Positions 1 to 64,000 of a stretch of 64,000 nucleotides of DNA are shown piece by piece. Origin of the DNA: Nitrospira sp. MA-1 (lineage in GTDB: Bacteria > Nitrospirota > Nitrospiria > Nitrospirales > UBA8639); contig JAQJDB010000005.1 in the NCBI GenBank assembly GCA_032139905.1, forward strand, positions 293,001-357,000. The letters run 5' to 3'. The position numbers were made by a program, and so were the translations under genes. Numbering within the stretch: the first letter of the stretch is position 1; each line of letters opens with the position of its first letter. The notes beneath the pieces were generated by a model that ran no database searches, was not told the DNA's origin, and was given only the letters and a program-made list of their open reading frames with translations.

Positions 1-75
1 GTGGACACATCTGAAAAACGCCATATGAGGCGAGGAAGCGTGCCATGGAGAAACGCCGAAAGTTTAGCCAGGAGC
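1..75 (+). mobile_element. 5' end remnant of an IS3-like transposase gene
   Basis: An ATG at 44 opens a frame reading MEKRRKFSQE, which resembles the start of IS3-family OrfA proteins. The 43 bases before it look like an IS leader. After about ten codons the similarity stops, and the frame ends near 172 inside the next gene's antisense. Only the left tip of an element seems to remain, or the window starts inside it. The family is assigned from memory of OrfA N-termini, so confidence is modest. Confidence 0.35.
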
Positions 76-107
76 TTGGTCGGACTTTTGTGATCCAACT
101 CCCATTT

Positions 108-788
108 CTAGGATCGTTGGGAATGTGTATCCAAATAGTCTCTCCGCCAGATGACGTATGCCGTAAAAGCCACGAGTGAGATAAAGAACGCGATGCGAAT
201 GCGTCCGAATCCAAAGCATGTAAAGTTGGTGGTGGCATTGAGAATGCCAAAGCCGGCATAGGCCAGGAAGACAAATAAGGCCCAACGACGCAGCTTGAGA
301 AAGCCATACCCTATGGCGACATGAAGTGCGGGGGATTGCGCTTTGAATAACAGACCTAAGATTCCTGTCGGTTTGGTGCAAAAGACGGACAGGTGGTATT
401 CAGGGTTCACCAAAATAATATACAGGTCCATGAGGGCTGTCCACAGAAACAACCCGCCAAGAAACCGCAGGTCGTGAGCGCGTTTCCAGGCAAGGCGTAA
501 CGTGTCCAATTGGCCTGGTGGGGTTGGAAGATACGCTTGATAAGCTTGAAGACACCACCACGGCAAAATAACCAACATGCCAAAGAACAAGCCCGCTCCC
601 AGTCCTCCGACGGCTCCGAGAGCCCAGGTGACGACACCGAGCAGGCCTCCCACCATCAGCACCCAGATCATATGAATGGGATACCCCCGGACCAGTTGTC
701 CAAGTCCTGGAAGGAAAGTCGAGAGAATCCCCCCAAGCGGAGACGTGTGCGAATGATCGGATGTAGAACAATTCACTTCAGATTCCAT
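108..788 (-). CDS. Multi-pass membrane protein of unknown function
   Basis: A 226-residue protein with about five to six hydrophobic segments. Near the N-terminus it has a PGLGQ-type turn (residues around 25-30) like those in small TM2-like membrane proteins, and it ends in a basic, hydrophilic tail. I place the start at the ATG at 788. The open frame continues upstream to 878, but that extension is translated from the edge of the palindromic repeat and is unlikely to be coding. No strong ribosome binding site is visible. No enzymatic motif is seen and I do not recognise a function. Confidence 0.6.
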   Translation of the reverse strand: MESEVNCSTSDHSHTSPLGGILSTFLPGLGQLVRGYPIHMIWVLMVGGLLGVVTWALGAVGGLGAGLFFGMLVILPWWCLQAYQAYLPTPPGQLDTLRLAWKRAHDLRFLGGLFLWTALMDLYIILVNPEYHLSVFCTKPTGILGLLFKAQSPALHVAIGYGFLKLRRWALFVFLAYAGFGILNATTNFTCFGFGRIRIAFFISLVAFTAYVIWRRDYLDTHSQRS

Positions 789-846
789 GGGAAGGAAAAT
801 GATAGAGATGTAAGTGCCTGAGGGCAAGCCGGGCAGAGGGGGTCTG

Positions 847-954
847 TTGAAAAAAGCCGCCAGCGGCGTTCTCGCCATTTTTCCGTGCTCACGTACTAAG
901 CGTACGCTCCGCGCGTAAAAACGGCTGCGGCCTTGCTGGACGGACTTTTTTGAA
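847..954. repeat. Dispersed palindromic repeat, copy A
   Basis: A 108-nt element bounded by TTGAAAAAAG on the left and CTTTTTTGAA on the right, which form an imperfect outer inverted repeat. An inner CACGTACT/GTACGCTC segment and a GCGGCGTTCTCGCC arm follow. The same element occurs at 46412-46519 (same length) and 50040-50170 (with an insertion). The layout suggests a long imperfect hairpin, in the style of REP or MITE sequences. It lies between the membrane protein gene and a response-regulator remnant. Confidence 0.85.
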
Positions 955-1059
955 CCGACCCGGAGCCTTTGATGAGTAATCTATTCCTGGGCAAATTTGT
1001 CCTTGAAAATCTTTATTATTTAACACTCCCAGAAGAGATCGACAGGATGCCATCGAAAA

Positions 1060-1250
1060 TACTCGGCCTGATGAAAATGAGATTTCAACGCCTTATTCGC
1101 CGGAACTTCTACTCGATCGGCAGGCTTGTGGAGGAAGGCAGGAGCGCCGATCTGTCCTAGTCTCTGATCAGGGTCGGTGAGGCCGGTGATGACCATGACC
1201 GGAAGATAAGAATCAATGTAGGCTAGGCTGCTGAGGACGTTGCTAAGGCC
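1060..1250 (-). pseudogene. Remnant of a response-regulator receiver domain
   Basis: The minus-strand frame contains LPVMVITGLTDP followed by GAPAFLHKPADRVEV. These match the beta4 region (hydrophobic strand then TG) and the beta5 KP motif of CheY-like receiver domains. The phosphorylated Asp region and the N-terminal half are absent, and the surrounding 141-codon frame does not continue the fold. It is therefore read as a decayed gene. The next gene leftward is separated by the palindromic repeat. Confidence 0.45.
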
Positions 1251-1435
1251 AAAACGCTCATCCAGCCTAGGGAAACCAAAAGCACATGTATTTCCATGCG
1301 GATGAATGAATAGAAGGGATAGGCCAAATTTGGCTTCAGTGGACCATACCGCTTGCGACCAAGGTGGCGCACTCGCGCGTTTCCGAAAACGTGGACCGTT
1401 TCTTTTTTCCTCTTCACCAGAATCGATTCCGGTTT

Positions 1436-2059
1436 CTATGAGCACCAGTCCCTTTTTCCTTCTTTAACGGGAATGGCAAGTCCTTGGCTGACCAAGAGCT
1501 CGGAAAGATCCTGGTCATCAGCAATCAACCGTCCCACGATTTCTCTACGGTCTATCGAGGAGGAAATGAGCTCAATGTGAACGGCGGAGGAAAGAAATCC
1601 ATGGATGAGTTGCTGAGCCTGTCGGCCCAACAACGTTTCCTGTTCGCAGGACGCCTTGATGTGCGGAGTTCGGATGCCTGCGAGTCGGATGACTAGGCGT
1701 TTTGCAGCAGGTACGTTCGTCTGTTGGAAAGAAAATTCGCACTGGTTACTATCGGAGCAGCCCTGGTACACCAGTGGAGAAAAGGAGGATGTCTCGGGCA
1801 GTTGGGAGGCTTCCGGGAATGGGAGCATGCGATTGGGATCCACATAAGCGGGAAGTCCCGGGAGCGAGTCCTGCGAAGGCGTAAGAATCGACCATTTATA
1901 GCGACCCGGGTTAAACTCTCCGTCGATACCGTACACACCGACAATCCCTTGTTTATAAAAGTATCGCCGCTCAAGGACTACACCCTCGGTCTGGGCAATC
2001 AATTCTTCGCCCCACAGCGAAAACAGACCAATTACGAGTAGGAAAACGCGGGGAATCAT
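1436..2059 (-). CDS. Secreted protein with a degenerate thermonuclease-like (SNase) domain
   Basis: A 207-residue protein starting at the ATG at 2059, which directly opens a signal peptide (MIPRVFLLVIGLFSLW). An earlier in-frame start at 2152 would put 31 polar residues before it. The C-terminal roughly 100 residues follow the staphylococcal nuclease pattern: RLAGIRTP, then a Cys/Glu segment, GRQAQQLI, a DRREIVGRL strand, and a closing GLAIPV...DWC. The usual catalytic Arg/Asp/Glu set is not clearly kept (RTP replaces DTP), so activity is doubtful. The middle region (residues 40-110) is unassigned. Likely periplasmic. Confidence 0.6.
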   Translation of the reverse strand: MIPRVFLLVIGLFSLWGEELIAQTEGVVLERRYFYKQGIVGVYGIDGEFNPGRYKWSILTPSQDSLPGLPAYVDPNRMLPFPEASQLPETSSFSPLVYQGCSDSNQCEFSFQQTNVPAAKRLVIRLAGIRTPHIKASCEQETLLGRQAQQLIHGFLSSAVHIELISSSIDRREIVGRLIADDQDLSELLVSQGLAIPVKEGKRDWCS

Positions 2060-2274
2060 GGTAAGAAATCCTAGCACTTCTGATTTCTTGGGAAAAGTCG
2101 GGCTAAGCGATGGTATATCGCTTTTTTTGATAAAAGCGTATATTTCTTCCATTCTCTTGAAGGTAGACTTTGCCCTTGACGGTATGTCCTAATTTACCCT
2201 GGTGTTTCCTCACCATACCTCACGATCCCATGCTTTGCGATTGATCAGTTGTCGTAATAAGGAGAAGAGTTCTC

Positions 2275-4614
2275 ATGAAAAAAATCCAGATGCTGCTTTT
2301 CATCTTACTTACTGTACTCTTCCACGCAACGGTCTCCGCCCAGGAAGTGCTTCCCCGACCGGAAGGACCCTTTGAGGGAAAGATTGGATTGACGTACAAA
2401 GATTCCCAACCTGTCAAACCTCGGCTGAAGGTCCCTGAAACGTTTGGCTTGACCGATCCACCCAATATTCTCATTGTTCTGCTTGATGACGTGGGTTATG
2501 GGCAGATGGGCACCTTCGGTGGCGCCATTCCGACTCCCACCTTAGACCGCATTGCCAATAATGGGTTGCGTTATACCCGGTTCCACACCACGGCGCTCTG
2601 CAGCCCAACTCGGGCAGCACTCTTGACGGGGCGCAACCACCACTCCGTGGGCACGGGGGTCATTGGCGAAGCCGGAACTGGCTTCCCTGGGTATACCGGC
2701 ATTATCCCGGCATCGGCCGCGACCTTTGCGGAGGTGCTTCGGGAGTACGGATACGCCAATGCCTGGTTTGGCAAAAACCACAATGTTCCAGACTGGGAGA
2801 CCAGCCTTGTGGGGCCCTTCGATCGTTGGGCGGGTGGATTGGGGTTTGATTACTTTTACGGCTTCGTCGGTGGTGATACCGACCAATTTCATCCGGCCTT
2901 GGTCGAAAATAAGAAACGTATTGAACCCCCTGATACCAATGAAGATGGCTCGCCGTATCACTTGACGACAGATCTGGCTGACCACGCCATCCGGATGATC
3001 CGGGCGACTAAAGCCGTGGCTCCCCAACGACCGTTCTTTGTGTACTTCTCCACCGGTGCCACCCATGCTCCGCACCAGGTGCCACAGGAATGGATCGCCA
3101 AATTCAAGGGACAGTTTGACATGGGGTGGGACCAATATCGAGAGCAGACCTTTGCGCGACAACAGCGCCTCGGGGTTGTTCCTGCACACGCACAACTCAC
3201 CCCGCGCCCTGCCTCGTTACCAGCCTGGGATTCATTGCCTGAAGATGAACGGAGGGTGTATGCCAGGATGATGGAGGTCTTTGCCGCCTTCACCGCTCAT
3301 ACCGACCATGAGGTAGGACGGCTCATCGATGCGATCGAGAATTTGGGGCAACTGGATAATACCCTCGTGATCTACATGGCCGGGGACAACGGGTCGAGTG
3401 CCGAAGGAGGCTTACATGGGCTGCTCAATGAAATGACGTTCTTTAACGGGCTTCCCGAATCGTTGGAGGCTAAGGTCGCTTCCCTCGACACCCTAGGGGG
3501 AGAGAAACATTACAATCATTTTCCCGCGGCTTGGGCTTGGGCCATGGATACGCCGTTCCAGTGGACGAAGCAGATTGCCAGCCATTTTGGTGGAACGCGC
3601 AATGGCCTCGCCATTTCATGGCCGCAGCGCATCAAGGCGCGAGGGGAAATCCGAAATCAGTTCCACCATGTCATCGATATCGCCCCGACTATTCTGGAAG
3701 CCGTTGGCGTGCAAGCCCCGGCTCAATTCAATGGAGTTGCCCAAAAGCCCATTGAGGGGATCAGCATGGCCTATACCTTTGATAATCCGGATATTCCCGA
3801 TCGGCGAACTACCCAGTATTTCGAGATGCTCGGGAACCAAGGCATTTACCATGACGGATGGATGGCCAGTGCAATACGTGGGATACCCTGGCTCAGCGAG
3901 AACACCCCTGCCGACCTGCTGGACATGTCCTGGGAGCTCTACCATGTGGAGGAGGACTTCAGCCAAGCCGTGAATCTTGCAGAAAAGAATCCGGAGAAGC
4001 TCAACAACCTCGTCAAACTCTTCTTTGCCGAAGCTGCGAAATATAACGTTTTGCCTCTCGATGATCGGAAAACCGAGCGGTTGAATGTGGCAAACCGCCC
4101 AAGCCTCACAGAAGGTCGTACCTCTTTCACCTATCCGAACTTGCTTCGGCTTCCTGAGGGGGCCTCCCCTGATCTCAAGCACAAGGATCATACGATTACC
4201 GCCAAGGTGGTAATCCCTGAGAGTAAGGCTGAGGGCATGCTCTTCACTCATGGAGGTCGCTTTGGGGGGTATGGGCTGTATGTGCAGAAGGAACGCCTCA
4301 TCTATCACTACAACCTCGTTGGTGTCGCACGGTATACCATCATGTCTAAGGAGCCCATTCCGGTAGGAGACGTGACGCTCAAAGCCGTGTATAAATCGGA
4401 CACGGACAAACCGTTTGCCGGAGCCACCGTGACCCTTTATGCGAACGGGAACCCAATCGGGGAAGGCCGAGTGGAGAAAAGCATTCCGAACCGCGTGACT
4501 CTTGACGAAACGCTCGACATTGGTTTTGACACGGGTACGCCGTTGACAGAAGGATATGAGTTACCCTTCAAATTCACGGGCCAATTGGCGGCAGTGACCA
4601 TTGAATTGAACTAA
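2275..4614 (+). CDS. Arylsulfatase, periplasmic
   Basis: A 779-residue sulfatase (alkaline phosphatase superfamily) that hydrolyses sulfate esters. A signal peptide covers residues 1-22 (ends VSA). The metal-binding DD lies at 71-72. The signature CSPTRAALLTGR starts at C109, the Cys that is converted to formylglycine. The second metal site GDNG has D371. The length and the C-terminal beta-rich domain fit the large arylsulfatase A/betC-like group. AAGGAG lies 12 bases before the ATG. The gene is alone on the plus strand. Maturation needs a formylglycine-generating enzyme (or anSME), which is not seen in this window. It could supply sulfate to the assimilation operon at 54-62 kb, but that is inference. 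Confidence 0.9.
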   Translation: MKKIQMLLFILLTVLFHATVSAQEVLPRPEGPFEGKIGLTYKDSQPVKPRLKVPETFGLTDPPNILIVLLDDVGYGQMGTFGGAIPTPTLDRIANNGLRYTRFHTTALCSPTRAALLTGRNHHSVGTGVIGEAGTGFPGYTGIIPASAATFAEVLREYGYANAWFGKNHNVPDWETSLVGPFDRWAGGLGFDYFYGFVGGDTDQFHPALVENKKRIEPPDTNEDGSPYHLTTDLADHAIRMIRATKAVAPQRPFFVYFSTGATHAPHQVPQEWIAKFKGQFDMGWDQYREQTFARQQRLGVVPAHAQLTPRPASLPAWDSLPEDERRVYARMMEVFAAFTAHTDHEVGRLIDAIENLGQLDNTLVIYMAGDNGSSAEGGLHGLLNEMTFFNGLPESLEAKVASLDTLGGEKHYNHFPAAWAWAMDTPFQWTKQIASHFGGTRNGLAISWPQRIKARGEIRNQFHHVIDIAPTILEAVGVQAPAQFNGVAQKPIEGISMAYTFDNPDIPDRRTTQYFEMLGNQGIYHDGWMASAIRGIPWLSENTPADLLDMSWELYHVEEDFSQAVNLAEKNPEKLNNLVKLFFAEAAKYNVLPLDDRKTERLNVANRPSLTEGRTSFTYPNLLRLPEGASPDLKHKDHTITAKVVIPESKAEGMLFTHGGRFGGYGLYVQKERLIYHYNLVGVARYTIMSKEPIPVGDVTLKAVYKSDTDKPFAGATVTLYANGNPIGEGRVEKSIPNRVTLDETLDIGFDTGTPLTEGYELPFKFTGQLAAVTIELN

Positions 4615-4704
4615 CTCATCACTCTACCTCGGTCCCAGAATGATTGACGTTAGCTCTTATCGCCACAAGCGTAAGTGGTCAAAATCTTGTCTGATCCCCT
4701 ATGG

Positions 4705-5016
4705 TCAAGCAACTATTAAGTCTGCCGTTAATACAGAGGAAGGGGCTCGCCCGATTTCCAGAAACAGATTTGGGGTTAGGTAACTTTTTTTCGAGCTGTG
4801 AGATGGTTTGGTCGCATCGCTAGCAGCCTCAAGTAATAGTCGAAGCGCTCGGTTAATGAACTCGTCGTTGGAAAAGACCTTTGCAAGATCGGGGTCGATG
4901 AGTACGAGATTGGTGTCTGCTTTTGCCTTTGAGTAATACTTCCCTCTCACGCCACCCTTCAATTTTGGAAAATCATATTTTTCACGCATCTCATCGTTTC
5001 CAGATATCTTGCGCAT
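4705..5016 (-). CDS. Antitoxin-like small protein, C-terminus possibly replaced
   Basis: A 103-residue protein. The N-terminal part reads like a widespread antitoxin-type family: MREKYDF, then RGKYYSKAKADTNLVLIDPD, then AKVF and an NRALRLLL helix. The DNA-binding type is probably ribbon-helix-helix or a related fold. AGGAAAGGGAAGG precedes the ATG at 5016. After about residue 70 the sequence no longer resembles the family, suggesting that the end was replaced by a rearrangement. No toxin partner is found next to it. The downstream 5.0-5.26 kb gap holds nothing recognisable. Confidence 0.6.
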   Translation of the reverse strand: MRKISGNDEMREKYDFPKLKGGVRGKYYSKAKADTNLVLIDPDLAKVFSNDEFINRALRLLLEAASDATKPSHSSKKSYLTPNLFLEIGRAPSSVLTADLIVA

Positions 5017-5262
5017 AGCCTTCCCTTTCCTGTTTTGTGGCTGGGATTCCTTATCTCCACATGTCCGCCCGCAGTGAACCGAGGCATCTGATTAAAGAAT
5101 GCTAGGTAAGTTTTGATGGCCTTGGCGACATGTGATGGGTTGTTGAAATTGGGCAGGGCAGCTGAGCCGGATGATCCGCAAATGCTTCTGGTCGAGCAAG
5201 CAAGATAGGCTAAACTTCTGATTCAATACTGTGAAAGTTGATGTTAGTGATACCAGCTAGGC

Positions 5263-5505
5263 CTACCGAGCCAGTGCACGGGCGCAGAGCACCTCGTCTT
5301 CGCGGAGGGCTTCGAGGGCAGAAGCGGGGACGGTGGTGACGGCAATTGTATTCCCAACGGCGTTGAAGACCTCGATGGAGTATCCCTCCGTGCCGTCTGG
5401 AGCATTATGGTGTTCCACGAGTTTGACAATGTCGCCGCGACGGAGACAGTGCTCCGGTACGTCACACGTCAACGCCACATCAGTGTACAGCTCAAATTTC
5501 ATCAT
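5263..5505 (-). CDS. DUF4926 domain protein
   Basis: An 80-residue protein with the DUF4926 pattern: FELYTDVALTCDVPEH, then RGDIVKLVEHH and EGYSIEVFNAVG, then TVPASALEALREDEVL. I choose the start at 5505 because its ATG overlaps the stop of the upstream DUF6883 gene (ATGA) and has GGAGG six bases ahead. The longer frame would run back inside the other gene. DUF4926 and DUF6883 proteins commonly occur as adjacent pairs and are suspected toxin-antitoxin partners. Function is unproven. Confidence 0.75.
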   Translation of the reverse strand: MMKFELYTDVALTCDVPEHCLRRGDIVKLVEHHNAPDGTEGYSIEVFNAVGNTIAVTTVPASALEALREDEVLCARALAR

Positions 5506-5834
5506 TTCCTCCGCTTGTCTGGTATGAGTGTAATAAACTTTGTGACACCCGACAAGTTTTCGGTCATCCAGATCGTGCAAACAGCCAGTTTCACCCCATT
5601 TGGACCGGTGAGACTGGCGCGAATCTCATGGTACCGGCCAAATTTGTTAGATTCCAGCTCAATGGCTTCACACGGCAAAATCTGTGTACGCAAATCCTGT
5701 AGCAGTTTTGCAGCGTTTTCCAGCCTATACCCTGCCCTTGCCAGAAAGGCCGATTTATCGCCTCGTGCTTGCGGCAAAAGCAAGTAATGCGTCAGCTTGT
5801 CCTCGGCGATGGTTGTGTCTGCGGGGAGTTTCAT
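5502..5834 (-). CDS. DUF6883 domain protein, partner of the DUF4926 gene
   Basis: A 110-residue protein beginning MKLPADTTIAEDKLTHYLL, with the compact KFGRYHEIRASLTGPNG segment and a closing strand GVTKFITLIP that are typical of DUF6883. It is translationally coupled to the DUF4926 gene by a 4-bp overlap. This arrangement suggests a two-gene addiction or defence-like module, but the biochemical role is unknown. The start at 5834 lacks a strong ribosome binding site. A degraded HicA-like frame ends 8 bases upstream. Confidence 0.7.
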   Translation of the reverse strand: MKLPADTTIAEDKLTHYLLLPQARGDKSAFLARAGYRLENAAKLLQDLRTQILPCEAIELESNKFGRYHEIRASLTGPNGVKLAVCTIWMTENLSGVTKFITLIPDKRRK

Positions 5835-5841
5835 TGGGCAT

Positions 5842-5979
5842 TCAGCCGGGCAGTGTGTTCACGGTCTGCTGCACGGTTTGGATAGTTACGGCCAGGTCTG
5901 CCTTCCGAAACGATGCCTCTAGTGAGTTTGACCTTGGGGCTTGCCTATGGACAGGAATGGTATCGGGGAAAGGTGGCGT
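5842..5979 (-). pseudogene. Possible remnant of a HicA-like toxin gene (C-terminal part)
   Basis: A 45-codon frame between stops contains TIPVHRQ followed by LEASFRKADLAV. This is reminiscent of the HicA C-terminal pattern (VPVH, then GTLxxILRQAGL). No start codon and no double-stranded-RNA-binding-like N-terminus precede it. It lies directly upstream of the DUF6883 gene and just after tRNA-Lys. The match is short, so this is a low-confidence call. Confidence 0.3.
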
Positions 5980-5990
5980 TCACATTATAA

Positions 5991-6066
<76 letters not shown>

Positions 6067-6213
6067 CACCGAGATGCAGAAAATTTTAGGAATGTATTTT
6101 ACGGTTTTTCCAGAACCACGTCTGGATATCGGAGAATTCTCCCTCCCCTATCCCCTCCTTACAAATGAGGGGGATCATTTGTATCTCTTTATTCGCTCAA
6201 AAATTCATGTGCA

Positions 6214-6289
6214 TGGTGCGCCTGACAGGATTTGAACCTGTGGCCCCTTGCTCCGGAGGCAAGTGCTCTATCCACTGAGCTACAGGCGC
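6214..6289 (-). tRNA. tRNA-Arg (anticodon CCG)
   Basis: The minus strand gives an acceptor GCGCCTG paired with CAGGCGC, D-arm GCTC/GAGC, an anticodon stem CTTGC/GCAAG around CTCCGGA (anticodon CCG), a T-arm with GTTCAAA, and an encoded CCA at 6214-6216. Confidence 0.95.
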
Positions 6290-6437
6290 AAAATTGTGTT
6301 CATTGGCAATTACACCGGCCTCTAGTTCTTGTGGCCTCTCAGCCAGGAGAGAGGGAAAACAGAGGACAACAGCCCCGGAAAAGTTCTGAAGCTAGCATGG
6401 ATGTTTAGGTGATGTCTACCTGCCGGAGGCCATGAAT

Positions 6438-7343
6438 TTATTCGCAGGAGGGCGCCGGTTCCATGCTGCCCTGGTACTGCTCAAAGACCGCGGTGGAGGC
6501 CTGGACCAGTTCGGGTGATTCCCCTAAGACCGTGGTTAACAACAGTTCGACATCTTGTGGCGTAAGGCCATTGGATGGAGCAATGAAGCGTTTACGCGCG
6601 ATCTGGCGTTCCTCCGGATCATCGGGTTCATAATAGCCCAATAATTCTCCTGATTGCACCGCATCCGTTAATCGTTGGGTCCATTGGTCGATGAGTGCGG
6701 GTGTCCAGTTTTTTGTGGTCAGGTGATCCTGGAAAAGTTCCAATTTGGTCCATAACACCCAGCCGACAAAGACGGCCCAGGTTTCGTTCATGACTTCCCA
6801 CGTATCCTGATCCGAGAGAAATCGCAGTTCGGTGGCCCCTTTGAGCTGGCGAATAGGATTGATCCGGACAAACCGGTAATGGCAGGCCATCTGGTTGTTG
6901 GCGGCCTCCAATACCTGCTGGTCTTCCGCAGTCAGGGCTTGTCCATGATCAGTGGCGTAGAGATAGTCCAGATAGGCATGCAGGAGTTCATGATAGAGCA
7001 GCGCCACATCATGGTGAGTCATCCGGGCCAGATCGGCCAACGCGCCCCCGGCTTCATTAAAGGACAGACGCAGGTTGAGAATCATGGTGTGATCGTGTGG
7101 ATGATATTCTGCTGCATAGGTGCGGAGGTCTTCGAAGTGTACCGTGACAAATGTGGGGTCGATGTGTTTGAGGAACCCCGTTGGCAGCCCAAGGGTATCG
7201 GCTTGCTGCAGAAGGGCAGGCCATGGATGCCGGGGGTTGGGACGACTTGAGGTGGTGTCCTCAGCGGACCAGGCTTGGCTTGGCATGTTCACACTTATCA
7301 GGCTGACCAGAATGGCCAGGCCCATCCGAACGAAATATGACAC
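6438..7343 (-). CDS. Secreted HExxH putative metalloprotease
   Basis: A 301-residue protein with an N-terminal signal peptide (ends around QAWSA) and a zinc-protease-type motif HELLHAYLDYL at residues 118-122 for the HELLH. No second family signature is obvious, so the substrate is unknown. I choose the GTG at 7343 because GGAGG lies seven bases before it and it leaves only a 4-bp gap after the helicase stop. A TTG at 7379 would overlap the helicase by 32 bases. The gene is co-transcribed behind the helicase gene. The C-terminal half is helical and ends PAPSCE. Confidence 0.65.
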   Translation of the reverse strand: MSYFVRMGLAILVSLISVNMPSQAWSAEDTTSSRPNPRHPWPALLQQADTLGLPTGFLKHIDPTFVTVHFEDLRTYAAEYHPHDHTMILNLRLSFNEAGGALADLARMTHHDVALLYHELLHAYLDYLYATDHGQALTAEDQQVLEAANNQMACHYRFVRINPIRQLKGATELRFLSDQDTWEVMNETWAVFVGWVLWTKLELFQDHLTTKNWTPALIDQWTQRLTDAVQSGELLGYYEPDDPEERQIARKRFIAPSNGLTPQDVELLLTTVLGESPELVQASTAVFEQYQGSMEPAPSCE

Positions 7344-7347
7344 TGTT

Positions 7348-9360
7348 TTACCTCCAGGAATAGGTTTGATCTTCTTCAACTAAACTCCAAGTGTCGAAAT
7401 AGGATGGCGGGATGTGATCCAGATACCGTGAGGGTTTCGTGAGGACCGATCCGGTCATTTTATCGTACACATTGATGGGGTAGGTGAGGAAGAGGTGGTG
7501 TTTGGCTCTGGTGACCGCGACGTAGAGCAGCCGGCGCTCTTCTTCCAGTTCTTCGGGACCCATGAAGGAGTAGGCGGAGGGAAACCGTCCGTCCACCAGC
7601 CAGATGACAAAGACGCATTGCCACTCTAAGCCCTTTGCCGAGTGAATGGTGGAAAGAATCAACCGCTCATCGTCCCGATCGGGGGCATCCACGTCCACCA
7701 CACTTTCATTCGGGGGCTCAAGTGTGAGATCGGCCAGGAAGTCGTTGAGACTTTCGTATCGTTCCGCCATGACGGATAAATGTTCCAGGTCCCGAATCCG
7801 CTTGGGGTAATCGTCATACTGGTCTTTGAGGAGAGGAACATAGTATTCCATCATTTCCCCGAGCAGCGCGGCGGGGGTGAGGGGATCTTCCGTGACCTGA
7901 TCCAGTGTGGCGGCCAGTTGGCGCAATCCCGAGGCGGAGCGGCCGGTGCTGTGCTTCAAGACCTCATACTGGCCATGGGCTTGGAGGATGGACGCGATCA
8001 GGTCTTTGGCTTTTTTGGGGCCGACCCCTTCGAGGAGCAAGAGGAGCCGGTTCCAACTAACGGTGTCCAACGGATTGTGAATGATCCGCAAATGGGCCAT
8101 GAGGTCTTTGACATGCGCCGTTTCGATGAATTTGAACCCGCCTCGTTTTATGAATGGGAGGTTTCGGCGGGTGAGTTCCAATTCGAGGTCAAAGGCATGA
8201 AAGCTGGATCGAAACAGCACTGCGATCTCATGTAAGGGGATACCTTCTTCCCTTAATTCCAGAATTTTTTGAGCGATGAATCGCGATTGGGCATTTTCCC
8301 CCATCGCCTCTACGACGGTGGGTAATGGTCCTTCCTCCTTCCGCGTAAACAGCGTTTTACTGTATTTTTCCGGCGCTGCTTCGATGAGTTTGTTGGCCAG
8401 TCGGAGAATCGGTTGCGTGCTCCGGTAGTTTTCCTCCAATTTGTAAATGACGGCCCCAGGGAAGAGGTCGGGAAATTCCATAATATTGCGGAAGGTGGCG
8501 CCGCGAAAGGCGTAGATAGATTGCGAATCGTCGCCCACCACCATGACATTGTCATGGGTGGCCGCCAGATTGCGGACCAATGAGGCTTGCAGGCGATTGG
8601 TGTCTTGATATTCATCCACCAAAATATAGCGAAAGATCTGACTGATGGTTTCTCTGGTCGGTTGGTCGATGACCAGAAGTTCAAGGAGTTTGACCAGGAG
8701 GTCGTCGTAATCCACGAGTTGCCGTTGGCGCTTGGCGGCCTCATAGGCGGCCTGGAGTTTCTGGAGTTCTCCCAGATACTCCCCGAAGTGGCTGTATTCG
8801 TTGATGACAATGTTTTCCAGGCTTTCCAGTGTGTTGGCCGTTTTGCCGAATATTTCGGATAGGGTATGTTTGCGCGGGAACCGTTTGCCGGTATCATTCA
8901 GCCCCAATTGGCCACGGAGGAGGCTCAGGAGATCTTCAGAATCTCCACGATCGAGTATCGTAAACCCCGGTTCCAGGCCGACGGGACGGCCATATCGTCG
9001 AAGGAGGATATTGGCCATGGAGTGGAAGGTCCCACCGCCGACTTGCTGGGCGCGGAGTCCGATGAGGAGTCCGACCCGGCTGAGCATTTCCTGTGAGGCT
9101 TTTCGGGTAAAGGTCAGGAGTAATATGGAGCTGGGTACAATGCCCAGGTCGATGAGTCTGGCGACCCGGTACACCAGGGTGCGTGTTTTTCCGCTGCCGG
9201 CGCCCGCAATGACGAGGGCTGGACCTTCCACGGCTTCCACTGCGGCGAGTTGTTGGGGATTTAATTCTTCCGCGTAATTACGCGATAATTTTGGTGGAGT
9301 AGACTCCTCCAGTGGGCGTTTCAGGACATAAACTTTGGATGGTGGCGTAGTGGAATCCAT
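7348..9360 (-). CDS. UvrD/Rep-type ATP-dependent 3'-5' DNA helicase
   Basis: A 670-residue superfamily 1 helicase. Visible motifs are the Q motif with NPQQLAAV, Walker A GAGSGKT (53-59), TFTRKAS (Ia), Walker B DEYQD (249-253), motif III GDDSQSIYAFRGA (about 277-289), motif IV LEENYRS, and late motifs STIHSAKGLEW and LLYVAVTRAK. The length is close to Rep/PcrA. Such enzymes unwind DNA in repair and replication restart. The 34-residue N-terminal extension is not conserved in the family. It is the first gene of a two-gene unit with the HExxH protein. Confidence 0.93.
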   Translation of the reverse strand: MDSTTPPSKVYVLKRPLEESTPPKLSRNYAEELNPQQLAAVEAVEGPALVIAGAGSGKTRTLVYRVARLIDLGIVPSSILLLTFTRKASQEMLSRVGLLIGLRAQQVGGGTFHSMANILLRRYGRPVGLEPGFTILDRGDSEDLLSLLRGQLGLNDTGKRFPRKHTLSEIFGKTANTLESLENIVINEYSHFGEYLGELQKLQAAYEAAKRQRQLVDYDDLLVKLLELLVIDQPTRETISQIFRYILVDEYQDTNRLQASLVRNLAATHDNVMVVGDDSQSIYAFRGATFRNIMEFPDLFPGAVIYKLEENYRSTQPILRLANKLIEAAPEKYSKTLFTRKEEGPLPTVVEAMGENAQSRFIAQKILELREEGIPLHEIAVLFRSSFHAFDLELELTRRNLPFIKRGGFKFIETAHVKDLMAHLRIIHNPLDTVSWNRLLLLLEGVGPKKAKDLIASILQAHGQYEVLKHSTGRSASGLRQLAATLDQVTEDPLTPAALLGEMMEYYVPLLKDQYDDYPKRIRDLEHLSVMAERYESLNDFLADLTLEPPNESVVDVDAPDRDDERLILSTIHSAKGLEWQCVFVIWLVDGRFPSAYSFMGPEELEEERRLLYVAVTRAKHHLFLTYPINVYDKMTGSVLTKPSRYLDHIPPSYFDTWSLVEEDQTYSWR

Positions 9361-9524
9361 GAATCCATGGGCAGGTTTTGACGGGAGATAAGAACCCGAG
9401 TTTCGTCTTACGAAGATATTTGGCCGTGTATAGCATACGTGGTGGTGGGTTGCAACGCGAATGATATTAGGCTTGGACAGGTCTTCTATCCTCAGTTATA
9501 CTTTACTCAATTAGGGAGTTAAAC

Positions 9525-10424
9525 ATGGCCAAACAATCTGCGGAAAATTACGAGAATGTGCTGAAGGACCTGGCTCATACGATGATGAGCGTGGCTCGGG
9601 AATCGGTCGGTCTGATCAAGCGGTCCGACCAAAAGCTAGCCATGAAGCTGCAGCGGAAGCAGGAGTGGGAGATTTATTTAGAATTCCTGCGCATGCTGTT
9701 TAATCTTGTGGATCGACTGTCTGGGTTTTATATTCCGATTCAGGCCCAGAAGGAATTTATGAATAGTTTGGAAGATTCCGTGGCCCACCAATTAAAAACC
9801 GTCCTGGCCCCCTCTTTGAGTTCGAGTGAAGTGGACGATATGGAGGTGACGCTGTCTGTTGGGCAGGTGGTAGCCGATAGTCGGAAAACCTATGAAAAAT
9901 TTAAGTTTGTCGTCACAGACCAATCCAAAGAGCGGGATCAATATTTCCAGTTTTTTTCGGAACGAATTGCCTCAAAAGCCGGAGCCCCGGGCAAACAGGA
10001 AATTACCGCTGCGGCATTTTTATGTGGAAGCGCGGTCGTGCCGGCTCTGAAAAGCTTATTCGAAGATGCGACTCAACCCAAAGTAGAACCGGCAACGTCT
10101 GCGGCTCCCCCGGCGGCGAAGGAAGGGGCCGGTTCATCGGCGGCGGCTCAAGAAGGCAGTTCTTCAACGAAATCAGGTGCCACGGATACGGCTGGCAAGA
10201 ACCTGATTAAATTGATCAGCGTGGTGTCTCGCGCACAGGGGGAAGAAGTTGAATCCTGGTGGGGGCTCCATCCACAGTTTCGCCGCGACCTTCCAGAGGA
10301 TGAGGCCAAGGAATTGGCCAAGCACATGAATCGGGCGACCCGGATCGTGGGCGAGCGGTTTGCGGTTGTGGCTTCCTTGGCGCAATCGGAGACGAATCCA
10401 AATCAACCTGTTGGGAATGCCTAA
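9525..10424 (+). CDS. Conserved-looking protein of unknown function
   Basis: A 299-residue soluble protein. Residues 1-170 are mostly helical and contain a Trp/Tyr-rich stretch (EWEIYLEFLRMLFNLVDRL). Residues 185-220 form an Ala/Pro/Ser-rich linker, and 225-290 are again helical. There is no signal peptide and no enzyme motif. GGGAG lies before the ATG. It sits between the divergent helicase gene and the glucan phosphorylase gene. I do not recognise the family. Confidence 0.7.
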   Translation: MAKQSAENYENVLKDLAHTMMSVARESVGLIKRSDQKLAMKLQRKQEWEIYLEFLRMLFNLVDRLSGFYIPIQAQKEFMNSLEDSVAHQLKTVLAPSLSSSEVDDMEVTLSVGQVVADSRKTYEKFKFVVTDQSKERDQYFQFFSERIASKAGAPGKQEITAAAFLCGSAVVPALKSLFEDATQPKVEPATSAAPPAAKEGAGSSAAAQEGSSSTKSGATDTAGKNLIKLISVVSRAQGEEVESWWGLHPQFRRDLPEDEAKELAKHMNRATRIVGERFAVVASLAQSETNPNQPVGNA

Positions 10425-10535
10425 CCCTTTCTAACTGACTCTTCTGAGTGTTCTCTTTTACCACTTCAACATGTGTTCATGGTTGGTGAAGATCCTTCAC
10501 CATTGGATGATGTCATCTTTTTGTGAGTGTACCCT

Positions 10536-12692
10536 ATGAATCAATCAACTCGTTTGTTGACGGAAGAATTTCGCAACCTTTCTGAGTTAGCTCATAATGT
10601 CTGGTGGAGTTGGTCTCCTGAAGGCCGGGCTGTATTTTCTTATATTGATCCCACGCTCTGGCGCCTGACGTATCACGATCCTATTAAACAGTTGCAGAAG
10701 ATTGCCCCTGATCGGTTGGATGTTCTCGGGCAAGATGTGGTGTTTCTTTCCCTGTATCGCGAGGCGATGAAGGCGTTTCATGCTTATATGGAGACCAAGG
10801 ACCACTGGTTTGGACGAACGTATCCCCAGTGGCAGGATCGCACCATTGCCTATTTTTCGGCAGAATTTGGATTGCATCGTTCGGTTCCCCTGTATAGCGG
10901 GGGACTAGGGATTCTGGCTGGTGACCATCTCAAAGAGGCCAGTGATCTGGGAGTTCCGTTGGTGGCTGTCGGGTTTATGTATAGCCAGGCCTATTTTCGG
11001 CAGGTTGTGGATACCAACGGTTGGCAGGAAGCGGTGTATGATTCCGTCGATCCGATGATGATGCCGATTGAGTTGGCGCGGACACCGGCCGGGGATTTGG
11101 CAAAGATTCAAGTCCAACTGGGTACCCGAATGGTCGCGTGTGTGATCTGGCAAATCCAAGTGGGCCGGGTTTCGCTTTATCTTTTGGATACAGATACACC
11201 GGAAAATTCACCAGAGGACCGTCATCTGACTGCTCGGCTTTATGGAGGGGATCATCGCACACGGCTTTGTCAGGAGTTGTTGTTGGGCATCGGCGGTGTA
11301 CGGGCTCTTCGTGCGGTGGGCCATGATCCCAATGTGTGGCATGCCAATGAAGGACATCCGGCTTTTTTTCTGGTTGAACGGATGCGGGAACTACTTCAAC
11401 AAGGGCTGTCCTGGTCGGAGGCGGCCGATCAGATCCGTCAGAGTACCGTTTTCACAACCCACACGCCTGTCCCTGCCGGGCACGATGTCTTTTCGGGGGA
11501 CCTCATTCGCGAACATTGTCATTGGTGGTGGGAAGAGTTAGGCCTCACACAGGAAAGTTTTATGGCGTTGGGTCGTCATCCGGAATTATCACCTGATCAA
11601 TTCCATATGACCACATTGCCTATTCGTCTAGCCTCATTCATTAATGGCGTGAGCAAGGAACATGAATTGGTCTCAAAAAAAATGTTTCACATTCTGTGGC
11701 CGGAACGGCCGCTGCAGGAGGTGCCCATCCACAGCGTCACCAACGGGGTGCATGTTCCCACGTGGATTGCTCAGGAAATGGATGTGTTGTATCAAAAATA
11801 TCTGGGATCTGACTGGCGGGAACGGTGTGACGACCCCAACATGTGGCAGAGGATGAAGGAGGTGCCGGATGAGGAGATATGGGAGGTCCGGAAATTTCTG
11901 AAACGAAAGCTGATGAGCTTTATCCGTCAGCGCGCCAGGATGGGATGGATGGATGGGACGATGGAGCCTATCCAGGTGTTGGCGAGCGGGGCGTTTCTTG
12001 AGCCGCATGCGTTGACTCTGGGATTTGCGCGACGGTTTGCGACCTACAAACGGGCCACGCTGTTGTTTTCAGACCTGGAGCGGCTGAAACAGATTCTGTT
12101 GAATCCGTGGCGGCCTGTTCAAATTGTTTTCGCCGGAAAATCTCATCCGGCCGACCAGGCAGGGCGCGAACTCATCCATCGTATTTATCAATTTGCCAAA
12201 GCGCATCATCTGGGCGGCCAAATTGCGTTTGTCGAAGATTACGACATGCATGTGGCAAAATTTTTGGTGCAAGGGGTCGATGTCTGGCTCAATAATCCTC
12301 GCCCGCCGTTAGAGGCGAGCGGGACAAGCGGCCAGAAAGCCGCTTTAAATGGCGTGCCCAATTTGAGCGTGTTAGATGGGTGGTGGAAAGAAGGCTATGA
12401 TGGCAGTAACGGCTGGGCAGTGCCTCTCCCTGAATCGCCACTTGGCGATTGGGCCCAGGATGACCTGGATATGGTCGGCCTCTACACCCTACTTGAAAAC
12501 GATGTAATCCCGTTGTTTTACGACCGTGGTGTTGATGGCATTCCACATGGGTGGTGCACTGTTGTTAAAAACTCAATTCGGACATCGGCTCCACGGTTCA
12601 GTGCTCGCCGCATGCTCAAAGAATACGTGAAGCGTGCGTATACCCCGCTGTTTTCCGAGGCAGGGAATGCACGAGACGAAAAACTGGCCTGA
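10536..12692 (+). CDS. glgP: Alpha-glucan (glycogen/maltodextrin) phosphorylase
   Basis: A 718-residue GT35 phosphorylase of the short type that releases glucose-1-phosphate from storage glucans. The N-terminal NVWWSWSPE segment, AEFGLHRSVPLYSGGLG, WHANEGHPAF and TTHTPVPAGHD are all typical of this subgroup. The PLP lysine lies in EASGTSGQKAALNG (K601 from the ATG at 10536). A GTG three codons upstream (10527) is possible, and neither start has a strong ribosome binding site. The gene implies glycogen storage, although no synthesis genes are in this window. Confidence 0.93.
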   Translation: MNQSTRLLTEEFRNLSELAHNVWWSWSPEGRAVFSYIDPTLWRLTYHDPIKQLQKIAPDRLDVLGQDVVFLSLYREAMKAFHAYMETKDHWFGRTYPQWQDRTIAYFSAEFGLHRSVPLYSGGLGILAGDHLKEASDLGVPLVAVGFMYSQAYFRQVVDTNGWQEAVYDSVDPMMMPIELARTPAGDLAKIQVQLGTRMVACVIWQIQVGRVSLYLLDTDTPENSPEDRHLTARLYGGDHRTRLCQELLLGIGGVRALRAVGHDPNVWHANEGHPAFFLVERMRELLQQGLSWSEAADQIRQSTVFTTHTPVPAGHDVFSGDLIREHCHWWWEELGLTQESFMALGRHPELSPDQFHMTTLPIRLASFINGVSKEHELVSKKMFHILWPERPLQEVPIHSVTNGVHVPTWIAQEMDVLYQKYLGSDWRERCDDPNMWQRMKEVPDEEIWEVRKFLKRKLMSFIRQRARMGWMDGTMEPIQVLASGAFLEPHALTLGFARRFATYKRATLLFSDLERLKQILLNPWRPVQIVFAGKSHPADQAGRELIHRIYQFAKAHHLGGQIAFVEDYDMHVAKFLVQGVDVWLNNPRPPLEASGTSGQKAALNGVPNLSVLDGWWKEGYDGSNGWAVPLPESPLGDWAQDDLDMVGLYTLLENDVIPLFYDRGVDGIPHGWCTVVKNSIRTSAPRFSARRMLKEYVKRAYTPLFSEAGNARDEKLA

Positions 12693-12952
12693 ATCTCTCA
12701 TCGTGGTCTGAAAATTTGTGTCTGATGCGTGATAGGCGATTTGTTGCGCAGAAGTTCATGGACACCCGTATCACAGTTGTACCTTCTGCAATGCAGTGAT
12801 ACCATCCGCTTACGTATGGTGCACCATTCCCTTTCTCATCGTTATCTCGTCGATCGATATGATTTTTTCTTCCAGTCTAATTTATGGAGTGAAATAGGTT
12901 TGAGGTCCATTCAACAACGAGCGAGAATCATTCTGAGCCGGCGGGGTCCACT

Positions 12953-13378
12953 ATGAAAGTTTTACGGATATTGATTCTGCTGGGTATTGTATTTGGATTG
13001 GGCTATTACACGGGGCAAAAACCGGATGAGGTGAAGCAACGATTGCGTGATTTGTCGGGACAGGTATTGGAGAACACGATTGGATTTGATCAGAAGACCC
13101 ATTTGCAGCGACAAATGTTGGCGGCAAAAGACGGCTTTTTGGAAGGCCGAGCGTATCTCTTGGATCATCAATTCAAAGAAGCTTCAGTTGAGTTCGAACG
13201 TGCACTTCACCATTTAGATCAAGCGGTTGAGTTGGACCCTCAAGGCCCCATGGCTCAAAAAATCAAAATTGTTAAACAGAAAATTCGAGAGGCTCAACAA
13301 AGTCTGGCTCAAGGGCATAGTCTTCCTCCTCATTCGTTGGATGATCTTCGTCAGGAGATGCAATCTGTTATGCCTTGA
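12953..13378 (+). CDS. Small membrane-anchored protein with TPR-like helices
   Basis: A 141-residue protein. A hydrophobic N-terminus (residues 4-20) serves as a membrane anchor or signal, followed by helices that include a TPR-like pair around residues 60-95 (GRAYLLDHQFKEASVEFERAL...LDQAVELDP). It probably acts as a periplasm- or cytoplasm-facing scaffold. No strong ribosome binding site is seen. The 260 bp between this gene and glgP has no convincing gene. Function unknown. Confidence 0.65.
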   Translation: MKVLRILILLGIVFGLGYYTGQKPDEVKQRLRDLSGQVLENTIGFDQKTHLQRQMLAAKDGFLEGRAYLLDHQFKEASVEFERALHHLDQAVELDPQGPMAQKIKIVKQKIREAQQSLAQGHSLPPHSLDDLRQEMQSVMP

Positions 13379-13518
13379 CGAAACCTACCTATAGCAACTG
13401 CCAGTTGCGTTCCTTGTTTTTTCTCGTCCCATCTTGTCAGAATTATTTAATTCCAGGTTATTACTTGATGGGAACCTTAAATGGAATTTAAGAAACAGGG
13501 TGGGTTTTCCTCATAAAA

Positions 13519-13552
13519 AGCCCCCTCCATCGTCCAGGCGATGGAGGGGGCT
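13519..13552 (-). terminator. Rho-independent terminator for the HEAT-repeat gene
   Basis: A perfect 14-bp stem (AGCCCCCTCCATCG/CGATGGAGGGGGCT) with a 6-nt loop. On the minus strand it is followed by TTTTTATG, so it ends transcripts of the gene at 13586-14458. Confidence 0.9.
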
Positions 13553-13585
13553 GGTATGTTCACAATAAGGACTGGAAAGTCAGGC

Positions 13586-14458
13586 TTAAGCCGTAACGGC
13601 CTGCTTTTTCCATTCTGCCAACATGTGTTCGATTCGTAAGCGAACCACCAAGTCGGGGTCTTTGGCTAAAAGTTTAATCGCCTCTCGGCCACGAGGATCT
13701 CCGATTTTTTCTAGCGCGGCTGCTGACGAAAGCCGGATGAACCAGTCAGGGTCTTGCAATCCTTCCATTAATAAATCAACACTACTGGAATCCCTGATCT
13801 CTCCTAGAGCCAGAATGGCCTGTTTCCTAATAACTTCATCTTGATTCTTCAGGCATTCGAGTAATCGTCCAACAGCCGGTTGTCCAAGTTCTGCGAGCGC
13901 CCAAGTCGCATCGTCCTTAAACTCATCATTGTGGAGCATCGAAATTAACGGATCAAGGACTCGTTCATCGTTAATTTTCCCCAACGCTTTAATCACTGAT
14001 TTCCGGGCATCGTAGTCTCGTATATAGCGGAGCAGAAGGTCCACGGCCGGTGAACCAATCATGGCAATGGCTTCAACTGCGGCGTCTCGAACCTGCCAAT
14101 CTCCATCTCGAAGGCATCGAACCAGAGGTTCGATGCAGCGTTCATCACCCATTTCGCCCAGGGTAGTCACTGCTTCGCGTCGGACGACCCATTCTGGATC
14201 GTTCAAAAGATCGATCTGAATATCGATTTCATCTTTGACCTGTTCTTCGACCAACTCTTCTTCTTGTTCTGTTTCTTCTTCGGTTTCCTCAGCAGAGGCA
14301 ACGATGTCTGTGGTTTCTTCATCTGCGTCCGCCGTGATAGCTTCTGAGACTTCATCCACTAGCTCGTCTTCAGGCAGGGTTGTCTTGCCTTCCAACGATA
14401 CAAACTCCTCCGTTTTATCTGAAAACGCATCATCCATATTTTTTTGGTCGTCCCGCAT
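13586..14458 (-). CDS. HEAT-repeat protein (PBS lyase-type repeats)
   Basis: A 290-residue protein. The first about 80 residues are very acidic (runs of Glu/Asp and Thr). From about 85 to the end there are roughly six HEAT-like repeats of about 31 residues with the pattern D.....R..A...LG..GD....PL...L.D.D..VR. Such solenoids usually bind other proteins. An enzymatic phycobilin lyase role is unlikely here. The gene is preceded 44 bp upstream by a small basic protein gene on the same strand and followed by a strong terminator. Confidence 0.85.
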   Translation of the reverse strand: MRDDQKNMDDAFSDKTEEFVSLEGKTTLPEDELVDEVSEAITADADEETTDIVASAEETEEETEQEEELVEEQVKDEIDIQIDLLNDPEWVVRREAVTTLGEMGDERCIEPLVRCLRDGDWQVRDAAVEAIAMIGSPAVDLLLRYIRDYDARKSVIKALGKINDERVLDPLISMLHNDEFKDDATWALAELGQPAVGRLLECLKNQDEVIRKQAILALGEIRDSSSVDLLMEGLQDPDWFIRLSSAAALEKIGDPRGREAIKLLAKDPDLVVRLRIEHMLAEWKKQAVTA

Positions 14459-14502
14459 GCCTCAATTCCTCCAAATTCTCTTCAGGGTCAATCTGCAGAA
14501 CC

Positions 14503-14706
14503 TTAGGCCTCTGCCACGACTTTCTTTGATTTCCGCTGTTCCTCGCGCCGTTTGGCTGTTCGGACCTTCCGTTGCACTCTTCGTAAACGTTTTCGTAATG
14601 ATCGGATGGTTGAATCTCCCTCAGGATTGTCGCTACTGGCTAGGGATTTCGTGACCTTGGTTTTTAGAGACGTTGCGTCTTCCTGAAGTGATCGTCGTTT
14701 GGCCAT
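14503..14706 (-). CDS. Small highly basic protein
   Basis: A 67-residue protein rich in Lys/Arg, especially residues 36-60 (RSLRKRLRRVQRKVRTAKRR). GGAGAG precedes the ATG. The basic helix suggests nucleic-acid or ribosome binding, but no family is recognised. It is probably co-transcribed with the acidic HEAT-repeat protein, and the opposite charges make an interaction between the two conceivable. Confidence 0.6.
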   Translation of the reverse strand: MAKRRSLQEDATSLKTKVTKSLASSDNPEGDSTIRSLRKRLRRVQRKVRTAKRREEQRKSKKVVAEA

Positions 14707-14850
14707 ATGAACATGCTCTCCTTACTCTAGAAATTTTATTGACGAAAAGTGATTTGGGTGGCCTTCTACCTGGTTGAGTCTAGTCAAGGAATTTGAATTG
14801 TGTCAACGGGGAAACGCTATACTTGGCAGGGACTAAGGTGTTTTTCATAA

Positions 14851-14886
14851 AAAACCCCCGCTGAGCTAAGCTCAGCGGGGGTTTTT
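14851..14886 (-). terminator. Rho-independent terminator for the cytochrome c gene
   Basis: Stem AACCCCCGCTGAGC/GCTCAGCGGGGGTT with a 3-nt loop (TTA on the minus strand). On the minus strand it is followed by TTTTATG, just beyond the stop of the cytochrome gene. Confidence 0.88.
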
Positions 14887-14907
14887 CGTACAAATAGGAA
14901 ATATCAA

Positions 14908-15369
14908 TTAATCTTTGCAGAAGCTTCTTTCGTATGCAATGACCTTCCAGGCTTCTTCTTCGCTGATGGTGGCTGGGACTAAAGGCACCATGCCTGTGCC
15001 AGGGCTACCGTTCTTGATGACCCACATGAGTTCGCCATCTTTCCGTTTCTTGTGAAATTTGCAATTGGTGAAGTCACGAGGCCCTGGGGTCAAGACGGCT
15101 CCTGCCGGCCCTTGGCCATTGCCTTCTTTGCCGTGGCAATTAATGCATGTCCCTTTTCCCTCATACAAGGCTTTGCCTTCCGCCACGATTTCAGGCGAAG
15201 CATCTTCGGCCTTGGAATATAAGTCTGTTTTGTCTTTTTTGGCTGCAGAGCGTTGATCAGCCGGAACCCGGGAAGGAATTGGATCTTTCTCTGGTCCGGC
15301 AATGGCTAAACCAGTGGTCAAAAACATGGCGGCGGTTAAAGTTCCAAGCACTTTCATCGAAAACGTCAT
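14908..15369 (-). CDS. Periplasmic mono-haem c-type cytochrome
   Basis: A 153-residue protein with a signal peptide ending near LAIAG (residue 25) and a single haem-binding CINCH at residues 75-79. GTGMVPL, near residue 132, is the likely site of the axial Met. The fold is that of small class I cytochromes used as electron carriers. AGGAGG lies seven bases before the ATG. It is a single-gene unit with its own terminator. Its partner oxidoreductase is not in the window. Confidence 0.9.
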   Translation of the reverse strand: MTFSMKVLGTLTAAMFLTTGLAIAGPEKDPIPSRVPADQRSAAKKDKTDLYSKAEDASPEIVAEGKALYEGKGTCINCHGKEGNGQGPAGAVLTPGPRDFTNCKFHKKRKDGELMWVIKNGSPGTGMVPLVPATISEEEAWKVIAYERSFCKD

Positions 15370-15786
15370 GTAAGCCTCCTAAGGTTAAACAGAGTTGATG
15401 AGACCGTAAAAAAACATGGGGATGGCATTATCGCTTCCCCTTTTTTTCCTCTTTTTGAATTTGTGTTGTTTGAGCAGAGCCTTAAACTAAATCACATTCA
15501 AAAGGACACCCTTAACCCACTCAAACTTTTTCATCATATCAATGAGTTTTTTAGCCTGTCAAGAAGTTGAAAAAGAGTTGATGTTGTGTCCTGTAGAATT
15601 TTTCCAATGTGGGCTAAGTGGGCTGCTTTCACTGGAGATTTTGAGAAGGGGGTGTGGAAGGGGATGGGCAGGCCTAAGGCTTTTCAAGCTTTGTTCAAAT
15701 AGGTATGGTGCATCATAATTTATGAAAATTTTGAAGGGCGGGAGGATGGACGATTGTGTGGGGCTATAGTCCGTCGTGTTGTGACG
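15370..15786. other. Non-coding gap of about 417 bp
   Basis: No convincing open frame or RNA gene. It should hold the promoter of the cytochrome c gene. I see no clear hairpin or operator. Confidence 0.5.
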
Positions 15787-16659
15787 TCAGGGCTTCAAAT
15801 GAATGTCCCGGACTACCTGACCTGGCTTGCCAAATGGACCTTGTAATTCTCCATTAAGGCGGACGATCACACCGGCCGCATTCCCTAACGTGAGCAAGTA
15901 TTGTTTATCCGCCTTCCAGGTGCTTTTTTGTCCAGGTTGTAATAAGGCTTCATGCGGGGCCTGATCGTCCGACTGCACCACCACCCAGGTCAGTTGTGTG
16001 GCTTCGATTTCTAGGACCAGCGTTCCATCGATCCCGGTGGCCTTTTCGGGAACAGGGGAAACAGGCAAGGTCGGTACCGGTCGAGGTTCAGGGGGTAGCT
16101 GTGAAGGTATGATATCAGGTGGGGGAGGAGAAGTGAGCTGGATCTCGGTGTCGACGGGGGATTCCGATGAAACGATGTCGGGTAACTCTTCAATATGGGG
16201 GGTGGGATCGAGTATTTCTTTATTCTGCATTCCACTGATTGGTTCAGGAGTTTCGGATTCAGGTTGGAGTGGAACGGTTTCCTGCTGCCAGGGTAGGAGA
16301 TAAAAGAGGACTCCACCGATGGCCAGAAAAAGAATGACAACAAGGTTCCAATTGAATCGCTTGCGATGGGCTGCTTGCAATGTGACCTGGATGTGTTGCT
16401 GCTCCTCTTGGGTGCGATCATAGAAATCGCTGGAGGTGGTTAGGAATAGCTGAAGGGCATTATCTTCATCTAGACCCAACGAACGGGCATACGACCGTAC
16501 GAACCCTTTGACGAATACTTTGGCCGGTAGGCTTGCGAAGTCCTCTTCCTCAATTGCTTGAAGATGGCGCTGTTGAATGCGAGTTTTGGAAGCGATCTGT
16601 TCCAACGATAAACGTTGTCGTTCCCGGGTCTGTCGGAATAATCCACCAAGAGTTTCCAT
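15787..16659 (-). CDS. RodZ-like membrane protein (HTH_25 plus DUF4115)
   Basis: A 290-residue protein with the layout of RodZ, which links MreB to the cell-wall elongation complex. A helix-turn-helix domain covers residues 1-70 (LRQTRERQRLSLEQIASKT type), including the VKGFVRSYARSLGLD signature. A transmembrane helix lies near residue 110 (LVVILFLAIGGVLFYLL). A long Pro/Glu-rich periplasmic linker and a DUF4115 beta domain follow. I use the ATG at 16659, which has AGGA seven bases ahead and starts right at the HTH domain. An earlier ATG at 16719 would add 20 polar residues. It is the last gene of the long minus-strand run. Confidence 0.82.
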   Translation of the reverse strand: METLGGLFRQTRERQRLSLEQIASKTRIQQRHLQAIEEEDFASLPAKVFVKGFVRSYARSLGLDEDNALQLFLTTSSDFYDRTQEEQQHIQVTLQAAHRKRFNWNLVVILFLAIGGVLFYLLPWQQETVPLQPESETPEPISGMQNKEILDPTPHIEELPDIVSSESPVDTEIQLTSPPPPDIIPSQLPPEPRPVPTLPVSPVPEKATGIDGTLVLEIEATQLTWVVVQSDDQAPHEALLQPGQKSTWKADKQYLLTLGNAAGVIVRLNGELQGPFGKPGQVVRDIHLKP

Positions 16660-16757
16660 GGCGTTATCCTGAATGAGATAAGCCTTTCCTGTATTCATTG
16701 GATTGTGATGTGAAGGCACACATCATGTAAATGGTGTGCATACCGAAGTCTTCAGGT

Positions 16758-17672
16758 CTATGACAAATCTTCAAAATGCGTTAAATGTTTAAAGGAAGAA
16801 AATCGTTTATCAATGTCTTCACGGGTTAGATGCCTGAGGCGGTCCAGACTGAATTCCTCCACATTAAATGAGGCCATGACGCTTCCAAAAATGATGGCCT
16901 GTCGAAGCCCGGCTTGCGAGTAATTTTCCGTAGCAGAAAGGTACCCCATGAAGCCGCCGGCAAAGGTGTCGCCGGCGCCGGTTGGATCTTTGACCGCTTC
17001 CAGTGGATAGGCTGGAGCCCCAAAAATTTCCTGCTGATGAAACATCAAGACCCCATATTCTCCGCGTTTAATAATGAGGGTTTTGGGTCCACGCGATAAG
17101 ATCCGTTTCGCCACTTGTACGAGGTTTGCGTCATCGCCCAAAGCACGGGCTTCCCCGTCATTAATAACGAGGATATCGATATGTTCGAGGACTTTCCATA
17201 ACGCTTCCCTTTTCCCCTCAATCCAAAAGTTCATGGTGTCGCAGGCCACGATTGATGGCCGCTTCACTTGATTCAGGACATCCAGTTGTAATTCTGGATC
17301 AATGTTACCCAGAAACAAGGCGGATGGCGTGGTATAGCTGGCCGGAATTTTCGGCCGGAACGTTTCTAGAACATTGAGGTGTGTTTCCAGGGTTTGAGCT
17401 TCGTTGAGTTGATAGGAATATTCTCCTCGCCAGCGAAAGGTTTTTCCGGGTCGTTGTTCTAATCCGTCCAGATTGATGCCTCGACTACGCAGGAAATCGA
17501 GATGTTCCTTTGGGAAGTCTTCGCCAACGACGGCAATCAGATTCACGTCCGTGAAAAAACTGGCCGAAGTGGAAAAATACGTGGCGGATCCTCCCAGCAC
17601 ATCCGAGGCTTCACCAAAAGGCGTTCGTACAGAATCAAAGGCGACGGATCCTACTACTAATAAATTACCCAT
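16758..17672 (-). CDS. PfkB-family carbohydrate/nucleoside kinase
   Basis: A 304-residue ribokinase-fold enzyme that transfers phosphate from ATP to a sugar or nucleoside. The C-terminal signature DPTGAGDTFAGGFMGYL lies at 229-245 with the anion hole and catalytic Asp at GAGD (232-235). The N-terminal GG motif is at 27-28. It starts 5 bp after the stop of mtnP, which suggests a purine or methylthioadenosine salvage link such as adenosine kinase. The exact substrate cannot be read from sequence alone. Confidence 0.88.
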   Translation of the reverse strand: MGNLLVVGSVAFDSVRTPFGEASDVLGGSATYFSTSASFFTDVNLIAVVGEDFPKEHLDFLRSRGINLDGLEQRPGKTFRWRGEYSYQLNEAQTLETHLNVLETFRPKIPASYTTPSALFLGNIDPELQLDVLNQVKRPSIVACDTMNFWIEGKREALWKVLEHIDILVINDGEARALGDDANLVQVAKRILSRGPKTLIIKRGEYGVLMFHQQEIFGAPAYPLEAVKDPTGAGDTFAGGFMGYLSATENYSQAGLRQAIIFGSVMASFNVEEFSLDRLRHLTREDIDKRFSSFKHLTHFEDLS

Positions 17673-17677
17673 AATGA

Positions 17678-18598
17678 TTAGGACCTTTTCTTGGAGTGTA
17701 AGGTGGTCGATAGTAAATGACGCCGTAATAGAAGCTGATACCGCTTTTTCAAGGTCGGACTCATTTGTTTAAGCGGGGTGATGACGGCGTGTTCTAATGC
17801 GGTCTGACACGAGCAAGGCCCTAGGTCTTTTGCGAGATCGAGTGCCTGCCGAAGGACGAGTTTTGCGGTTTCGACATTTTGATGCATGATGGATAAGATG
17901 GCTCCAACGGACACGGCTTCTTCTGTCTCATGCCAGCAATCATAATCCGTGACCAGCGCAAGGGTGGCATAGCACAGTTCGGCTTCACGAGCCAATTTGG
18001 CTTCCGGAATATTTGTCATACCAATAACATCCACACCCCATTGCCGGTAGAGAAAAGATTCCGCCCGACTGGAGAATTGTGGCCCTTCAATGCAGAGGTA
18101 CGTACCAGGACGGTGCACCGTCACGGAGACTCCTTCGCTGGCCTTTTCTAGCACATTCGATAAGGTCCCACACAGGGGATCAGCGAAGGCGACATGGGCG
18201 ACGATGCCCTGGTCGAAAAACGTATTGTCACGTTGAGTGGTTCGGTCAATGAATTGATCAGGCAGAACAAAATCCCCCGGTCGAATGGATTCCTTCATGC
18301 TTCCCACCGCACTGATGGAAAATACCCGCGTCACACCAAGGGCTTTTAGGGCATGAATATTCGCGCGATAATTTATGGCGGAAGGGAGAGTGCGGTGTCC
18401 TCGACCGTGGCGAGCCAAAAAGGCGACGCGTATGCCATGAAAGGTTCCCAGAATTATGGCGTCCGAAGGTTTCCCAAACGGGGTTGCCATCCGGACTTCT
18501 TTGAGGTTGGTGAATCCGTCCATTTCATAGAGTCCGCTGCCTCCAATTATCCCGATTTGAGCTCGTTGGGTAGGAGAGGATGGGCGCTTAATATTCAT
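17678..18598 (-). CDS. mtnP: S-methyl-5'-thioadenosine phosphorylase
   Basis: A 306-residue enzyme that splits methylthioadenosine into adenine and methylthioribose-1-phosphate in methionine salvage. The family markers are IGIIGGSGLY at the start, phosphate-binding RHGRGH, the AVGSM segment, CIEGPQFSSRAES, and the conserved GMTNIPEAKLAREAELCYATLALVTDYDCW stretch (positions about 195-225). GGAG precedes the ATG. A C-terminal tail of about 30 residues is longer than usual. The neighbour PfkB kinase could act on a product of this pathway. Confidence 0.92.
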   Translation of the reverse strand: MNIKRPSSPTQRAQIGIIGGSGLYEMDGFTNLKEVRMATPFGKPSDAIILGTFHGIRVAFLARHGRGHRTLPSAINYRANIHALKALGVTRVFSISAVGSMKESIRPGDFVLPDQFIDRTTQRDNTFFDQGIVAHVAFADPLCGTLSNVLEKASEGVSVTVHRPGTYLCIEGPQFSSRAESFLYRQWGVDVIGMTNIPEAKLAREAELCYATLALVTDYDCWHETEEAVSVGAILSIMHQNVETAKLVLRQALDLAKDLGPCSCQTALEHAVITPLKQMSPTLKKRYQLLLRRHLLSTTLHSKKRS

Positions 18599-18753
18599 TC
18601 ACTCGTTCTCCGCCATGTGAGTAGGTCTCTCTGATCAAAAGGGAAGGGCATGTGGTTTCAGTTGTATGCTGATTGGAGGTCGAACTAGTGAGGAGTTTTT
18701 CTGTCCCAAAAGAGTGAAGTTTTCCGCATTGTATCATGAACTGCCCTGTATGG

Positions 18754-19785
18754 TTAACCTGACGATTGGATGGATTTTAAATCGGGCGTTGGTTCCGCAG
18801 GAAATGGTAACCGTGCAAAGGTATAGAGAAACTGATTGATATGATCCACGATTTTGGTGGCCGCCCGGTGTGGAATGTCTGACCCTTCCAATGTGATCCA
18901 CAGGATGCCGGGTTCCTTCTGAAACCACGTCATCTGTCGTTTGGCGAAGTGACGGGTATCCCGTTTTAATAATCGCACAGCTTCTTCATAAGAATAGTCA
19001 CCGGCTAAGTATCCTGAAAACTGTCGATAGCCGAGCCCTTTCATGGAGCCCAGCTCTCGAGAAAATCCTTGATTCATGAGGGATTGCGTTTCTTCCACAA
19101 GTCCCTTCTGAATTTCCCAATCAACGCGTGTTTCTATTCGCTGATACAGGGTCTGGCGTTCCATGGTGAGCCCGATCAATAAATATGGATATGGAGCGTC
19201 GTCAAACCGGTGTTGCTGCTGAATGACCGATAGCGGTGTCCCGAGAATGCGATACACTTCAAGGGCGCGTTGGACCTTCGGCTGGTCATTGGGATGTAGC
19301 CGTTGTGCGAGTTCGGGGTCCACCTGTTGAAGCTTTTTATAAAGAAAAGCCGGTCCCTGAGCTTTGGCTTCTTGGGCTAATTCACTCCGAATAATCCAAT
19401 TGGCGGGTGGACCTGGGCAAAGACCACGTAAGAGGGCCCGAATATAGAGTCCGGTGCCTCCGATGACAAGGGGCAGGAGACCTAGGCGGTGCAGGCGGGC
19501 AATGTCTTGGGTCGCGTGAAGCCGGAAGTCGCCCGCGTTAAAGGATTGACCTGGATCGACGAGATCAATTAAGCGATGAGGAATATTTTGCTGTTCTGCT
19601 AATGAGGGTTTATCGGTACCAATGTCCATTCCACGATAGACCTGTCGGGAGTCTGCGGTTAAAATTTCCGTGTGGAGAATTTTGGCGACTTCAATCCCGA
19701 TGCGGCTTTTCCCGATTGCGGTTGGTCCCACAATAGCGACGATGGGTTTCCATGCTGTGATAATGTCGGCCTGTTTCATGAACAA
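18754..19785 (-). CDS. miaA: tRNA dimethylallyltransferase
   Basis: A 343-residue enzyme that adds the dimethylallyl group to A37 of tRNAs reading UNN codons. P-loop GPTAIGKS is near residue 20, followed by TADSRQVYRGMDIGTDKPS, PHRLIDLVDPG, the GGTGLYIRALLRG segment, and the C-terminal RRDTRHFAKRQMTWF-like motif. The gene lies 14 bp after mutL, the mutL-miaA order also seen in many Gram-negatives. The last 40 residues are not conserved. Confidence 0.95.
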   Translation of the reverse strand: MFMKQADIITAWKPIVAIVGPTAIGKSRIGIEVAKILHTEILTADSRQVYRGMDIGTDKPSLAEQQNIPHRLIDLVDPGQSFNAGDFRLHATQDIARLHRLGLLPLVIGGTGLYIRALLRGLCPGPPANWIIRSELAQEAKAQGPAFLYKKLQQVDPELAQRLHPNDQPKVQRALEVYRILGTPLSVIQQQHRFDDAPYPYLLIGLTMERQTLYQRIETRVDWEIQKGLVEETQSLMNQGFSRELGSMKGLGYRQFSGYLAGDYSYEEAVRLLKRDTRHFAKRQMTWFQKEPGILWITLEGSDIPHRAATKIVDHINQFLYTFARLPFPAEPTPDLKSIQSSG

Positions 19786-19799
19786 TCAGCGAATGAGCC

Positions 19800-21593
19800 T
19801 TATTTCAATGGGCGGGCAAATATTGTGTGCAATTCTTCCAACGAATGTTTAATGGCCACTCGCCTCCCATGAGGACAGGTCATCGGAAAGCTTTCTTGTG
19901 CCCAGTCCTGTAAAAGGATGGTGATTTCCGCCTGGGTCATGGGGCGTCCGGCTTGCACGGCACTTTGACAGGCCATTGTGGCCAGAATGGGTTTAATCGT
20001 GTTGTCCAGCGCATCTGTGGATTGCCACTCCGAGAGTTCATCCAATAATTCCAGGATCAGGGAACCAACTGATATATTTCCTAACATGGCTGGAATGGCT
20101 CGCACAACATAAGACGTGGTTCCAAATCGTTCCACATCCAATCCTGCTTGAGCCAGAAAAGGTAGCCATTCTTCCAATAACTCTCCCTGGTGGGGAAGAA
20201 GTTCAACCGGCTCAGGGATGAGCAAGCTTTGTTGGAGAATTTCTTTTTTCTTCCATGACCGAAGCAGTCTCTCAAAGCGTACTCGTTCATGGGCCGTGTG
20301 TTGGTCGACAATGAATAAATCCTGATCGATTTGACCAAGAAGATAGGTGTGATGAATTTGCCCGAGAGAATGCACCTCACATGGCTGCTCCCTAGTCCCA
20401 TAGACCGATGGCGGCTCCTGGACAAAAAGAGAAAGAGGGTAAGGTCGATTGGTGCCCCTACGAGGGAATTCGGACCCATGCTGGAATGAAGCCGGCGCGA
20501 CGTTCATTGATCCTGGTGTTGTTCTGGGTAAATGAGGAGTAACTGGGTCAGGGGCTTCCTTGTGCTCATTGGATATGATGTCGGGTGAGGGTTGCGAGAA
20601 AAAGAGAGCTTTAATGCCACGGAGAACCCCCATATGTACGAACTCTGGATGGGAGAAGCGAACCTCCCGTTTAGTCGGGTGGACATTGATATCGATTGAC
20701 TGGGGATCAAGATGGATAAATACGATATATTGTGGGTGTTTCCCTTTTGGTAAAAAGGATCCGTAGGCTTCATGCACAGCATGGGAAATAGTCGTATTTT
20801 TTATAGGGCGGCCATTAACAAAAATTTCCTGTGGCGCACGAGACGTTCGTGCATGGTGAGGACTGACAGTAAACCCTGTGAGTTGAAATGAACCGGCGTT
20901 ATAGGTGACGGGGAGAAAGCGTTCAAGGAAGTCCGGTCCGTAGATCTGTAATAATCGGTCTTGCAGTGAGGATACAGCAGGATACTCCAGCACCGTATGA
21001 TTCTGGTGGCGTAATCGAAAGTGGATCCCTGGGTGCATGGCTGCCGCCTGTTGGACGACATAACAAATTTTAGAAAATTCGGTGGGAACAGTCTTGAGAA
21101 ATTTCAGCCGCCCTGGAGTATTAAAGAAAAGATCACGTACCTCCACTTGAGTCCCCAGCGGGCCGGTATAGTCCCAAACCTCCCATGCTACTCCCCCCAT
21201 TGACTGGGTCTCCGTACCAAGGGGGCTTTCGGGGGAAACCGTCTTTAAGGAAAAACGGGAAACGGAGGCGATGCTGGGAAGGGCTTCTCCTCGGAAACCC
21301 ATTGTCAGGAGTGTCAAGAGATCTTCTTCGGATCGGAGTTTGCTTGTTGCAAAGCGTTGACAGGCCAGTTGAGCATCCGTTCGCGTCATTCCTGCCCCAT
21401 TATCCATGACGCGAATGACCCGTCGACCACCTTCTTCAACCTCAACGGTGATCAACGTGCTGCCGGCATCCAGACTGTTATCGATAAGTTCTTTCACCAC
21501 GGAGGCGGGTCGTTCAACCACTTCTCCTGCGGCAATACGACACGACACGCTATCTGGAAGAATGTGAACTTTTCCAGTTACGGTCGAAGACAT
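19800..21593 (-). CDS. mutL: DNA mismatch repair protein MutL
   Basis: A 597-residue mismatch repair ATPase that couples MutS recognition to strand incision. N-terminal GHKL motifs: IAAGEVVERPASVVKELIDN, DNGAGM and GFRGEAL. The C-terminal domain has DQHTAHERVRFE, matching the endonuclease motif DQHA(x2)E(x4)E except Thr for Ala, and CPHGRR near the end. The protein is therefore probably an incising MutL as in bacteria without MutH. The ATG at 21593 is preferred over a TTG three codons earlier. Confidence 0.95.
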   Translation of the reverse strand: MSSTVTGKVHILPDSVSCRIAAGEVVERPASVVKELIDNSLDAGSTLITVEVEEGGRRVIRVMDNGAGMTRTDAQLACQRFATSKLRSEEDLLTLLTMGFRGEALPSIASVSRFSLKTVSPESPLGTETQSMGGVAWEVWDYTGPLGTQVEVRDLFFNTPGRLKFLKTVPTEFSKICYVVQQAAAMHPGIHFRLRHQNHTVLEYPAVSSLQDRLLQIYGPDFLERFLPVTYNAGSFQLTGFTVSPHHARTSRAPQEIFVNGRPIKNTTISHAVHEAYGSFLPKGKHPQYIVFIHLDPQSIDINVHPTKREVRFSHPEFVHMGVLRGIKALFFSQPSPDIISNEHKEAPDPVTPHLPRTTPGSMNVAPASFQHGSEFPRRGTNRPYPLSLFVQEPPSVYGTREQPCEVHSLGQIHHTYLLGQIDQDLFIVDQHTAHERVRFERLLRSWKKKEILQQSLLIPEPVELLPHQGELLEEWLPFLAQAGLDVERFGTTSYVVRAIPAMLGNISVGSLILELLDELSEWQSTDALDNTIKPILATMACQSAVQAGRPMTQAEITILLQDWAQESFPMTCPHGRRVAIKHSLEELHTIFARPLK

Positions 21594-21651
21594 GGGATTC
21601 AAAGCACAAGGTATTGAGTGTGAAAAATAGATTGCGAAGGCTTGCAGAGGA

Positions 21652-22548
21652 TCAAGACAGCCCGGATTTTTTTAATTGCTCTTTCGCTTGGGTGGATTCT
21701 GGTGAATCGGGGTAATCCTGGATGATAGAGTTCCACAGTTCCTGAGCTTTTGATCGTTGGTCGATCTCAAGCATTATTTGTCCGAGCTTATATAACGCGT
21801 GGCTCCGGTATTTGCTGCTAGGATAGCGGCTGATGACTTGTTCCAGGGCCTGCTTGGCAGCGTCATAGTGTTTTTGCACGTAGAACGTTTCCCCAAGGTA
21901 GTAATAGGCTTGAGGGGTTAAGGTGGTCGACGGATAATTTGTGACAAATCGTTTGAATTCTACCGAGGCCCGGTCATAATTTCCGTTGAGAAAAACCTTA
22001 TAGGCTGACCGAAAAGCCGACGCCTCATTTTCCGCCCCCGCACGCTCTTCAGGGGATGCAGGTAATCCCGTCTGGGCTTCCTTCGGATTTGACGCAGGGT
22101 TTGCAGGGTTAGGAGTCGTGGATTCCGGGGATTCCGATACAGATCGAGGTTGATGAATTACGTTGTCTATGCGGCTTTCCAGAGCCTTTACCCGAATGGA
22201 CAGGTCTTGGTCACGGCGTTGAGTGGTGGAACGGGTTTGTTCAATTTGTTCTCGGAGCAGAGCACTGGTCCGTTCCAGCTTTTCTAAAAGGTGGCGAGTA
22301 TCCAGGCTGGCCTCTTCCTCCGTTTTAATGAGCTCTCCCACTAAGAAATCATGTTCATCCAATTGCGATTCAACCGTTTCCATTCGGTCGATTATTTGTT
22401 TTTCCTGCTTGTGGGACGCTTCCTGTTGAACCATGAGTGTTTGGACCTGTTTTTGGATGTCAGTTAGATTGGGCTCTGTTGCGCAACCCCATCCGCCCGT
22501 GAGGGATAACCCTATTAAAATGGCCGTTTTGGAAAATGTGTGAGTCAT
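21652..22548 (-). CDS. CpoB/YbgF-like Tol-Pal-associated TPR protein
   Basis: A 298-residue periplasmic protein. An N-terminal signal ends near a Cys at residue 22 (GGWGC, a poor lipobox). A coiled-coil follows at about 28-130, then a low-complexity Pro/Asn linker, and three TPRs from about 180 (YKVFLNGNYDRASVEF..., TLTPQAYYYLGETFYVQKHYDAAKQ, SKYRSHALYKLGQIML). This is the normal domain order of CpoB, which coordinates Tol-Pal with peptidoglycan synthesis at division. It follows the tol-pal genes on the same strand, which supports the call. Confidence 0.88.
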   Translation of the reverse strand: MTHTFSKTAILIGLSLTGGWGCATEPNLTDIQKQVQTLMVQQEASHKQEKQIIDRMETVESQLDEHDFLVGELIKTEEEASLDTRHLLEKLERTSALLREQIEQTRSTTQRRDQDLSIRVKALESRIDNVIHQPRSVSESPESTTPNPANPASNPKEAQTGLPASPEERAGAENEASAFRSAYKVFLNGNYDRASVEFKRFVTNYPSTTLTPQAYYYLGETFYVQKHYDAAKQALEQVISRYPSSKYRSHALYKLGQIMLEIDQRSKAQELWNSIIQDYPDSPESTQAKEQLKKSGLS

Positions 22549-22701
22549 GAAATACCGGCCTCGGCTACAAAAGATGTGGTGGAACCTAATTAACCTTCAA
22601 CTGGTATCTTATCAATTGCCAGGGCGTTAAGACAAAGGGGGCATATGACGGTATAGAGATATACTCGGCCTTTCCTTGAGAATATTAAGTAATGGTGAAG
22701 C

Positions 22702-24480
22702 CTATTTTTGCGGTTTGGGGCTTTGCAGGCGATTTACCCTCTGGGCCAATTGACCCAGTCGATCCTCATGCTGGTCCACTCGCTCACCTAATTTGGTTCC
22801 AATGGTATTAATCACATCACGCAATTTATTGACGGTTTCTGTTAACTGATTGAGGTGGGTCAGATTGGTTTGCGAGGTATCGGCAGTCCCTTGGACCTGT
22901 TGGAAAGAGGTCATGGCCCGATTCAGCCGCTGTTCTTGGTTTTCAATACGAGCATTCAGCTTTGTACTGACATTTTCCAATGCTTGGGCGACTGATTGGA
23001 TTCCGCTGTTGACTTCTTGGAGGTGGGTATTGGTCATCTGGGTGTCAGAGTCGATTTTCCCCACCAGCCCGGATTGATGGGTTTCCAGATCTTTTAATCG
23101 TGACCCAATGTGGTCGGCCGTCTGGTTGAGTTGATCTACAAGCTGGTTGACCGTCTGCAACTGTTGTTTTTGGTCCTGGACGTCTCGTTTCAACTGTTGG
23201 AATTGTTGAACGGACTGATTGAGTACTTGTCCCGCCTCTTCTTGTTTGGCCAGGCGGCTGGAGAGTGATTGCCTGGTTTGGTCAAGAGCTTGGGTAATGG
23301 AGTTGAGGCTGGCATTTACCTCGACCAGATGAGCCGATGTTTTTTGGGTATTGGATTGGAGTTGCTCGGTCAATGCGGTTTGGTGTGATTCAACCGTATT
23401 CATGCGTTCCGAAAGTCGTCCCGCTTGTTGAATAATTTCATCTCCGCGTTTCCCAAGTAAACTCCCCATGACTTCCTGGGCTTCCCGAAGCTTGAGAACT
23501 GATTGGGAAAGATCTTGTACGTGAGAAGCATCCGCTTGTACGTGTGTCCCCAAGGCTTCCATGTCTTTTTGTAGGGAATCAATTTGCGCAAGCTTGGGGG
23601 CTTGCTGGGTATTAATTTCGGCAACTAGCTGGGCCATGGCTGCATTCACATCCTGTTCCAGATAGGTCCGAAGGGCTTGGGTGTCGGCGGCAAGTTTGTC
23701 CTGAAGGATCGTGACCTGATTTTCCAACTGAGTGACTTGTCTTGATTGTTCATCAAGTCTGGCACTGAGCAACTCTCCCGATTTCTCTATTCCTCCCTGA
23801 ACCTGTAGTATCGAACCGGACAGTTTTTCTGTTCGAGATTGCACGACTCCGAGGTCTTGTCGTTGTCCTGATAAATCTGTTTGGACCTGTCCAATTGTTG
23901 TTCCGAGGCTTGTCAGTGTGTCTTTAAATTGGGAAAGGGAATTCTGAAATTCGCCCATGTTCGTGGTTAATGCCTGATTGTTTTCATCAACCTGTTGGGC
24001 AAGGGTCGTATTGTGGGTTTTGACCGTTTGCAGGTCTTCCCCCTGTGCCTGAATCGTTGATTGAATCGATTGGACATCAGATTTTAATGTGTCTGTTTGG
24101 TTCGTATAGTCCTTTTTGAGATCTTGGAGACTTTTTTCAGTTTCTTCCAATTTTCCGTATAAACTCGCCACATCCTTCTCTTGGAGGAGCGTGGCTTTTT
24201 GATTAATAGAAGCCAGATTGCCGCGAGTTTTTTGCGCTTCCTCATTCATCTTGATCAGTTGTGCCTTAGTTTCATCAACTTGTAAGCCAAGGGCCTTTTT
24301 TTCATCCTTGATCTTAGCAATCTGTAGTTCTAAGTCTTTTTGAATTCGGGCAAGGTCAGCTTGTTGGGCCACGCAGCCTGTAACCAATAAACTAGAGACC
24401 CCACATACCACTATCCACTTGAGAGGGAAAGATGATGGCAACTGTCTTGAAACATTTCGCAAGGTCAGCCCTATATTCAC
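22702..24480 (-). CDS. Long coiled-coil lipoprotein inserted in the Tol-Pal cluster
   Basis: About 592 residues from the GTG at 24480. The frame is open to 24597, but that would overlap the pal gene by 67 bp. A signal segment (KWIVVCGVSSLLVTGC) ends in a good lipobox with C36. Nearly all the rest is Gln/Asn/Leu/Thr-rich heptad coiled coil with repeated blocks such as VQSIQSTIQ, ESHQTALTEQLQS and LKDLETHQSGL. No enzymatic domain is seen. An outer-membrane-anchored spacer reaching into the periplasm is likely. GGAGG lies 12 bases before the GTG, rather far, so the start is tentative. Confidence 0.75.
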   Translation of the reverse strand: MNIGLTLRNVSRQLPSSFPLKWIVVCGVSSLLVTGCVAQQADLARIQKDLELQIAKIKDEKKALGLQVDETKAQLIKMNEEAQKTRGNLASINQKATLLQEKDVASLYGKLEETEKSLQDLKKDYTNQTDTLKSDVQSIQSTIQAQGEDLQTVKTHNTTLAQQVDENNQALTTNMGEFQNSLSQFKDTLTSLGTTIGQVQTDLSGQRQDLGVVQSRTEKLSGSILQVQGGIEKSGELLSARLDEQSRQVTQLENQVTILQDKLAADTQALRTYLEQDVNAAMAQLVAEINTQQAPKLAQIDSLQKDMEALGTHVQADASHVQDLSQSVLKLREAQEVMGSLLGKRGDEIIQQAGRLSERMNTVESHQTALTEQLQSNTQKTSAHLVEVNASLNSITQALDQTRQSLSSRLAKQEEAGQVLNQSVQQFQQLKRDVQDQKQQLQTVNQLVDQLNQTADHIGSRLKDLETHQSGLVGKIDSDTQMTNTHLQEVNSGIQSVAQALENVSTKLNARIENQEQRLNRAMTSFQQVQGTADTSQTNLTHLNQLTETVNKLRDVINTIGTKLGERVDQHEDRLGQLAQRVNRLQSPKPQK

Positions 24481-24530
24481 TCTGGAATTATTCCTCCATG
24501 TTTTCCGAAAACCAGTCGATTGAAGGATTG

Positions 24531-25487
24531 CTAATTTTGAACTAGCAAATGTCCCCGTCGGTTCAATTGGTAGCATACCTCTGTGGTGTCCTGGCAAAAT
24601 GGCTTGTCTTTCCCATAGGAAATGACCGTCAATCGTGAAGGATCAACACCCAATTGAGAGAGAAAATCCCGAACGGCCATGGCTCGTTTTTTCCCAAGCA
24701 CCATGTTATAGGCCTGCGTCCCACGTTGATCGGAATGTCCTTCAATAATTAAAAGTGATGAGGAATCGTTGGTGAGCCAGGCCATGTCCCGTTCGAGAGA
24801 ATCCTTAGCTTCCTCGGTGAGAGCCCAACTATCAAATTGAAAAAAGACATCCTCTAAACCAGCAGATATGGTGGCCAATTCTTCCTCTTGAATTTTATCC
24901 AACTGCTCTCGAATGATCTCTGACGGTTCAGCTTTCGCTACTTGAAGTGTTTCTGGAATTGGTTCCGTGTCTTTTGGCAGATTTGAGAGATCATTTTGGA
25001 ATTCCGTCTGGGAGGTGAAGGGCGACGTCCCTGATTGGTCTTGATCTGAACCGTTCATGCCTGAAGAACTTGATTGAGTTGAGATGTCATTTCCATCATT
25101 AAATGGGGTCAATGGACCGGCACTACTACTTGTATCAATTTCAGAGTCTTTCTCGGGAGCGATACCCGCTTGAGAGTTCTGCTTGAACCATTGATCCATA
25201 TGGTTGGGGTCGTAGCCAAAATTGAGAGGGTCAACCGGAGCAATTGGGTGAACGGCATCTGCCCGAACTTCCTCGGTGGAAGCGCCTTGCCCTGCCAGGG
25301 AAGATTCATCAATTGAGGTTCCTGCTACCTTTGCTGAATCGCCGTCTAATTCTGATGTCTCAGTCTCTTCGCCAGGGGAACCGGAGGCGGTGGAAACGTG
25401 GATTCGTTTTTCCCCACATCCCGACATACTGACGAGTGAAAGACCGATAATGCCAAGTAGTGAAATCACGCGAATGGCTGGGCGCAT
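24531..25487 (-). CDS. pal: Peptidoglycan-associated lipoprotein (OmpA-like)
   Basis: A 318-residue lipoprotein with a lipobox SMSGC (C24) and a C-terminal OmpA/Pal domain of about 105 residues: FQFDSWALTEEAK, LLIIEGHSDQRGTQAYNM, GKKRAMAVRDFL and a closing NRRGHLLV. It anchors the outer membrane to peptidoglycan. About 180 residues of Ser/Glu/Asp/Gln-rich linker between lipid anchor and OmpA domain is far longer than in E. coli Pal. The start at 25487 has AAGGAG seven bases ahead; the ATG at 25553 would overlap tolB. Confidence 0.9.
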   Translation of the reverse strand: MRPAIRVISLLGIIGLSLVSMSGCGEKRIHVSTASGSPGEETETSELDGDSAKVAGTSIDESSLAGQGASTEEVRADAVHPIAPVDPLNFGYDPNHMDQWFKQNSQAGIAPEKDSEIDTSSSAGPLTPFNDGNDISTQSSSSGMNGSDQDQSGTSPFTSQTEFQNDLSNLPKDTEPIPETLQVAKAEPSEIIREQLDKIQEEELATISAGLEDVFFQFDSWALTEEAKDSLERDMAWLTNDSSSLLIIEGHSDQRGTQAYNMVLGKKRAMAVRDFLSQLGVDPSRLTVISYGKDKPFCQDTTEVCYQLNRRGHLLVQN

Positions 25488-25531
25488 AAAACGACTCCTT
25501 TTTTGAACTATCACGGTGGTTGTTTCGTAAA

Positions 25532-26890
25532 TTATGGTTGAAATGGCGACCAAGAGGGAGAGCTGAGATGTTCTCCTGCCGAGGAAATTTTCTCCAATCC
25601 GGCTCCCTCACTAGTGATGATGTATAATTGACTTTCTCCTCTTCGAATCGAACTAAAGACAATATGGCGTCCATTTGGAGCCCAGGAAGGAGAATCATCA
25701 ATGCTTTGCCCGTTGGTGATTTGTTTCCGTTGTTCCCCATTCGGACTGATGCGGCATAATTTAAATCCCTCACTTGGCACCCGGCACACATAGACGATCC
25801 AATCTCCCTTTGGAGACCATGCTGGCGCCGCGTTGTAATCTCCATCAAAGGTTAAGCGACGGACGTTCAAGCCCTCGGCATCCATGATGTAAATTTGGGG
25901 GCGGCCTCCCCGATCTGAAGTGAAGGCCAGATGTCGCCCGTCTGGAGACCATGACGGGGACAAATCTGCGCTATTGTGCGAGGTTAACTGCTTCACGCTT
26001 CTACTGTCCAATTCTATCTGATATAGATCCGAGTTGCCATCTTGGGCAGCGGAGTAGGCAATAGATTTTCCATTAGGAGCAAAGGAGGCCGTAATGTTCA
26101 AGCTGGCTGGCGAAACCAAAATTTCCTCCCGACCGGTAGCCAATTCCCTTTTCATAATGAGTTGTTTGCGATCACGATATGCGGTGTAAATAAGCGATTT
26201 CCGGTCCGGGGCCCAGGTAGGCATGAGGTTTAAATACCCGTCAGCCGTGACCTGTTGCGGATCATACCCATCGTAATCCATGACAAAAAGCTCTCGTCCA
26301 TTCTCTTTTTGACCTACAAATGCGATTTTCGTCCTGGCAATACCCTGCTCGCCGGTATATCGATAGACCAGTTCGTCTGCCCACCGATGGGCCATCAAGC
26401 GAGTGAGGGTTTCTGTCGTTTTGAGGGAAAAGTACCGTTTCCCGGTCAATACCTCCTGTTGTCCCGGATCAAATGCGCAGGCATCCAGGATAATTCCCTG
26501 GACTCCGTTTGAAGTCCCTCCTACTCCTATTCTTCCCCACGTAGAGACCGTCACTTTTTGGAAGTGCGGTGCCAAATTTGATGAGAGACTCATACATTTA
26601 TTGTCAGAAAAATCTCCTTTGGCAGGAGGTAATTCAGCAATTGAAAATATTTGTGAGCGTTTGAGATCCGCTTTAAGGACGGATGGGACCTGAGTCTCAA
26701 TGTCTTCTGAGAGACCGGTATCCCGTTGGACAGGGGAGAATCCCATTACCCAAATAGGGATTTTTTGGAATTCTGAACGTGTGGCTTTGAGATCCGCTTC
26801 CTCTCCATGAAGAAAGGCTGGGGATACGGTAATTACAGAAAAGGCAAGCAGAGCCAGGATGGCATACGGAGGTTTGAGTGCATTTTTCAT
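25532..26890 (-). CDS. tolB: Tol-Pal system beta-propeller protein TolB
   Basis: A 452-residue periplasmic protein with a signal peptide ending near LHGEE. Residues 40-180 form the N-terminal domain (with PIWVMGFSP, and later GKRYFSL). Residues 190-450 are six-bladed WD40-like/PD40 repeats: SKxIAYS, LSPSWSPDGRHLAFTSDRGGRPQIY, PAWSPKGDWIVY, SPSWSPF. TolB binds Pal and TolA. It sits between tolA and pal in the normal order, with 44 bp to pal and 20 bp to tolA. Confidence 0.95.
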   Translation of the reverse strand: MKNALKPPYAILALLAFSVITVSPAFLHGEEADLKATRSEFQKIPIWVMGFSPVQRDTGLSEDIETQVPSVLKADLKRSQIFSIAELPPAKGDFSDNKCMSLSSNLAPHFQKVTVSTWGRIGVGGTSNGVQGIILDACAFDPGQQEVLTGKRYFSLKTTETLTRLMAHRWADELVYRYTGEQGIARTKIAFVGQKENGRELFVMDYDGYDPQQVTADGYLNLMPTWAPDRKSLIYTAYRDRKQLIMKRELATGREEILVSPASLNITASFAPNGKSIAYSAAQDGNSDLYQIELDSRSVKQLTSHNSADLSPSWSPDGRHLAFTSDRGGRPQIYIMDAEGLNVRRLTFDGDYNAAPAWSPKGDWIVYVCRVPSEGFKLCRISPNGEQRKQITNGQSIDDSPSWAPNGRHIVFSSIRRGESQLYIITSEGAGLEKISSAGEHLSSPSWSPFQP

Positions 26891-26910
26891 AATATAGGTG
26901 GTGTCCTTAA

Positions 26911-28401
26911 CTAATCCTTTTGATCCGTTTTGATAAATTGAAAACGCACATCCAGGAAAGCATCAGAAATATCAGGTGGAAATGGGGGTAAGGGATTGAC
27001 CGCATTTACCGCCCGTTGAGCGGCGGAATCGTAATATCCATTTCCTGAACCTTTATCAATGCGAATCTGGGAAATTTTTCCAGTTCGAAAAATACGGAAT
27101 TTGAGCACCACTAACGGAGCATTTGCAACGAGTGGGGTTCTTCTCCACTGATCCTGAATGAGGTCCTGGATCATTCCATAATAATGATTTGTTCCCGCAG
27201 AAGACTGAGCCGCAGTATTCCTGGAATTTGAAGTGGGTTGCACTTCCAGGAGTTGGAGGCGATTTTTAATCGATTCAACCGGCGTGACGTCGGGAATGGA
27301 TAATTTTGCAATTCGTTGATCCATTTCTGACTGCACCGGTTGGGTTTGTGCTGAAGAAGAGGACCCAGACTCTTGAGGGGGTGGTGAGGCTGGAGACAGT
27401 TTCAAGTTGGGGGCTTTAGCTTCTTCTAGTAATTGCTTCATCATATCTGACATTTTCTCACGTTGGGGAGGTTTTTCCAGTGGTGGGGATGGTGCAATTT
27501 GGGCTAATTGCGGTGCGGAGAGTCCAGGGGTGAAAGGTTTTTCTTGTTGCGGCGTGGAGGCTTTGGTCTGTTTTTTGATTTTTCGAGTCGGTGCCAGCGT
27601 CGGTATGGTCGGGAGGGTTCGCTTGAGCGATTCCTCGATATTACTGGGTGGAGAAGCGTCTTTGGGCTGTCTTTCCTTTTCGGACATCTTAAACGGGGTC
27701 ACCGAACTCAATTCCGGTAGCACAGGAGCGAGTTTGACAGTTGGCTCAATTTTAGGAGGCTGAGGTTGGGATACCGAATCTTGAGGCTCCGGAGGAACAG
27801 GTGTTGGGGGTGTAGCCTGTTTGGGTGATGGCGTTGCGTTAGGCTTAGGAGCGACTAACGGTTGTGAAGAATGTAAGCGTTCCGGACGCGAAATTTGTGG
27901 AGCAATAGGGGGCATTCGAAGATTTTCAAATAACGGGGACTGGTCGTTCAAGGGAGGTTGTTCGGTTGGAGGAGATGGTGCCGGAGTGGCCATTTCTTGT
28001 TTGTGGGGCACTACGATCGAGCCAACCGCCCCTTCCAAAAATTCCGATAATCGTTCGGAGGGTGTTGGAATTGGCAAAGGAGGAAGGGCGGCTTCTTTGG
28101 GTTCGGTCTTTATTGGTTCTGCTTTTGTTGGCTGAGATTTTTGTTGAGAAGGCGCCGGGGGAGAAGATTTTTTTTGGCTTGAATCCGGAGCCTGCTCCTC
28201 CGGTAAAGAAATAAGATTTACCTCGATGGCTCTGAAAGGCTCCTCGACTGTGGATTGAAATCGTAAGAACAGGGCCATCATGATGACGAGGGCATGCAGA
28301 AAAACTGAGGTGACGAGTCCCCAACGGAATGAGGAGCTTTCTTGTGAAACATCAGCAGCGAGCCCAAGGGAAATTAGACTTGGGGATTCAGCATGTCCCA
28401 T
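26911..28401 (-). CDS. tolA: TolA/TonB-type periplasmic energy-transducing protein
   Basis: A 496-residue protein with an N-terminal anchor (about 27-45, WGLVTSVFLHALVIMMALF). A very long Pro/Ser/Glu/Lys-rich spacer runs to about residue 390, and a C-terminal TonB/TolA domain follows (GMIQDLIQDQWRRTP..., VLKFRIFRTGKISQIRIDKGSG, and NPLPPFPPDI). It links the TolQR motor in the inner membrane to TolB/Pal. The C-terminus is closer to TonB_C in style, so TonB is an alternative, but position between tolR and tolB favours TolA. Confidence 0.9.
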   Translation of the reverse strand: MGHAESPSLISLGLAADVSQESSSFRWGLVTSVFLHALVIMMALFLRFQSTVEEPFRAIEVNLISLPEEQAPDSSQKKSSPPAPSQQKSQPTKAEPIKTEPKEAALPPLPIPTPSERLSEFLEGAVGSIVVPHKQEMATPAPSPPTEQPPLNDQSPLFENLRMPPIAPQISRPERLHSSQPLVAPKPNATPSPKQATPPTPVPPEPQDSVSQPQPPKIEPTVKLAPVLPELSSVTPFKMSEKERQPKDASPPSNIEESLKRTLPTIPTLAPTRKIKKQTKASTPQQEKPFTPGLSAPQLAQIAPSPPLEKPPQREKMSDMMKQLLEEAKAPNLKLSPASPPPQESGSSSSAQTQPVQSEMDQRIAKLSIPDVTPVESIKNRLQLLEVQPTSNSRNTAAQSSAGTNHYYGMIQDLIQDQWRRTPLVANAPLVVLKFRIFRTGKISQIRIDKGSGNGYYDSAAQRAVNAVNPLPPFPPDISDAFLDVRFQFIKTDQKD

Positions 28402-28412
28402 TGGTCAAACGC

Positions 28413-28853
28413 TTAGCGGGAAATCCCGATGGTATCGTCCTCAATTATTGTTTCAATTTTGGGGCCGGTAATCATTCCAAGACGTTCAATTTTGGCCCCT
28501 TTGACTTCATCCATGACCTGCACCACTGTTCCATAGGGAACTGTTTGATCCGCTCGCAGATACACCGAAATTAAGGGATTTAAGATTTTGGCTTCTTGAA
28601 GTTTGGCTCGTAAATTGACCAAGCTAATAGTGTCGTTACCGAGGGATAAGGTGTGATCTCGCTGAATCGTCACAATCAGGCGTTCTTCCGCTTGTATATT
28701 GTTGGAAGATGTTGTTGGGAGATTAATGTCTAAGCCACGATGTAGCATCGGGGCGGTAACCATGAAAATGACCAAGAGAACTAAGACGACATCGACGAGA
28801 GGAATGACGTTGATTTCTGAGAGAAATTGTCGAGGCCTTGATCCAGTGGTCAT
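28413..28853 (-). CDS. tolR: TolR/ExbD-family motor protein
   Basis: A 146-residue protein with an N-terminal cytoplasmic tail and one transmembrane helix (residues 18-38). The helix carries the D in [18 protein letters not shown], the proton-path Asp of the family. A periplasmic domain with [11 protein letters not shown] and the [23 protein letters not shown] motif follows. It overlaps tolQ by 4 bp, indicating translational coupling. The pair forms the proton-driven motor. Confidence 0.93.
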
Positions 28854-29569
28854 CGGGTCACTTCCACTTCAAAGGCTTTTTCAGATTCTTCAATCGTATT
28901 GAGAAATTCAATGGTAAATGCCTCAACTCTGAAGGACATTTTTCGAATTCTAGAGAGAAAATAGTTGTAGGCCATCACGGCAGGAATTGCGGCAAAGAGC
29001 CCGGCAGCAGTGGCCACGAGTGCTTCAGAAACTCCAGGAGCAACTGCGGCAATGCTTGCTGAACCTTGAATGCCGATTTCATGAAAGGCATTGATAATGC
29101 CCAAAACTGTTCCTAGAAGACCGACAAACGGAGTCAGATTTCCTGTGGTCGCCAAAAAAGGCAAATAGGCTTCCTGTTGGCTGATTTGGTTCTGGATGAT
29201 GTATTGAGCGACCTTTTCCAAGTACTGTCGGTTAGGGGCTCGCTCTGCGGGTTTTGCCTCCAGGGGTGGCCTCGAGGTGAAGAGATCAGAGGATTCGGGC
29301 AAGCGGTCGGTTATGCCCAAATAAACTACCGAGCTTGGGCTATAGGTTAATGTTTGAGCCTGACTTCTTAAGGTATGCTGGTCGATGGGATTCTGTTCGT
29401 ACAATTGGAGGAACTGTGATTCATCTTGGTGAATGCGGCTAAACCGCCTGAATCTGTTCACAATGATTCCCCAGGAAATCACGGAAAAAATTGACAGGAT
29501 GAAAAGAATGACAATGGATAGCAGGCCCAGGGACCCAAAGAACTCGGAAGGATTGGCAGCAAAGGTCAT
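28850..29569 (-). CDS. tolQ: TolQ/ExbB-family motor protein
   Basis: A 239-residue inner-membrane protein with a first helix at about 14-36 and two C-terminal helices in the MotA/ExbB domain. The sequence [27 protein letters not shown] and [25 protein letters not shown] are family signatures (residues about 145-210). It heads the Tol-Pal operon read leftward. An AGGAGG lies about 15 bases before the ATG, unusually distant. Confidence 0.93.
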
Positions 29570-29654
29570 ATAGTTGTATTTCGACCTCCTCTAGGCTGGT
29601 CAGATGCTAAACAGGGGATATTGATATAGAAATAAACCACTGAGAGATGAGGTA

Positions 29655-29733
29655 TGGCGGGGCCGACGGGATTTGAACCCGCGACCTCCAGATTGACAAT
29701 CTGGCGTCCTAAACCTAGCTGAACGACGGCCCC
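29655..29733 (-). tRNA. tRNA-Asp (anticodon GTC)
   Basis: The minus strand gives acceptor GGGGCCG/CGGCCCC, an anticodon stem CCAGA/TCTGG with GTC, T-arm GCGGG/CCCGT around TTCAAAT, and an encoded CCA at 29655-29657. The D-arm is slightly large. It lies just upstream of tolQ on the same strand. Confidence 0.93.
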
Positions 29734-29856
29734 GAATTTTTTTTTGATCTTGGGCAAATAGCCCACGCATTCATTCAAAGAGGAAATGGAGTCGATGAAG
29801 AATTTCGTAATATATCAGATCAAGAATACCATAAGCCAAAATAATATTTTTATATT

Positions 29857-29932
29857 TGGTAGGCGGAACAGGGATCGAACCTGCGACATCTGCCGTGTAA
29901 AGGCAGCGCTCTGCCAGCTGAGCTATCCGCCT
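29857..29932 (-). tRNA. tRNA-Val (anticodon TAC)
   Basis: The minus strand gives acceptor AGGCGGA/TCCGCCT, D-arm GCTC/GAGC, an anticodon stem CTGCC/GGCAG around TTTACAC (anticodon TAC), a T-arm with GTTCGA, and an encoded CCA at 29857-29859. It is 123 bp upstream of tRNA-Asp and is probably in the same transcript. Confidence 0.95.
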
Positions 29933-30112
29933 AAAATTAAAACGCTACAATTCGTCCATTATAACAGGGAGTTAGGCCTTGTCAACTCAAATGAAATAGT
30001 GTGGAATACTGTTTGACATGAACAGGACACGTGGGTATAAGGCAGCACACCCAAATTCTGAATGCGAGAAAAAAATATTTGGTCGTCCTAGTGACGAGAG
30101 GGAAAAGTAATT

Positions 30113-30922
30113 ATGGGATATAAAATTAAAGACCTTTCTAATAAATCTCCTATGGTGGAGCAAGCTCAGTTTCTATCGAGTAAAGAACGGTTTTTGTTTT
30201 TTGTGGAGGAGAATCGGGCTCTGGTATGGGGAGGAATTTTTCTTGTTCTGGCTGTGATCGTGGCGATTGTGACGATGGGTTGGCTCAATCAAACTAATCA
30301 AGAGCATGCATGGGAACTAGAAGGTCAGGCGCAAACGATCTATTTGAATCGTCCACTAGATGATGTCAAAAAGGGACAAGAGAATATTCAAAAAGCTTCA
30401 AGCCTGTTCAAGGACATCCTTGAGCAATTTCCTGGGACGCCCAGCGCCGGAGTCTCCTCATTTTTATTAGGCAACAGTATGATGGAGGAGAAAAATTATC
30501 AAGGGGCGATAGAGGTGTATACTTCGTGGATCAAAGAGTATGGGCAAGATCATATTTTCGTCGGATTAGTCCAGCAGCGATTGGGGTTTGCCTATTTACT
30601 TAATGGCGATCGAGAGTCCGCCCTAAAGGCATTTGATGCCGTGCTGGCCGATCCTCATTCGTTAAATAAAGACCAGGTCGTTTTTGAGCTGGCGAAGATT
30701 GCAGAGGCTGATGAAAATACTGCTGAAGCGGTTGGGCAGTATAAAAAGGTTATCCAGGAATTTCCTTTATCTCCGTTTGCGTCGGAAGCTGCCCTCCGGG
30801 TGAAAGTGTTGGCACCGGAAGAAGCTAAAGATTCTCCTTCCTCGGAAACGGGTGAACTGGACGGGATTGAGAAGAGCAGTCCTGAAGCCCCACAGGTTCA
30901 GGATAAAGGAGAGGGGAAATAG
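30113..30922 (+). CDS. Membrane-anchored TPR protein (YfgM-like)
   Basis: A 269-residue protein. A single transmembrane helix lies at about residues 36-58 (LVWGGIFLVLAVIVAIVTMGWL) with a short cytoplasmic N-terminus, and TPR helices fill about 80-240 (FLLGNSMMEEKNYQGAIEVY, VQQRLGFAYLLNGDRESALKAF, LAKIAEADENTAEAVGQYKK). The C-terminal tail is acidic. The layout matches YfgM, an envelope chaperone helper at the Sec translocon, but sequence identity cannot be judged here. GAGGG lies before the ATG. The gene stands alone on the plus strand. Confidence 0.75.
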   Translation: MGYKIKDLSNKSPMVEQAQFLSSKERFLFFVEENRALVWGGIFLVLAVIVAIVTMGWLNQTNQEHAWELEGQAQTIYLNRPLDDVKKGQENIQKASSLFKDILEQFPGTPSAGVSSFLLGNSMMEEKNYQGAIEVYTSWIKEYGQDHIFVGLVQQRLGFAYLLNGDRESALKAFDAVLADPHSLNKDQVVFELAKIAEADENTAEAVGQYKKVIQEFPLSPFASEAALRVKVLAPEEAKDSPSSETGELDGIEKSSPEAPQVQDKGEGK

Positions 30923-30953
30923 TATTAGTTAAGTGGCTCACCCAATAGGTGGG

Positions 30954-32912
30954 TTATTGGCTCACCATCAACATGTGGCCAGCCTGAATAATGCTGGAAG
31001 AGAGATTATTGAGCGCTCGCAAATCGTTCACGCTCATTCTGAATTGTTGGGCAATCGTCCATAAACTATCTCCACGCCTGACCTTATACCATTTAGAGTC
31101 GTTTTTGTTCGACGGGCTGACCGAAGGATTTCCTTTTACCCGCAACCGGTCACCTGGATGAATGATGTGGCTGGAGATATTGTTCATCCGCATCAGTGCG
31201 TTCACGGATTGTCGAAACCGAGTCGCAATGCTTCCAAGAGAATCCCCGGACCTGACGCGATACCAGGTGATTTCAGAATCAGCGTAATCGTCATCAACTT
31301 CTCCACGAACTCGGAGTTTGGTTCCTACTCGTATGATATTGCTCCGCAAATTATTCATGTCTTTCAGTTGACTAACTTTCATTCTGTATCGTTTGGCTAC
31401 TACCGATAAACTCTCACCTCGTCTGACCGTATGCCATTCCGTTGGAGGAGGAGGAGGTTGGATCCAGACGGTGAGTGTCGGATGCAGTTCTTCGACCAAT
31501 GAAGCCATGCCGAGGGGTACTTTCAGGTAGTAGCCTGGACCCGTAAGACTGGGCACGATGCTTCGTCGAAGTTCCGGGTTGAGTCGTCGGAGTTCCTCAA
31601 CCGGAATTCCTGTTTGTTGTGTAACGGCTGAAAGATGCACGCGTTTCGTAATCAGGACTTCCTCAAATTCATGGCGATCGCCGTCAGGAGTACTAAATCC
31701 ATAGGCCGTTGGATTTTGTGCGATAAGGGTCGCCGCAATAAAGCGAGGCACATAGTCTTTGGTTTCCCGTCTTATGTGCCGTGTCTGTCGAATTTTCCAA
31801 AAATCACGGGTTCCTGTTTTTTTGATGGCCCGTGAAATCTTTCCACTTCCTGCATTGTACGCTCCGAGGGCGAGAGGCCAAGAGCCAAACTGGTCATATA
31901 AATCACGAAGATGATGAGCGGCGGCTACTGTGGATTTAATAGGATCCCGCCGTTCATCTAAATACCAGTCGACGTCAAGGCCATACACACGACCAGTCGC
32001 TTTCATAAATTGCCAGGGGCCTGAGGCACGGGATCGAGAAAATGCACGAGGGTTGAACCCACTTTCAACGAGTGAAAGATACATGAGTTCCGGTGGGAGG
32101 CCTAGTTCATGAAAAACGGGTTCCACAAGGTCTCGATAATGATGAAAGCGATCGAGATAGGATTGAAATCGATCATGAATCCCATACTGAAAATATTCAA
32201 GATTTTTCTCTACCGAATCGTTCAGTACAAGGGGAATGGTTCCATATGCCCCTGGTTTTCTCAGCGGGGTGGATTCCCATGCTTGGTCAAACGCCTTGGC
32301 GAATCGGGCTAGGACAATCTGCGACCGTTGCTCAGATGAGTCAGCAGGGTAAAAACGTAATTTGGTAGAGGAGTTGATTGAGAACCCAGTTTGAGCGTTT
32401 AGGGCTTCAAGCGTGTTTTCGCCAGACAAAAAGATCCGTTGGTCTTCTGAAGTGTTAGGTTTCTGGGAAACATCAGCGGATGAGGGAGTAATGTGTTTTC
32501 CGGTATCCGATGATGGGATTTGCTGTGAGGGTGTTTGAGCCAGATCATCTACAGAAGACGGGTTCGAAGGGTCTTCGGAAGATAACCCTGTCATACCTGG
32601 AGTTTGTTTCTCAGTTTGATCTATCAGAATAGATGATTGCTGATTGTTTTGAATGGTGCTATTCGGAGACGTTTGGGTCTCAATTGAGGTGCTTTGGTGA
32701 GGGTGGCTATGTGCAATAGCATAATTAAATGTCATTTCCTCTGTGGAGTCATTTGAAGGGGTGAACGAGGGTTCGCCGAGAGATGGTTGTGGGCAGAGAG
32801 CCAACGTGATCAAAATGACACTGGATCCAAAGAGGAGATTGCTGGCAATGGCAGCCGGTCGCAGAGAAATGGAGAAACGCTGAACCTGTAATGTTTTATC
32901 TAAGTGATTCAT
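30954..32912 (-). CDS. mltD: MltD-like membrane-bound lytic murein transglycosylase with LysM repeats
   Basis: A 652-residue protein that cuts peptidoglycan glycan strands. A signal peptide lies at about 18-47, then a Ser/Thr/Gln-rich low-complexity region up to about residue 165. An SLT domain follows with SLVESGFNPRAFSRS (catalytic Glu) and GPWQFMKATGRVYGL, then LALGAYNAGSGKI. Three LysM domains close it (starting about residues 493, 550 and 608: WHTVRRGES, WYRVRSGDS, WYKVRRGDS). I use the ATG at 32912; a GTG at 32942 is also in frame. Neither start has a strong ribosome binding site. Confidence 0.93.
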   Translation of the reverse strand: MNHLDKTLQVQRFSISLRPAAIASNLLFGSSVILITLALCPQPSLGEPSFTPSNDSTEEMTFNYAIAHSHPHQSTSIETQTSPNSTIQNNQQSSILIDQTEKQTPGMTGLSSEDPSNPSSVDDLAQTPSQQIPSSDTGKHITPSSADVSQKPNTSEDQRIFLSGENTLEALNAQTGFSINSSTKLRFYPADSSEQRSQIVLARFAKAFDQAWESTPLRKPGAYGTIPLVLNDSVEKNLEYFQYGIHDRFQSYLDRFHHYRDLVEPVFHELGLPPELMYLSLVESGFNPRAFSRSRASGPWQFMKATGRVYGLDVDWYLDERRDPIKSTVAAAHHLRDLYDQFGSWPLALGAYNAGSGKISRAIKKTGTRDFWKIRQTRHIRRETKDYVPRFIAATLIAQNPTAYGFSTPDGDRHEFEEVLITKRVHLSAVTQQTGIPVEELRRLNPELRRSIVPSLTGPGYYLKVPLGMASLVEELHPTLTVWIQPPPPPTEWHTVRRGESLSVVAKRYRMKVSQLKDMNNLRSNIIRVGTKLRVRGEVDDDYADSEITWYRVRSGDSLGSIATRFRQSVNALMRMNNISSHIIHPGDRLRVKGNPSVSPSNKNDSKWYKVRRGDSLWTIAQQFRMSVNDLRALNNLSSSIIQAGHMLMVSQ

Positions 32913-32942
32913 TTTATAAGGCATTTCGGCAAATCTGTGCAC

Positions 32943-33622
32943 AACTTAATAGGCTACCCTCGCAAGAAAAGTTTGTCAAACATATTTATGTATTTTTGTT
33001 CTTTTCCATAGGTAGAACTAAAATGCACAAACCAAACCAAAAGTTAAGTGTATGAAATAAAGAAAAATATGGTGGGAGGGAGGATGAGAGTGGTGTTTTT
33101 AGTCCAGTTATTAGGCAAAAATGTCACCGATGAGGATTCCAAGGTATGAGGATATCGGCGAGAGATAGAATGGCGTCTTCTCAGATCCTGGAAAGGAGCA
33201 ACCCTGCAAGGCTTAGCGAATAGGTTCAACGGATTGGGGCTGCTCATTGCAAAATTCTCAGATGAAGGTCTGTGGTCCTTCAAATCGTTCATTGGTCGGA
33301 GTTAAGCCTCTTAAATATTCCAGGACGGAGCAATATCTCGATATTGCCTACATTTTGTATTACGAAACCGAGATTTATGGGTGAAATGGAAATTGAGTGG
33401 ATAGGAATGACTGGATGCTAAGCCCTTGTACTCTTTTAGCCAAGCCCAGGGGGTCTTAGTTGGATCGAAGGAAATTTGATTAACTAAATGTCATGGCTTC
33501 ATGTGCGACGTTTGTTCCAAGAGATCGGAAACCGGTGGTGACCCGAGGCGAAGGGGCCTGAGTTTGTTTTGCCTCTAAAGGGACCGGGTGAATCAAATTC
33601 TGGCTGGTTCCTAGAAGAGCCT
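32943..33622. other. Gap of about 680 bp without a recognised gene
   Basis: The only frame (82 codons, minus, 33044-33292) has no ribosome binding site and low-complexity content and is not called. The region is AT-rich near 32950-33060 and contains no clear hairpin terminator. I see no RNA gene I recognise. Confidence 0.5.
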
Positions 33623-33967
33623 TCAGTGGGCAGCAGGAAGGTGAAAGGCACGATCCGCCTTGGCAGCTAAATAAAAGTCACTTTCCGTGAGGCCTTGAAT
33701 TTTGTGGGTCCAAATTTCTACTTTGCATTTGCCCCAGGCCAAATAGATATCAGGATGATGGCCCTCAAGTTCGGCAACATTGCCCACTCGATTAGTAAAA
33801 GCCAAGGCATCTGCAAAATTGTCAAAGGTATATGTTTTTTCAATATGACCTTGAGCATTTAGGGTCCATCCAGTCTCCAATTGACCTAACAGGTCCTGGA
33901 TTTTCCCAGGTTCCAACGGCGGTACGCCCCCACGACATGGCACGCATGTATTATCTGCTAGGCTCAT
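33623..33967 (-). CDS. phhB: Pterin-4a-carbinolamine dehydratase
   Basis: A 114-residue enzyme that dehydrates 4a-hydroxytetrahydropterin, regenerating the pterin cofactor. The signature AELEGHHPDIYLAWGKCKVEIWTH contains the active-site His pair and Pro/Asp (about residues 68-91). AGGAGG lies six bases before the ATG. No phenylalanine hydroxylase is in the window. In bacteria this family also serves molybdopterin-linked roles, so its use here is open. Confidence 0.93.
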   Translation of the reverse strand: MSLADNTCVPCRGGVPPLEPGKIQDLLGQLETGWTLNAQGHIEKTYTFDNFADALAFTNRVGNVAELEGHHPDIYLAWGKCKVEIWTHKIQGLTESDFYLAAKADRAFHLPAAH

Positions 33968-34334
33968 TTTCTTCCTCCTTACGTCCTGAAGATCTGCGGT
34001 GGATTGTCTTTTTCACTCTATTTTTTAATCTTATACCCGAGAAAACGTGATTTTCCCCATATCCTTCGTGTAAATCAGTTTCCATTGAGAAGTGAACCCC
34101 ATGCAAACGTGATGTTACATTAAAGCCCTGCTTACTCTACTGAGTATAGCCATGACCAAGTGCGGTGCACAATTCCAAGGGCGCCTGGCTATCGGAATGT
34201 TCTGCGCAGTCCAGCCTAGCCCGGCATCGAGCCACACTTATATACGGGTCGAATATGACTCCACCAAATCCCAAACCTATGACTTTTGTTACCGACCCTT
34301 TTGACAAAAAAAACAGAATGAGGGCAGGGGAGGG
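33968..34334. other. Gap of about 367 bp without a gene
   Basis: No frame with a credible start or family match. It includes the promoter region of phhB on the minus strand and the tail end of the DUF2024 unit. Nothing else seen. Confidence 0.5.
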
Positions 34335-34601
34335 TCAGGAAGGCATAGGAAGGATAAAACCTCCAATTTGGGTAAACTCCTGTTGCTGGGTTTGAGAGAA
34401 AAAGGCGAGGGGTTCATTATGGCAAAATCGGCATTCTTCTGTTGTGATGACGGCCTCCGCTTCACCCAGGCTGGCAAGATAGGTTTTGGCTAATCGAAGA
34501 GCGGTATCTTCATCTGTTGTCATGACGTCAAAGTGAATGGTGCCAGTTTTTCCTTGCACCCAGGTATCAAAGACTTTGACGGTATTTGAGGATTGGTTCA
34601 T
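34335..34601 (-). CDS. DUF2024 family protein
   Basis: An 88-residue protein matching DUF2024: VKVFDTWVQGKTGTIHFDVMT, then EDTALRLAKTYLASLGE, a CRFCH pair of cysteines, and FSQTQQQEFTQIGGFILPM at the C-terminus. The ATG overlaps the stop of the upstream gene by 4 bp and has AGGA ahead. The family has no known function. The CxxC suggests metal binding or redox use. Confidence 0.8.
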   Translation of the reverse strand: MNQSSNTVKVFDTWVQGKTGTIHFDVMTTDEDTALRLAKTYLASLGEAEAVITTEECRFCHNEPLAFFSQTQQQEFTQIGGFILPMPS

Positions 34602-34903
34602 GAATGTCCTTTCTTCTGGTAGTGATCATCGGGTTCGGCTAACTCCTGATCGGAATGACGACCGTAAATACAGTCATGGCATTCAAGTGTCTGGTGAAAA
34701 TTCCTTGATCCAGGTGCCAGGCCCCACTTTCCCATGGCGAGAATTTTCAGATTGGTTCCTGGGGTGAGGTGCACATTGGATTTTTGCCAGGGTTGGGTGG
34801 CGTTCACCGCAAGAGTCTGCCATTGGAGATTCCTGATATTCATCCCGACTAAGGGTTCATAGAGAATGAGGGTATTCTCGTAGGATTGATAAGGAGGAAC
34901 CAC
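34598..34903 (-). CDS. Small protein, probably a lipoprotein with a broken start
   Basis: At least 101 residues from a GTG at 34903, ending in an ATGA overlap with the DUF2024 gene. Upstream codons in the same frame read ILICLFTTGCLVVPPY, a convincing lipobox, but no ATG/GTG/TTG start precedes them before a stop. A different frame starts with an ATG at 34994 and reads MEAITTYYSSFIRATVFLL. Removing one G of the pair near 34937 would join the two into a standard lipoprotein signal peptide. A frameshift or a sequencing error is likely. The body (NIRNLQWQTLAVNATQ...) suggests a small beta-rich periplasmic domain. Confidence 0.55.
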   Translation of the reverse strand: MVPPYQSYENTLILYEPLVGMNIRNLQWQTLAVNATQPWQKSNVHLTPGTNLKILAMGKWGLAPGSRNFHQTLECHDCIYGRHSDQELAEPDDHYQKKGHS

Positions 34904-34994
34904 CAGACAGCCGGTGGTAAATAGACAGATCAGAATCCAAGAGGAACACGGTTGCGCGAATGAATGAGGAATAATAAGTCGTTATTGCTTCCAT

Positions 34995-35486
34995 GACCGA
35001 GAACGAGTCCGGCTAAACTAATCGGAATAAAGCTGTTTGCGCTGATCCCGTGTTCATTCCACATTTTCCGACCAATCAGAGTCTCACAGGGGCCTTAAAT
35101 CTCAATTTTAGTTAGGGAAGCTTCTGGGGTCAAAGACATTATCCTGGCTCCTAATGTTGGAATATGAGTTCTTGGTCTATTAGCCAAAGTCCTTGAAGGT
35201 CGTCGGTGGCCCAAGGTCAACTTGTGGTTTCCATGGCCATTGGCCGTTCGCCAGCCTAAGGAAGGGGAAGGACTTTGGGGATGGGGAGTCTTATTGTCCT
35301 TTCCAAAAGACCATTTGACAACCTGAATCCTGGGAAGGTAGAAAAAACAGCAAAAGCTTAGGTCCATCTGCTATTTAACGGCTTCTTCTTGTATTCAAGA
35401 CCTAAGGACGGTTGATTATGAAAATATTCTTACCTTTTTAAAATGAGCCACGGAAGTCCTATGGCAAGCGATCATGGAGTTGTGAA
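34995..35486. other. Gap of about 490 bp without a recognised gene
   Basis: A 90-codon minus frame (35095-35367) has no ribosome binding site and a Pro/Arg/His-rich composition typical of chance frames. It probably carries the promoter of the gene at 35487. Confidence 0.45.
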
Positions 35487-36047
35487 ATGCCAGTGAATGC
35501 TCTGCGGAAAAGTGGGGCCAGAATGAGCCTGCAAGAAGCTCTTGCGCGAGTAGAGAAACTCAAGCGGTTATCAGGAAGCAGTAATCCTCACGAGGCGGCA
35601 TTGGCCGCCATGCGACTGAAGGATTTTGATGTGGAGGCAGCCCGATACCCTCGCTCCGAACCTGTTATTGAAAATGTCCCTCCGCCCGATGACCAGGCTT
35701 ACCTCAATAAAGTTGTTGAAATACTTGATGAAATGCCCATTGTCCCCTATGAAACGTTGGATGAGATAGAGGTCGGACAATCTCCTGATAAATCGAAAGT
35801 GAATTGGGATGAACTCCATTTTGCTCTGGTGAAGAAGGCGCAACGTATGGGGGCAGATGCCTTGATTCATATTCAATTAAAGGGTACCGCTGAGAAAAAG
35901 GTGCTTGGCGCCACGGCATTAAAATATCTCACTCCAAAAGAGGTCCAAGAAATTCAACAATCCACGGCATTAGACGATGCTGAGAAAGCCTATAACGAGT
36001 CCCAAAAAGAGAGGCTTGATGAAGACCTGGCCCCTGGTATTGGCTAA
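35487..36047 (+). CDS. Protein of unknown function with a YbjQ-like C-terminal segment
   Basis: A 186-residue soluble protein. The N-terminus (LARVEKLKRLSGSSNPHEAALAAM) resembles the first helices of DUF2786. Residues 115-155 (VKKAQRMGADALIHIQLKG...VLGATALKYL) resemble the small YbjQ/heavy-metal-associated fold. GGAG lies seven bases before the ATG. It stands alone on the plus strand. Both similarities are weak, so the function is unknown. Confidence 0.65.
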   Translation: MPVNALRKSGARMSLQEALARVEKLKRLSGSSNPHEAALAAMRLKDFDVEAARYPRSEPVIENVPPPDDQAYLNKVVEILDEMPIVPYETLDEIEVGQSPDKSKVNWDELHFALVKKAQRMGADALIHIQLKGTAEKKVLGATALKYLTPKEVQEIQQSTALDDAEKAYNESQKERLDEDLAPGIG

Positions 36048-36487
36048 CTAACACATGTTTGGTCCGAGTGAAGAAGGTCTGTTAGACGTGAATGGAGGAA
36101 ACGAGAAAGGGCCGTAACCTTTAGATTCGGCATAGACCGCCTCAAAAATTCGAATAGTTCATTGACCGTGTTTACTTCCTTCCCCTGAAGCTCTAAAGGG
36201 GACGACAGGCGAGTGAGAATATGATAGAATGGCCTCATCGTCTACCCCCTCATTACACCACACCATTGTCATTATTTTTGTAATCCCCTCTTATAATTTT
36301 TTCTCACAGACCTCGTTCAGGGGGAAGAGAAGTTTCACGTGTGGAAAGATCGTGATAAACCTCTCTCTGGCCTCAAGTGGCGATGTGTCAAGGGACGAGC
36401 ATGCGGTACACAAATCAAGACTTGTCCATTTTGCCGGCGAATGGTGATGTGATGAGCTGTTATCATAATACAACAAAAGGACCAACT
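36048..36487. other. Gap of about 440 bp without a recognised gene
   Basis: A 64-codon minus frame (36044-36238) overlaps the previous gene's stop and looks spurious. The remainder likely holds the promoter of the PagL-like gene. Confidence 0.45.
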
Positions 36488-37078
36488 GTGGAGAGAAGGA
36501 AAATTGAGTCCAAAGTCCCAGCAACGATAACCGGAATCCTGGTGATGACGGTGTGGCTTACGGTAATTTTTTCGGGCTTGGCCCACACAAAAGAGACGGA
36601 ATTACTTTCCGTTGGGATACGAGGAGGGATCAATTCTGAAACGTTAGGCATTCCACCCACCGAAAAGGAAGATTTCGAGCAATACGACGTGTTTGCCGTG
36701 GTTGGAACTCCTTGGAGTTGGGATTTTTCTTCTGGATGGGATATCCGTTTCAGGCTGAATGTTTCTGCCGGAACGTTGAGAGCGGCAGGAGACTCAGGGT
36801 TTATCGGGGAGGTCGGCCCTGGGCTTGCGTTTTCGAAGCCAAGTTGGAGATTCACCTTCGATATTGGCGGTGGCGCGGCGTATCTGAGCGAGGAAAAATA
36901 TGGCCGACAGGATATTGGCGGACCCGTTCAAATTATCGGGCATGGTGGCATTACCTATCATCTTCCCTGGAGGATATCCGCCGGATATCGGTTTCATCAT
37001 ATGTCAGATGCCGCAATATACGGGAGCAATAATCGCGGAGTGGATCTGCACATGCTTGAACTCAGCTACCGGTTCTGA
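36488..37078 (+). CDS. PagL-like outer-membrane lipid A 3-O-deacylase
   Basis: A 196-residue beta-barrel protein with a signal peptide (about residues 9-34, ILVMTVWLTVIFSGLAH). Aromatic alternating strands continue to a terminal LELSYRF. The C-terminus GYRFHHMSDAAIYGSNN fits the PagL active site region (His followed by Ser and an acidic or Asn residue) and gives the family call. PagL removes the 3-position acyl chain of lipid A in the outer membrane. I choose the GTG at 36488 because AAGGA lies six bases ahead; the frame is open back to 36377 but has no ribosome binding site there. Confidence 0.75.
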   Translation: MERRKIESKVPATITGILVMTVWLTVIFSGLAHTKETELLSVGIRGGINSETLGIPPTEKEDFEQYDVFAVVGTPWSWDFSSGWDIRFRLNVSAGTLRAAGDSGFIGEVGPGLAFSKPSWRFTFDIGGGAAYLSEEKYGRQDIGGPVQIIGHGGITYHLPWRISAGYRFHHMSDAAIYGSNNRGVDLHMLELSYRF

Positions 37079-37238
37079 GGGTATTTCAGAAGATTCCTGC
37101 CGTTATCATGGGGGTAGCGCTCCGTTAAGGCCTTCCCCCTCTCAACCTGTGTATCTATCCATGGCCGAATCATTCATCATCCAAAGATGGCGGGTTCGAT
37201 GCTGGGAACATACCCTCCAAATACAAGAAACCAGTTGT

Positions 37239-38633
37239 TCAGTGTTGGCGTTGTTTGGCGATGTCGAGTGCGGCGACCCGGTAGGTTTCGGCGAGGGTCG
37301 GGAAGTTGAAAATGTTGTCAATAAATCGGTCGATGGGCATATTGTGGAGCAAGCCCATTTGGCCGATATGAATCAGTTCGGTCGCTCCCTCTCCCACGAT
37401 ATGAATGCCTAACAGTTGTTCGCCTTTCGGGTCAGCGATCATTTTGAGCAATCCATGGGTCATGCCGGAGATCTGTCCACGCGCAATTTCATGAAATCTG
37501 GCCCTTCCCACGGTCGCTCCGCCATATTTGGCGGTGGCTTCCTGTTCGCTTAATCCCACGCTGGACATTTCAGGAATGGTATAGATTCCCATGGGGATAT
37601 GCTCAGGAGCGACGCCGGGGTTGAGACCTAAGGCATGACAGACAGCACGTCGGCCCTGTTCCATGGAGCAGGATGCCAGCGACGGGGGGCCGATGACGTC
37701 ACCGACGGCATAGATATGGGGAACCGTAGTTTGGCAGTGGTGGTTGACCGGAATGAGCCCACGAGTCGTCGGCTGTATCCCGGTGGCTTGTAAATGTAAA
37801 TGTTCCAGATTGGACACTCGTCCGAGAGCCACCAGCACCTTTTCACTTTCCAGCGTTTCACCACTTTCTAAAACGGTCGTCACCTTAGAGCATCCGTCCC
37901 ACTGGACGGTGGCGATTTTTTGTCCGCCCCGATAGTGCCCTCCGGTTTTCTCAAACGCTTCACAAAATTCATCGGTGAGTTCTTGATCCAAAAATTTGAG
38001 TGGGCGGTCCGCCGTATCCACCATGGTGACGTACACTCCCAGTAAAGCAAAAATGGAGGCGTATTCACTGGCAATCACACCACCCCCCAACACAGTCAGG
38101 GATTTCGGTAAATAGACGAGGGAGAGAATGGAGTCGCTGTCCAGAATATGTTCGTGGTCAATGGGAATATTATCAGGAACGCGTGGGCGTGAGCCGGTGG
38201 CGACAATGATAATCGGAGCCGTGACGAGGGCGGCAGTGCCGTCAATTTTTTGGATTCGCACTTCATGGTCGGACACAAAGCCAGCGCGACCATGAAAGCA
38301 GTCAATACCATTACGGGTGAGTTGGTCCTTCATAAACTTGCCATGCGCGCGCACGACCCGGTCCAAGCGGGTCATCAGGTTGGTGATTTTGACATCGTCG
38401 CGCATGCGGAATTCAAAGACCTCAGTTGCCTGGAGAAATCGCACCATTTGAAGGGCACTTTCCCGCAAGGTTTTACTGGGAATGGTTCCCTGATAGACGC
38501 ACGCCCCGCCCACCTCGCGGGTTTGCTCGATGAGGGCCACCTGCTTTCCCGCTTTGGCGCCTTGAATAGCAGCTTTTTGCCCTGCCGGGCCGCTGCCGAT
38601 CACAATCAGATCAAATGGGATAGGAGACGTCAT
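37239..38633 (-). CDS. sthA: Soluble pyridine nucleotide transhydrogenase
   Basis: A 464-residue flavoprotein of the dihydrolipoamide dehydrogenase superfamily that exchanges reducing equivalents between NADPH and NAD+. It has an FAD site IVIGSGPAGQKAA, GGACVYQGTIPSKTLRE where the second redox Cys is replaced by Thr (the SthA hallmark), an NAD(P) site LGGGVIASEYAS, and FAD-binding YAVGDVIGPPSLAS. The ATG at 38633 overlaps the stop of the HDOD gene (ATGA), which fixes the start; a further upstream ATG lies inside that gene. Confidence 0.92.
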   Translation of the reverse strand: MTSPIPFDLIVIGSGPAGQKAAIQGAKAGKQVALIEQTREVGGACVYQGTIPSKTLRESALQMVRFLQATEVFEFRMRDDVKITNLMTRLDRVVRAHGKFMKDQLTRNGIDCFHGRAGFVSDHEVRIQKIDGTAALVTAPIIIVATGSRPRVPDNIPIDHEHILDSDSILSLVYLPKSLTVLGGGVIASEYASIFALLGVYVTMVDTADRPLKFLDQELTDEFCEAFEKTGGHYRGGQKIATVQWDGCSKVTTVLESGETLESEKVLVALGRVSNLEHLHLQATGIQPTTRGLIPVNHHCQTTVPHIYAVGDVIGPPSLASCSMEQGRRAVCHALGLNPGVAPEHIPMGIYTIPEMSSVGLSEQEATAKYGGATVGRARFHEIARGQISGMTHGLLKMIADPKGEQLLGIHIVGEGATELIHIGQMGLLHNMPIDRFIDNIFNFPTLAETYRVAALDIAKQRQH

Positions 38634-39505
38634 GGCAAAAAACACTCCACACTTGCCTTGACGGTCTCGCCCAATTCCAGAAGGGCCGTCATGTCTTCAG
38701 GGTAAAAATTCAGATCCTGCACGACAGGAAGTGTGAGCAGGCTATTCTCGTCATGCGTTGAATTCTCAAGCATGACAGAGGCCAAATGATGAGCAAGGCA
38801 GGTGATCATGGCTCCCTTTGTGGGGGAAATGGCTTGGTGGTACTGGTCGTCCTGGTAGTAGCGGATGGTTTCCTGAACCGGATCGGGTAGTTGCCAGACA
38901 GCGGCCAATTTGGAACCTGCCATACCATGAAACTCTTCGAAGAGGGATTCAACCGTGATCCAGGAAAACGGTTCCACTGAGTTCCCGGGAGATTGTGAGA
39001 GAAGATGGAGAATGGCGGGTTTCCCGATGGTATGCAGGAGCCCGCACAAAAAGGCGTTTTCCACATTATGACGGATGCGTCTGGCGATTTCTTTCCCGAA
39101 AAGCCCTGTGGCCAAGGCATGCCGCCAGAGGTTCCGTACTTCTGGTTCATAGCCGGTCGTATGAAAGACACCGTTTTGAACCGAAACTGAAAATGCTAAC
39201 CCGGCCAACATCGTTAACCCCAACCATGTGATAGCTTGTTGAAGCGAGACGATAGGGGTGCGAGAAGCATAGGCAGGGGAATTAGCAATGCGGAGGATCT
39301 GTCCGGCTAGTGCTTGGTCCTGTTGAATCAATGAAGATAGCTGTGAGGCGTCGGCATTCGGATCGTTTGAAAGCAGAAGAACCCGATTCGCCACGACGGG
39401 CAAAAGCGGGAGATCCAGATTCCCTCGTTCCAATTGATCGGCGATAAAGGAACGAAGGGTTTCCCTCTCTTCCTGTGCAAGAGGGGTGGGTGTTGAGTGA
39501 GCCAT
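38630..39505 (-). CDS. HDOD domain signalling protein
   Basis: A 291-residue protein whose residues 25-230 follow the HDOD domain: LPLLPVVANRVLLLSNDPN, SSLIQQDQALAGQILRIANSPAY, then IVSLQQAITWLGL and AFLCGLLHTIGKPAIL. HDOD proteins are usually regulators of motility or signalling without catalytic activity. It is translationally coupled to sthA by a 4-bp overlap, an unusual pair suggesting that redox balance and signalling are co-expressed. Confidence 0.88.
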   Translation of the reverse strand: MAHSTPTPLAQEERETLRSFIADQLERGNLDLPLLPVVANRVLLLSNDPNADASQLSSLIQQDQALAGQILRIANSPAYASRTPIVSLQQAITWLGLTMLAGLAFSVSVQNGVFHTTGYEPEVRNLWRHALATGLFGKEIARRIRHNVENAFLCGLLHTIGKPAILHLLSQSPGNSVEPFSWITVESLFEEFHGMAGSKLAAVWQLPDPVQETIRYYQDDQYHQAISPTKGAMITCLAHHLASVMLENSTHDENSLLTLPVVQDLNFYPEDMTALLELGETVKASVECFLP

Positions 39506-39787
39506 GTCTCCACTTGTCGGTTTTCAGGAAACAACCTTTAGAATTGTCTAGTAATGCCCGGTATCGGATTAAAAAATCCGGCTTACTTTGAGTGGTCTCC
39601 AGCTCAATCTCTCGGAAGGTTCCTCTATTTCTGTGGAGACCTGGATGAGATCTCATTCTTACCGTCAGGTTATGGTTCATCATGGTTGGCCTGGACTGGC
39701 GGGGTGGCCTACAGTCACTCCAAGAGTCGGTCTGGCGAGGCAGACGGCTAACGTGTTTTGAGGAGAGTCCTAAAGGAGGAGAACGTT

Positions 39788-40507
39788 ATGAAACGGCTAG
39801 AAGGTAAAATCGCGGTGGTCACGGGAAGCAGCAGCGGGATTGGCAAAGCCATTGCCCTTCGATTCGGAGAAGAGGGGGCAACGGTGGTCGTCGCTGCCAG
39901 ACGGGTAGATTTGTGTCATCAAACGGTGGCGCAAATTACAGAGGCTGGCGGAAGCGCCTTCGCGCAACAAACCGATATCAGTCAGGAAGCACAAGTTGAC
40001 GCGTTGATGCAGGAGACGATTGCCCGCTATGGGCGAATCGATATTCTGGTGAATAATGCCGGGCTGGTTGGAGGAGGACGGGTGGCTGACACATCCACAA
40101 AAATGTTTGATGAGGTGGTGGGGACCAATTTGCGGGGGACCTTTTTCTGTTGTCGAGCCGGATTTCAACAAATGAAAAGGCAAGGAGGCGGGCTCATCAT
40201 TAATATCTCCAGTGTAGCCGGGATTCAGGCCTGGGCAGGAACAGGCATCTACAGCGCCTCAAAGCATGGCATCATGGCCTTGACCAAGTCGCTGGCTGAT
40301 GAAGGGCGGGCATTTCATATCAAAGTGAGTGCGATCTGCCCCGGTGGTGTGGCAGATGAATTGGTGGATGCGACGCCTGAAGAAATCCTCGATAGTGAAA
40401 AGATTGATCCCTATGATGTCGCCGGAACGGCGGTGTTTTTGGCGACCTTGGGATACCATACGGTTGTGCATCAGGTTGTATTGGATCGGCTAGGGGCTGA
40501 TTGGTAA
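39788..40507 (+). CDS. Short-chain dehydrogenase/reductase
   Basis: A 239-residue SDR using NAD(P). It shows TGSSSGIGKAIALRF (cofactor binding), NNAG, the catalytic Ser region NISSVAG, and the YSASK catalytic Tyr/Lys, followed by CPGGVADEL. AGGAGG lies eight bases before the ATG at 39788, ruling out the ATG ten codons upstream. The substrate is unknown. It is followed by a shared terminator-like hairpin. Confidence 0.9.
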   Translation: MKRLEGKIAVVTGSSSGIGKAIALRFGEEGATVVVAARRVDLCHQTVAQITEAGGSAFAQQTDISQEAQVDALMQETIARYGRIDILVNNAGLVGGGRVADTSTKMFDEVVGTNLRGTFFCCRAGFQQMKRQGGGLIINISSVAGIQAWAGTGIYSASKHGIMALTKSLADEGRAFHIKVSAICPGGVADELVDATPEEILDSEKIDPYDVAGTAVFLATLGYHTVVHQVVLDRLGADW

Positions 40508-40547
40508 GAGGGGCTAAGTGTAGATTGAAAAACATGTCCAATAAAAA

Positions 40548-40581
40548 AACGACCTTCCGGGGTTTAATCCGGAAGGTCGTT
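40548..40581 (-). terminator. Rho-independent terminator
   Basis: A perfect 13-bp stem AACGACCTTCCGG/CCGGAAGGTCGTT with an 8-nt loop. The minus-strand side is followed by TTTTTTTAT, so it mainly ends the small secreted acidic gene. It could slow the converging SDR transcript as well. Confidence 0.85.
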
Positions 40582-40624
40582 CTTCAAACAGACTGAAAAA
40601 AATTATGAAGCCCAGGCGAAAAAA

Positions 40625-40840
40625 CTACTTGTCGCCTTTTTCTCCATCCTTTTCATCGTCACTTTTGTCGTCCATATGCTTGTCGTCACCTTTGTCGCCC
40701 TTGTCATCCTTGTCCCCATCTGCACCCAAGGGAAAGGTGTTCTGAATGGACGAATTGTCAGCCAAGGACCCGGCGAAAGTCATTCCGCCAAAGGACAAGG
40801 CAACAAGTAAGGTCAATAAAACAGTGAATAATTTAACCAT
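40625..40840 (-). CDS. Small secreted acidic/lysine-rich protein
   Basis: A 71-residue protein with a signal peptide (MVKLFTVLLTLLVALSFGGMTFAG, cleavage near residue 23). The second half is a run of Asp/Lys/Gly repeats (about 43-71). GGAGGG lies before the ATG. The charged low-complexity tail may bind metal ions or have a structural role, but no function is known. It has a strong terminator of its own. Confidence 0.7.
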   Translation of the reverse strand: MVKLFTVLLTLLVALSFGGMTFAGSLADNSSIQNTFPLGADGDKDDKGDKGDDKHMDDKSDDEKDGEKGDK

Positions 40841-41579
40841 GATTCAGCCCTCCAAAATTAATAAAGGTTAACCACGATCTCCCTTGAATCATCATCATGG
40901 GAGAAAAACTCTAACTACTCACAGGACCGGCTAAATGAGCAAAAATCATTCCCCGAATTATAGAAAACTCATTCGCATAACACATTGTTTTTGTTGAAGA
41001 AATATAACGGTTCTGCCTGGTGAGTTTATGAAGAAATTCTAATAATTTTACCAAAAAGAAAATTACCTCCAGATAAAAACAGGAAAAATCATAAAAAACC
41101 ATTAAAATACAATGATTTGCGTAAATATAAAATTAGAAAAATTCGTTTAAATTCTCATGCCTCCCCACTGTATGGGTTGCCCTTCACAAGTATGGTTTTC
41201 ACTGCATCTGTTTTCATACAAAGCCCTCTGTAATAAGCGAAAATAGGTCAAAAAAATAGTCCTAAAGGACTAGGAAGTGGATTGCCAAAAAGAAGGTTCC
41301 AGCTGATTTGACTGAGATGAGAAAAAAGAGAAAAAGAGGGCAGGGGAATGGCGGGCCTGAAGGGCACGGCACCAGGAATAGGGGAATGAGCATTGCCGAG
41401 GAATAGAGCGCTGAAAAAAGGAAAGGGATCGTAGGTCGTTTCTCATCGTTCTTTGGAGGGGCCACACCCACTTTTTCTTAAAATAATCTCCTCAAATTTA
41501 CAGACCTTCGTGGCCAGTAGCCGCTCTCGGAAAAACTTGCGAGCTTGCGAATCGAGGGTGGTTTGGAGCACTGGACGGG
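40841..41579. other. AT-rich gap without a recognised gene
   Basis: The stretch 40900-41260 is strongly AT-rich, unlike its neighbours, and has no convincing frame. Short frames at 41260-41500 on the minus strand have no start signals. It marks the border of the defence locus. Confidence 0.5.
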
Positions 41580-41758
41580 TCACATCGCGGCATGTGCGGT
41601 GAAATACGGCGAAGGCACTGTGGGATAGGCACGATAGATATGCCGGAAGACGTCCTTGGCCTTGACCTCCACGTCCGCTTCGGCAAAGCAATCCACGGGG
41701 AGGCCGGTATCCTCGCTCCACAGAAAATCATGGATGGCAGCTTTGGTTATAGCAGCCA
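41580..41758 (-). pseudogene. C-terminal remnant of a type I restriction R subunit (HsdR)
   Basis: A frame ending in TGA at 41580-41582 reads IHDFLWSEDTGLPVDCF, then VFRHIYRAYPTVPSPYF. This resembles the end of type I R subunits (LWSD.TGLP, then VYRHVYRAYPTVPSPYY). There is no start codon and no upstream ATPase or motor domain. Family assignment is from memory of HsdR C-termini. Confidence 0.45.
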
Positions 41759-41835
41759 AATGAAAGTATGAGGCTGTCCAAATGAAAGGCTATGTTTGTC
41801 CAAATGAAATATTCTGGCCCCAGATGGTGACTTGG

Positions 41836-41967
41836 TTATGAAACTGGACGCAGGTATTGAAAAGGGTTCCGGTTTGCTGAGACCTGTTTCCATTTCCGGC
41901 ACTCGATGAACAACAGCGGTAAGCCGTTCATGAGGTTGACAATATAGGCCAGGCGGTGGTGTTTCAT
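41836..41967 (-). pseudogene. Remnant resembling the nuclease-domain end of HsdR
   Basis: A frame from 41967 reads HHRLAYIVNLMNGLPLLFIEC, then breaks at a TAA. The NGLPLLFIECR core recalls the HsdR nuclease-domain segment (VNGLPLVVIECK) where the E.C/K belongs to the PD-(D/E)xK site. Together with the fragment at 41580-41758 it looks like the N- and C-parts of one shattered gene, lying directly downstream of mcrC. Confidence 0.4.
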
Positions 41968-42091
41968 GTGTTGCCATCCGCCAGCTCCTGCACACCATCT
42001 GGTTAGTTGCGACAGATTTTCTCCAGCGACTGGAACTGGACCCGGCTGCCAACATCTCCTGAAAGCTGGCCAATGAGGCAGCCCTGGGCAA

Positions 42092-43219
42092 TCAGCTTGA
42101 ATGGGACGCTTCCAGAACCTTCAAGAGCTGCTCTCGGATTTCTTTTGCGGTCGCTCCAAGATCAACTGTAGCAAACCGAATCTCATGGTTCTGGATCAAA
42201 ACGGCCTCGTTAACCATATCGCCCACCGAGGGGTGAAGGAGCAGTCCCGAGGCTTTCTCCGCGAGAGGGTCGCCGTTGCCTTCCTGGGACCGCAAGTAAG
42301 CATAAATCTGATAGACATATCCACTTCGCAGTGTTTCTTCCCGATACCAGCCACGTGTCACTACTGAGTTGAACTTGGTGTCGATAACAATACGGCGTCC
42401 CGCGTCCGAGTGGTCGAGGACGATGTCGGTGCGCATAGACGGGAGGATCTTGTCTATGCCTGGACTTTTGCTTTCAATCTGCCAGCGAATCGTTTTGCCG
42501 GCATGGACGCGCCATCCTTTTTTAGAAAGTACGACATCGTAGAACCCAGCGATCCCTTTTTCGTAAAGCTTCCGAATCCAGGTGATTTCTCTATCCGGTA
42601 GCGATAAATGCTTTGCGCCTGCGATTGCAGTAGGCAAGGCAAGATTGAAAGCCAGATGGGCGGCAGCAACCATTGGCTGGTCATCTACATCGTGTCTGCC
42701 GAAGCGGTCGATGGAGACCTCGCAACGGCCTGGGCGCTCCCCGGTTACGCCCATATGCCTCAAGCTTGCGGCCAACGACCTGCATCGATGAGCCAGTGCA
42801 TCACGGCCAATTATTTTGTAAATTTCCTCCAGAGCTGCTCGGACAAAGCAGTTTCTGGCAGTATCAATAGTCAATTCGTTGAACCGGCAAGCAACCTTCC
42901 CTCGATCCAGTAATCGGTGCCTTTCAGTGTTTAGCAGGTCGATGCGCCCGCGCACACGACCAAGAACAGCCTCCCGCGATTGGTATCCATAACTCAAGTT
43001 GCGTTGAATGCGGCGCTCAACTTGACGGCAGAGCATTTCGGCAACCAGATCTGGGATGTCATCCGGGTTATCCTCTACTGCGACCTTTGCCTTTTCGAGG
43101 TCCCTGAACAGATCCGATGCATACAGCATGAGCAACCAAAGGTTGCGCACCGGGATGCGGCCGATCCGGCCAATTCCTTCATGAGCGTCTGTAATCAAGT
43201 TGGCTGCGGCAAGTGTCAC
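42092..43219 (-). CDS. mcrC: McrC-type restriction endonuclease subunit
   Basis: A 375-residue partner of McrB (McrBC 5-methylcytosine-type restriction). Its N-terminus has RNLWLLMLYASDL and the GRVRGRIDL strand typical of McrC. The PD-(D/E)xK nuclease site lies in MRTDIVLD...RIVIDTKF, with D265, D280 and K282 as catalytic residues. It starts 2 bp after the mcrB stop, so the two genes are translated together. The frame looks intact. Methylated-base specificity cannot be read from the sequence. Confidence 0.9.
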   Translation of the reverse strand: MTLAAANLITDAHEGIGRIGRIPVRNLWLLMLYASDLFRDLEKAKVAVEDNPDDIPDLVAEMLCRQVERRIQRNLSYGYQSREAVLGRVRGRIDLLNTERHRLLDRGKVACRFNELTIDTARNCFVRAALEEIYKIIGRDALAHRCRSLAASLRHMGVTGERPGRCEVSIDRFGRHDVDDQPMVAAAHLAFNLALPTAIAGAKHLSLPDREITWIRKLYEKGIAGFYDVVLSKKGWRVHAGKTIRWQIESKSPGIDKILPSMRTDIVLDHSDAGRRIVIDTKFNSVVTRGWYREETLRSGYVYQIYAYLRSQEGNGDPLAEKASGLLLHPSVGDMVNEAVLIQNHEIRFATVDLGATAKEIREQLLKVLEASHSS

Positions 43220-43221
43220 GA

Positions 43222-45792
43222 TCAGAATTCTTCGAGTAGGCGTTCTCTCGCCTTCTGGGACTTCTCGAGCGCATCGCGCCAGTATTCATCGAGTAGCGGG
43301 CCGATCTCGGTATCAACAACCTGGCGGAACCATTCACGGGCATCACTGATCGGAATACCAAACGGAGGCGTGACATAGCTGTGTCCCACTTGGAACTGAG
43401 GTCCGAGACCAGTGTCGGCTGAAATTTCGCTGTTCAGAGCAATGAGACGCTTTTGGATTTCGACAAGGATGTCTGAATCAATACCGCACTGGGATTGAAC
43501 CCAGTCGTGCCAGGGCTTGCCGAGCGTGGGCTCCAAATCGATGAAGGCAAAACGGCGGCGCAGCGCCAGGTCGACCAGTGCGAGGGAGCGGTCGGCAATA
43601 TTCATCGTGCCGATGACGTAAAGGTTGTCCGGGATGAAAACGCGCTCACCATCCGACCGTTTATAGGAAAGCTCCAAGGCTTCATTCGGCGTTCTCTTGT
43701 CCACCTCGAGCAGCGTCAGCATTTCCCCAAAAATCTGTGCGGGATTCCCGCGATTGATCTCTTCGATGACGACGACGTGCCTTGACGTGGGATCTTTTGC
43801 GGCTGCCTTCATCATCTCGACAAAAGGCCCATCCACCAGCGTGAGCTTGCCGTCTCCCACCGGCCGCCAGCCCCGTACAAAATCCTCGTAAGAAAGGTTC
43901 GGGTGAAACTGGACCGCTCGGACTTTGCTGTCGTCGCGCTGCCCCATCAAAGCGAAAGCCAATCGCTTTGCCAACCAGGTCTTTCCTGTTCCCGTAGGAC
44001 CCTGAAGGATAAGGTTTTTCTTGGTCCGAAGGCGTTCGAGAATCTTTTCTAGTTTTTCCCGTGCCATGAAACATCCATCGCCCATAATATCGTCTATCGA
44101 ATACGGCTCAATCGGCTGAGTTTCATCAGCAACAAAAGGTGAAGCAGAAAAGAAATCTGTAAAGCGCCTATATTTCTCTAACTCAGCTTGAGGCAAGCTT
44201 AATAAAGCCAAACCCCTTTCAGTAATTTGGACAAATCCTCTTCTAGGGAAATCGACCAGTTCAGCCTTTTTCAGGTAAGACTTTGCCCAAGCTGCACGGT
44301 TGTCGAACAAAGGCTGCCCTGTCGACTCAAGAGTTACGACATCATACTTTCCGAGTCCCATTTCTGACTTCATTTTTTGGTACACCTCATTTGCGAGATA
44401 CTCCTTCTCGTCTCTTATGAGTTTTAAAAATGGGATCATCAAATCATCAAACTTAGGCAGCAGGCTCTTTAGATCAGCATCTATTCCGTCTGGCGAAATT
44501 ACTCCATCATCGGTTTCAAACGACTCAATATCCAGGTCAGTCGCGTATGGGTGGGCAGATGTCCCGCTGTCCTTAAAAAGCCAGGCGGCAAGTGACAGCT
44601 CCGGAAAGGAGTGGACTGGATACGCATCCTCTTGGAAGCGGGCTTCGAGGGTATCCAGCACAGCCAGATAATCACTGGCATTACAGCGCCCTTTGGGGCC
44701 GTTCATTCCAATCTGATTATTGAGTTTCTTGCTGATGTAACGCTGGGACTGACCGTCAAGCGTCGGGAAATTCCAGGGGCGAATCCAATAAAGCCCCATT
44801 GTAAGGTTCCATCCCACACCATAGCGCTGGGTCGCTTTGTCGTAGGCAGTGGAAAATGCCGACCGAGCCTCCGCGTCATCCAATTCCGCGAAAGCAATTG
44901 CCTGGGCGAAGGCTTCCCATAGAGTGTCAATGTCATCTGGTTGGCGTTTGTTGTCGAATCCGAAAAACCATGACTTCTGATTGTTGAGAATCGGAATCCC
45001 CTCAAAGGAGTCTGGGACAGGCTCGGACACTCCAAGTAGACTGGCCAGTTCGCTCGCAATAGCTTTGCGATTGGCATCGGTGATCCCCCGGTTGAATATG
45101 CCCATGGCCGTAAATGGGCAGATGTCCTTCAGAGGGCCAGATGAACCATCTGCAAATTGATCCTGCAGGTTGGAGAGGCCATCAACTTTGGAGGCGATAG
45201 CGTGGATTCCGGAAATCAGCTCATCTCGCCGGTACCGAAATGTAAGGAGTTTGTCGGCTACCGCCTCATAAAAGCGGGTCCAATTGAAGCGGCGTTTGTC
45301 GACGGAGGTATCGCCGAAACGCTCTCGCCAGTAAGGAGCGTTGCGGAAACGGTTGATGTCCTGCGCCTTTTCTTCGAAGGTAAATCCAATCAAAGCGTCT
45401 GTGGTCCAGTCACCAGGCAAGACCCGCCAGACCGTGCTTCGATTGGTAAAGAAGTACCACTCACGCGGAGGATCGAAGGGTTTCCAAACAACATTCAATA
45501 TACGGCCATCTCCGAGGTTCTGTTTTACCGTTCCAATGGCTTTGATCGCCATGACTGAAACAGTTTGACCTCGATTATCAAAGGGCAGATCGTGTTTCCG
45601 TGTATAGGACGATTTGATTGCAATACGGTCCCCAACCTGGATGGACTTTACTACGTCGAGGTATTTGTCCTGATAACCATTCTCCCAAATGCCTTCCTGC
45701 AGAAAACGGGGTGTTTGATCCTCGGTTCCATCATATGTGGCCCCGACAAACCAGCAGGCTCGGGCTCCGGCTCCTTTAGGTTTAGAATTCAT
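43222..45792 (-). CDS. mcrB: McrB-type AAA+ GTPase with an internal Mrr_N-like winged helix
   Basis: An 856-residue motor of the McrBC system. Residues 10-125 look like a PUA/EVE-type DNA-base reader (ACWFVGATYDGTEDQTPRF...GIWENGY). Residues 280-410 form an unassigned domain. Residues about 443-535 match an Mrr_N winged helix (DDLMIPFLKLI..., LFDNRAAWAKSYLKKAELVDFPRRGFVQITERG). The AAA+ domain begins near 565 with GPTGTGKT (598-605), Walker B HVVVIEEINRG (672-682) and the McrB signature MNIADRS (730-736). GGAGAGGAG precedes the ATG. The Mrr_N insert is uncommon and may set target choice. Confidence 0.9.
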   Translation of the reverse strand: MNSKPKGAGARACWFVGATYDGTEDQTPRFLQEGIWENGYQDKYLDVVKSIQVGDRIAIKSSYTRKHDLPFDNRGQTVSVMAIKAIGTVKQNLGDGRILNVVWKPFDPPREWYFFTNRSTVWRVLPGDWTTDALIGFTFEEKAQDINRFRNAPYWRERFGDTSVDKRRFNWTRFYEAVADKLLTFRYRRDELISGIHAIASKVDGLSNLQDQFADGSSGPLKDICPFTAMGIFNRGITDANRKAIASELASLLGVSEPVPDSFEGIPILNNQKSWFFGFDNKRQPDDIDTLWEAFAQAIAFAELDDAEARSAFSTAYDKATQRYGVGWNLTMGLYWIRPWNFPTLDGQSQRYISKKLNNQIGMNGPKGRCNASDYLAVLDTLEARFQEDAYPVHSFPELSLAAWLFKDSGTSAHPYATDLDIESFETDDGVISPDGIDADLKSLLPKFDDLMIPFLKLIRDEKEYLANEVYQKMKSEMGLGKYDVVTLESTGQPLFDNRAAWAKSYLKKAELVDFPRRGFVQITERGLALLSLPQAELEKYRRFTDFFSASPFVADETQPIEPYSIDDIMGDGCFMAREKLEKILERLRTKKNLILQGPTGTGKTWLAKRLAFALMGQRDDSKVRAVQFHPNLSYEDFVRGWRPVGDGKLTLVDGPFVEMMKAAAKDPTSRHVVVIEEINRGNPAQIFGEMLTLLEVDKRTPNEALELSYKRSDGERVFIPDNLYVIGTMNIADRSLALVDLALRRRFAFIDLEPTLGKPWHDWVQSQCGIDSDILVEIQKRLIALNSEISADTGLGPQFQVGHSYVTPPFGIPISDAREWFRQVVDTEIGPLLDEYWRDALEKSQKARERLLEEF

Positions 45793-45805
45793 AATCTCCT
45801 CTCCA

Positions 45806-46384
45806 TTATTTTCCGTTCCCAGTTATCAGGGCCTCCTCATCGATCTCGAACAGATCAGGTGTGGAGCGATGGATCCCGATGCCGTTCTGCTTCACGAGCA
45901 TCATGAGCTGTTCCCCATTCATTAACGTGACGGGGGGCTTTTCTGGCTGGACAGCTTCCTTGACGGCTCTTAGGCTGAAGTCGCGGGTTGTGGTGATCGG
46001 ACCATGCCTATGCGTTTCCAGGCTGCCGCTCAGGTTGTCGTAATCTTTTTCGATAGACTCCATGGCGTCGATGATGGCCTTTGCACAATCATCTTTGTCG
46101 GGCAACGACACGAGATGGTCGAACTGTGCCTGTGACCGCAGATAAATGGCGCTTTGCTGGGAGAAGTCCTCCTTGGTCAGTGCACGCGTTTTGCCGCGAC
46201 TGGGCAGCGTCGGATCGATCTTCGCTTTCACCGTGAGATAGCGGCTGTAGGCATGGCGGAGGAACACCAGACCCATCACGGGCAGGAAGTATTCATTGCT
46301 GGCGTAGTTGGAGCTGGATCGCAACAAATCCGCCGCAGACCAGAGGCGCTTTTCGTTAGCTTCGATGTGTTCGAGTTGGGACAT
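45806..46384 (-). CDS. Chimera: HsdM N-terminus joined to an Mrr-like C-terminal piece
   Basis: A 192-residue protein. Residues 1-75 read as the start of a type I methyltransferase HsdM (NEKRLWSAADLLRSSSNYASNEYFLPVMGLVFLRHAYSRY, in pieces), but the methyltransferase motifs that should follow are absent. Residues 135-185 (PPVTLMNGEQLMMLVKQNG...FEIDEEAL) resemble the C-terminal part of Mrr-type nucleases. It is most simply a fusion left by deletion and is probably not a working enzyme. The stop is 13 bp before mcrB. Repeat copy B starts 28 bp beyond the start codon. Confidence 0.6.
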   Translation of the reverse strand: MSQLEHIEANEKRLWSAADLLRSSSNYASNEYFLPVMGLVFLRHAYSRYLTVKAKIDPTLPSRGKTRALTKEDFSQQSAIYLRSQAQFDHLVSLPDKDDCAKAIIDAMESIEKDYDNLSGSLETHRHGPITTTRDFSLRAVKEAVQPEKPPVTLMNGEQLMMLVKQNGIGIHRSTPDLFEIDEEALITGNGK

Positions 46385-46411
46385 GGGGGTTGTGGTTCTC
46401 GTTACGGAAGG

Positions 46412-46519
46412 TTGAAAAAAGCCGTCAGCGGCGTTCTCGCCATTTTGCCGTGCTCACGTACTGAGAGTACGCTCCGCGCGTCAAAATGGTTGCGGCCTTG
46501 CTGAACGAACTTTTTTGAA
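46412..46519. repeat. Dispersed palindromic repeat, copy B
   Basis: A 108-nt copy of the element at 847-954, with the same TTGAAAAAAG start and CTTTTTTGAA end and most of the interior unchanged. It lies between the HsdM chimera and ssrA, at the edge of the defence locus. The small minus frame at 46402-46587 is a translation of this repeat and is not a gene. Confidence 0.88.
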
Positions 46520-46910
46520 TCTTCCTTTTCACTGCTGCTGGGCAGCTTCCCTGCCCGCTTTATGAGGCCAGGGCATGAAATATTCACCAGGCCTCGTTAT
46601 GTTGCTGTGGTGTTCGTGTCCCCATGGGAAGTCGTTGCGGGCAGCCATAGCACATGCTCTGGGGCCCCCAAATATCGGGTCCACACCGCAATTTGTCGGT
46701 GCTTGTTCCTGCGGCCATAAGTGAACTGATTAAGGGGTGCCCATGCTGAATCCTTATGAAATGTTTGGGGAACTATAGCATTTACCTCTTATTGTTCCAC
46801 CAAAAAAAATTCGATCCGGACATCCACAAGGCTGGGTGTGATTTGGCGTTTTTGTTCACTTAATTGAATTGTTCATGTTTCGTGAACATGGGGATGGGAC
46901 TAAAAAAAAT
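46520..46910. other. Gap of about 390 bp between repeat B and the ssrA terminator
   Basis: No frame with a start signal is seen. A small inverted repeat CATGTT/AACATG lies near 46874-46890, possibly an operator or just chance. Nothing else noticed. Confidence 0.4.
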
Positions 46911-46938
46911 GGCCTCTGGATCGTGAAATCCAGAGGCC
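46911..46938 (-). terminator. Rho-independent terminator of ssrA
   Basis: Stem GGCCTCTGGAT/ATCCAGAGGCC, followed on the minus strand by ATTTTTTTTA. It lies four bases beyond the encoded CCA of tmRNA. Confidence 0.9.
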
Positions 46939-46941
46939 GAT

Positions 46942-47293
46942 TGGTGGAGGTGAGGGGAATTGAACCCCTGTCCGAGAACATTCAGCGCAACAGCCCTACG
47001 TGTGTAGCCGATGATTTGGTTTTTCGCAGTTGCCCACGCCCACCGACCGGCTTAGAGCGCCCGCTAGCCCAGAATTTTCTCGTCCGCCGCCGCTGAGCAC
47101 CAGCTTTGGACCAGCCTGCAGTGTGACGCCCCTTCCCCCCCCGCAGACAAAGAGAGGAGGGACGTCGCGGTCAATTAAGCCGCGAGAGCCAAATTATCGT
47201 TGGCAATTAAGTTTTTCCCGAAGGTTTTACGAGACTCCGAGAGCTCGACACGCTCTGTTGACCTCTTGATTCCCGTCGAAGCCAGTCACCCCC
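46942..47293 (-). ncRNA. ssrA: Transfer-messenger RNA (tmRNA)
   Basis: A 352-nt RNA that rescues stalled ribosomes. The 5' end GGGGGTG pairs with the 3' CACCTCC before an encoded ACCA, and a T-arm with GGGTTCAATTCCC precedes it. The resume frame reads ANDNLALAA then TAA (47178-47207), a typical proteolysis tag. The 5' GGGGGTGACTGGCTTCGACGG sequence is a family hallmark. It is followed by its own terminator. Confidence 0.95.
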
Positions 47294-47721
47294 TTGTAAA
47301 AGTTCAACCTTTTCTCCCTGACCATCAGAGAGTCTCTCTATTATACACTGATTCTCCCTCCAAATTCACAAACTTTCCCTTTTGGCGGATTTTTTTTCTC
47401 TATACAAGAGATAGCCATCAAAGAAGGAAGATCAACCGATGGTGTGGCAAGCGGACAAGACCTTCAACTTCTTCATCATCTTTTTTGTTGAAACCCTGGA
47501 GCCCTTAGAAATCGGGGACATTCTCAAATTCCGGTCATTCCAGATGAAGATTTCTTAAGGTGCTCTGTGATCCTTCATTTGGGAATCTGTGTTGTGATTA
47601 TTCTCGTATTCCAGGTGAAGAATGATTTCTTAGGGATGGGTGATGTTATTCAATTTGAAGAGCAGAAAAGAGGAAGAAGCAGAAGCCTATGGCCTAGACG
47701 TTGCCTGCCGCAAAGGCCTAA
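47294..47721. other. Gap of about 430 bp upstream of the IS256 remnant
   Basis: It should hold the ssrA promoter on the minus strand. No gene is recognised. Some frames just left of 47722 may belong to the same decayed transposase but are too degraded to place. Confidence 0.4.
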
Positions 47722-47907
47722 AGGCGACGGGCTTTTTCGACTGATGAATCGGTCCTGAATGTGTTGTATGTCGAGATGCTGCAAATTGCCAAGAAATGGA
47801 CGACCCCTCTTCCTGGCTGGAAGCGCACTCTCAACCAATTCGCCTTCTTTGTAGGAGATCGAGTGCTACCGGGCTCAGTAAAGAGAGAATCAGTGACATC
47901 GTTTATT
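47722..47907 (+). pseudogene. C-terminal remnant of an IS256-family transposase
   Basis: The plus frame reads RRAFSTDESVLNVLYVEM, then AKKWTTPLPGWKRTLNQFAFFVGDRV. This is close to the end of IS256 transposases (FPNDxxxLKxLYL, KKWTMPLxNWxxTLNQ). There is no start codon and no DDE catalytic part upstream. A second, independent IS256 remnant lies at the right edge of the window. Confidence 0.65.
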
Positions 47908-48689
47908 TGACAGGACTCAGACAACCGTCCAATCCCAAGAAGGCAGTCCAGTCTAAGCCTTTGATATTGTCCTGCTCCAAGTCAGGCTCTTCAGCCCGCG
48001 ACCGAGATCGGTCATCGTGGGTCGATGATGATGGATCATCGCAACCTCAATGATGCGCAACACCGCTCGTAAACATGTGCCTTGAATGGTCGAACAAACC
48101 TATGTAGGTAAGAAACAGGCGGCAGGGATTCATCGCATTCTCCTTTAAAGATGAAAGTCTCCACCTGCAGAACAGCGTTGCTGCCCGTTATACGCAAAAA
48201 ACGTGAAAATGAATTCCATGACCCATCGAAAAGAATTCGCGATTATGGGGAGCTCCCAGCTCTCGATGCTTTTTGTGTCCCGACGTTTCGGGATGATTGA
48301 GCACGGCATGGGCATGCGGCCTGTTTCTCATCAAAATCCCATTCCTGTCGGCCTATTTCCCAGCCTGATATCGTTCCTGGAATTCCTGCCATGGCCCACG
48401 TGTCAAACTCATAAGCAGACGAATCCATTTAGATAACATATTTATCCATTTGGATAAATCCGCTTCCTGAGCACAGAATCAGTTTCTTAAGAAATCGACA
48501 AAGCAGGCAGGTTCAGTTTTTGAAATCTCTCGCTGTAGTCATCGATTACCCATTTGTTCTGCAGGAAAAATTTCATTGGTCTGGTTATTGCTGACATCCC
48601 GTAGATAGGGAGACGTGAGAGAAGGCCAGAGCCATCGTTTCTCGTGACCGGAATATTTAACTCTCATCCAACTCACAAGGAGGTGAATC
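47908..48689. other. Gap of about 780 bp without a recognised gene
   Basis: Several short frames on both strands lack start signals. No IS end or hairpin is clear. It includes the promoter of the EF-hand gene at 48690. Confidence 0.45.
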
Positions 48690-49004
48690 ATGAAAACCCA
48701 CATTCTCATTCTCGGTCTTGTTGCCTGTTTTGTTCTGGCAGGAAATGGCGCTGTTTTTTCTCAAGACGATGAAAGTATGTCTGAAGAACGAGGTCCAGGG
48801 AAGTTAGAGAAAATGGATACGGACAAAGACGGCAAGGTTTCATTGGATGAATTCCTCGAAAGAGCAGGAACCCGATTCGGAAAGCTGGACGCCGATGAAG
48901 ATGGGTTTCTCACCGCAGAGGAGTTTAAAGAAGGACGAAAAGCGATACGCGCAAAAAGTCGTGAACGGCACGAACAACGCCAGGGAGAAAAGGAAACAGA
49001 ATAA
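48690..49004 (+). CDS. Secreted EF-hand calcium-binding protein
   Basis: A 104-residue protein with a signal peptide (residues 1-24). Two canonical 12-residue EF-hand loops follow: D43-T-D45-K-D47-G-K-V-S-L-D-E54, and D67-A-D69-E-D71-G-F-L-T-A-E-E78. The last 25 residues are basic. AAGGAGG precedes the ATG. It probably binds calcium in the periplasm or outside the cell. It shares a plus-strand stretch with the unknown secreted gene that follows. Confidence 0.85.
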   Translation: MKTHILILGLVACFVLAGNGAVFSQDDESMSEERGPGKLEKMDTDKDGKVSLDEFLERAGTRFGKLDADEDGFLTAEEFKEGRKAIRAKSRERHEQRQGEKETE

Positions 49005-49209
49005 CATAATGGGAAAGACATTCCATGACAGGTAAGGGAAAGGCGAGGACTACATGACCGGTATCCAGGAACTTCTAAGAAACTTGGTTGTGCGCTTTTT
49101 ATTCCGCCTTGGTCTGACCAAACAGGAGACACGGGGTCAGAAAATACATCTGACCGTCTGTCTCTTGGTAACTCACTAAATACGTCTCATGACGAAAAGG
49201 AGAAAAATC

Positions 49210-49944
49210 ATGTATGTACGCTATCTCAATATCGCGGTTTTTGGACTCCTGTTTCTAGGGCTATCGACTTCGATAGCGAGTGCTGACGCGGTCATCAAGA
49301 AGAGCTACCTGAACTATAATGGCTACCGATATTACAAAGGTTCTGCCCAACAGCTCGAGCTCGGGGATTGGTGTGACAAAAAAACTCCGATAACCGCAGC
49401 CAACTATTGCGATCAGAAGGGCACGCTAAAAGGGTTGATTAATCAAGTGACCGTCTCGAGGTTCGAGGTGGAACAAAATGGATCCACCGCCGTCAACATC
49501 CTCGGAAATTTCTCGATTCCTCTTTTGGGCTGGGGGCTCAAAGGCGATGATTTTGTCAAGAAAGTCTTTGATGGTGAGTATGTTTTCCTGCACATGGCAA
49601 TCGACAACGAGAATAAGTTCAAAAATGACCTCAACAAGAAACCCGGCAAGATCAATGATCTCAAGCAAAAAGACAGCTATCGTATTGTCGATTCTGTCAT
49701 CATCGTGATGAAGGGATCAGAGGCGAGGAGCTTGGGAATTACACACAAAGGGAATTTTAAGGGCACTTGGAATGGCACGAAGCTGACCGTGGATTCTGAT
49801 GTGCAGTCCGAAACGGCACGGCAATTTGAGCCGGAGAAGGGGACTGTCTACGCCTACGGTCTCAAGAAAATACAATGGGATGCCAAGCGAGAAAAGAAAA
49901 GAACGGAAATTGAAGACCTTAAAAATGACCCGCATGGGCCCTAA
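49210..49944 (+). CDS. Secreted protein of unknown function
   Basis: A 244-residue protein with a signal peptide (MYVRYLNIAVFGLLFLGLSTSIASA, cleavage near residue 25). The rest is hydrophilic, Lys/Asp/Asn-rich and has two Cys near residues 60-75 that could form a disulfide. AAGGAG lies eight bases before the ATG at 49210; a start seven codons upstream lacks one. It lies between the EF-hand gene and a perfect hairpin, followed by repeat copy C. No family recognised. Confidence 0.7.
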   Translation: MYVRYLNIAVFGLLFLGLSTSIASADAVIKKSYLNYNGYRYYKGSAQQLELGDWCDKKTPITAANYCDQKGTLKGLINQVTVSRFEVEQNGSTAVNILGNFSIPLLGWGLKGDDFVKKVFDGEYVFLHMAIDNENKFKNDLNKKPGKINDLKQKDSYRIVDSVIIVMKGSEARSLGITHKGNFKGTWNGTKLTVDSDVQSETARQFEPEKGTVYAYGLKKIQWDAKREKKRTEIEDLKNDPHGP

Positions 49945-49989
49945 CCCGACCTTGCATAGCAGTAGAGAGTCGGTGCGTTCTCATGCGTT

Positions 49990-50023
49990 TTCGCCGTCAT
50001 GCCAAGCAAGGCATGACGGCGAA
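49990..50023. repeat. Perfect inverted repeat
   Basis: A 14-bp perfect stem TTCGCCGTCATGCC/GGCATGACGGCGAA with a 6-nt loop. It ends 17 bp before repeat copy C. It has no T-run, so it is not a standard terminator. It resembles the short dispersed palindromes found in many genomes. Confidence 0.75.
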
Positions 50024-50039
50024 TCTGTTCCCGGGGCTG

Positions 50040-50170
50040 TTGAAAAAAGCCGCCAGCGGCGTTCTCGCCATTATTCCGTGCTCACGTACTGGAAGTACGC
50101 TCTGCGCGAAAAAAGGACTGCGGCCTTGCTGGGGGAACTCTTCGAAAGGCTCAGGGCATGCTTTTTTGAA
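50040..50170. repeat. Dispersed palindromic repeat, copy C (with insertion)
   Basis: A 131-nt copy of the element at 847-954 and 46412-46519. The arms and centre match. About 23 extra bases (CTCTTCGAAAGGCTCAGGG and flank) sit inside the right arm before CTTTTTTGAA. It lies between a secreted-protein gene and the large lipoprotein gene. Confidence 0.85.
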
Positions 50171-50682
50171 CCGTCCCCGAGGCCACTGATCTGCAACGTG
50201 CTAATAGGTGGGTGAAGTCGTCAAAATTTTCGGGTATTCCCCGATTGAAGTTCGCTTCCCCTTCTTGAATTCAAGAGCTGAAAAAGTCTGGAGGTGTTGT
50301 TCCTGATAGCTATTCGTGCTCACGTATTCCGTATGAGGACCGTATACCAAACCTCATCGAAGCGGAAACCCGGCGAGTGCGTATGGAATGACATCACATT
50401 CAATGGCGCTGCCCGTTGGGACTCGATGAACCTCGAAATCATTGACGCTGACCTTGCCGTCATCAAGTTTCTGCCCTCACACGTACCGTCTTTTTTTATT
50501 CTCCTTTCAGTCATCTGTATTCGTGACGAGGAACGGCCTATGTTTGTTGATTCTGTTCGTTTCTTTCGTTATGTTGGCCACGGGATACGATTCCGATCGA
50601 GTGCTGAAGGCTAGTTCTTGATGCGCATACGCGCAAAACAAATATACCGATTCATGACATCTGATCAATATTGGGGGATCAT
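50171..50682. other. Gap of about 510 bp with a short cysN-like fragment
   Basis: The bases 50208-50235 match 54078-54105 inside the cysN fusion gene at 25 of 28 positions, in the same orientation. The minus frame reads PENFDDFTH against PENFDDCTH. No complete gene is seen. The rest likely holds the promoter of the gene at 50683. Confidence 0.4.
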
Positions 50683-53600
50683 ATGAAGAATCGTTGGTTG
50701 TCCTTTTCTCTCACGTGTTTGTGTCTTCTGCTGCAGGCATGTATCAGTAGCTCAACTTTGCTGGCGGAATCCAGTAACGATACATTGCAGCGGAAATCAA
50801 TCATGATCATGTCCCCGACGAATGCCTCGGCGCATACCACGGCACCCATCACCATCCAGGTGCGCGTTGCACATCATGCGGCAAAGGCCATGCAGGTATT
50901 GTTGGATGGCGTCGACATCACCTCGCGGTTTATGGCGCCTGGCCGCAATGGTGTTCGCCGGGCCGAGGTTGACCGGCCCTTGGTCAATTGGGGCAAAAAT
51001 CAGATTTTAGTCAGATCCGGATCGCACGAGGTAAACAGTCATTTTTTCCTGGTTGATCATCCGGACAGCAGTCCTGCCGCGGCCAATCTGCCGCTGCTGA
51101 TCCCCATCAAGACGCGCGTGGTTACCGGCTCAGGCGACAAGGCAGCGGACTACAACATCGCGCTCTACAAGGATCTAGACGATCCCACGGCTGCCACGCT
51201 GATACCGGCGTCCGTCCCTAGCGACGGTTCGAATGCCGGTTTCCAGGTAGTCTTTATGAGACGCTGGGATTTGTCGGTGATATCCAATGTTTCGGTCGTT
51301 AATCAGCGGCCTCCCAGTGATGGCCGGTGGCACGACTCCCCGCTTTATCAATCAATAGTTTACACGCCTGAAGATTGTCTTTCTGCCGGATGCATTCTAC
51401 TCATCCAAAGCCTTGGAACCATTGGTTTTACCCCGTGCTCTAAGGCTTATAGTAAGGATTTTCCAAAGGATTGCGAATCCTTCAAGAATATGCTGAATGG
51501 GCTAGGTCTTTCCTCGAGACTTGCTTACGCCAACGGGGACTCGAAGCAGATCGCGTTCTCTTCCATATCAAACAAAGTACCCTTCCCACCCACGTCCGGG
51601 CCACCGAAACCACCACCCGGTACTTTTTTTGAAAGCCTGACCTGCAGTGGCAGTAATTATGGCAGCGGCCCGGCATGTGACAGTCTCGGCTCTCCCAATA
51701 CGTCGTTCACCGCCCCCAAGGGGGCGGAGCCATCACAACTCGGGGATATCGCCGGTGTTCTCATTCGCGATAATCATCATAATTTCACATTTGCGAGAAA
51801 CGACCGCCTGGTCAGTTTTTCGACCGCCACGATCCCCGATGGTCCCAATGGAGTGATGAATACCATTACCGTGGACGGTGTACCCCATGCGTCGGGCTCA
51901 CTGAACGGCAGCCAAGGCGGGTTCCATCTGCTGATCTTAAACAGCAAGGATTTGACGGTTGTCCGGCACCAGACCTTTCCCAGCAAGCTTGACGCGAGTG
52001 AAGTCGAGGCGCTGTATAGGGTCATCACCGGCTACAAATCCTATGGGTATCTCTTTTTCATCGCCGGGTTTGGATATACAAATTATAACTGCCAATCCAG
52101 TACCAGCACTGGGCTCTGTGGGGCGCGCGTCAATTGGTACACCGCCTCACAATTGATGGGGGATTTGGGGGGAACGCAACAGGTCTTCTACCTCGCCAAC
52201 AATCCCAATGCCGACCCATACCTGTATGACGACTATACCTTGGTTGGATCGTTTGTCGACGGTGTCGGAGGAGAAAGCACGGATACGGGTCTAGATCAGG
52301 TGGGCGCCGAGATGAGCTCCATCATCGCGCGTGAGACGGAAGCGTTTCCGCCGCCTACCGGTGCGGGCCATGGTGCGGATATGGAAGGCTTCCTGCGGGT
52401 GAACCACCAGGGGTATTACAGTCCGGCCTCGTTCGGACACCGCCTCAACCTGAGCAAGACGACGATCGCTGATATCTTGTCGGCGTCGTTGCTGAACCCC
52501 ACGCCCTGGCCGTTCCCCGGACCTGATCCGGCCGGATCGAAGGCCGCCTACGATTGGATCAGCCAGCAGCTGTGTTGCGCCGATATTCGTTCAGCCTATG
52601 TTAATCTGAATATTTCACCTGCCATTTGGCTGGCGGAACTGCGACATCTGACGTACGACTCCTCGAGAATCCCCAATTCTAGTCCCGCAGATTTCGATGC
52701 CATGGTGCAGCAGCTCACCACCGAGTTCCAATACGTCACGCTGGCGCGCCTCTTCCAAAGCAATGTCGTCGGCCTGTACCAGGATCAGCAGGCCAACGTG
52801 TCGCTGCTGTTGCAGGACGATGGCGACAAGATTTTGCATAACCTGCAAGTCGGCCTTACCACCCAGGCGCATGCCGCCTCATGGACAGGCATATTGGGTG
52901 ATGTTTTCGGTGTTGGGTCCAGCTTGCTCAATGCCATTCCCGGCGGCGGGATTGTGGCGGCGGGCACCGAGGTCGCGCTGACCGTTGGCACCGCAATTGC
53001 CAATCAAGCCGCGTCTCATACCAATTCGGCCGCCGGCACGCCCCTGCAGGCGCAGGAGAACCAGGAAATAGCGGCTGGGGATTTAGCGAATCAATTGGCG
53101 AATCAGTTCTCGGCCACACTCGTCTCTCTCGGAAGTGAATTCGATCGCGTCATGACCGACTGGGGACGGCTCAAGACCCTGGCCGCGCCGCTGCTTGCCG
53201 ATCAGGTTCCCTGGGACAACAATGCCACAGGCCTGCTTTTGCAGAGCTACGATCGGGCGGTCCAGCGCGAACTGTACGCCCAGCTCCTCCCAACCAACTT
53301 CGTGGTTCAACACCTTCCGTACACGGGCAATAATCTGCACGTGGTCAATACGTATTTTGATCGGGGTGGCTCTGAATGCAAATGGGAACATTTCATTAAC
53401 AATAAAGCGGTGCTCTACTACCCGAACGGTCACATAAACAATGACCCCAACGAAAATTCTCATTCCGGCAAATACCCATGGAACTATCAATGGGGCATCT
53501 GGGCATTGACACTTGCCAAATATCAAAACGATTCATGCCCCGGCCACAGTCAGAATTACCCGAAGACGTATGACTATCCGGACACGTTTGGCCTGTTCAA

Positions 53601-53721
53601 GCCGCTGGATCCCGGCAATCCGGATGCCTTGGGTGCTTATCGCTACTGGTTCTATACGCGAGGCAGCTTTTCAACTATTGAAAATAACAACAACACGCCG
53701 TGCTACGATGGAAGTTGCTGA
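50683..53721 (+). CDS. Large secreted lipoprotein of unknown function
   Basis: About 1012 residues. A lipobox LLQAC (C20) follows a short signal. Residues 45-120 look Ig-like (MSPTNASAHTTAPITIQV...). The middle is rich in Ser/Gly/Cys with many paired cysteines. Near residues 734-782 there is a Gly/Ala/Val-rich helical stretch (ILGDVFGVGSSLLNAIPGGG) that could insert into a membrane. The C-terminal third has aromatic-rich beta segments. GGGGG lies five bases before the ATG at 50683. I do not recognise the family. It is the largest gene of the accessory stretch. Confidence 0.75.
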   Translation: MKNRWLSFSLTCLCLLLQACISSSTLLAESSNDTLQRKSIMIMSPTNASAHTTAPITIQVRVAHHAAKAMQVLLDGVDITSRFMAPGRNGVRRAEVDRPLVNWGKNQILVRSGSHEVNSHFFLVDHPDSSPAAANLPLLIPIKTRVVTGSGDKAADYNIALYKDLDDPTAATLIPASVPSDGSNAGFQVVFMRRWDLSVISNVSVVNQRPPSDGRWHDSPLYQSIVYTPEDCLSAGCILLIQSLGTIGFTPCSKAYSKDFPKDCESFKNMLNGLGLSSRLAYANGDSKQIAFSSISNKVPFPPTSGPPKPPPGTFFESLTCSGSNYGSGPACDSLGSPNTSFTAPKGAEPSQLGDIAGVLIRDNHHNFTFARNDRLVSFSTATIPDGPNGVMNTITVDGVPHASGSLNGSQGGFHLLILNSKDLTVVRHQTFPSKLDASEVEALYRVITGYKSYGYLFFIAGFGYTNYNCQSSTSTGLCGARVNWYTASQLMGDLGGTQQVFYLANNPNADPYLYDDYTLVGSFVDGVGGESTDTGLDQVGAEMSSIIARETEAFPPPTGAGHGADMEGFLRVNHQGYYSPASFGHRLNLSKTTIADILSASLLNPTPWPFPGPDPAGSKAAYDWISQQLCCADIRSAYVNLNISPAIWLAELRHLTYDSSRIPNSSPADFDAMVQQLTTEFQYVTLARLFQSNVVGLYQDQQANVSLLLQDDGDKILHNLQVGLTTQAHAASWTGILGDVFGVGSSLLNAIPGGGIVAAGTEVALTVGTAIANQAASHTNSAAGTPLQAQENQEIAAGDLANQLANQFSATLVSLGSEFDRVMTDWGRLKTLAAPLLADQVPWDNNATGLLLQSYDRAVQRELYAQLLPTNFVVQHLPYTGNNLHVVNTYFDRGGSECKWEHFINNKAVLYYPNGHINNDPNENSHSGKYPWNYQWGIWALTLAKYQNDSCPGHSQNYPKTYDYPDTFGLFKPLDPGNPDALGAYRYWFYTRGSFSTIENNNNTPCYDGSC

Positions 53722-53997
53722 TCTGCAATTGTCATCATGACATGAAGCCTTCGCAGTCTGACTCACACGTCCATGTGCTCACTGGGACGAAATAATAATT
53801 GCTACTCATCGTCTTTCACACTTGTGTGACTCAAGTTTTCAGTTCGACGGTGCCCCTAAAAAAAAGAAAACGGATGGAATCTTGCCTACCAAAATGATAC
53901 GTCTGGATGAATGGGCGAGTTTCGTCCCTGATTGACCCAAATCTCGAGTGAGAATGGTGGGTACAGTCAGTCATCCTTGCAGGAAATGACGATTGTC

Positions 53998-55866
53998 TTA
54001 AATGGAGTACTGGAAGTCGCCACGGCCCCTGGGAGGTTCAGTGAGAATCCCCCTGGATTTGAGCAAATCAATGATTTGGTGGGTGCAGTCGTCGAAATTT
54101 TCCGGCCCTGCAAAAATTAGATCGGTATCCGGTTGAGGCCCTTGTAAATCTTTGGCCATGTGGATGGTGATGACCGGGATCGGGTTCACCAACGTTTGCA
54201 CGGTTTGCACGATGTGTTTGGTCGGTTCATGGAGGGCATTGGTTGTAGAAATCACGAGGGAGCCTGTATCGGTCAGTAATCGTACGACTTCCCCGAACCG
54301 TCGAATGATTTCATCCGGTTTCGTGTCGAGCAGATCCGCATCGAGCCCCCGTTGCAGATTTTCTGGCGCGAGAAGGTAGGCATGCCGGCCTTCTGCAACG
54401 AGCACGGTTTCCAGTTTTCGAGCCAGAAATCCTTTCGCGGTGACATCCGGACCAGTCAGTAAGACCACGGCCGCTCGATGTCCATAGTGCTGGGCCCGGT
54501 CTTCGGCTCCCACATCTCCCTTGACCCAGGCGGAATCCCGTTCTCGTGCCTCCGTTCGAAAATCTTCCTGGTCGTCCTGGACCAGTTCCGTGATGATTCC
54601 ACCTCCCGCCACATCGTATTCATCTACCAATACGAAACGTCCGGTCGTCTCAAACTGTGCATAAAGATCGAACGCAATGGGAGATTTGGTCCGAAGCGTA
54701 ATGTCGGCCACTTCATTCCGTTTCACGGTGGTTTGCGTCTGTCGGTCGTCCAAATTGGTGGCGTCCACAATGCGATGAATAGTGGCCACTTCGCAGGGGA
54801 CTTCCCTGGTGGCCAGTCGTAAGACATATGGCCGGCGGGTTTCTAGGGGTCGGCCTCCTAACCAGAACAGATTGGCACGAATGCGGGTGGAGACCAGCGG
54901 CCTGGCATCTTCGTGTGTCGCAATTTCCCCTCGTTCCACAAAAATTTGTTCGTCCAGGGTTATGCCGACGGATTGGCCGGCTTTGGCTTGAGTTGGCGGT
55001 GGATCGATATTAAAAGCTTCAATCGTTTCAATATTGGCGGATTTGTTGGATGGGGAAAAGACCAGCCGGTCACCAATCTTGAGTTTTCCTGCCGTGATGC
55101 GGCCAACTAAAATCCGGCGGGCGTCGAACTTATACACGTCCTGGATGGGAAGACGAAGTGTTTGTTCTGCACGTTTGGATTCCAGATGGAAATGCGCAAG
55201 GGAATCCAACACGGAGGGGCCCGTGTACCATGGGGTTTCCGGGCTTGAGTTGATGATGTTGATGCCCTGTTTGGCACTCGCGGGGATAACGTATTGGGGA
55301 ATGACGTTCAATTGGGTGAGAAATTCCCGGTATTCTTTTTCGATGGCTTGGAAGGTGTCTTCGCGGTAATTGACCAGGTCCATTTTATTGACCACTACGG
55401 TGACCTGTTTAACTCCTAACATGGAGAGCAATAGCCCATGGCGCTTTGATTGGTCGCGCACGCCTTCAAGGGCATCAATGACCAGGAGCGCTGCTTCGGC
55501 ACGAGCCGCGCCAGACACCATGTTTTTCAGGAATTCCTTATGTCCTGGCGCGTCAATAATGATGTATTGGCGCCCTCCCCATGAGAAGAAGGTTCGGGCC
55601 GTATCGATGGTGATACCCTGTTGTTGTTCTTCTAAAAAGGCATCAAACAAAAAGGCATATTCAAATTCTTTGCCTTGTTGTTTGCAAATGGCCTGGATCT
55701 TTTCGATCTTGCCGGTTGGTAACGTCCCGGTGTCGGCATACAGACGACCCAATAGTGTGGATTTGCCGTGGTCGACGTGACCCACGATGACGATATTCAT
55801 TCTCTCCCGGATGGAATTGTCCTGAGGAGTGTCGTTAGGTAGGCCTATGGCTGGTGTGACCGTCAT
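53998..55866 (-). CDS. cysN: Sulfate adenylyltransferase subunit 1 fused to an APS-kinase-like domain lacking a P-loop
   Basis: A 622-residue protein. Residues 22-430 are CysN, the GTPase of ATP sulfurylase: GHVDHGKS (29-36), DAPGH (105-109), NKMD (160-163) and EF-Tu-like domains. Residues 464-622 align in order with an APS kinase but the P-loop is replaced by GPDVTAKGF (472-480) and the DGDNxRxGL motif by APENLQRGL (500-508). The kinase is therefore probably inactive. The gene starts 2 bp after cysD. With CysD it makes APS from sulfate and ATP. Confidence 0.92.
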
Positions 55867-55868
55867 AT

Positions 55869-56669
55869 TTACATGTATCCATCTTTGCGTAATTGTTCCA
55901 TCCCTCGTCCTTCGTCTTGTGCGCGTCCTGCCCGCTCTGCCACCTTGGTATTGCGTAATTCAATGATGACCTCATCCACATTTTTCGAGGTGGAGTCAAT
56001 GGGAGTGGTGCAGGGGCCGCATCCCAGGCTGCGATAGCGCTTGCCGGTGCCTTGATCCAGATAGAGGTTATCCAAAAAGGGAATGTTTTCTAATTTGATG
56101 TATTCCCAGATATTGATCTCAGTCCAATCCAAAAGGGGATGAATCCGGATATGCGTGCCCGGCGGAAAGGACAGTTTATATTGATCCCAGAGTTCGGGGG
56201 GCTGATCGCGAAAATCCCATTCATTGTTTTTGTCCCGCGGGGAGAAGTACCGCTCCTTTGCCCTGGTACTATCTTCATCCGATCGCACACCCAAAATGAC
56301 CCCTGTGTAGCCCTTTTCCTCCAGCAATTGTTTTAACCCTTGGGTTTTTAAGGCGGTGCAACATTCCACTCGTCCCTTGGTGTGGTTCATCCCTTCGGCC
56401 AGGGCTTTTTTGTTTTGGCCCACGATCAGATTTAATCGCCACTCGCGTGCGAGGCGATCCCGGTATTCAATCATTTCAGGAATTTTGAAGCTGGTGTCAA
56501 CATGGAGTAAGGGAAAGGGAACATGGCCAAAAAATGCTTTTCTGGCCAGCCACAATAACACCGTTGAATCCTTGCCCATGGACCAGAGCATGGCCAGGTT
56601 ATCAAAGTTTTTGTACGCCTCTCGCAGGATATAGACGCTTTGATCTTCTAATTGACGGATATGGTTCAT
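55869..56669 (-). CDS. cysD: Sulfate adenylyltransferase subunit 2
   Basis: A 266-residue PP-loop ATP pyrophosphatase. It has [17 protein letters not shown] (P-loop), [15 protein letters not shown] and [19 protein letters not shown] motifs, and [13 protein letters not shown] at the end. It is shorter than the E. coli protein by about 35 residues. It overlaps the TrpD2-like gene upstream by 4 bp. CysDN forms APS, the substrate of the APS reductase in this operon. Confidence 0.93.
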
Positions 56670-57754
56670 GCTGGCACCACCGCCGGTGAAGGGGGAACGA
56701 CAAATTTTGACTGTGGAGGGCGTCCTTGGACCAAGGCGGTAAAGAACGCTCCGGCTTTTCCGGAGTCCAGTGTTTCCTGGGCGAGCGGTGTGGCTTGCGC
56801 GAGAGAGGAGGCCAACCCTCCGGCGTACATCAGTAAAGCGGCATTCATAATTACCCAGTTCCGTCTGTCGCCTTTCTGGCGATCGACGAGTACTTGTGTC
56901 ATCAATCGGGCTTCATGTTCAGGGGTGCCCGATCCCGGGCCGTTAATGGTTGAACTCATGGCTTGAAATGGTCCGGATCGGAACCCGGCATCATCGGGAC
57001 GAAAGACCAACGATGAAATATGTCCACTTCGTAATTCACGAGCCATGGAGGGCGCGGAAAGGGACAGTTCGGGAAATCCTTCGACTCCTTGAATGATCAG
57101 GGCACGTTTCGCTCCCAGCATGTCCAAGGCTTCCACCATTTTATCCAGATATGGCGGATGGGAAATGCCGATGACTTGTGAGCCCACCCTGGCAGGGTTC
57201 AATAGTCTGGATACCTGATGGGACAAATTTTGTAAACCGAATGCCTGACGCAGGTCCAGCAATTTGGTTAATGGTGCATGGTATCCGGCTAAGTCCATAT
57301 ACACCCAGGGCGATTGAGCGCCTTGCTCAATGGCTTCTGCCGCAGTACGCGCGATGGGAAGCTGTAAGTGATGAAGGACTTGAGGGAGATCGTACGGGGT
57401 GTCCGGGTTTTCAACACCGTGCATGAACAGTCCTGCGCCAGCCGAAGCTGCGACAAGGCTTGCCGCGACGACCACATGGATGGTGTTATGTTTTTCTCCA
57501 TAGAGCGGCATGTCCACAATGTTTTCGGCATGCGGGAGTGGTATCGGTGGCGCCCACTTGCGAACCGTGGTGGTGAACGCGGCAAGTTCGCTGATGGATT
57601 CGGTTTTTATACGCATGGCCATCAAAAAGGCTCCAACCTGAACGTCGGTTGCCTGCCCTTCAATTATGGCGTTAAGCGCATATTTGGCCTCATCCCAGGT
57701 TAAATCCTTGGCACCCTTCAGCCCTTTTCCAATTTTTGCAATCAGGTGATCCAT
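56666..57754 (-). CDS. TrpD2-like glycosyl transferase family protein
   Basis: A 362-residue protein of the anthranilate phosphoribosyltransferase fold. [27 protein letters not shown] and [13 protein letters not shown] match its helical N-terminus. The GTGGD-type loop is replaced by a [14 protein letters not shown] segment, which is the pattern of TrpD2/YbiB proteins that bind nucleic acid and have no confirmed TrpD activity. It is embedded in the sulfate operon, overlapping cysD by 4 bp, with no obvious reason from known pathways. Confidence 0.82.
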
Positions 57755-57768
57755 GCGATGATTCCGGG

Positions 57769-58182
57769 TTAAAAGGTCAAAACCTGGTCAGCGGGAAGAA
57801 CAGCTTCTTTCCAGAAGGCCTCGGCGGTTTGCACTTCATCTAATTCCGGAATGAGTTCTTCGACATTCACTCCAAAATATTTCAGAGAATCTCTACACAC
57901 CGAAAATTTGACGTTTCCCTTTTCTTTAGAGGTCTGCATCATTTTTGGGAGGTCCGTTTTGTCCTCTTTTTTCAAGAGATCACGCACAAAGCCTTCCCGT
58001 CCTTTAAAATCCGAGGACATGGTCAGCTCTTTGATTTTGTCCTTGGTCATTCGGCCTGCGGCTTCGTCACGGAAATACCCACTCACTTCCATGCCGCTGG
58101 CGGCTGCCAGGGCTATCCACTCACAGGCTTGAAACAAGTTGTTCCATCCCCCTTTGGTAATAATGACGGCAATTTTTTTCAC
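57769..58182 (-). CDS. DsrE/DsrF-like protein
   Basis: A 137-residue protein with the DsrE fold: KKIAVIITKGGWNNLFQACEWIALAAASG, a middle of charged helices, and SVCRDSLKYFGVNVEELIPE at the C-terminus. A single Cys (about residue 95) sits where DsrE-like proteins carry sulfur. Such proteins often relay persulfide groups. The placement between cysH and the TrpD2-like gene suggests that it handles a sulfur intermediate. It lies 76 bp after cysH. Confidence 0.85.
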   Translation of the reverse strand: MKKIAVIITKGGWNNLFQACEWIALAAASGMEVSGYFRDEAAGRMTKDKIKELTMSSDFKGREGFVRDLLKKEDKTDLPKMMQTSKEKGNVKFSVCRDSLKYFGVNVEELIPELDEVQTAEAFWKEAVLPADQVLTF

Positions 58183-58258
58183 TGATGGTCTCCGATAGTT
58201 GCTTGATTGAGGAAAATGAATGTAAAGTCATGAACGACGAAATGGTCACTTGGCCGGA

Positions 58259-58975
58259 TTATCGATGAAGTCCACATTCGGTTTTCTCCGAACTTTTCCA
58301 TCGTCCGGAGCGTGGGTCTTCTCCCGGCATGACGGGCGCGGTGCAATGGGTACATCCAATACTGGGATAATGCCGATCATGCAAGGCATTGTACGGAACG
58401 TCATTCATGCGAATGTATTCCCAGACCTGTTCCCATGACCAGGTGGCTAAGGGGTTAAATTTTACAAGGCCAAATTTGGTATCCCACTCAATGATGCCGG
58501 CGTTGGCGCGAGTGGGTGATTGATCACGCCGGATTCCCGTCATCCACGCGGCATACTTTGCCAGGATGCGAGTGAGGGGCTCAACCTTTCGCAGTGAGCA
58601 GCATTGGTCGGGCTCCCGTTGCCATAAGGCTTCCCCAAACTGTGTCGCTTGTTCGGAAGGACTGAGTGTTGATTTAACCTGGATAATCTGATCATCCTGT
58701 AATTGATAATGTTGAATGATTCGATCCCGAACAGCATGGGTTTCAGGAAATAAAAAATCGGTATCTAAATAAAAGAGTGTGCTGCCTGGATTTGAGCGGA
58801 ACATCATATCGGCCAGGACGACATCCTCGGCCCCAAAACTACAGGCCAGAATAACCGTTCCCCCATATTCCGCGATCGCGGTCTCGACAATCTGTCGAGG
58901 CGCCTGACCTTCCATGGATCGATTGACCGCGACGAGTTCTTCAGGAGTTGGATGGGTATTGAGGAAAAGAGCCAT
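58259..58975 (-). CDS. cysH: APS reductase (adenosine 5'-phosphosulfate reductase)
   Basis: A 238-residue enzyme that reduces APS to sulfite. The 4Fe-4S ligand pattern C125-C126, C208-x2-C211 and the terminal ECGLHR (nucleophilic C234) mark the iron-sulfur APS-type rather than the PAPS-type enzyme. ACSFGAEDVVLADM near residue 45 forms the substrate P-loop. It lies 6 bp after the sulfite reductase gene. This agrees with the dead kinase domain in the cysN gene. Confidence 0.93.
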   Translation of the reverse strand: MALFLNTHPTPEELVAVNRSMEGQAPRQIVETAIAEYGGTVILACSFGAEDVVLADMMFRSNPGSTLFYLDTDFLFPETHAVRDRIIQHYQLQDDQIIQVKSTLSPSEQATQFGEALWQREPDQCCSLRKVEPLTRILAKYAAWMTGIRRDQSPTRANAGIIEWDTKFGLVKFNPLATWSWEQVWEYIRMNDVPYNALHDRHYPSIGCTHCTAPVMPGEDPRSGRWKSSEKTECGLHR

Positions 58976-58981
58976 GGCGTT

Positions 58982-61492
58982 CTACAGTTCCACTTTCTCC
59001 ACTACCACCCGGAAGTGCTGCTCGTCGGCGTCCATGGGTTCCTGTTCGAGCACGTTGTGCCCATCGTTTCGAAGACTGACCGGGACGTTGCGAATAGGAT
59101 CGCCGCCGTCCAACCATACTTCCAACTGGTCACCGTGGTCCATCATTTCTAATTTGAGCTTGGTTTTCACGTAATTCATGGGACATGCCACGCCCCGGAG
59201 GTCGTAAACGGGCACACCTGATGGGGAGGATGTCTTTTCAGGTGGCGTGGTTGCCTCCTTGGTTAATTCAGTGGGCTTTTGTCCCAGTTCAGCGGGAGCC
59301 AGCTTGAGGTCCTGACCGATTTGGTCTGAGACGGTCCGGCAGAGGTCCACAAAACCTTTGGTAAACGCGATTTTTCCTTGTGTCAGGTCAGCCGAGGCGT
59401 CCTTGTTCCCCAGATCGCCCACTATAGAGGCCAGATTATGGTATTCCGCAGGCATGAGCCCTTTGGCCACGATCAACTTGTTAAATTCGGCTAAGGTGTC
59501 GGCATCGGTATTCGGATCGATTCCTTCTGTGACAAGGATGGCTTTCGCTCCTGCCACCACGGCTCGATAAGCCTTGTTAATGGCAAACGCGTATTGGTGT
59601 TTTTCAGCCAAAATGCGTGCTTGGTACAGTTCCTGTTCCGCTTCAAGAATCCGATTGTCGATCATTTCCAATGCCCCACCCGCACATTCACCAGGTCCGA
59701 GGTCCTCAACCGAAAATTCCTCGTCGCCTTCCCAGTCAACATAGAATTGTGGATCCTCTTGATAGGTGGGAAGGATGGTGTAGGGGATCAGTTCATCTTT
59801 CAGTTTGATTTTTCCGGTGCGGTCAATAAAACCTAATAATGACTCCCCATTATTTTTGTCCCGGCGATAGAGATCGAGAAGATGCTGGACTGCAGCGGGA
59901 ACGTTTTTCGCAGGAACCTTCACAATGAGTTGGCCAATTTTGGCTGTGCCGTTGACCCGTCCCCCAAGGTGCAGTTCGTACACTGGCGCGACATGGTCTC
60001 CAATACGTTTGCCGACTCCATGTAAGCCGATCGTGGCGATATGATGTTGCGCGCAGGAATTGTGGCAGCCACTGATTTTCACGTTCACCCCTTCCAAATC
60101 CTCAGCGATTTTCCCGGCAGGGAATACTTCTGCCAGTGCTCGTGCCAGTCCTTTAGAAGAGGTGATTCCCAGTCCGCAGGTGTCGGTCCCCGGGCAGGAA
60201 ACGATATCGGCGACTCCCTCAGCTCCAGGGTCCCCCAATCCATGAGCGACTAATTCGTCATAGAAGTGCCGGAGGCGAATATCGGGAACCCAACGTACCA
60301 TAATGTTCTGATTGATGGTGGTACGAAGGTTTCCGTTTGCATACCGTTCGGTGAGCTCAGCCAGCGCAAACATTTGCTCAGATGTGATATCACCCGAGGG
60401 GAGTCTCACCGCCGCTGTTCTAAATCCTGTCTGGCGTTGAGTGATCACATTTGTCGCGCACCAATGATCGTACGCTTCTTGAGATGCGGGATCTCCATTG
60501 ATGGATGAGCCCTGCAGTTGGCTGTGTCCATTGCCTTGGTGGGATGTGCCGTTTCCGGGTTTCGTCGGCATTATTAAGGGAGGATCATCAGGATACGGGG
60601 CCGTTTCCAATCCAAATTTGGTGGCGCCGGATTGCAACATGGCATCGTAGGTCTCTTTCCATCGTTTGGAAAATTCCTCGAACCCTAGCTTGTCAACGAC
60701 AAATTTCATGCGGGCTTTGCTTCGATTTTTCCGATTGCCTAAATTATCAAACACCTTGAGCATGGCCTCGGTGGCGGGAATCAACTCTTCCATGGGAACA
60801 AATTCATGTAGCACTTTGGCGAGGCGCGGAGTGGACCCCAACCCGCCTCCGACGACCATTTTGAACCCCGGAACCCCCTCAGAATTGCGAGCAGCCAGAA
60901 GCCCGACATCGTGGATGGGGGTTAAGGCGCAGTCTTGCTTGCAGCCGGAAAACGCAATTTTGAACTTGCGAGGGAGGCTTTGGTTGAGCGGGTTTCGTAA
61001 TAGATGATAGGCCACGGTTTTTGCATACGGTGTCACGTCAAACACTTCGCCAGGACACACCCCTGCCAAGGCACAGGCTGTGACATTTCGCACGGTATTG
61101 GCACAGGCTTCCCGGGTGGTGAGTCCAACTTCCGCCAGTTTTCGCATGATGGTGCCAACGTGGCGGAGGGGAACAAAGTGCAGTTGAATGTCCTGCCGCG
61201 TGGTGACATGTCCCACGCCGGTCGCGAAGGTATCCGCAATGTCAGCCACTTGGCGTAGTTGATTTGCGTTAAGGCCGCCAAAGGGAATCTTAATCCGGAC
61301 CATTTGGACATCAGGCTGTCGCTGACCATAAATGCCGTATTGGAGTCGAAACGGTTTAAATACGTCGGATGGAGTGTCACCTGATTGGAGGCGATTCACC
61401 TCATCCTCGAATGTTTCTATTTCCTCAAGAATCTCCTGGGGTATCGGAGCCGTGTGAATAGGAGGGTGGCTGGTGACTGGTGAGGTGCTCAT
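58982..61492 (-). CDS. Sulfite reductase (siroheme) fused to a helical domain and a TusA domain
   Basis: An 836-residue protein that reduces sulfite to sulfide. Residues 40-555 are two siroheme reductase half-repeats. The second half has C433-x5-C439 and C476-x3-C480, the normal siroheme-4Fe4S set; the first half also keeps C140-x5-C146 and C184-x3-C188. Residues about 610-735 form an all-helical domain, HEPN-like in pattern. Residues 760-836 are TusA-like with RGVACPMN (C770), a sulfur-relay site. GGAG lies before the ATG. The fusion suggests sulfide is passed on to a carrier. Confidence 0.9.
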   Translation of the reverse strand: MSTSPVTSHPPIHTAPIPQEILEEIETFEDEVNRLQSGDTPSDVFKPFRLQYGIYGQRQPDVQMVRIKIPFGGLNANQLRQVADIADTFATGVGHVTTRQDIQLHFVPLRHVGTIMRKLAEVGLTTREACANTVRNVTACALAGVCPGEVFDVTPYAKTVAYHLLRNPLNQSLPRKFKIAFSGCKQDCALTPIHDVGLLAARNSEGVPGFKMVVGGGLGSTPRLAKVLHEFVPMEELIPATEAMLKVFDNLGNRKNRSKARMKFVVDKLGFEEFSKRWKETYDAMLQSGATKFGLETAPYPDDPPLIMPTKPGNGTSHQGNGHSQLQGSSINGDPASQEAYDHWCATNVITQRQTGFRTAAVRLPSGDITSEQMFALAELTERYANGNLRTTINQNIMVRWVPDIRLRHFYDELVAHGLGDPGAEGVADIVSCPGTDTCGLGITSSKGLARALAEVFPAGKIAEDLEGVNVKISGCHNSCAQHHIATIGLHGVGKRIGDHVAPVYELHLGGRVNGTAKIGQLIVKVPAKNVPAAVQHLLDLYRRDKNNGESLLGFIDRTGKIKLKDELIPYTILPTYQEDPQFYVDWEGDEEFSVEDLGPGECAGGALEMIDNRILEAEQELYQARILAEKHQYAFAINKAYRAVVAGAKAILVTEGIDPNTDADTLAEFNKLIVAKGLMPAEYHNLASIVGDLGNKDASADLTQGKIAFTKGFVDLCRTVSDQIGQDLKLAPAELGQKPTELTKEATTPPEKTSSPSGVPVYDLRGVACPMNYVKTKLKLEMMDHGDQLEVWLDGGDPIRNVPVSLRNDGHNVLEQEPMDADEQHFRVVVEKVEL

Positions 61493-61592
61493 GATAATTC
61501 TCCAAATCCTGTATTCGGATCAAAATTTTCTATAAGTTGCTGAGATTGCACCGATCTGTTCGACCTTGGTACTGATGAATCTTTTGCCAAAA

Positions 61593-62051
61593 CTAAATAT
61601 GATACATCACGCAACGCTGGGTTTCGAGCGTTTGATACTGTTCAACCAATTTTTGTAACGAAATGCCCCGAAGGACTGCCTGCTCCGCCTCTTGAACCTG
61701 TTGCCAAATATTTGAAAGTAAGACGTTGTGAGCTTGTCGGCTTTCTGAATGACCATTGGCGTGTCCTTGTTGAAGCAATGGTTCTGTCGCCCATCCATTC
61801 ATTGAATTCACTAAATCCGCCAGGGAAATTTGATTGGGGTGTTGAGCCAGGGTATACCCTCCTTGTGCTCCTCGCAGACTTCTAATAATCCCAGCTTGTT
61901 TCAAGTGCTGAAGAATTTGCTCAATAAAACGAGAGGGTATCCCCTGTCGTTGAGCGATGATTTTTGCCTGAAGCGGAATGGATCTGTCCTGTCTTGCTAG
62001 CTCGATTGTGGCCAAAATCCCATAGGTGACTTTGATGGGGAACTTGTTCAT
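61593..62051 (-). CDS. Rrf2-family transcriptional regulator
   Basis: A 152-residue winged-helix regulator: KVTYGILATIELA, IPSRFIEQILQHLKQAGIIRSLRGAQGGYTLA (recognition helix and wing), then ISLADLVNSMNG. Only one Cys (near the C-terminus) is present, so an IscR-type cluster is unlikely; it is closer to CymR-type cysteine regulators. The ATG at 62051 is preferred over a TTG two codons earlier. It lies 100 bp upstream of the sulfite reductase gene and on the same strand, so it likely controls the operon. Confidence 0.85.
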   Translation of the reverse strand: MNKFPIKVTYGILATIELARQDRSIPLQAKIIAQRQGIPSRFIEQILQHLKQAGIIRSLRGAQGGYTLAQHPNQISLADLVNSMNGWATEPLLQQGHANGHSESRQAHNVLLSNIWQQVQEAEQAVLRGISLQKLVEQYQTLETQRCVMYHI

Positions 62052-62347
62052 TTTCAATTCATACTAAAACGATAGGAATAATATGCAATATAAAAGGCGC
62101 AGAAAACATTTGTCAAGAACTGTGAGCCGTACTTTTTCTCTCAAAAAATGCATGGGATTAAAAATGGGTATGGACGATTGCCTCCTGGACGGATCTGTCA
62201 TCAGGAGTCCATGGAATCAATCAAACGAAAAGCTGAACAACAATCGAATGGTCTCTAAATATTGGTGAAAAATGGGCCGATACCTGACTGGGAACGTATT
62301 ATGAAAAGCAACGGTTGCAACCTTTCGGAGCTGTGAGGACCATTGAG

Positions 62348-62734
62348 ATGAAAGATATTGCTGATCTGCTTGAAGAAGTTCAGTCCATCGTCCAGGCGAT
62401 GCGGGGAGAGAAGATGATGCTAGAGGAACGACTGAAAAAATTGGAGGATGATGTCTCAACGATGGAGAAAACGAAAGAGGCTATGACTCGCGAACTAAGC
62501 GAAACGAAGGAAAAACTGGGACGGGAACTACAAGCTACTAAGAAAAAATTGGACCAGGTGCATCCGGAAATACAAAGTTTGCAAGATGAACTTCAGAATG
62601 TCGAAGTACAGAATAATCTTCTGGTTATGGATCTCAAACAAAAAGACGAGGAAATAAAAATATTAGAATTGCGCCTTCAAGGATACACTTCGTTGACTTC
62701 TCCCCCTTTTCGAATTGAAGAACCCATCGGTTAA
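62348..62734 (+). CDS. Coiled-coil protein of unknown function
   Basis: A 128-residue protein, almost entirely heptad coiled coil (residues 8-110), rich in Glu/Lys/Leu. GAGGA lies nine bases before the ATG at 62348; the frame is open back to 62315 without an ATG. It is divergent from the Rrf2 gene. No family recognised. Confidence 0.6.
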   Translation: MKDIADLLEEVQSIVQAMRGEKMMLEERLKKLEDDVSTMEKTKEAMTRELSETKEKLGRELQATKKKLDQVHPEIQSLQDELQNVEVQNNLLVMDLKQKDEEIKILELRLQGYTSLTSPPFRIEEPIG

Positions 62735-63605
62735 GCCCTAGGGAATGCCTTCCACTTTAAATCCCCTGGCGACGGGATGAGGTCTTTAATTCCGATCAAG
62801 AGTTTGTCCCTTCCTGGATCGAATTCGTAACTCCAGCCAGTTTTCTTCTTCCTGTTATTATGGTGTCTTTAGAGGACCGGCAAGTGTGGGGAAGCTCCTC
62901 TACTTAGTCACGTTCCAATAAGGTGTGTGAGACAAAAATGGAAATACGCGTAGAGTTGAAATCACAATTCTGAGCGTTGTGATGTCAGGATTCGTTGAGG
63001 GAAGAGCAATTCATCCCCATGCTCGACCTTACGCCAGGATAATTCGATATTTCCGGATTGCCTCAACTCCTTTTGCCATTTTTTCGCGGGGTACACCCAA
63101 TACTCGGTCTTTTAGGTGTGATTCTGACGGAGAGGGGAGATTGTCGAATCTGGTGTCTGGGCATTACCTACGTGGCGACCGGGTCCCTGGCTTCCTGTTC
63201 AATTCCATCAACAAAATGAGTTCTCTTCATGACTTTGGCTAGCTGTTTTAATCCGCGCAAGCGTCCCTCTGTCTTTTCACCACATTATCTTGAACAACAT
63301 GTGAATCATCCCGTCACGGGCGAGGTAGTTGCTCGTTTGCTTCGTCCGATGCCGGATTGGCCCGAAGACCGATTCAATTGGGTTCATGGTTCGCAGGCTC
63401 TGCTAGTGATGAGAGGAAAAGGCATAGAATCCCAGTAATGCCTCCCGATTTTTCTCTAGGGACGGGGTCGCTTTTGAAAATTTCGGTTCATAGTTCTTCT
63501 GAAAACGGTTTATGGCCTGTGCTCTGAGTCGGTTTTGGTCTCGGCCCTCAAATGTCCTGTAGCGTTTGTTCTTCCGTATGTACGGTTTTGGGTAGGGTAT
63601 TCAAG
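62735..63605. other. Gap of about 870 bp without a recognised gene
   Basis: A 69-codon plus frame (63229-63438) has no ribosome binding site and no match I know; other frames are weaker still. No hairpin or repeat copy is evident. The region ends at the IS256 remnant. Confidence 0.45.
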
Positions 63606-64000
63606 CCATTTTATGTGTCTTATGGACAACAGCGTTGCGACCGAGTGGTGGGATAGGGTTATTCCACGCCAGTCCTAACCTTCAGGGATCCATCATCCAC
63701 GGCGACTGCCTGGTCATTCAACCCCTGGGCCTAAATGCATCAGAACGTCTAGCCAACTCTGCGTGGATACACGATTGCCATCTCAAATTGCCAAGAAGTG
63801 TTTCTCGCCATGGGCGTTGACGCCAATCGTCAACCAGACACAAAGTCGCTGCTGCTCAGCTCGAATCTTCCTGCCAATGCCACCTACCCAAACATACACT
63901 CACTACTCGGCCTCGGGGTGCCGATGCTGCCAGGCCTCATACTCCGCCCTCGATTACCCGCGCGACGGAGCTTTCAGTGAGACTCTTACCATCATGCCCC
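63606..64000 (-). pseudogene. Decayed IS256-family transposase, running off the window
   Basis: On the minus strand the broken frames carry, in order, SLTESSVARVIEGG, then EYEAWQHRHPEAE, YVWVGGIG, LTIGVNAHGEKHFLAI, DGNRVSTQSWLDVLMHLGP, and PTTRSQRCC. Each lines up with the IS256 transposase pattern (YVYLWADGI, IGVxxxGxKxxLAI, STQSWxxVLxDL, TRxQRCWVHK). At least one frameshift and several stops interrupt it, and the Asp of the ADG motif is lost. The element is dead. Its N-terminal end would lie beyond 64000. Confidence 0.75.

What the first reader, a model, noticed from the sequence alone, without database searches (positions are those of the whole stretch)
847..954. Three-copy long palindromic repeat marking accessory regions
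The 108-nt element at 847-954 recurs at 46412-46519 and, with an insertion, at 50040-50170. All copies share TTGAAAAAAG and CTTTTTTGAA ends and a strongly conserved interior that can fold on itself. All lie at the edge of accessory DNA (IS remnant, type I/McrBC locus, unknown secreted genes). It could be a non-autonomous element or a REP-like hairpin moved by a trans-acting transposase, or a processed RNA.
Basis: partly seen in the sequence, partly recalled or inferred. Interest (0 to 1): 0.7.

Follow-up and report, generated by a model that had tools for sequence, protein, structure and literature searches.

The report
Hairpin-carrying miniature transposon of Nitrospirales
The three repeats are copies of a roughly 190-base non-coding jumping element (a MITE) found in dozens of copies per genome in this nitrite-oxidiser-related bacterial group; it apparently depends on another element's transposase, and its unusually conserved folded core appears in related elements across much of the phylum Nitrospirota.

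Summary
The repeat is real, but 847-954 is only part of it. The mobile unit is 191 bp (copy 1: 840-1030). It has short terminal inverted repeats (GGGTCTGTTGAAAAA / TTATTCAACACTCCC), a 122-nt imperfect palindrome on its left, and a ~69-bp tail. Exact 5-bp target duplications flank 47 of 78 well-bounded copies (0.4 expected). Exact empty sites occur in congeners for window copies 1 and 2. The window's genome has at least 40 copies and all 19 congeners carry it. It is a MITE, a non-autonomous DNA transposon. A ~1.22-kb insertion sequence (IS) with near-identical ends, the same 5-bp duplication, and a DUF772/DDE transposase between the IS1182 and IS5 families occurs in relatives and is the likely helper; none was detected in the window's genome. 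REP/RAYT origin is not supported: there are target duplications, and no Y1 transposase is linked. The hairpin shows strong covariation, which selection or arm homogenisation could explain. In a sister family the same hairpin core (35 near-invariant bases) sits in elements with different ends (CAGG...) and a 4-bp YTAR duplication, matching IS1182-like IS. It is a known kind (MITE) in an undescribed form whose core seems to have survived a change of transposase partner. Transposition was not tested.

The parts
840..1030 (+). MITE copy 1, full 191-bp unit (type A)
   Evidence: Ends GGGTCTGTTGAAAAA / TTATTTAACACTCCC; exact empty site in three congeners
835..839 (.). left target duplication of copy 1 (AGAGG, one mismatch to the right copy)
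   Evidence: Empty sites in L316, L326 and L327 hold a single such stretch
1031..1035 (.). right target duplication of copy 1 (AGAAG)
840..961 (+). conserved palindrome of copy 1 (contains the reported 847-954)
   Evidence: Model R1, 147 bits; fold z -4.2
46405..46594 (+). MITE copy 2, 190 bp, degenerate outer ends (CGGAAGG...CAGGCCT)
   Evidence: 5-bp duplication CGTTA on both sides; empty in G006 (L317), filled in G005 (L318)
46400..46404 (.). left target duplication of copy 2 (CGTTA)
46595..46599 (.). right target duplication of copy 2 (CGTTA)
50033..50177 (+). MITE copy 3, palindrome part; tail similarity fades by about 50220 and the right end was not found
   Evidence: Model R1, 91 bits over 50033-50153
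50138..50160 (+). 23-nt nested hairpin module inside copy 3
   Evidence: Pattern CCCTTCG..GGCTCAGGGCATG; 73 of 75 such sites lie in or next to MITE copies

Best explanation
The repeat is a MITE: a ~190-bp non-coding DNA transposon whose ends imitate those of a small insertion sequence. Shown from sequence: defined ends, exact 5-bp target duplications, a preference for A/T-rich targets flanked by CC and GG, exact empty sites in relatives, and an IS in relatives with nearly the same end sequence and the same 5-bp duplication. Inferred: the IS transposase (~317 aa, DUF772 + DDE_Tnp_1) recognises the shared ends in trans, cuts the element out or copies it, and joins it to 5-bp staggered cuts. The left ~122 bp forms a long imperfect hairpin whose left arm begins at the element's own left end. 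Its two near-invariant boxes probably serve mobility (transposase or host-factor docking near the end) or make the insertion tolerable to the host. One box, GGCGTTCTCG, starts at base 26 from the end in the MITE and in the right end of some helper IS copies. What the hairpin does is not shown.
For: Copy number: at least 40 copies in the own genome and matches in 20 of 20 genomes of the genus. Ends and duplications: 47 of 78 copies have exact 5-mers at the predicted ends against 0.38 expected from mismatched pairing; shifting the register by one or more bases leaves 0-5. Empty sites: copy 1 in G010, G001, G009; copy 2 in G006; own copy L012 in G010 at 96% flank identity. Helper IS: 15-bp ends GGGACTGTTGAATAA, 13-14 of 15 identical to the MITE ends, 1199-1228 bp, exact 5-bp duplications TATAG, CTTCA and ATGTC in 3 of 7 copies; one IS end reads GGGGCTGTTGAAAAAAGC, identical to type-B MITE left ends. 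Sister family: hairpin elements with CAGG... ends and YTAR 4-bp duplications (19 of 39 against 6.8 expected) match IS1182-like IS with similar ends and 9 of 12 exact YTAR duplications.
Against: No gene for the helper transposase was found in the window's genome (no match at 1e-10) or in G002, which is rich in copies; G001, G009 and G019 hold only broken fragments. The helper for these particular copies is thus lost or not the one found. Sequence similarity between MITE and IS beyond the ~15-bp ends is weak except at one end of one or two IS copies. Four of seven helper IS copies lack an exact 5-bp duplication. No transposition was observed.
Confidence: 0.9

Rival explanations
1. REP/REPIN-type palindrome dispersed by a REP-associated tyrosine (Y1) transposase.
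For: Palindromic, intergenic, multicopy; Y1_Tnp genes over the Pfam cut-off occur in 18 of 20 genomes of the genus.
Against: Y1 (HuH) transposition leaves no target duplication (established knowledge), but 5-bp duplications are the rule here. The unit is ~190 bp, not 20-40 bp. The own genome keeps only a sub-threshold remnant with stops. Only 2 of ~30 Y1 loci have a copy nearby, about what copy density predicts.
Confidence: 0.02
2. A host-selected structured element (bidirectional transcription terminator, processing site or small RNA) that also happens to move.
For: Strong covariation on the hairpin (15 pairs changed on both sides within the genus set, 27 across families, 0 of 500 shuffles). 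A-tract/hairpin/T-tract layout on both strands. A terminator-like hit in each copy, though only a short internal stem. Own copies sit between convergent genes (8) more than divergent ones (2).
Against: Sites are polymorphic between congeners, so no fixed host role at these places. Arms of a palindrome can be homogenised by template switching, giving paired changes without RNA selection. 8 against 2 is too few to judge. No Rfam match.
Confidence: 0.25
3. Chance similarity, or parts of larger duplicated blocks.
For: Some sites are shared between species, as in old duplications (L318, L319, L324).
Against: At least 40 copies with unrelated flanks, exact ends and empty sites.
Confidence: 0.01

Closest known systems
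MITEs (miniature inverted-repeat transposable elements) of bacteria, e.g. MITEAba12 (PMC6382973, found by search; body not read)
   Same: Short, non-coding, terminal inverted repeats, target duplications, many copies, ends matching an IS
   Different: Most of the element is one long conserved hairpin that begins at its left end, and that core is shared by elements with different ends and different duplication lengths in a sister family
IS1182-family and IS5-family insertion sequences
   Same: The helper transposase scores best against NCBIfam IS1182 (E 2e-43) and IS5_4 (E 8e-39) and carries DUF772 + DDE_Tnp_1; sister-family hairpin elements share ends and YTAR duplications with IS1182-like IS
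   Different: The helper falls below both NCBIfam cut-offs (149 of 270 bits; 133.7 of 140) and makes 5-bp duplications; it may be an unnamed group
REP/BIME/REPIN with RAYT (PMC2817692, PMC3116915, found by search; bodies not read)
   Same: Palindromic, mostly intergenic, multicopy
   Different: Longer, with target duplications and DDE-type ends; no linked Y1 gene

Membership tests
MITE (non-autonomous DNA transposon) | Terminal inverted repeats | tested here: met
   GGG..TGTTGAA(A/T)AA at both ends, inward-facing pairs ~190 bp apart
MITE (non-autonomous DNA transposon) | Target-site duplication | tested here: met
   5 bp, 47 of 78 exact against 0.38 expected
MITE (non-autonomous DNA transposon) | Insertion polymorphism / clean empty sites | tested here: met
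   Exact empty sites for window copies 1 and 2 and further copies
MITE (non-autonomous DNA transposon) | No transposase gene of its own | tested here: met
   Complete units are 185-243 bp; the one 1.4-kb copy is a MITE split by an IS110-family IS
MITE (non-autonomous DNA transposon) | Cognate autonomous element with matching ends and duplication length | tested here: met
   ~1.22-kb IS with 15-bp ends 13-14/15 identical and 5-bp duplications in 3 of 7 copies, in other genomes only
MITE (non-autonomous DNA transposon) | Mobilised in trans by that transposase | not testable with these tools
   needs a transposition assay
IS1182-derived element | Helper transposase passes the IS1182 family cut-off | tested here: not met
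   149 bits against cut-off 270
REP / RAYT system | Linked Y1 transposase gene | tested here: not met
REP / RAYT system | No target duplication | tested here: not met
   5-bp duplications
Known RNA family (Rfam 15) | Match at gathering score | tested here: not met
   Only tRNA and tmRNA in the window

The most novel reading that the evidence does not exclude
The hairpin core is a transferable cassette with its own function. It has kept two near-invariant boxes (CCGCCAGCGGCGTTCTCG and CTGCGGCCTTGCTGGAC) across families of Nitrospirota while its flanking ends, tail and duplication length changed (GGG ends and 5 bp in one family, CAGG ends and 4-bp YTAR in the other). A non-autonomous element thus switched transposase partners while keeping a selected DNA or RNA structure.
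Probability: 0.35. Interest if true: 0.7.

Novelty: new variant of a known kind. Interest (0 to 1): 0.45.

Why it matters
It replaces a vague 'REP-like or RNA' label with a defined mobile family with exact ends, duplications, empty sites and a likely helper IS. It shows that most genomes sampled from two Nitrospirota families (nitrite-oxidiser-related bacteria) carry copies of this hairpin element, often many. If the core really survived a change of transposase, it offers a natural experiment on what a MITE must keep to succeed, and on whether insertions bring portable terminators or RNA structures.

Tried and rejected
RAYT linkage: rejected. Tn3-family helper, considered because of the 5-bp duplication and GGG ends: Tn3 transposases occur in only 4 of 20 genomes and not in copy-rich G000, G001, G002 or G009. 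DDE_Tnp_1 loci of the genus: only one (L156) had matching ends and led to the helper. Own-genome DDE_Tnp_1 genes (L131, L146) lack matching ends. A 1431-bp pair of ends in G002 is a MITE interrupted by an IS110-family IS, not an autonomous form. IS of ~1.19 kb with GGAAGGTCTGATT ends and YTAR duplications in the sister family do not share MITE ends. Nested hairpin modules as separately mobile REPs: nearly all lie in or beside MITEs (73 of 75; 53 of 53), none near Y1 genes. Tail similarity between the two element families: not convincing (24 of 500 shuffles as good). Plasmid, phage and viral-contig searches: no match. Searching papers for the box sequences: none.

Full report
What was checked. 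The 108-nt repeat is present three times as reported, and a covariance model finds exactly those three sites in the window. Aligning the ~40 copies in the window's own genome with their flanks showed similarity running well past 954.

Anatomy. The unit is 191 bp in its commonest form. It starts GGGTCTGTTGAAAAAAG (type B: GGGGCTG...; type C: GGGAGTG...) and ends TTATTATTCAACACTCCC. The left 122 bp is an imperfect palindrome whose right arm ends in an inverted, diverged copy of the left end (TTTTTTGAACCGACCC). A ~69-bp tail then leads to the right end. In the window the copies are 840-1030, 46405-46594, and 50033 onward (right end not found). Some copies carry extra hairpin modules of 23-34 nt at fixed positions; copy 3 carries one at 50138-50160. 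At one shared site two genomes have the 23-nt module and a third lacks it (L013 and L324 against L323).

Mobility. With these ends, the five bases on either side are identical in 47 of 78 copies whose right end is clear, and four of five match in 11 more; mismatched pairing predicts 0.38 and 2.8. Shifting the register by one or more bases leaves 0-5 exact cases. Targets are A/T-rich, roughly CC-ATNAT-GG. Searching ten joined flanks against 20 genomes of the genus found contiguous matches through the junction, i.e. sites without the element. Alignments show exact empty sites with one copy of the 5-mer for window copy 1 (G010, G001, G009), window copy 2 (G006) and others, while G002 and G005 hold the element at the copy-1 and copy-2 sites respectively. 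This is insertion, not block duplication.

Helper. Families tested for a matching autonomous element were Y1 transposases, Tn3 and DDE_Tnp_1. One DDE_Tnp_1 locus, L156, is bounded by GGGACTGTTGAATAA and its exact inverse, 1224 bp from end to end. Its ~317-aa transposase has DUF772 and DDE_Tnp_1 domains and sits between NCBIfam IS1182 and IS5_4, below both cut-offs. Relatives with 77-93% identity occur in other congeners and another genus, and with 81-90% identity in a sister family. Three of seven well-bounded copies have exact 5-bp duplications. MITE ends match IS ends at 13-14 of 15 bases. The right end of two IS copies also has GGCGTTCTCG starting at base 26, the same register as the MITE. 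No such gene was found in G000 or G002, so current mobility there is doubtful. Own type-A copies are more diverged (mean identity 0.86, n = 5) than those of G002 (0.935, n = 20).

Hairpin. On 21 non-redundant palindromes of the genus set, 15 of 43 pairs show changes on both sides; 45 cells against 14.0 +/- 2.7 in shuffles, and slid controls collapse. Across two families (70 sequences) it is 27 pairs and 386 cells against 147 +/- 14; that alignment was fitted to the model, so it leans towards the structure. Two stretches stay near-invariant (CCGCCAGCGGCGTTCTCG and CTGCGGCCTTGCTGGAC) while the outer and middle helices change by paired substitutions. Paired changes can come from selection on a folded strand, but also from template switching between arms, so they do not prove an RNA function.

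Range. The hairpin model hits 87 of 245 genomes drawn from the phylum, in 24 of 115 genera, and nearly every genome drawn from the sister family. There the elements have ends CAGG(A/C)TG(C/T)TGA... and favour YTAR targets: 19 of 39 exact 4-bp duplications against 6.8 expected. Those ends and YTAR duplications match IS1182-like IS in the same family, 9 of 12 with exact duplications. Tails of the two element families are not convincingly similar. The core thus outlasted a change of ends; whether by partner switching or gradual change is open. Contig lengths identify G009 as NPIRA03 and G010 as NPIRA06. One Bacteroidia and one 'Nitrospinota' label may be binning or naming matters.

Genomic context. 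By a crude ORF call, 28 of 36 own copies are intergenic; convergent neighbours 8, divergent 2, too few to conclude. Copy 2 lies ~20 bp upstream of the start of a 192-aa ORF (45806-46384, minus), next to a large ORF at 43222-45792 that reads like an McrB-type ATPase (not tested by HMM). Copy 1 supplies the start codon and first codons (MARTPLAAFFN...) of the ORF called at 108-878.

Limits. The own-genome count is a lower bound (40 of 55 candidates scored). No transposition or expression data exist here. Family names of the MITE, Y1 and IS classes rest on established knowledge and HMM hits; no paper body was read.

Noticed in passing
window 108-878 (-): The called ORF starts inside MITE copy 1; its first residues (MARTPLAAFFN) are MITE sequence, so the annotated start would be an artefact or a fusion.
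   Followed up: no
L118 (G002:C1:1892500-1896000), 1022-2452: An IS110-family IS (333-aa transposase) sits inside the hairpin of a MITE copy.
   Followed up: partly
L121 (G002:C1:16134-16220): An 87-bp copy lacks the whole hairpin yet has both ends and an exact 5-bp duplication (ACAAG).
   Followed up: partly
MITE copies, e.g. window 50138-50160, L320, L325: Small hairpin modules (23-34 nt) recur at fixed sites within MITEs and are almost absent elsewhere in the loci examined; their origin is unexplained.
   Followed up: partly
window 8900-8992 and 46942-47293: A predicted selenocysteine tRNA and a tmRNA gene (tag ANDNLALAA) lie in the window; copy 2 is ~350 bp from the tmRNA.
   Followed up: no
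L418-L435: Multi-copy IS5-like IS in the sister family (GGAAGGTCTGATT ends, ~1.19 kb, YTAR duplications), up to 14 matches in one genome.
   Followed up: partly

What the first reader, a model, noticed from the sequence alone, without database searches (positions are those of the whole stretch)
58982..61492. Sulfite reductase-helical-TusA triple fusion with cysteine sets in both halves
Both halves keep a C-x5-C plus C-x3-C set (C140/C146/C184/C188 and C433/C439/C476/C480), while assimilatory enzymes usually keep only the second. The protein continues with a helical (HEPN-like) domain and a TusA-like sulfur carrier with C770. Sulfide might be loaded directly onto a persulfide carrier without release.
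Basis: partly seen in the sequence, partly recalled or inferred. Interest (0 to 1): 0.7.

Follow-up and report, generated by a model that had tools for sequence, protein, structure and literature searches.

The report
Sulfite reductase carrying its sulfur carrier
Nitrospira-type bacteria, which include nitrite oxidisers of soil and wastewater, make sulfite reductase as one long protein that ends in its own sulfur-carrying domain and keeps a second iron-sulfur site that other assimilatory sulfite reductases have lost, which suggests that reduced sulfur may be handed over inside the protein instead of being released as sulfide.

Summary
The 836-aa ORF has all named cysteines, two NIR_SIR halves, a HEPN-fold helical domain and a TusA domain. 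It is no oddity of one genome: 57 of the 60 nearest genomes (own included) carry it, and orthologues reach about 42% identity across Nitrospirota. All eight cluster cysteines, C130, C603 and C770 are essentially invariant. It is the only sulfite-type siroheme reductase of its genome and heads a sulfate-assimilation operon (Rrf2, SiR-HEPN-TusA, CysH, DsrE-like, TrpD-like, CysD, CysNC). In deeper lineages the same fusion sits with AprAB and Sat. Fusion and DsrB never co-occurred in genomes tested for both.

Pocket residues survive only in half 1, so one active site is expected, plus a second, non-catalytic [4Fe-4S] site of the kind assimilatory enzymes are thought to have lost.

Direct loading of the carrier is plausible but unproven; the transferred sulfur should be zero-valent (persulfide), not sulfide. 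Support is indirect: TusA as the next gene where unfused, two TusA domains beside DsrEFH-like genes in one lineage, and an invariant, poorly ordered GECAG cysteine between enzyme and carrier. I found no description of this fusion in the open-access library.

The parts
58982..61492 (-). SiR-HEPN-TusA fusion gene, 836 aa
60623..61360 (-). sulfite reductase half 1 (residues 45-290): invariant pocket residues R66, R99, R135, K176, K178
60929..61075 (-). half-1 CX5C...CX3C set, C140/C146/C184/C188 (second, non-catalytic cluster site)
61103..61105 (-). C130, aligned with the active-site cysteine of M. tuberculosis NirA
   Evidence: alignment; identity as Cys161 from own knowledge
59783..60475 (-). 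sulfite reductase half 2 (residues 340-570); pocket residues lost
60053..60196 (-). half-2 CX5C...CX3C set, C433/C439/C476/C480 (cluster of the catalytic siroheme)
59678..59698 (-). GPGECAG motif (599-605) with invariant C603, pLDDT under 50
59303..59674 (-). helical HEPN-fold domain (residues 607-730)
58991..59209 (-). TusA domain (residues 762-834), carrier cysteine C770 in a CPMN motif
61593..62057 (-). Rrf2 regulator, CymR-like, first gene of the operon
58259..58975 (-). CysH, APS reductase type with CC and CxxC motifs
57769..58182 (-). DsrE-like sulfur-transfer protein with a cysteine in VKFSVC
56666..57754 (-). TrpD/YbiB-like glycosyltransferase-family gene, role unknown
55869..56669 (-). 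CysD
53998..55866 (-). CysNC-like; APS-kinase part without P-loop

Best explanation
This is the assimilatory sulfite reductase of Nitrospira-type bacteria, with its sulfur acceptor built in. Sulfite binds at one catalytic siroheme, held by the basic pocket of half 1 and coupled to the [4Fe-4S] cluster of half 2. A second [4Fe-4S] cluster on the half-1 cysteines is a retained ancestral site without a working pocket; it may help electron entry or stability and may or may not carry a structural siroheme. Sulfur at the zero-valent level is taken by C603 on a mobile segment behind the core, or directly by C770, held as a persulfide on the TusA domain, and passed to DsrE-type proteins or reduced for cysteine synthase. 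Shown: domains, conservation, a single set of catalytic residues, the operon. Inferred: the cluster in half 1, ferredoxin as donor, the persulfide handover and its order.
For: Only sulfite-type NIR_SIR protein of the genome (Lys at 178 where the own NirA has Asn). Sits in a CysH-CysD-CysNC operon across the order and with AprAB-Sat in deeper lineages. None of 24 DsrB-bearing genomes has it. Half-1 pocket invariant, half-2 pocket lost, both cluster motifs kept. TusA is the next gene where unfused; two TusA domains beside DsrEFH-like genes in L137; DsrE-like gene in the window operon; C603 invariant in a low-confidence segment. Literature: assimilatory sulfite reductases were found to make zero-valent sulfur and cysteine synthases to prefer glutathione persulfide (PMC13188885); DsrAB passes sulfur to DsrC (PMC10229431).
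Against: No biochemistry and no coordinates. C603 occurs in relatives without TusA (Thermus, Bacteroidota), so it need not serve the carrier. L136 lost half of the half-1 set yet keeps the fusion, so the second cluster is dispensable. A stand-alone TusA and CysK are also present. The DsrE-like gene was detected mainly in close relatives.
Confidence: 0.55

Rival explanations
1. Ordinary assimilatory sulfite reductase that releases sulfide to cysteine synthase; the TusA domain does separate sulfur-trafficking work and is fused for co-expression only.
For: CysK is present over its cut-off; relatives with the same core lack TusA; TusA is separate in one family.
Against: Fusion kept over about 42% identity with C770 invariant; where split, TusA stays the next gene; TusA duplicated beside DsrEFH-like genes in L137.
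Confidence: 0.28
2. The enzyme also or mainly runs oxidatively: TusA brings sulfane sulfur to the siroheme, sulfite is made and then oxidised by AprAB and Sat, like the reverse Dsr pathway.
For: AprAB, Sat and DsrE-type genes beside the fusion in deeper lineages.
Against: The window operon has CysH and CysDN, which work in assimilation; CymR-like regulator; no DsrMK-type genes seen beside it; the assimilation-type F420 enzyme was found unidirectional (PMC10229431).
Confidence: 0.08
3. The half-1 cysteines hold no [4Fe-4S] cluster but a disulfide pair or another metal.
For: Pocket of the second site is degenerate; L136 lost two of the four.
Against: Exact register and spacing with the half-2 cluster motif and near-complete conservation of all four together.
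Confidence: 0.15
4. It is a nitrite reductase mislabelled by context.
For: Top sequence hits in the PDB are plant nitrite reductases.
Against: Lys at 178 instead of the Asn of nitrite reductases (PMC13381448 on the Lys/Asn difference); sulfate operon; separate NirA beside an FNT-type transporter ORF.
Confidence: 0.03

Closest known systems
M. tuberculosis NirA (PDB 1zj8), ferredoxin-dependent assimilatory sulfite reductase
   Same: Two-half siroheme core, best fold match; cysteine aligned with C130; one catalytic site
   Different: NirA aligns without the half-1 cluster cysteines and has no GECAG, helical or TusA part
DsrAB with DsrC (dissimilatory sulfite reductase and its carrier)
   Same: Two cluster sites, one of them non-catalytic, and a cysteine carrier that could take the sulfur from the siroheme
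   Different: Single chain, no inserted ferredoxin domain, carrier is TusA and covalently attached, assimilatory operon; only weak DsrA/DsrB model matches
Thermus oshimai sulfite reductase (L188)
   Same: Core 42% identical; conserved GECA cysteine at its very C-terminus; sulfate-assimilation cluster
   Different: No helical or TusA domain; only 2 of 4 half-1 cysteines
Persicobacteraceae SiR-HEPN (L187, L189, L190)
   Same: Core, GECAG motif and helical domain
   Different: No TusA domain; half-1 cluster cysteines all lost
E. coli TusA and the TusBCD (DsrEFH) relay
   Same: TusA domain; DsrE-family genes nearby
   Different: TusA here is fused to a sulfite reductase, motif CPMN instead of CPxP, and no cysteine desulfurase is needed as source in the proposed route

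Membership tests
Assimilatory siroheme sulfite reductase (NirA/SiRHP type) | Two fused NIR_SIR_ferr plus NIR_SIR halves in one chain | tested here: met
Assimilatory siroheme sulfite reductase (NirA/SiRHP type) | CX5CXnCX3C motif in the second half | tested here: met
Assimilatory siroheme sulfite reductase (NirA/SiRHP type) | Basic substrate pocket in the first half, with sulfite-type Lys | tested here: met
   R66, R135, K176, K178 invariant
Assimilatory siroheme sulfite reductase (NirA/SiRHP type) | First cluster motif lost (usual in the family, not strictly required) | tested here: not met
   Half-1 motif complete in 124 of 125
Assimilatory siroheme sulfite reductase (NirA/SiRHP type) | Sulfite reduction activity with bound siroheme | not testable with these tools
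   needs protein
DsrAB dissimilatory sulfite reductase | Separate DsrA and DsrB subunits scoring over the curated cut-offs | tested here: not met
   dsrB 79 bits (cut-off 341.5), dsrA 34 bits (cut-off 392.9)
DsrAB dissimilatory sulfite reductase | Two cluster-binding sites, one non-catalytic | tested here: inconclusive
   Both motifs present, half-2 pocket lost; cofactors not seen
TusA sulfur carrier | TusA domain over the Pfam cut-off and TusA fold | tested here: met
TusA sulfur carrier | CPxP motif | tested here: not met
   CPMN here, CPxN in all aligned members and CPYN in the own stand-alone TusA
TusA sulfur carrier | Persulfide on the cysteine | not testable with these tools
   needs protein
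HEPN ribonuclease | Conserved Rx4-6H motif | tested here: not met
   An RILAEKH match in the query is not conserved in orthologues; HEPN by fold only

The most novel reading that the evidence does not exclude
A single-chain sulfite reductase with two iron-sulfur sites that, like DsrAB with DsrC, hands zero-valent sulfur to its own carrier through C603 and C770: the missing sulfur carrier of assimilatory sulfate reduction, and a living picture of the step between the duplicated, fused ancestor and modern one-site assimilatory enzymes.
Probability: 0.35. Interest if true: 0.85.

Novelty: new variant of a known kind. Interest (0 to 1): 0.62.

Why it matters
Assimilatory sulfite reductases are thought to have arisen by duplication and fusion followed by loss of one siroheme-cluster site (PMC10229431); this family shows the fused state with both cluster motifs still intact. 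It also offers a testable protein for the 2026 report that assimilatory sulfite reductases release zero-valent sulfur, for which no DsrC-like carrier is known in assimilation (PMC13188885): here a carrier is part of the enzyme. The host group contains important nitrite oxidisers, and I found no description of how they hand on reduced sulfur.

Tried and rejected
Nitrite reductase: rejected by Lys178, the operon and the separate NirA. Two catalytic sites: rejected, half-2 pocket residues are lost. HEPN ribonuclease or toxin module: rejected, motif not conserved. Long NirA-type ORFs of 550-1700 aa seen in the phylum scan (for example L156, L163, L165): pyridine-nucleotide reductase plus BFD plus NirA-type fusions or plain NirA-like proteins, not members. 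L146 (1188 aa): the same fusion in an ORF with an unassigned N-terminal stretch that may be over-long. The structure tool returns no coordinates, so cluster geometry and the position of C603 could not be measured. The alignments to 1zj8 did not reach the tyrosine of its Cys-Tyr link, so the Y55 pairing stayed untested. Literature searches found no description of a SiR-TusA fusion.

Full report
Observation. The ORF at 58982-61492 (-) is 836 aa and has the cysteines exactly as listed. Pfam places two NIR_SIR_ferr and NIR_SIR pairs, a HEPN domain (615-688) and a TusA domain (763-833), all above curated cut-offs. An AlphaFold2 model made with 39 orthologues (mean pLDDT 82) matches M. tuberculosis NirA best; the helical domain matches the HEPN protein 2hsb and the last domain matches TusA/YhhP. 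Profile alignment of the two halves is highly significant and pairs all four cysteines of one half with those of the other, with C-x5-C and C-x3-C spacing in both.

Conservation and spread. Of the 60 nearest genomes (own included) 57 match the reductase; G020 matches only by a TusA, G035 only by a NirA, G053 not at all. Of 197 Nitrospirota genomes 85 carry the family, 12 only NirA-like proteins and 100 nothing at E 1e-30 (my count from the table). Across 125 sequences the half-2 cysteines, C130 and C603 are invariant, the half-1 set is complete in 124, and C770 is present wherever the domain is fused. The exception, L136, has lost two half-1 cysteines but keeps the helical and TusA domains. 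In three genomes of one family (L147, L149, L150) TusA is not fused but is the next gene on the same strand, 36 to 50 bases away. A tree of the reductase core places these beside fused relatives, so this is most simply a later split.

Active site. The pocket residues of half 1 (R66, R99, R135, K176, K178) are invariant. Their half-2 partners are not kept; the R135 equivalent is Glu in 102 of 125. The site of this enzyme class is composite: basic residues from one half or protomer, cluster from the other (PMC13381448, PMC10229431). One catalytic site is therefore expected: half-1 pocket with half-2 cluster. The half-1 cysteines would hold a second cluster without a working pocket, comparable to the structural site of DsrAB. 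Jespersen and co-workers describe assimilatory enzymes as having lost one siroheme-cluster site (PMC10229431). Partial sets in the own NirA (3 of 4) and in Thermus (2 of 4) argue for an ancestral set lost repeatedly. C130 aligns with position 172 of the 1zj8 chain, which I take as Cys161 of M. tuberculosis NirA, the cysteine of its Cys-Tyr link; the tag offset and that link are my own knowledge. Y55 is invariant, but the alignments did not reach the NirA tyrosine, so that pairing is a guess.

Context. The window operon is Rrf2 (CymR-like), the fusion, CysH, DsrE-like, TrpD-like, CysD, CysNC. This set is kept over the order Nitrospirales, apart from the DsrE-like gene, which was detected mainly in close relatives. 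CysH has the CC and CxxC motifs of [4Fe-4S] APS reductases, and the APS-kinase part of CysNC has no P-loop, so the route probably runs straight from APS. In deeper lineages (L136, L137, L138, L140, L142-L145) the neighbours are AprA, AprB and Sat instead, mostly with Rrf2. The fusion is the constant part while the upstream enzymes were exchanged. Of 24 DsrB-bearing genomes searched in both runs none has the fusion. The only other NIR_SIR protein of the genome is a NirA with Asn at the K178 position, beside an ORF that reads as an FNT-type transporter. So this is very probably the sulfite reductase of sulfate assimilation in bacteria without the dissimilatory enzyme.

How it may work. A thiol cannot become a persulfide by meeting sulfide unless something is oxidised; it can if it takes sulfur at the zero-valent level. 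DsrC does this with DsrAB (PMC10229431). Cao and co-workers report that several assimilatory sulfite reductases make zero-valent sulfur and that most cysteine synthases tested prefer glutathione persulfide, and they note that no DsrC is known to act in assimilation (PMC13188885). A covalently attached TusA fits that gap. Two further details point the same way. L137 has two TusA domains and is followed by a TusB/DsrH-like and two further DsrE-superfamily-like genes, the classical TusA partners. C603, in an invariant GECAG motif, lies on a segment between enzyme and carrier that the model cannot place with confidence. C603 is also in Bacteroidota relatives that have the helical domain but no TusA, and lies at the very end of the Thermus protein, so it probably serves the reductase itself. 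The handover and its order are inference.

Limits. No coordinates, no biochemistry, and spread outside Nitrospirota only sampled in plasmid records. The paper library holds open-access papers only; no description of this fusion was found there. The genome has an ordinary cysteine synthase over its cut-off and no O-acetylhomoserine sulfhydrylase over its cut-off, so use of free sulfide is not excluded.

Verdict. Observation confirmed. Assimilatory sulfite reductase: very likely (about 0.93). Second cluster on half 1: likely (about 0.8). Built-in acceptance of zero-valent sulfur by TusA: somewhat more likely than not (about 0.55), unproven. A new variant of a known kind of enzyme.

Noticed in passing
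window 53998-55866 (-): CysNC-like protein whose APS-kinase part reads [11 protein letters not shown] where a P-loop is expected, so the kinase is probably dead; this fits the APS-type CysH.
   Followed up: partly
window 56666-57754 (-): A TrpD/YbiB-like gene stays in the sulfate operon across the order; its role there is unknown.
   Followed up: no
L137:3553-6240 and L137:275-3462: The fusion has two TusA domains and is followed by DsrH-, DsrE- and DsrF-like genes and Sat, with AprAB, a possible sulfite exporter and Rrf2 upstream.
   Followed up: partly
L136, L138, L140, L142-L145: AprA, AprB and Sat next to the fusion in genomes where no DsrB was found or which were not tested for it: possible assimilatory use of AprAB.
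   Followed up: partly
L156:5199-8459, L163:5794-9006, L165:4205-7180: Single-chain pyridine-nucleotide reductase plus BFD plus two-half NirA-type fusions of 990-1090 aa.
   Followed up: no
window 42092-45792 (-): Mrr_N-AAA_5 protein next to a McrBC-component gene: a McrBC-like restriction pair.
   Followed up: no
window 50671-53721 (+): ORF of 1016 aa without any Pfam match at E 0.001.
   Followed up: no
L187, L189, L190 (Persicobacteraceae plasmids): Large Bacteroidota plasmids carry SiR with the helical domain but no TusA, followed by siroheme synthesis genes in the two annotated records.
   Followed up: partly
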